Below, piece by piece: positions 1 through 15,586 of a DNA stretch of 15,586 nt. The DNA is taken from the NCBI GenBank assembly GCA_030630935.1, contig DAOVMD010000018.1, positions 1 through 15,586 on the forward strand, given 5' to 3'. Position 1 is the first letter of the stretch. Each line of letters begins with the position of its first letter. Under the pieces are notes generated by a model. The model was not told the DNA's origin. It ran no database searches and worked only from the letters and a program-made list of their open reading frames with translations. Both the position numbers and the translations under genes were made by a program. Origin of the DNA: Candidatus Mcinerneyibacteriota bacterium (GTDB taxonomy: Bacteria; AUK180; JAQVHJ01).

Positions 1-108
1 AATCTTGAACCTAAAAATAAATTTTCAAAATTTTGTTTTTTTACCTAAACTCGCTATCAAAACACTTTTTTGATACCTTGTTTTTGCAGGAAGGTCAAAA
101 ATGAAGAG

Positions 109-150
109 TGAATAATGGTTTGCTTTAGACATTACAATGCTTTTATCTAG
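109..150 (+). repeat. Interspersed repeat module R4, copy 1
   Basis: This segment begins tgaataatggtttgcttta and continues into acaatgctttta. A related copy lies at 15401-15439 (tgaataatggttttgcttta, then gaatgctctta), and the second half recurs at 14862-14890 (tattacaatgcttttg). All three copies are in gene-free DNA. The similarity was aligned by eye, so the edges are approximate. Confidence 0.6.
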
Positions 151-216
151 AAAACGACTGCTTCCGCGCCCTGCACCCAAGCGAAGCAGTGGTACAGGGT
201 CTGTTATCTGTTCTCT

Positions 217-255
217 GCAATCTATTCTGTTAACGCAGTTAACCGAATAGATTGC
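217..255. repeat. Strong 18-bp-arm hairpin upstream of promoter
   Basis: The arms 217-234 and 238-255 pair over 18 positions with one mismatch (t228 against c244) around a three-base gca loop. The outer arm is gcaatctattc / gaatagattgc and the inner arm is gttaac / gttaac. No T-run follows on the + strand, so it is a poor intrinsic terminator for an upstream + strand gene. It ends 12 bp before the -35 box of the promoter at 268-296, so it could be an operator or a recombinogenic repeat. The outer gcaatct recalls the ends of the interspersed repeats elsewhere in the window. Confidence 0.75.
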
Positions 256-267
256 TATACAAAATGC

Positions 268-296
268 TTGACAAATAAATCTTACTATGATATACT
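268..296 (+). promoter_or_regulatory. Sigma-70-type promoter for the sugar-binding protein gene
   Basis: A perfect -35 box TTGACA (268-273) and a -10 box TATACT (291-296) are separated by exactly 17 bp. The expected transcription start is near 302-304, right at the AGAAGG ribosome-binding site (302-307) of the gene starting at 315. The leader would then be only about 12 nt. The same arrangement is seen for the minus-strand operon promoter at 14755-14783. Confidence 0.7.
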
Positions 297-314
297 TTTT
301 CAGAAGGTAAAACA

Positions 315-1631
315 ATGATTAAAAAGTTTATTATATTAGCAATAATCCTTACTTTTTTAATTGGCTGTTCGGAGTCCCAACTACCCGAAGAAAGCATCAT
401 CACATTAACAATATGGGAGAATTATAATAATGAAGAGCATGTTGTTTTTATTGAAATTGTTGATGAATTTGTTAAAGAGTATAATGAAACTCACCCGGAT
501 AAGAAAATAAAAATTCAGGTTGATAGAGTTCCGTTTGACGGTCTCCTTCCCAAATTAAAGACTTCAGCCATGACAAAAACAACCCCTGATATCTGCAGAG
601 TTGATGTCGCACATGTTGTTCCGCTTGCATTCGGCAAGTCGTTAATTAATCTGGATAAATTTGGTGCAAAGGAACTTCATGATAAACTCGTTCCGGCAGC
701 AATCAACTCTAATATTATTACTATTAAAGGAAGTGATGGGACAATCAGAAAGGGAACCTACGGCCTCCCGGATCAAACCAATACAACCGTATTATTTTAT
801 AATAAAACAATCTTCAAAAGATTTGCAAAAGAGCTCAAGGAAGCCGGGTTAAACCCGGATACTGCACCTCGAACCTGGGATGAACTAATTAAGTACGGTA
901 AGATAATCACAAAGCCTGACCAAGGGATTTATGCATTTGCAATGAACAACTCGCTCTGGTGGACTTTCCCGTTCTTTAACAGTTTTGGAGTTGAATTTAT
1001 AAGTTTTGAAGACGGAAAATTTATTACAAATATTAATAAGAAACCGGCAATTCAAGCTCTTCAATTAAAGGTAGATCTCTATAGGAAACACAAGATTGAA
1101 GCCGGGGCATGGCAGTCAGGGGCAATTGGAAAAGAACAGGGATTCATTAATAATAAATATGCAATGATAATTACGGGGCCCTGGATGCTGCAGTCGTTTA
1201 AAAATTCAAAAGTAAACTTTGGAACCGCTTTAATTCCTGCGGGACCAAAAGGAACATCATCTAATGTTGGCGGAACTAATATGGTAATTTTCAAATCATG
1301 TAAACATCCGGAAATTGCTTATGAATTCCTATCATACCTGGTATCTGAAAAGACACAGGTTAAATGGTGTAATACTCTTGGTCAGATACCGGTAGTTCTC
1401 AGTGCATTTGATAAGGTTGATTTAAAGAAGTTCCCTGAAATTAAGATATTCATGGAGCAAATGAAGACAGCAAAAGCCAGACCGATGATCCCAAATTATG
1501 ATATCCTGGAAACAGATATTATTAACCCGGAGATGGCGGCAGCTCTTTCAGGTCAGAAAACAGTAAAGCAGGCACTCGATGATGCAGCAAGAGAGATTGA
1601 TAAAAAGATACTTTCGATCATGAATGAATAA
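315..1631 (+). CDS. Sugar ABC transporter substrate-binding lipoprotein
   Basis: This 438-residue protein looks like a cluster-1-type extracellular solute-binding protein, the family of maltose and maltodextrin receptors. It would capture sugar in the periplasm and deliver it to an inner-membrane ABC permease. Residues 1-18 form a lipoprotein signal with an ideal lipobox (LIGC, lipidation at Cys18). Family landmarks are GLP at 150-152, FYNK at 161-164 and KYAMIITGPW at 281-290, whose tryptophan is commonly a sugar-stacking residue. The length is normal for the family. The start is fixed by AGAAGG at 302-307, 7 nt upstream. No permease or ATPase gene is next to it, so its partners lie outside the window. 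Exact ligand is not readable; the neighbouring glucan-binding genes make maltodextrin the best inference. Family assignment is firm and substrate is tentative. Confidence 0.92.
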   Translation: MIKKFIILAIILTFLIGCSESQLPEESIITLTIWENYNNEEHVVFIEIVDEFVKEYNETHPDKKIKIQVDRVPFDGLLPKLKTSAMTKTTPDICRVDVAHVVPLAFGKSLINLDKFGAKELHDKLVPAAINSNIITIKGSDGTIRKGTYGLPDQTNTTVLFYNKTIFKRFAKELKEAGLNPDTAPRTWDELIKYGKIITKPDQGIYAFAMNNSLWWTFPFFNSFGVEFISFEDGKFITNINKKPAIQALQLKVDLYRKHKIEAGAWQSGAIGKEQGFINNKYAMIITGPWMLQSFKNSKVNFGTALIPAGPKGTSSNVGGTNMVIFKSCKHPEIAYEFLSYLVSEKTQVKWCNTLGQIPVVLSAFDKVDLKKFPEIKIFMEQMKTAKARPMIPNYDILETDIINPEMAAALSGQKTVKQALDDAAREIDKKILSIMNE

Positions 1632-1640
1632 GTCGTAGGA

Positions 1641-1896
1641 GGCTGTCCGACAACTTGTGGCCAACTTTTTCATTAAGAAAAAGAAAGTATTGTCATTACG
1701 CATCGAGCAAAGTGAGATCTAGCTTGTGTCCGTAAAATGCGATAAACATCGCATGAGCTTACCCTGCAAGCAGGGTTTAAAAATGGGTGCTTTGCACCCC
1801 CAGATTGCCACACTTTGCTTTAGCGCGTGGCTGGAGTGTAACGGAAGTCATCCCGACACGTCGGGACAATGACAAATAACAAGTTATCAGACAGCC
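1641..1896. mobile_element. MITE-like element with 18-bp terminal inverted repeats
   Basis: Positions 1641-1658 (ggctgtccgacaacttgt) and 1879-1896 (acaagttatcagacagcc) are inverted repeats matching at 16 of 18 positions. The 256 bp enclosed have no credible gene and are packed with hairpins: atgcgat/atcgcat at 1737-1754, accctgc/gcagggt at 1761-1776, gggtgc/gcaccc at 1785-1799 and tcccgac/gtcggga at 1851-1866. A diverged copy of the tgtcattgcga-type repeat begins at 1691. No obvious target-site duplication is seen. The structure is that of a non-autonomous, transposase-free element, possibly one into which or around which repeats have accumulated. It may also end transcription of the upstream gene. 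Confidence 0.6.
1785..1878. repeat. Hairpin plus agattgcc...caatgacaaataa repeat, inside the MITE-like element
   Basis: The order is a gggtgc/gcaccc hairpin (1785-1799), then cagattgcc (1801-1809), a variable middle, then caatgacaaataa ending near 1879. The same order is found at 9879-9938: a gggagc/gctccc hairpin, agattgcc, a variable hairpin, then caatgacaaataa. Conserved ends with a variable middle suggest one repeat family in which internal hairpins are swapped or rapidly changing. Confidence 0.55.
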
Positions 1897-1902
1897 TTGT
1901 AG

Positions 1903-1922
1903 AGACGTGCCATGGCACGTCT
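1903..1922. repeat. Perfect 20-bp palindrome before the DOMON/FlgD-Ig gene
   Basis: The sequence agacgtgccatggcacgtct is a perfect palindrome. It starts 6 bp after the MITE-like element and ends 21 bp before the GGAG ribosome-binding site (1944-1947) of the gene starting at 1955. In RNA it would form a 10-bp hairpin with little loop. It could be an operator for a dimeric regulator or a repeat of the gtagagacg-palindrome type known from many bacterial genomes. Confidence 0.8.
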
Positions 1923-1954
1923 TATAAATGAAATACAAATCATGGAGTTCACAA

Positions 1955-3091
1955 ATGAAAAAGATATTAACCTTCCTATTTTTATTAGTTTTATTAATAC
2001 CAATCTCATACGGCATAACCGAAACAGATAAATCGTACAAGATCACAATTGATGGAAAAACCGACGATTACGATCAAACAACTGAATCATTATTCAGAAA
2101 TTCAAGCATTGCTTTGGAGTCTTCATTTGATTCATATTGGGGTAAAGAAAATGAAGTCACGGATATAAAATGTACCTGGGATGAATATTATTTATACATT
2201 GCCCTGAACAGCACAATAAATGGAAACAACCTCATGTTCTTCATTGATTCTATCGATGGCGGGATTCCTGATTTTAAACCGGAGAATTCCAGTGAGAGTA
2301 TATCCTGGAATAGGTCATTGACTTTTGTGAAGCATTATCCGGACTTCTACCTCGGAACATGGCCTGATAATAATACGCCTGAAAATTATAAAGCTCTATC
2401 TGAAATCAGAGATGAGAAATTTTATAACTCGACTGATTTTGAGTCAGCTGCATATCTGCCCACTTCAATAAATGGGGCAATTGAAATGAAAATTGCATGG
2501 TCAGCTTTATTTGGAACGACCCCGGGTAATGTCCCAATTGGAGCAAAAGTAAAATTATCCGCTTGTGTTACAGGGTCATGGGGGGGAAGTACTCCAGACG
2601 TGATCCCAGATAACTCTGCCGGAGCATCGACTGACGGACAGCAAAGAGTTATTATCGATAACTTCGCAATTGTAAATATCGATGATGATAATGACGGAAA
2701 ACCCGATATTGGAGTTAACCCGGTGGCAAGGACAACCTTTATTATTTCTTCCCTACCAAATAAACCTAATCCGATTAATATTACAAACCTGAAGGTTTAC
2801 CCAAAAATAATCTCGACTGTTCATGGTCATGAAGTTTATATTTCTTTTTATTTAAACATCTCAAAAAATATAACAGTGAAAGTTTTTAATATGAAAGGTG
2901 ATTTCATAAAAACAATTATCTATAATAAAACTGCCGTAATAGGCGAAAATAATAAAGATACAAATCCCAGCCTATACTGGGATGGAACAGACGAACAAGG
3001 AAAAACTGTCCCTGAAGGAATTTACATCATTTCAGTCACTGACGAAGATAAAACATTCCGCAAACTTGTTGCTGTTGCTGTTGTTCATTAA
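1955..3091 (+). CDS. Secreted protein with DOMON-like domain and C-terminal FlgD-type Ig domain
   Basis: The chosen start gives 378 residues and a clean signal peptide (MKKILTFLFLLVLLIPISYG). It sits 7 nt after GGAG at 1944-1947. An in-frame ATG at 1928 adds nine residues ahead of the signal and has no good ribosome-binding site. Residues about 28-245 open with TIDGKTDDYD and continue as a beta-rich domain resembling the CBM9/DOMON-like binding module of glucodextranase and archaeal amylopullulanases. Residues 243-251 (DDDNDGKPD) look like a calcium-binding DxDxDG loop. Residues about 278-378 match FlgD-type Ig or type IX secretion C-terminal domains, with YWDGTDEQGKTVPEGIY at 341-357. No catalytic motif is seen. 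It is probably a secreted or surface carbohydrate-binding accessory protein, and the similar module in the lipoprotein at 8215-9582 links it to the glucan cluster. Function is inferred. Confidence 0.75.
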   Translation: MKKILTFLFLLVLLIPISYGITETDKSYKITIDGKTDDYDQTTESLFRNSSIALESSFDSYWGKENEVTDIKCTWDEYYLYIALNSTINGNNLMFFIDSIDGGIPDFKPENSSESISWNRSLTFVKHYPDFYLGTWPDNNTPENYKALSEIRDEKFYNSTDFESAAYLPTSINGAIEMKIAWSALFGTTPGNVPIGAKVKLSACVTGSWGGSTPDVIPDNSAGASTDGQQRVIIDNFAIVNIDDDNDGKPDIGVNPVARTTFIISSLPNKPNPINITNLKVYPKIISTVHGHEVYISFYLNISKNITVKVFNMKGDFIKTIIYNKTAVIGENNKDTNPSLYWDGTDEQGKTVPEGIYIISVTDEDKTFRKLVAVAVVH

Positions 3092-3227
3092 TGGGGACGT
3101 ATATTACGTTTTTATCATGTTGCACATTTATGTGCATTGGAAACTCTGAAAGTTCTTTACAGATGCAGAAGATAGAGAAGGTCAATTAAGCGTTAGTTTT
3201 AAAGTATATAATGATGGAGAAGGTAAT
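3092..3227. other. Intergenic spacer with palindrome and in-frame coding-like relic
   Basis: Just after the upstream stop is a short stem acgta/tacgt (3097-3109) followed by four further Ts, a weak terminator candidate. A perfect hairpin tgcacat-tt-atgtgca lies at 3121-3136. From 3150 to 3227 the frame of the next gene stays open for 26 codons with no start codon and reads like protein (FFTDAEDREGQLSVSFKVY and onward). The next gene has its own strong ribosome-binding site and signal peptide, so this stretch is not its N-terminus. It may be a fragment of a decayed gene. Confidence 0.5.
3207..3212 (+). promoter_or_regulatory. Possible -10 box before the PorV-like gene
   Basis: A perfect TATAAT ends 4 bp before the ribosome-binding site GGAGAAGG (3216-3223). 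No good -35 box stands 16-18 bp upstream (aattaa at 3184-3189 with 17-bp spacing). The geometry, with transcription starting at the ribosome-binding site, matches the two better promoters in this window. AT-rich DNA makes chance matches common. Confidence 0.3.
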
Positions 3228-4133
3228 ATGAAAAAAGGTTTATTAATTTTACTGTTTATGTTTACAGCAGTCGTAATATGCTTTGCTGCGTTTGAGGATT
3301 TACCTCAGACCGCGAAGACCCGTGCACTTGGCGGTGCGATATCTCCCAGGATTGAAGGAGTCGAGTCAATCTTTTATAATCCCGCAGGGATGTTCACATC
3401 AGAAAAGATTTCAATAACACTTGCTTACAGCCAACCATATAATATTTCGGACTTGAATCGTTCAGTTATAGGAATAAACTATAAATTTAAGCGATATAAT
3501 TTTGGACTTGGAATTAATCAACTTTCTCTAAGTGATGTTTACACAGAGCGAAAAATTATCTTAGCTGCCAGTATCAGGTTACAGAGGCTATACCTTGGTT
3601 TAGCATTTAATTATTACACGATTTCAATCTCAGGATTGGACTATGATTATATGCCTCCAGTGATTGTGATTGGAGGTTCGCCGGGCGCGTTAGATTCTCA
3701 AGTAAGTATAAAATCATTTTCAATAGGTGCTTTATATCGTCTTCGGGAAAATTTAAACTTATCACTTGCTGTTTACGATTCTGGAAATAATTATTTCATG
3801 CACTTGAACCAGGAATATTATCTTGGTACTACTTTTGAAACAAAGCTGCCCGGAACAATTTCAATCGGAGCATTCTATAGTTTTAAAGATTATGTTTTCA
3901 TTTCAACTGAACTGAAGAATACACCTGAAGAATTTGATAATTTGGAAGAATCGCTCAGATTAGGTTTGGAATTTCTATTTTATAAATCCTTTGCAATGTG
4001 CCTGGGTAATTATTCGGGTGATACGACTTATGGATTTGGAATTATTACAAAAAACTTTAATCTTGACTTCGCATTTATATCAAATCCCAATTTAGGAAAT
4101 AATTATATGTACTCACTTCAAATAAAATTTTAG
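3228..4133 (+). CDS. PorV/PorQ-like outer-membrane beta-barrel protein
   Basis: This 301-residue protein has a signal peptide (residues about 1-20, cleavage near CFA/A). Next comes RALGGA and FYNPAG, the N-terminal signature of the PorV/PorQ/UPF0164 group of FadL-like barrels. Alternating hydrophobic strands run to a C-terminal aromatic residue (YSLQIKF), the usual barrel-insertion signal. PorV proteins carry type IX secretion cargo to the attachment complex in Bacteroidetes, while relatives elsewhere have unknown roles. It follows a gene whose product ends in a FlgD/type-IX-like C-terminal domain, which makes an export or surface-attachment role thinkable. In this operon it could also act as a glucan channel. 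The start is set by GGAGAAGG at 3216-3223. It is 11 bp from the next gene, so co-transcription is likely. Fold is confident and role is open. Confidence 0.8.
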   Translation: MKKGLLILLFMFTAVVICFAAFEDLPQTAKTRALGGAISPRIEGVESIFYNPAGMFTSEKISITLAYSQPYNISDLNRSVIGINYKFKRYNFGLGINQLSLSDVYTERKIILAASIRLQRLYLGLAFNYYTISISGLDYDYMPPVIVIGGSPGALDSQVSIKSFSIGALYRLRENLNLSLAVYDSGNNYFMHLNQEYYLGTTFETKLPGTISIGAFYSFKDYVFISTELKNTPEEFDNLEESLRLGLEFLFYKSFAMCLGNYSGDTTYGFGIITKNFNLDFAFISNPNLGNNYMYSLQIKF

Positions 4134-4144
4134 CTGGAGTTATA

Positions 4145-5641
4145 ATGAAAAGAAACCGGATATTAATACTAAACCTGTTTTTAATAATCCTTTTATTCAG
4201 GCTTACAGCATTCCCGGTCGGGAACAGAATAGAAGGTTATTTTGAAACTGGTTTTGGAACTAATAAAGAGAACGATATTTACGAATGGAATATGTGGCAG
4301 CCCAATACGAGATTTGAATTAAAGTTAACCGGTAACCCGATTGGGGAAGTTGAGACATTTTTAAAGATCTATGCTTACCGGAATTACTTTGACCAGCAAG
4401 AATATGATTCATCTGATTATGACCGGTTAGAATTTCTTGAAGGGCATATGCGTTTCCGAAAGAGTTCCGGTCCAAAAGGTTTTGAGCTGAATTTCTTCTT
4501 TCGTGAAAAGCGTTTCTGGATAGGGAGTCCCCTACTCGAACTGACTCAAGACTCCGGTTGGGATGACAAGTTCGGAGATAATACTCAGGGAGTCAGAGCA
4601 GATATCTGGGGAATAAACGGATTTAATATTAAATTGATCGCGGTAGATTTTTCCGGTGGCGGTGGTGAGGACGGTTATATCGGCAGGATTACCCGAAGTA
4701 TGTTTAATGGAAAATTTATCCTCGGGACTTCATACTTAAGAAAAAATACAATTATTATTGAAGATGAATTTGACACAGAAAATCAACATGAAGATTATAA
4801 CCAGGTTGTTGCAGGAGACTTTAAGATTTCTATTAAGGGAATCGACTTATTTGCAGAGTATGCAGAATCAAAAACGAAATTGGACTCTGAAGTATTTGAA
4901 GATCAGGAAGCTTCCCCTGATGCTTATAAGGTTGAGATCCGAAATATTAAAATCGGTAATTTCAGAACTGGAATCTACAACATCAATTTCAGTTACCGTG
5001 ACATTGGAGAAAACTATACAAACTGGATGGGAAAATCGGATAATGACCAGGTGGGCTATAATCTCAATTCATATTATCTTGTTGCCGGGTTTGCGATAAC
5101 ATTTACATTCAACTACGATTATCAGGAAGAGCATAATGAAGTCCAGGCACTTTATAAACCTGAAATGACTTTAAATACGAAGGAATATTTTTATTATGAA
5201 TCATACATTGAGTTTACAAAAGGTTTCAAGTCAAAGTTATATTTTCGAAACGGAAAAGATTTCTGGTATGGTGAAGAATATGAGCACAATGATATTTTTA
5301 GTGAGTTAATTGTAGAGAATAAATTAGGATTTTTAAAAACACAATTTAAAATAAAAGATATCGATTCACAATTTGAAAAATATATTTATGGAACTGAACT
5401 TGTAATTAATCTCTCTGATAAATTCCGGCTATTCACACGTTATCTTAATGTTCTCGAGTTAGGTAAAAACCGTGAGAATGTTTTTGTACAATTTCAGTAC
5501 TACCCCGGGAGCGGAGCTGAGCTTTTCCTGGAATACGGCAACAGCGGTTATGGAAATGATGGATTGGTTGACGACGATGACTTTATCTCAGGTGGAGATA
5601 ACGAAAATAGAGTTCAATTAATCTTTAAGGTTTGGTTTTAA
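4145..5641 (+). CDS. Outer-membrane beta-barrel (porin-like) protein of unknown specificity
   Basis: The protein has 498 residues, a signal peptide ending near LTAFPVG (residues 1-25), and then about 470 residues of alternating polar and hydrophobic strands rich in Tyr, Phe and Asp. It closes with VQLIFKVWF, a typical outer-membrane barrel end. Acidic loops (for example residues 478-492, VDDDDFISGGDNENR) may bind calcium or face outside. No plug or TonB box is seen, so it is not a SusC-type receptor. Its start is set by GGAG at 4136-4139, 11 bp after the previous stop. It sits between a PorV-like barrel and a glucan-binding barrel, so it may be a companion pore for glucan fragments, but nothing in the sequence proves the substrate. 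I do not recognise a named family. Confidence 0.75.
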   Translation: MKRNRILILNLFLIILLFRLTAFPVGNRIEGYFETGFGTNKENDIYEWNMWQPNTRFELKLTGNPIGEVETFLKIYAYRNYFDQQEYDSSDYDRLEFLEGHMRFRKSSGPKGFELNFFFREKRFWIGSPLLELTQDSGWDDKFGDNTQGVRADIWGINGFNIKLIAVDFSGGGGEDGYIGRITRSMFNGKFILGTSYLRKNTIIIEDEFDTENQHEDYNQVVAGDFKISIKGIDLFAEYAESKTKLDSEVFEDQEASPDAYKVEIRNIKIGNFRTGIYNINFSYRDIGENYTNWMGKSDNDQVGYNLNSYYLVAGFAITFTFNYDYQEEHNEVQALYKPEMTLNTKEYFYYESYIEFTKGFKSKLYFRNGKDFWYGEEYEHNDIFSELIVENKLGFLKTQFKIKDIDSQFEKYIYGTELVINLSDKFRLFTRYLNVLELGKNRENVFVQFQYYPGSGAELFLEYGNSGYGNDGLVDDDDFISGGDNENRVQLIFKVWF

Positions 5642-5712
5642 TTAAGTAATTTCACTATTGTTCTTTTAGATAAATAAAAGTTTAGAATTTAAAAATATAT
5701 GGAGTTTATTAA

Positions 5713-7764
5713 ATGAAAAAAAGCAAGTTTATAATTTTACTTCTATTAAGTCTTTTTCTTATATCTTCGGTCTATGCATCTCTTCCGAAGAAGGCAAAGG
5801 GCGGGATAGAATTCTCGTATGAGAACCCATCTGCTGAAGCAGTATTCCTGGTCGGCGAGTTTAATAATTGGGACATAACCAAAACCCCAATGAAAAAAGA
5901 TGACAAGGGAATTTGGCGAGTGACAATTAAATTTGACCGAGGTGTTTACCAGTATAAATTTTATTTTGACGGCCAGTATATCCAGGACCCTGACAACCCT
6001 GACTCCCAACCTGATCCGTACGGCGGAAAGAACAGTACCATTACAGTTGATAAATACGGCAATGTTATTCGGACAACGAAGAAGGAAAAAATCGTCTCCA
6101 AGACACCATTAAATTCAAAGGTTTATATTGGCGGTTTATATTATGGTAAATATTCTTGGCAACCGGAGTCATCAGATTATGATAGATGGAGACTGGGTTC
6201 ACCTATCCATAATATTAATCTATTTTTCAAATCACAGATAAATGAAAATATAACATTGAAAACGACAATGGCTATTAATAATAATGTTGAAGGCGTTGAT
6301 CTATGGAAATCTCATCTACGGTTTTTTAATTCATACCTAAAATTCTCAGCGAAGAAATTTGATTTGATTACATTTGATAATTACGAAATAGTTCAGTTTA
6401 ATGATCCAGCAGGATTATTTGGAAATGTTGGGATATTCAATCACCCATTCGGGAGAAATACCAGGGGGATTGTTTTTCAAACTTATCCGTTTACAACAGA
6501 TGTGACTTTTATCTACGGAGATGCAATCGGGATAGATGCTGCAGAATACTACTCCCCGGGAATGGCAAAATTATATTCTCAATATACAGACTTCCTTGGA
6601 TTACGGCTCCAGAAAAAAATTACAAGTTTTCTATTATTAGGTTTAACAGGGAGAATGGATAGGGGTTTTGATAATAAAACCGTAAGGTCGCCAAACCTGG
6701 AAAATATCAATTATGAAGTTTATTCTGTAAATTCGACTTATGCAGTTGACCTGGAGTTTTTTAAAGACTTTGGAGATTCGTCCAACCAATTAAAAACAAC
6801 AATTGAATATTTAACAGGGAATGATCTTGTCCAGGCAACTTCAATGGATAAAGATATTACAGGTGAATATGAAGATACAAAACTTAATTGGGAAACACGA
6901 AAAACAACCAGCATAATTCTTGGTGTTTCGCTTACGCTTAGGAAATTTTTCAGAACGGAATTTGAATTTGAATCAATTAACACAACTTTATCACCGGAAG
7001 GTGTTTACTTTGCAACTTTCGACTCAAGTTTTGATGAGTTAAATTCAAAGATTAATAGACAGAAACTAAATATTACATATCAATTAAACCTGAGAAAATT
7101 AACATTATATTTTGGAGTTGGAATTAATTTAAAAACTTTTGACTGGGCGGATGAGATGCTCTGGGATCTAAATGAACAATTGATATACCGACCTCCATTC
7201 TTTACACCGGTTCCGTATAGTGAATTTATCTGGCTTGGTTATGATAAATATGTTTTCTATACTCCATCTATTAAACTTAAGACTGTTGATAATAGATTGA
7301 TACTGTCACTTGACAGTAAGATAAGTGCTTATGATATTGGATATGAACCAAGGTCAATGGAAAATATTGTGAAGGTTTATTTCTACTTCACTCCATCACA
7401 GAAATTCGGGATCTTTGCGAATGTTAGAAACATGAACTATTCTGATAAGGACGGACTTCTTGGTTTTGATGAAACCTTCACCGCAGTTTACGGCGGGTTC
7501 AGATATCAATTAGGGAAGAATATTAAAACCGAGATTGTTTGGGGGAATTCAACTTCACTCGCACCAATTTATAAGAATTCCTTAATCTATCACGATAGTG
7601 ATCCGTATAACAGGGAGCACTACCTGATCACAAACGGCCCTAATTATAATGACTTGAGTAATGTAGATTATTTCCAAACTCAGTTTGCTGATGATCTCTA
7701 TAATGCAGAAAAGAGTTTATCTAAGAAAAAAGAGATTGCAGTAAAAGCTGTAATTGAATTTTAA
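5713..7764 (+). CDS. Glycogen-binding (AMPK-type CBM48) domain fused to an outer-membrane beta-barrel
   Basis: This 683-residue protein has a signal peptide (residues 1-22, cleavage after VYA). Residues about 30-113 form an E-set glycogen-binding domain: FNNW at 50-53, YKFYFDG at 81-87, and N107-S108 in the terminal loop. By comparison with the AMPK beta glycogen-binding domain, W53, K82, Y89 and N107 would occupy the sugar-contact positions, with Tyr in place of the second Trp. Residues about 135-683 are barrel-like strands ending in the aromatic AVIEF. A barrel of roughly 550 residues is large enough for 16 or more strands. The N-terminal module would sit in the periplasm if the barrel has the usual orientation, and could guide maltodextrins through the pore. 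The start is fixed by GGAG at 5701-5704. Only 12 bp separate it from the next glucan-binding gene. Domain calls are firm and transport function is inferred. Confidence 0.85.
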   Translation: MKKSKFIILLLLSLFLISSVYASLPKKAKGGIEFSYENPSAEAVFLVGEFNNWDITKTPMKKDDKGIWRVTIKFDRGVYQYKFYFDGQYIQDPDNPDSQPDPYGGKNSTITVDKYGNVIRTTKKEKIVSKTPLNSKVYIGGLYYGKYSWQPESSDYDRWRLGSPIHNINLFFKSQINENITLKTTMAINNNVEGVDLWKSHLRFFNSYLKFSAKKFDLITFDNYEIVQFNDPAGLFGNVGIFNHPFGRNTRGIVFQTYPFTTDVTFIYGDAIGIDAAEYYSPGMAKLYSQYTDFLGLRLQKKITSFLLLGLTGRMDRGFDNKTVRSPNLENINYEVYSVNSTYAVDLEFFKDFGDSSNQLKTTIEYLTGNDLVQATSMDKDITGEYEDTKLNWETRKTTSIILGVSLTLRKFFRTEFEFESINTTLSPEGVYFATFDSSFDELNSKINRQKLNITYQLNLRKLTLYFGVGINLKTFDWADEMLWDLNEQLIYRPPFFTPVPYSEFIWLGYDKYVFYTPSIKLKTVDNRLILSLDSKISAYDIGYEPRSMENIVKVYFYFTPSQKFGIFANVRNMNYSDKDGLLGFDETFTAVYGGFRYQLGKNIKTEIVWGNSTSLAPIYKNSLIYHDSDPYNREHYLITNGPNYNDLSNVDYFQTQFADDLYNAEKSLSKKKEIAVKAVIEF

Positions 7765-7776
7765 AAGGAGTGGATT

Positions 7777-8199
7777 ATGAAAATTAAATTAATCCAACTG
7801 GGTTTAGTAATACTGCTAATTTCAATTCTTGCAAACTGTACAATTACAAATATTATTAAGAAACGTTTACCACCACCACAATTTGAAAAGGAAGGTGTGG
7901 TGTTTTCATTTGAAGCACCTTATGCAAAAACTGTAACGATCGCAGGTGATTGGAATAATTGGGGCGGAACATCAAGTGCGGGTGGGAGATATGACCCTAA
8001 CATAGGAAAAATGATTGACCCTGATAAAGATGGGGTCTGGACAATTCTCATCCCCTACTCTGAGATTGGAGCAGGAAGACATCAATATAAAATTGTAATA
8101 GACTCAAACACCTGGGTATTAGACCCTAATAATTTTGAAACTTCTACCGAAGGCGGATTTACTAACTCATTAATAATCGTTCCTGAAAAAGGGAGATAA
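7777..8199 (+). CDS. Small lipoprotein consisting of one AMPK-type glycogen-binding domain
   Basis: The product is 140 residues long with a lipobox (ILANC, lipidation at Cys21), so the mature protein is a lipid-anchored single E-set domain. WNNW at 59-62, W88, YK at 104-105, W113 and N130-S131 match the positions of the AMPK beta glycogen-binding domain that contact maltooligosaccharide (Trp, Lys, second Trp, Asn). This is the most complete binding site of the three domains in the cluster. With no enzyme attached, it is best read as a surface or periplasmic glucan-capture protein, analogous in role though not in fold family to SusE/SusF. The start follows GGAG at 7767-7770 by 6 nt, and the gene is 12 bp after the barrel fusion and 15 bp before the next lipoprotein gene. 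Confidence 0.88.
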   Translation: MKIKLIQLGLVILLISILANCTITNIIKKRLPPPQFEKEGVVFSFEAPYAKTVTIAGDWNNWGGTSSAGGRYDPNIGKMIDPDKDGVWTILIPYSEIGAGRHQYKIVIDSNTWVLDPNNFETSTEGGFTNSLIIVPEKGR

Positions 8200-8214
8200 T
8201 AAGGAGAACAATAC

Positions 8215-9582
8215 ATGAAAAAGATTTCATTAATATTAATAATATCTACTTTACTCCTGATACTTTTCGGGATGGGTTGTGATAAGAAGAACCCGACAGA
8301 GCCCTTCATAACCGAAGGTGTAAGCAGAACATATTCTTCGGTTCAGATAGTAGGGACATTTAATAATTGGGGGATTTCCGACCCTGTAAACGACTTGGTT
8401 TTTAAAGGTGAACATATTTGGGAAAAAGTAATTGCTCTAACATCAGGAACTTATGACTTCAAATTTACAACCGGTTATTCCTGGGACAATGATAACTTTG
8501 GTGAGAATGATACTCCGGAGACCGGTATTGACCCTGTTCTTATCTCCGGGACCGCAGAAAAAGACGGTGGTAATATTGCAGTAACCATTTCAAGTTCCGG
8601 AAATTATAAATTCATTTTTAATGATCAGAACTTTGAATATTCAGTTGAGAATGTTGGATATATCCCCGAAATAACTAACTATACAATAAGTTCTATCTCT
8701 TCAGCCGACACATTCACATTCAGGTGCCAGGCAACTGATTTAGATGGAGCAGTATCCTGGGTAAAAGTTCATTATTGGGATAATGCCGGCGGAGCTAATA
8801 CCGAACAAATAGAAACTCTAACAAACACAACCGGTAATACTTATATCTCAACAGTAAAAGCACCTTCTTCAGATGGTGAATACACATATTACTTTGAAGC
8901 AAGGGACGATGATGGTAACCTGTCTTATTATCCGAGCAATGCCCCTGCCTCAAAAGAGACCCTGGTTGTTAGTGACACAATAATAATCGATGGTGTAATC
9001 GATACACTATATGGTATTCCAATTGCATCAGACCCTAATACAGATGGAAATGGAAATGATGTAATGGACCTGGTTGATCTATATGTTTACGATGATGCGG
9101 ATAATTATTATTTCCTCTTCACAATTGATGGGAATACTGGTATAGATAATTGGGGGAAATATATGATTTACATTGATACTACAAATGATGTAAACGGAGC
9201 AACTCTGGATGCCTGGGGTAGAGCTGTAATTGTAAATGATAATCATAAACCTGAATATGCCCTTAATTGCTGGGTTGATGACCTGGCGTTCGGTACGACA
9301 AAATCTCAATTATTCTCATGGAATGGAGTAAGCTGGGATCTTCCCGGACAACCCGATGAAGCTGCACTATCTTCAGGAACAATAAGTATTATCGAATACC
9401 GTGTTGCAAAATCGAAGCTTGGAAATCCGACCGAAATCTGGATTGAAGTTTGGGATACAGGTAATGGTGGGACAGATAATGCCCAGGATACAATTAATAA
9501 TCCTGCAGATGACTGGAATGCTGGTGATTGGACTACTCAATCTGATCTCGATTGTACAACACATTATGTAAATCAAAATTGA
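8215..9582 (+). CDS. Multidomain starch-binding-type lipoprotein (E-set, Ig/FN3-like, DOMON-like)
   Basis: The product is 455 residues with a lipoprotein-type signal (GMGC, Cys22; the lipobox is looser than usual). Residues about 40-145 are an E-set glucan-binding region: FNNW at 49-52, YSWDNDNFG at 88-96 and GGNI at 118-121. That order recalls the SusE/SusF and pullulanase X25-type starch-binding domains. Residues about 150-250 look like an Ig or fibronectin-type spacer (ATDLDG, GEYTYYFEARDDDGN). Residues about 256-455 resemble the DOMON-like binding module of glucodextranase, opening with IIIDGVIDTLYGIP, a pattern shared with the protein at 1955-3091. No catalytic residues are recognisable, so it is likely a surface glycan-binding protein projecting its domains on a stalk. 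The start is set by AAGGAG at 8201-8206. It is the last gene of the run, and no strong terminator follows. Confidence 0.82.
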   Translation: MKKISLILIISTLLLILFGMGCDKKNPTEPFITEGVSRTYSSVQIVGTFNNWGISDPVNDLVFKGEHIWEKVIALTSGTYDFKFTTGYSWDNDNFGENDTPETGIDPVLISGTAEKDGGNIAVTISSSGNYKFIFNDQNFEYSVENVGYIPEITNYTISSISSADTFTFRCQATDLDGAVSWVKVHYWDNAGGANTEQIETLTNTTGNTYISTVKAPSSDGEYTYYFEARDDDGNLSYYPSNAPASKETLVVSDTIIIDGVIDTLYGIPIASDPNTDGNGNDVMDLVDLYVYDDADNYYFLFTIDGNTGIDNWGKYMIYIDTTNDVNGATLDAWGRAVIVNDNHKPEYALNCWVDDLAFGTTKSQLFSWNGVSWDLPGQPDEAALSSGTISIIEYRVAKSKLGNPTEIWIEVWDTGNGGTDNAQDTINNPADDWNAGDWTTQSDLDCTTHYVNQN

Positions 9583-9600
9583 GAAAAAACAAAGAAAAAA

Positions 9601-9630
9601 AATTTAACATGGACTTGAACGAGACATGTA
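9601..9630 (+). repeat. Interspersed repeat module R1, copy 1
   Basis: This 30-bp segment matches 15321-15350 at 26 of 30 positions by eye. Both share atttaaca, ggactt and gagacatgta, and both are preceded by an A-rich run. Confidence 0.75.
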
Positions 9631-9653
9631 GTGATAATTTAAAAACGACTGAT

Positions 9654-9741
9654 TGTCATTGCGAGAGAGGAGTATAACGACGACCGCGGCAATCTCGTGT
9701 CATTTAAAGACCAAAGCATTGTATCTCAAACAAAGTAGGGG
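9654..9741 (+). repeat. Interspersed repeat module R2, copy 1
   Basis: It opens with tgtcattgcga and passes through a variable middle to gcggcaatct (9686-9695). It then continues through aagaccaaa, attgt and acaaagtagggg. The copy at 14949-15029 shares all of these blocks with one small gap and a different middle. The core recurs inverted at 9893-9933 and in diverged form near 1691. Palindrome-rich repeats starting with this motif are known from many bacterial genomes. Confidence 0.75.
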
Positions 9742-9757
9742 TTAAGGGCCTTAACCC
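9739..9757. repeat. Hairpin gggttaag/cttaaccc
   Basis: Arms of 8 bp at 9739-9746 and 9750-9757 enclose a ggc loop. No T-run follows on either strand, so it is not a convincing terminator. In the second R2 copy the equivalent place holds an unrelated hairpin (15032-15051), so the position is conserved but the sequence is not. Confidence 0.65.
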
Positions 9758-9808
9758 TGATCGTGATTAATAATCCTCCTGGATGAAATGTATAAAAACA
9801 AAAAAAAG
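9755..9808 (+). repeat. Interspersed repeat module R3, copy 1
   Basis: The shared blocks with 15188-15240 are ccctgatc, aatcctcc, atgaaa and an A-rich tail containing aaaaacaaaaaaaa. The alignment was made by eye and has small gaps. Confidence 0.6.
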
Positions 9809-9878
9809 AATATGAAAACATCGAATGTAAGGATTAATAAACGTTCGAACAATCGGTTTATCAATTAATAATTATAAA

Positions 9879-9892
9879 GGGAGCAAGCTCCC
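9879..9892 (-). terminator. Possible terminator of the minus-strand operon
   Basis: On the minus strand the hairpin gggagc-tt-gctccc is followed by tttataatt, a short T-rich tail, 66 bp beyond the stop codon at 9958. The tail is weak and the hairpin is also part of the repeat family (compare 1785-1799), so its role as a terminator is uncertain. Confidence 0.35.
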
Positions 9893-9933
9893 AGATTGCC
9901 GCAGCACTAATAAATTAGTGCCTCGCAATGACA
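9893..9933 (-). repeat. R2 core, inverted copy with internal hairpin
   Basis: Read on the minus strand it begins tgtcattgcgag and ends gcggcaatct, the same ends as 9654-9695 and 14949-14984. Its middle is a perfect 8-bp-arm hairpin, gcactaat at 9904-9911 and attagtgc at 9914-9921, absent from the other copies. Confidence 0.75.
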
Positions 9934-9957
9934 AATAAGCGGTTGTTTGAGAAGCAC

Positions 9958-11730
9958 TCAGTCGTTTAATTCAGCATCGTTCAGCATGCGCTGTATCAGG
10001 ATATACCATACAAACTTTGGCAGCGCCAGCATACGGCGCCATCGATAAGGCGCTCTGATAAGGCGATATAACCATTCAAGGCCTAATCTTTGAAATAAGA
10101 ACGGGGCACGTTTAACCTGACCTGATAGAATATCAAAGCTCCCGCCTACTCCGATAAAAACGCCTTGATCAAATGCATAATAATTTCTATTTATCCACTT
10201 TTCCTGTGCAGGACTACCAAGTCCCACAAATATTATTTCCGGTTGAGACCTCGTTATCTCCTCAATTATAAGGACCTCTTCTTTCTTTGAAAAGAAACCG
10301 TGATGAAAACCAACAATTTTTATCCCCGGAAAATTCTCTTCCAGACCCATTTTAATTTTAGTTGTAATTCCGGGACTGCTTCCAAGTAAAAACAATCTAT
10401 AACCTTTAAATGCACAGAGTCTCAATAACCTTTTTGTCAGGTCGATTCCTGTAACCCTTGATTTCAGAGGTTGACCAAGAAAGTTTGAAGCCCAGATGAG
10501 ACCAATTCCATCTGGAGTAATAATTTTTGCGTCATTTAAAATCCGCTTAAATAAAATGTTTTCAGTTGCCTTCATGACCATAAGTGAATTTGCAGTAATG
10601 ACGTAGCCTTTTCTCCTCTCGTCAACAAGGTTAATTATTTTATTAATCGTTTCATTATAATCAAAGTTGTTAATCTTGACATTTAATATTAAGGCTTCAG
10701 GGGGATACATAAAGAATTTCTTTTTCTTCCGGCGCATGATAGTAAATGCAATAAATGTAAACAGGAGGACTTCCAGCAATAAAACCAGGAATATTGTTGA
10801 GTGAGATACTTCAAAGTACCATGATATAAGATAAGTTGATACGGTAAGCAAGTATAGGAAGAAAATAAAAGTTAAGACATAATTCATTTTCAGAGTACCT
10901 TGAAACACTCTTGAATCCAAGCTTGCAACTAAAGTTCCCTTAAGGTAAGAGAATAAAATAATCAATATAAATATAAAAATAAATATTAAAATCAAGACAA
11001 CAGGTAAGAAGACAAGAAACATAGTAGATAACTTTGTATATCCTATCAGGCTGAGAACTCCGAGTAGGAAACCTATTAAGAAACTCCCTGATTTACCTGT
11101 CAGGATTTTTGCTGGGTAGAATTCATTTCGAAATATACTCAAGAGAGAACCCAGCACAATTATTGTAATGAAGAAAACTGGCTGATCAATATTCCCTTGT
11201 AATTTCATCAGGAGTAGAATTCCTATTAATGCAATACTTATAGCCCCGGAGATAAATCCTTCAAGTTCAAAAAACCAGGAGAGGAAATTTGTAACCAGGA
11301 AAAACCAGATTAATGTAATCGCAATTGAAACAAATCCATTCAGGTAGATAATCTTCCCTGACGGCAGCATGAAAAATTTGATTTTTATATCAAGTAGAAT
11401 AATGATAATAAAGATAAAGAGTTCGAGCAATAAGCGCTTTCCTTTATTTAACTTTCCTAAATCCTCAAGTAACCCGATCATCATTATAAAGAATCCTGCT
11501 GAGATAATGAAGAGGAAAAGGTAATCAATGGTAGTATCAAACAGATATATGGATAGGATTATTGAAATTAGTATTGAAAAGAATAGGATTGATCCACCAA
11601 GGAATAAAGCAGGAGTTTTCCTAAAGAATGTAGAGTCTTTAAATCTATCAGACCATCTCATCTTGAGTGTAATAAATGTTAGGGCTTCAGTAATTATAAA
11701 AGCAATTAGATATATAAAGATGAACTTCAT
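9958..11730 (-). CDS. Degenerate MraY/WecA-like membrane domain fused to WecG/TagA/CpsF glycosyltransferase
   Basis: The protein has 590 residues. Residues 1 to about 335 form about ten membrane segments of the polyprenyl-phosphate sugar-phosphotransferase fold, but its signature acids are altered: GLLED at 86-90 where DD is usual, NFLSWFFELEG at 148-158 where NxxNxxDGxxGL is usual, and GKSGS at 212-216 where GDxGS is usual. Residues about 350-575 are a TagA/WecG/CpsF domain with intact motifs: TAN at 379-381, PDGIG at 406-410, RVTG at 425-428, PAQE at 507-510 and RAP at 541-543, then GLEWLYRL at 550-557. Family members move a sugar such as ManNAc, ManNAcA or glucose onto a lipid-linked acceptor in cell-wall or polysaccharide assembly. 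The membrane half probably anchors the enzyme or binds the lipid acceptor rather than making it. Its ATG overlaps the upstream stop (ATGA) and has no clear ribosome-binding site, so translation is coupled. Confidence 0.88.
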   Translation of the reverse strand: MKFIFIYLIAFIITEALTFITLKMRWSDRFKDSTFFRKTPALFLGGSILFFSILISIILSIYLFDTTIDYLFLFIISAGFFIMMIGLLEDLGKLNKGKRLLLELFIFIIIILLDIKIKFFMLPSGKIIYLNGFVSIAITLIWFFLVTNFLSWFFELEGFISGAISIALIGILLLMKLQGNIDQPVFFITIIVLGSLLSIFRNEFYPAKILTGKSGSFLIGFLLGVLSLIGYTKLSTMFLVFLPVVLILIFIFIFILIILFSYLKGTLVASLDSRVFQGTLKMNYVLTFIFFLYLLTVSTYLISWYFEVSHSTIFLVLLLEVLLFTFIAFTIMRRKKKKFFMYPPEALILNVKINNFDYNETINKIINLVDERRKGYVITANSLMVMKATENILFKRILNDAKIITPDGIGLIWASNFLGQPLKSRVTGIDLTKRLLRLCAFKGYRLFLLGSSPGITTKIKMGLEENFPGIKIVGFHHGFFSKKEEVLIIEEITRSQPEIIFVGLGSPAQEKWINRNYYAFDQGVFIGVGGSFDILSGQVKRAPFLFQRLGLEWLYRLIRAPYRWRRMLALPKFVWYILIQRMLNDAELND

Positions 11731-13661
11731 ATAAAATGCTTTTGTTTCTTTTTAATTTTCAGGAATGCTTCAACTACTTGCGGATCATATTTCTTCCCTG
11801 AATTCTCTTTTAGAATATCAATTATTTCATCTTCCGTCATAGCATATCGATATGCTCTATTTGTGTGCATAGATACATAAGAGCTAACTAAAAAGATTAT
11901 CCTGGCTAAAAGAGGAATATCACCGTGTTTCAATTGTTTTGGGTATCCTGAACCGTCGAAGTTTTCATGACACGCTTCGACAATATGTGCGGTTCTTTCG
12001 AGGATGGGAACAGATTCTAAAATTGATGCTCCAAGAACTGTATGCTTTTTAATCCTTTTAAACTCTTCCTTTGTTAATTTCTCACGCTTATTTAAAATAT
12101 CTTCAGAGACATGAACAAGCCCGATATCCTCAAATAATGCTGCTAATCTCAGGTGAATTAAATCATCACCCTTAATCCCTAACTTCTTCGCGACTAAAGT
12201 CGATAACTCCGCAACCTCTTCATACGCTCCGGCTTTATATGGATCCCTGAAATTAAATGATTTCATTAATGTAAAGATATACCCCATAAAATCTCTTTTT
12301 AAAAGAGTAAGAATTAAATCTGAATATATGATATAATAAAACATTTTCTTGAATTTAACAACTTTTCCCCGGGCTGCATCGGAAATATTATCTGAGTTTA
12401 TAATACAGATAACATCTTCTTCATCATCCAGAATTGTTTTAAAGATTTTCTTTGGATTCTTAAATAACAAGTGCGGTTTCTTAAGTTCATCAAATTCTAC
12501 TAACTCTTTTTCTTTACACTTAGTTTTACCTGATTTTAGTAGAATATGATATTGTTTAATTCTATCTTGATCAAAATCCCTGACTAAAAAACAAAATTCA
12601 ACATTTTCAAATTCCATATCGTCTAAAATATCTTTTATTAAGTCTGTCGTATTTAAATTAGAACGGATCTTCTCAACTAACCTGATATTAGTTGAATACT
12701 CAAAGAAATCCTTAATGATATATTCAACTAATTCCAATGCATTATCTTCGATCTGCCTGAATATTCTGGCGTTCTTATATGCTAAGCTTGTTTGATTGCA
12801 AAGGATCTCAACATATTTCTGCATTTCAAGTGAATAATGAGAATCCTCTTCTCTTGGAACAAGTAAAATTACACCAAGGTGACCTTCAGTGTGGAAGATC
12901 GGGGCTGCAAGAACTTTTTTTAGGTCAAGGAATTTTAATAAATGATTCTTTGGATCATCAATCTCTATAACGTCAATTACCGATTTCATACACTTAACAA
13001 GAGAATTATTCATTGGCAGGTCATCAGAAGAAGTCAATGTAATCCTTCGAATCGTATCCTTCTCTAACCGGAGTAACATCCAACCATCCCGGCTATCGGT
13101 AATTTTAATTGACCTGACAAGGATAGTTCTGAAAACTTCATCAAGATCAAAAAACACGTTTACACCACTTGAGATATCATAATTCATCAGGATATCTTCA
13201 GATAGTTCAGTCAGCTCATCAACAACCTGGGCTATACGATATTCCTTGTTCCCGAGCTCTTCAAATATCCCGCTAATACCTTTGAATAAATAAATAGTCT
13301 TTTCTATTGCAATGTCCTTTAATTTCTTCTTTGGAATACAGCCGCCGACAATCCCAACAAAGTCATTATCAATAAAAATCGGGATGATTAGGTTATCAAA
13401 ACCCGCATAGCATTTTGCCTTTATCACATCCTTCATCCCGACTGCAAGCTCAAGATGATTTAAACAACTTTGCTGACAACGGGTTTCAAGGATATTCTGC
13501 TCTTCTGCTGAACAATATTTCGATTTTATAGGAACTAAAAAATCACCGTCCTTGGAGACTATAAAAATATTAAAGTTAATCCCCATATCAATATTAAAGA
13601 GGATATTCTTTTCCTGGAGCTCATTTACTAAAGATTTTAAAAACTTAACTTTATCTAACAT
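11727..13661 (-). CDS. PocR-GAF-degenerate HD-GYP sensor protein
   Basis: The protein has 644 residues and no membrane segments, so it is cytoplasmic. Residues about 20-110 resemble a PocR ligand-sensing domain, with Cys50, Cys62, Cys66 and CYAGF at 84-88 before PIFIDNDFVG. Residues about 165-300 look like a GAF domain, 310-465 are a linker or poorly conserved sensor, and 470-640 are HD-GYP. Active HD-GYP enzymes hydrolyse cyclic di-GMP, but here the metal ligands are changed: HD is ED (511-512), HHE is CHE (564-566), the N-terminal His of HS is Tyr480, and the Asp of the vaD motif is Ser593 or Ser594. H540 and GYP (572-574) remain. It is probably a cyclic-dinucleotide binder or protein-interaction module. 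Start ribosome-binding site is AAGG, read at 13669-13672, overlapping the upstream stop codon. It sits between the protease and glycosyltransferase genes. Confidence 0.85.
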   Translation of the reverse strand: MLDKVKFLKSLVNELQEKNILFNIDMGINFNIFIVSKDGDFLVPIKSKYCSAEEQNILETRCQQSCLNHLELAVGMKDVIKAKCYAGFDNLIIPIFIDNDFVGIVGGCIPKKKLKDIAIEKTIYLFKGISGIFEELGNKEYRIAQVVDELTELSEDILMNYDISSGVNVFFDLDEVFRTILVRSIKITDSRDGWMLLRLEKDTIRRITLTSSDDLPMNNSLVKCMKSVIDVIEIDDPKNHLLKFLDLKKVLAAPIFHTEGHLGVILLVPREEDSHYSLEMQKYVEILCNQTSLAYKNARIFRQIEDNALELVEYIIKDFFEYSTNIRLVEKIRSNLNTTDLIKDILDDMEFENVEFCFLVRDFDQDRIKQYHILLKSGKTKCKEKELVEFDELKKPHLLFKNPKKIFKTILDDEEDVICIINSDNISDAARGKVVKFKKMFYYIIYSDLILTLLKRDFMGYIFTLMKSFNFRDPYKAGAYEEVAELSTLVAKKLGIKGDDLIHLRLAALFEDIGLVHVSEDILNKREKLTKEEFKRIKKHTVLGASILESVPILERTAHIVEACHENFDGSGYPKQLKHGDIPLLARIIFLVSSYVSMHTNRAYRYAMTEDEIIDILKENSGKKYDPQVVEAFLKIKKKQKHFI

Positions 13662-13670
13662 TATTCAACC

Positions 13671-14735
13671 TTATTTTTTCATTAATTGATAAATATTATT
13701 AATCTCATGCAAGGTTAAGATTCCTGCAAATACACCGTTTCGATAAATAACTCCTAATTTTGCCCGCTTTTCAACTATTGCCATAAAAGCTTTAAACAGG
13801 TCATCTGTCTCCTTAATCGTTAAGAACTTATCAGATATCATAACTTCAAGTTTAACCCTGAGATCACCTTCATAATAACGTTTAAATATCTCCTCTTTCG
13901 GAATAACTCCTATAACAATTTCATCTTCAATAATTGGGTAGTATTCCTGCGTACTATTTACAATTAAGTCACTCACTTCAAAAACCATGTTTTCCTTCTT
14001 TAAAGTCTTAATGTTTCTCTTGAATAAATCTGCAACCTTGTAATTCGAAAGGATATGCCTTAGAGTAAACATCTGCTCTTCCTGCTTTGAACCGAAGAAA
14101 ATAAATACACCAATTAGGGCGACCCAATATTGTTTGAAAAATATCGCGAGGATAACCATCAAAATTGCAAGAACTCTCCCGACTTCTGCGGCAATATGTG
14201 TTGATTTTGTATAATTAAAAAATATCGCAAGGATTCCACGAAGAACTCGACCTCCATCCATTGGAAATATCGGCAGTAAATTGAAGACTGCCATTATAAA
14301 ATTAAATGAAATGAACATTCTTGGAAATGTATAACTATCGAAATTCATGTCCATAAGGAAAGCTTTTCCATATATTAAGCTAAAGATCAGAAGCCCGGCT
14401 AAACCAATAATAATATTTACCATTGGTCCCGACACCGCAACAAGAATCTCTGCAATAGGTTTCTCGGGAATCTCCTTCATCCGAGCCATCCCGCCAATGG
14501 GTAATAATGTAATGTCTTCAACCTTATACCCGAATAAACGGCCTACTATACTATGTGCAAGCTCATGAAGAATAACAACTGTGAATATTGCAATGATCCA
14601 AAATAAAGAAAATAAGAATGAACCCAGACCTGATGATATGAAAAAGTAAAGCAGTATAAAAATTAACAGTAAGAATGAGATGTGGATTTTTATCGGGATT
14701 CCAAAAATTTTAAATATTTTAAACGACCATTTCAT
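13671..14735 (-). CDS. Site-2-type M50 metalloprotease with two CBS domains
   Basis: The product is 354 residues: about six membrane segments in residues 1-215, then two CBS domains (about 233-290 and 296-350). The zinc motif HELAH (57-61), SGP (102-104) and the NLLPIFPMDGG motif (152-162) with its zinc-binding Asp160 are all intact, so it should be active. The family cuts transmembrane substrates such as anti-sigma factors. CBS domains usually bind adenine nucleotides and may tune the protease, as in SpoIVFB. Its ribosome-binding site AAGGAG (plus-strand ctcctt at 14741-14746) is 5 nt from ATG, and the promoter at 14755-14783 drives it. It leads an operon with the HD-GYP-like sensor 9 bp downstream. 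Its substrate cannot be read from the sequence. Confidence 0.92.
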   Translation of the reverse strand: MKWSFKIFKIFGIPIKIHISFLLLIFILLYFFISSGLGSFLFSLFWIIAIFTVVILHELAHSIVGRLFGYKVEDITLLPIGGMARMKEIPEKPIAEILVAVSGPMVNIIIGLAGLLIFSLIYGKAFLMDMNFDSYTFPRMFISFNFIMAVFNLLPIFPMDGGRVLRGILAIFFNYTKSTHIAAEVGRVLAILMVILAIFFKQYWVALIGVFIFFGSKQEEQMFTLRHILSNYKVADLFKRNIKTLKKENMVFEVSDLIVNSTQEYYPIIEDEIVIGVIPKEEIFKRYYEGDLRVKLEVMISDKFLTIKETDDLFKAFMAIVEKRAKLGVIYRNGVFAGILTLHEINNIYQLMKK

Positions 14736-14754
14736 AACTTCTCCTTAATTTTTA

Positions 14755-14783
14755 ATGATATCATAAAATGTAAAAAAAGTCAA
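14755..14783 (-). promoter_or_regulatory. Sigma-70-type promoter of the minus-strand operon
   Basis: On the minus strand TTGACT (plus-strand 14778-14783) and TATCAT (plus-strand 14755-14760) are separated by exactly 17 bp. Transcription should start near 14748, just before the ribosome-binding site at 14741-14746. The leader is again only about 13 nt. Confidence 0.6.
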
Positions 14784-14790
14784 GTCTTGT

Positions 14791-14815
14791 GAAGCGAAAA
14801 AAATAGTTTCGCTTC
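14791..14815. repeat. 9-bp-arm hairpin upstream of minus-strand promoter
   Basis: The arms gaagcgaaa (14791-14799) and tttcgcttc (14807-14815) enclose aaaatag. It starts 8 bp beyond the -35 box of the promoter at 14755-14783. It may be an operator, or a fragment of the gcgaagc-type repeats of the region. Confidence 0.55.
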
Positions 14816-14861
14816 GCTCTACATTTAAGATTTACGATTGATAATTATTAATTTAAGATTG

Positions 14862-14890
14862 ATTTTGCATTATGTATTACAATGCTTTTG
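14862..14890 (+). repeat. Repeat module R4, partial copy
   Basis: The tattacaatgcttttg part matches the second half of the copy at 109-150. The first half is diverged here. Confidence 0.45.
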
Positions 14891-14948
14891 TTTGGAGCAA
14901 TATTTCTTAATGCGAAATTTTTAATTTATTTATTCGAAAACAAAAGAA

Positions 14949-15029
14949 TGTCATTGCGATGGAGCGAAGCGACTGCGGCAATCTGTTCAATTCGAAGACC
15001 AAATAATTGTTTCACAGACAAAGTAGGGG
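14949..15029 (+). repeat. Interspersed repeat module R2, copy 2
   Basis: It starts tgtcattgcga and has gcggcaatct at 14975-14984. The following aagaccaaa, attgttt and acaaagtagggg align with 9696-9741. The middle (ggagcgaagcgac) differs from copy 1. Confidence 0.75.
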
Positions 15030-15031
15030 CA

Positions 15032-15051
15032 TTGTTTGCTTTCGCAAACAA
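15032..15051. repeat. Hairpin ttgtttgc/gcaaacaa
   Basis: Arms of 8 bp at 15032-15039 and 15044-15051 enclose tttc. It occupies the same place after gtagggg as the unrelated hairpin at 9739-9757. Confidence 0.65.
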
Positions 15052-15148
15052 CAGTTTGAGTAATCAGTTTGAGTTTGCTCCTATAAATAGGAGAGTCTTA
15101 CAAATAACGTATTAAATTATTAAGAGTTTCACAAACGAAGTGAAGTGA

Positions 15149-15185
15149 TCCCGATCAATTTCAGGAACATGAAATTAAATCGGGA
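15149..15185. repeat. Imperfect hairpin tcccgat...atcggga
   Basis: The arms 15149-15163 and 15170-15185 pair as tcccgat and aatttca with a small asymmetric bulge, around ggaaca. Another tcccga/tcggga pair lies at 15515-15535. Confidence 0.55.
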
Positions 15186-15187
15186 AA

Positions 15188-15240
15188 CCCTGATCAAATG
15201 AATTTAATCCTCCCGTATGAAAAAAAACAAAAAAAATAAA
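15188..15240 (+). repeat. Interspersed repeat module R3, copy 2
   Basis: It is the counterpart of 9755-9808 (ccctgatc, aatcctcc, atgaaaa, A-rich tail). Confidence 0.6.
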
Positions 15241-15248
15241 ATCTAACC

Positions 15249-15277
15249 GCCCCGAAAAAAACGGGGTAAACTCCGGA
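15249..15277. repeat. GC-hairpin repeat R5, copy 1
   Basis: The unit is a cccc/gggg stem over an A-run, followed by taaactccgga. It recurs at 15543-15570 with one A fewer. Both copies are followed by cgcagag and A-runs, although copy 1 has an extra gatgcagag-type unit. Confidence 0.8.
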
Positions 15278-15320
15278 TGCAGAGGACGCAGAGAAAAAAA
15301 ACAAAAAACAAAAGAAACAA

Positions 15321-15350
15321 TATTTAACAGGGACTTTTACGAGACATGTA
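15321..15350 (+). repeat. Interspersed repeat module R1, copy 2
   Basis: It matches 9601-9630 at 26 of 30 positions, including an identical gagacatgta at the end. Confidence 0.75.
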
Positions 15351-15400
15351 ATGGACTATAGCATCGCTTCGCTCTGCAAGTAAAAATTAACAATTAATAA

Positions 15401-15439
15401 TGAATAATGGTTTTGCTTTATATATGAGAATGCTCTTAG
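15401..15439 (+). repeat. Repeat module R4, copy 3
   Basis: It shares tgaataatgg, tttgcttta and aatgct with 109-150, allowing a one-base gap. Confidence 0.55.
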
Positions 15440-15542
15440 TTAAAGTTGGAGTTGCTTAATAAAACAATTGAATGCCTTTATAAAAATAGCCGCTGACTGA
15501 CTGAAAGGAAGGAATCCCGACTTTTCATATCGGGAAGAGGAC

Positions 15543-15570
15543 GCCCCGAAAAAACGGGGTAAACTCCGGA
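15543..15570. repeat. GC-hairpin repeat R5, copy 2
   Basis: It is nearly identical to 15249-15277. The array may continue past the window end, since the cgcagag and A-run tail reaches the last base. Confidence 0.8.
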
Positions 15571-15586
15571 CGCAGAGAAAAAAAAT

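Follow-up and report, generated by a model that had tools for sequence, protein, structure and literature searches.

A conserved outer-membrane gene block with CBM48 modules is a probable alpha-glucan uptake system lacking SusC and SusD

The described systems closest to the locus analyzed here are the SusCDEFG/PUL systems of Bacteroidota, in which an outer-membrane barrel is combined with starch-binding lipoproteins and with secreted or periplasmic amylases, and the LamB/MalE/MalFGK/MalS system of E. coli, which consists of a passive-looking pore, a periplasmic receptor, an ABC importer and an amylase with a signal peptide. Little is known of how polysaccharide fragments pass the outer membrane in most diderms beyond the Bacteroidota and Proteobacteria, and a TonB/SusCD route is often assumed by default. 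The locus resembles both systems in these respects. It lies in a 15,586-nucleotide stretch of DNA from a Candidatus Mcinerneyibacteriota bacterium, referred to below as the window, and its genes at 315-9582 probably (we estimate about 0.7) form an outer-membrane uptake module for alpha-1,4-glucans (starch, glycogen, maltodextrins) that operates without SusC/SusD and feeds MalEFG. Transport is inferred from gene order, in the absence of data on binding, transport or growth. The block, found in genomes titled Eisenbacteria, Krumholzibacteriota, Zixibacteria and others, offers a specific alternative for starch and glycogen that experiments can test.

A first-pass annotation had described five closely spaced genes encoding three outer-membrane barrels and two lipoproteins, and this held, as judged by coordinates, lipoboxes, barrel predictions and a PorV match. 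Five ORFs were confirmed at 3228-9582, all on the + strand, with intergenic gaps of 11, 71, 12 and 15 bp. They encode a PorV-family (FadL-like) outer-membrane barrel (3228..4133); Bar498, an outer-membrane barrel without CBM or plug (4145..5641); the CBM48-barrel, in which an N-terminal CBM48 precedes the barrel (5713..7764); a CBM48 lipoprotein (7777..8199, lipobox LANC); and a larger lipoprotein with a divergent CBM48/X25-like domain (8215..9582, lipobox GMGC), both lipoboxes being read from the sequence. The extent of the block required correction: the upstream gene (1928..3091, + strand), encoding a secreted protein with a FlgD/type IX-like C-terminal sorting domain, also belongs to it and is its first gene. 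The product of 315..1631 (+ strand) is a MalE-like substrate-binding lipoprotein (SBP_bac_1, Pfam 140.5 bits) and would be the periplasmic receptor of the module. Its nearest relatives are maltose and maltodextrin receptors, and those in the PDB include maltose-binding proteins and GacH, so its earlier assignment as a maltodextrin-type ABC receptor stands. SusC/SusD, TonB plug and glycoside hydrolase domains gave no Pfam match in the window proteins. The claim that SusC/SusD and glycoside hydrolases are missing held for these proteins, although for glycoside hydrolases it is true of this contig only.

Structure prediction, which had been proposed as a check, returned both large proteins as barrels, Bar498 with 24 strands and the CBM48-barrel with 22-24. 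Strands are confident and plugs absent in both, and overall confidence in the CBM48-barrel model is moderate only (pLDDT 74). The two are homologous (hhalign 98%, E 6e-14) and represent distant paralogues. Bar498 is a new family with no Pfam model, and neither barrel type is covered by an existing Pfam barrel model. Fold searches with the barrels returned TonB receptors, porins and ushers alike; LamB was one of many barrel matches at Z 13-15, and neither it nor other 18-strand porins were outstanding. These Z-scores establish a barrel fold only, not glucan transport. The folds also resemble AlgE and ushers, which are exporters. Because one CBM48-barrel relative, in genome G216, scores 24.5 bits with PF00593, a SusC-like origin was considered; it was set aside, as the match is below cut-off and probably reflects a general barrel signal.

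CBM48 is found in every part of the block. Glycogen-binding E-set domains had been claimed for three of the five genes, and this held for the CBM48-barrel, whose AMPK-beta-type module (5794..6054, + strand; residues ~28-114) scores 46.4 bits as CBM48/AMPK1_CBM, well above the Pfam cut-off of 22.4, and for the CBM48 lipoprotein (CBM_48, 26.2 bits, cut-off 22.4). The larger lipoprotein is marginal by Pfam (AMPK1_CBM 23.2 bits, cut-off 26.8; CBM_48 15.8, cut-off 22.4), and FNNW/WNNW motifs are present in all three. In AMPK beta-1, the ligand-contact residues are W100, K126, W133 and N150. Their counterparts in the window barrel are W53, K82, Y89 and N107, and the position of Y89, equivalent to W133, is occupied by W in the other 28 barrels; the W, K and N contact residues thus occur in 29/29 barrel CBMs and the second W in 28/29. 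All four are present in 36/36 rows of the lipoprotein CBM alignment; some loci enter this alignment as overlapping copies, and at least one row (L086) is joined to the barrel in a single frame. The AMPK-beta contact residues are therefore conserved, and alpha-glucan binding is inferred from them without purified-protein data. The barrel CBM fold matches the CBM48s of a Pyrococcus amylase, E. coli branching enzyme and AMPK (Z ~13, rmsd ~2), and profile searches of the PDB match AMPK beta at 1e-17.

Foldseek/VIA also matched the CBM48s of feruloyl esterases, at Z ~13. Xylan binding has been reported for some CBM48 esterases. These matches, and the diversity of CBM48 families, favor a reading in which the modules bind a different glycan, such as xylan, or serve in protein-protein contacts. 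We consider this very unlikely in view of the near-invariant AMPK-type W/K/W/N set, the strength of the AMPK beta profile matches, and neighbors that are amylolytic GH57, GH13 and GDE enzymes and MalE-like receptors.

The two lipoproteins differ in architecture. In the smaller, the lipobox Cys is followed by 9-11 residues, an invariant R-(L/V/I)-P-x-P motif and then CBM48. In the larger, which is 62% identical to its homologue in one other locus (L012), the divergent CBM48/X25-like domain is joined by an Ig-like middle and a C-terminal domain that also occurs in the sorting-tail proteins of other loci; it is possibly a functional analogue of SusE/SusF.

Conservation of the neighborhood was assessed with Bar498 alone as the query, which is CBM-free and hence unbiased for CBM neighbors. 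It retrieved 31 loci, with titles that include Eisenbacteria, Krumholzibacteriota, Zixibacteria and one Gemmatimonadetes; the window organism's own phylum is represented by 7 genomes in the collection. The window itself is part of the counts that follow, and contigs that end too early for a decision are left out of them. The CBM48-barrel gene lies directly downstream of Bar498 in 31/31 contigs reaching far enough, an adjacency that exceeds chance on this count, the PorV gene lies directly upstream of Bar498 in 28/28 loci, and the sorting-tail gene is upstream of PorV in 24/24. The 683-aa CBM48-barrel, as a single-sequence query of genome contigs, gave no matches, whereas the Bar498 profile did. 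All 19 Bar498-positive genomes among 290 were also positive in the window-barrel search, which was positive in 129/290 overall (P ~9e-8, relatedness ignored); the latter search matches mostly CBM48.

Genes for MalE/F/G or for GH13/GH57/GDE occur within ~10 kb in 24/27 loci, and MalF plus MalG are present in 20/27. Three of the 27 have no Mal or GH genes, and one of these, L065, ends soon after the block. Along most of its sequence, the window MalE shares 41-47% identity with the MalE proteins from 15 other blocks, with L042/L069 and L043/L063 each counted once. Orthologous MalF/MalG were not found in the window's own MAG, where the best candidate reached 38% and belongs to a different operon; this MAG has a completeness of 80%, and MalE lies very near the start of the contig. 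In a genome of the same family, G006, MalF and MalG share a contig with the trio of block genes. The neighboring enzymes, classified by Pfam, are GH57 with CBM48 plus Glucodextran_C or CBM20, GH13 with CBM48, and glycogen-debranching GDE, and they carry N-terminal signal-peptide-like sequences. In relatives, glycoside hydrolases lie inside the block; they are absent from the window contig, and the window genome encodes a secreted CBM48-GH13 amylase away from the block. GH13 was detected in the window genome and G006 and in none of five genomes of the same class for which the barrel search was negative. A branching-enzyme-like GH57 also exists in block organisms.

The proposed check for a shared neighborhood and for co-occurrence with amylases, MalFGK or glycogen genes was strongly positive, and the conditions named in advance as refuting the proposal did not hold for conservation of the neighborhood or for the barrel models. 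At the sequence level, the sorting-tail protein, PorV-like barrel, Bar498, CBM48-barrel and CBM48 lipoprotein are conserved together as one block, which in many genomes is linked to MalE-MalF-MalG and to signal-peptide CBM48-GH57/GH13 amylases. Since it adjoins starch-digesting enzymes and a maltose importer, the block probably imports starch or glycogen fragments. The opposite direction, in which it would export or anchor a self-made alpha-glucan (a capsule or periplasmic glucan), draws support from the exporter-like barrel folds and the branching-enzyme-like GH57. It is very unlikely: the combination of a substrate-binding protein with MalF/G points to import, we noticed no gene for a polysaccharide synthase or polymerase in the block, and secreted amylases would destroy the product.

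The 1928-3091 product consists of an uncharacterized N-terminal domain and the C-terminal sorting domain (FlgD_ig 26.9 bits, cut-off 27), and is 27-31% identical to the short homologues in alignment A4. Longer homologues contain Glucodextran_C; this was dropped as the identity of the N-terminal domain, because comparing its profile with that of the short forms gave no significant match. The 3228-4133 product matches the PorV/PorQ family (E 1e-10, under that model's cut-off) and PorV structure 6h3i (E 1.8e-7); 20/20 block homologues match profile NF033709, with the window member at 41.7 bits against a cut-off of 90. SprA_N was found in 11/16 block genomes. A missing SprA_N match had raised the idea that the window species has no type IX secretion, and this was dropped because the full SprA profile matched its genome in pieces on two contigs, below cut-off.

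PorV and the type IX-like tails suggest surface display. Together with CBM48 throughout the block and an upstream protein that carries AMPK1_CBM plus a sorting tail (locus L050), they favor an alternative in which barrels and lipoproteins merely form a surface scaffold for CBM48 modules and amylases, allowing the cell to adhere to starch granules or glycogen, and the products are taken in by general porins. We regard this as unlikely, as it leaves unexplained the MalEFG linkage and the presence of two large paralogous barrels without plugs, one of which has an N-terminal CBM that should be periplasmic.

For the uptake reading, we propose that polymer would be cut by secreted or periplasmic CBM48 amylases and that fragments would enter via one or both large barrels. 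The barrel-joined and lipid-anchored CBM48s would bind the entering chain, which would make the route selective and create a concentration trap around the pore and its periplasmic mouth. The chain would be handed to MalE and moved into the cell by MalFGK. With the PorV-like barrel assisting its export, the sorting-tail protein may act as an outer capture element. An outward-facing glucan module on the barrel, as originally suggested, is unsupported: a domain that precedes the first strand in an outer-membrane barrel with an even number of strands is expected to be periplasmic or luminal, and 'capture' may therefore occur at the pore or its periplasmic mouth. The side the CBM faces is only inferred, and a periplasmic or luminal trap as the specific mechanism is slightly more likely to prove wrong than right. 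A bolder reading, which we hold tentatively and would not bet on, is a distinct TonB-independent class of outer-membrane glycan importer spanning several phyla, in which two paralogous giant plugless barrels, one with CBM48 at its periplasmic mouth or lumen, and CBM48 lipoproteins form an affinity trap drawing long alpha-glucan chains to MalE. Against uptake stand the Y for W in the window barrel, the three loci without Mal/GH and the MalF/MalG ortholog missing from the window MAG, and large plugless pores would leak unless gated. The initial proposal of non-Sus glucan capture is nevertheless supported, with cooperation and uptake still inferred from gene order.

No earlier description of the block was found in the open-access literature searched (subscription papers and preprints were outside its scope); within that scope it is likely a previously undescribed outer-membrane gene set common to several little-known bacterial phyla. 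Bar498 provides a sequence marker for annotating the trait in metagenomes.

Several known systems share features with the block. Its CBMs share the fold and contact residues of the CBM48/AMPK-beta module, but known CBM48 structures come from kinases, branching enzymes, pullulanases, amylases, phosphatases and esterases, whereas here the module is joined to an outer-membrane barrel or stands alone with a lipid anchor. As in type IX secretion with PorV and CTD cargo, a PorV-family barrel is paired with a gene for a FlgD/CHU_C-like C-terminal domain, and SprA homologues occur in block genomes; in contrast, the window PorV scores far under the family cut-off, and cargo and PorV are tied into an alpha-glucan locus. 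Bar498 shares a 24-strand barrel fold with the chaperone-usher proteins PapC/FimD (Z 18-20), but family scans report no chaperone, pilin, plug or usher N/C domains, and the resemblance is confined to barrel size. The likeness to Sus extends to a weak, sub-cut-off SusF_SusE match in a homologue of the larger lipoprotein. Unlike with Sus, no SusD was found (PF07980, 0/16 block genomes; the control matched in Bacteroides only), and the block has no TonB-dependent plugged SusC: TonB receptors are present in all 16 genomes, but none (PF00593/PF07715) occupies a block position, save the sub-cut-off G216 match inside a CBM48-barrel. Import, moreover, would continue via a MalEFG-type ABC transporter. 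LamB (PF02264) gave no match over cut-off in the 16 genomes, with a positive E. coli control, and the block barrels, modeled with 22-24 strands versus 18, appear larger than LamB and differ from it further in forming a paralogous pair, of which one member carries a CBM48, and in being joined by CBM48 lipoproteins.

Seven genes between 315 and 9582 run in the same direction, the last five spaced 11–71 bp apart. The first encodes an SBP_bac_1 receptor (315–1631) closest to maltose/maltodextrin receptors, and the second (1928–3091), adjoining the PorV-like gene on its upstream side, a protein with a C-terminal FlgD/type IX-like sorting domain. A sub-cut-off family match places the 3228–4133 product with PorV/PorQ; family scans assigned none to Bar498 (4145–5641), an outer-membrane barrel. 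CBM48/AMPK1_CBM modules, of the AMPK-beta glycogen-binding type, score over the Pfam CBM_48 cut-off in a second barrel, the CBM48-barrel (5713–7764), and in a lipoprotein (7777–8199), and the larger lipoprotein that follows (8215–9582) has a marginal AMPK1_CBM/X25 match. The window is one entire contig within a 3.16-Mb MAG, 80% complete, from a phylum represented by just seven genomes in our collection. Imperfect dispersed repeats are common to its intergenic 9584–9957, 14800–15450 and 97–151 regions, with copies 76–84% identical (e.g., 9584–9633 and 15304–15353). In a single ORF at 9958–11730, glycosyl transferase family 4 and WecG/TagA transferase domains are fused, combining two surface-polymer synthesis steps usually encoded by separate genes.

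When 290 genomes were searched with the 683-residue CBM48-barrel, full-type relatives, in which the match extends past the CBM, were found in about 10 genomes outside the phylum. When the fetched loci were compared by tblastn, gene order was the same everywhere: sorting-tail protein, PorV-like protein, Bar498, CBM48-barrel and CBM48 lipoprotein, hereafter the block. Because Bar498 has no CBM, its profile alone was run against 84,980 named genomes, avoiding circularity. It recovered 31 loci, with titles that include Candidatus Eisenbacteria, Krumholzibacteriota, Zixibacteria 4484_93 and one Gemmatimonadetes bin. Counting the window and omitting contigs that end too soon, the gene directly after Bar498 encodes a CBM48-barrel in 31/31 cases, a PorV gene precedes Bar498 in 28/28, a sorting-tail gene lies ahead of PorV in 24/24, and a MalE/F/G or amylolytic gene occurs within ~10 kb in 24/27. 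Among the 290 genomes, all Bar498-positive ones (19/19) were also found by the window-barrel search, as compared with 129/290 overall (hypergeometric P ~9e-8, not corrected for relatedness), with the matches of that search being mostly to CBM48. No description of the block was found in the open-access literature searched.

Bar498 homologues, an old family, are 26–34% identical to the window member and sit on long branches. Their tree tracks submitters' phylum labels only loosely, and transfer and paralogy cannot be distinguished. A second Bar498 copy in one genome (G105 contig C68:16–1188), with CBM48 matches on the same contig, suggests that some genomes might possess two blocks. At L086:475–3234, the CBM48-barrel and CBM48 lipoprotein occupy one 920-residue open frame, reflecting either fusion or assembly error.

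AlphaFold2 predicts 24 strands for Bar498 (pLDDT 84), and a CBM48 plus 22–24 strands for the CBM48-barrel (pLDDT 74), with no plug in either. The top structural matches of Bar498 are the usher pores PapC/FimD (Z 18–20), followed by many porins. For the CBM48-barrel, similar scores (Z 13–15) were obtained with porins, TonB-receptor barrels, ushers and SusC, and its CBM aligns with modules from amylases, branching enzymes and AMPK (Z ~13, rmsd ~2). By profile comparison, the two barrels are homologues (98%, E 6e-14), and the locus therefore holds a tandem pair, one member of which carries a CBM48. In our opinion this module would serve as a trap, in the periplasm or the lumen, and not as a surface antenna, since a barrel with an even number of strands is expected to have its N-terminal domain on the inner side. 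Zixibacteria- and Krumholzibacteriota-type loci have two successive CBM48s on the barrel, and both would be hard to fit in the lumen; by inference, a periplasmic position is favoured for at least one.

Searched against the PDB, the barrel-family profile matched the glycogen-binding domains of AMPK beta-2 and beta-1 (1e-14 to 1e-17). At the four AMPK-beta contact positions, W, K and N are present in 29/29 barrel CBMs and the other W in 28/29, the sole exception being the window's own barrel (Y for W). All four residues are invariant in the 36/36 rows of the lipoprotein alignment, which include overlapping copies of one locus and, for L086, a row from the reading frame fused to the barrel. On these profile matches and conserved residues, all sequence or prediction, the glucan modules look functional. 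An R-(L/V/I)-P-x-P motif, likely a docking or spacer element, is invariant in the lipoproteins 9–11 residues past the lipobox cysteine, or 8 in the case of one divergent lipoprotein. The homologue in a same-family relative (G006; L012:5992–6414) lacks that cysteine (SSTITN for xxCTITN) and is otherwise 75% identical. Secreted proteins in block loci (L084:18505–20655, L090:17131–19218 and L049:3–629) contain, close to their N-terminus, the C-terminal domain of the 8215–9582 lipoprotein; the first two are sorting-tail proteins of ~700 residues.

The neighbouring genes serve alpha-glucan use. MalF, MalG, MalE and sometimes MalK follow or lie alongside the block in four loci (L042, L043, L050 and L059), where Pfam also identifies GH57 with CBM48 plus Glucodextran_C or CBM20, GH13 with CBM48, and glycogen-debranching GDE. 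These enzymes have signal-peptide-like N-termini and no evident sorting tail. Upstream of the block, L050:2108–3595 encodes an AMPK1_CBM with a Por_Secre_tail-like end, possibly a surface glucan binder. Against the MalE proteins of 15 other blocks, the window MalE shows 41–47% identity across most of its length. In G006, a single contig bears MalF and MalG together with the barrel end and both lipoproteins; orthologous MalF/G were not found in the window's own incomplete MAG. Elsewhere in that genome, an N-terminal CBM48 fragment bearing a signal peptide overlaps in sequence with the start of a GH13, which points to a secreted CBM48–GH13 amylase. Five class-mates, none of which gave a barrel match, yielded no GH13 match.

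The evidence throughout is sequence or prediction, and it is gene content, order, conservation, binding residues and barrel folds that are shown in this sense. In the working we infer, amylases would cut the polymer into fragments, for which the barrel pair would be the way in. The chain would be bound by CBM48 modules, some located at the pore and others lipid-anchored, and handed to MalE, MalFGK would finish import, and the sorting-tail protein may be a surface element. Binding, digestion and the ABC importer, and not TonB, would supply the energy. The first-pass annotation had proposed a non-Sus outer-membrane capture-and-entry system for glucans at 3228–9582; capture and entry remain inferred, and the non-Sus part holds. 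In 16 block genomes, SusD was not found, LamB gave no match over cut-off, and TonB receptors, present in 16/16, were not found within the block; it therefore does not qualify as either Sus or LamB. In outline, we infer, it would nonetheless work like either.
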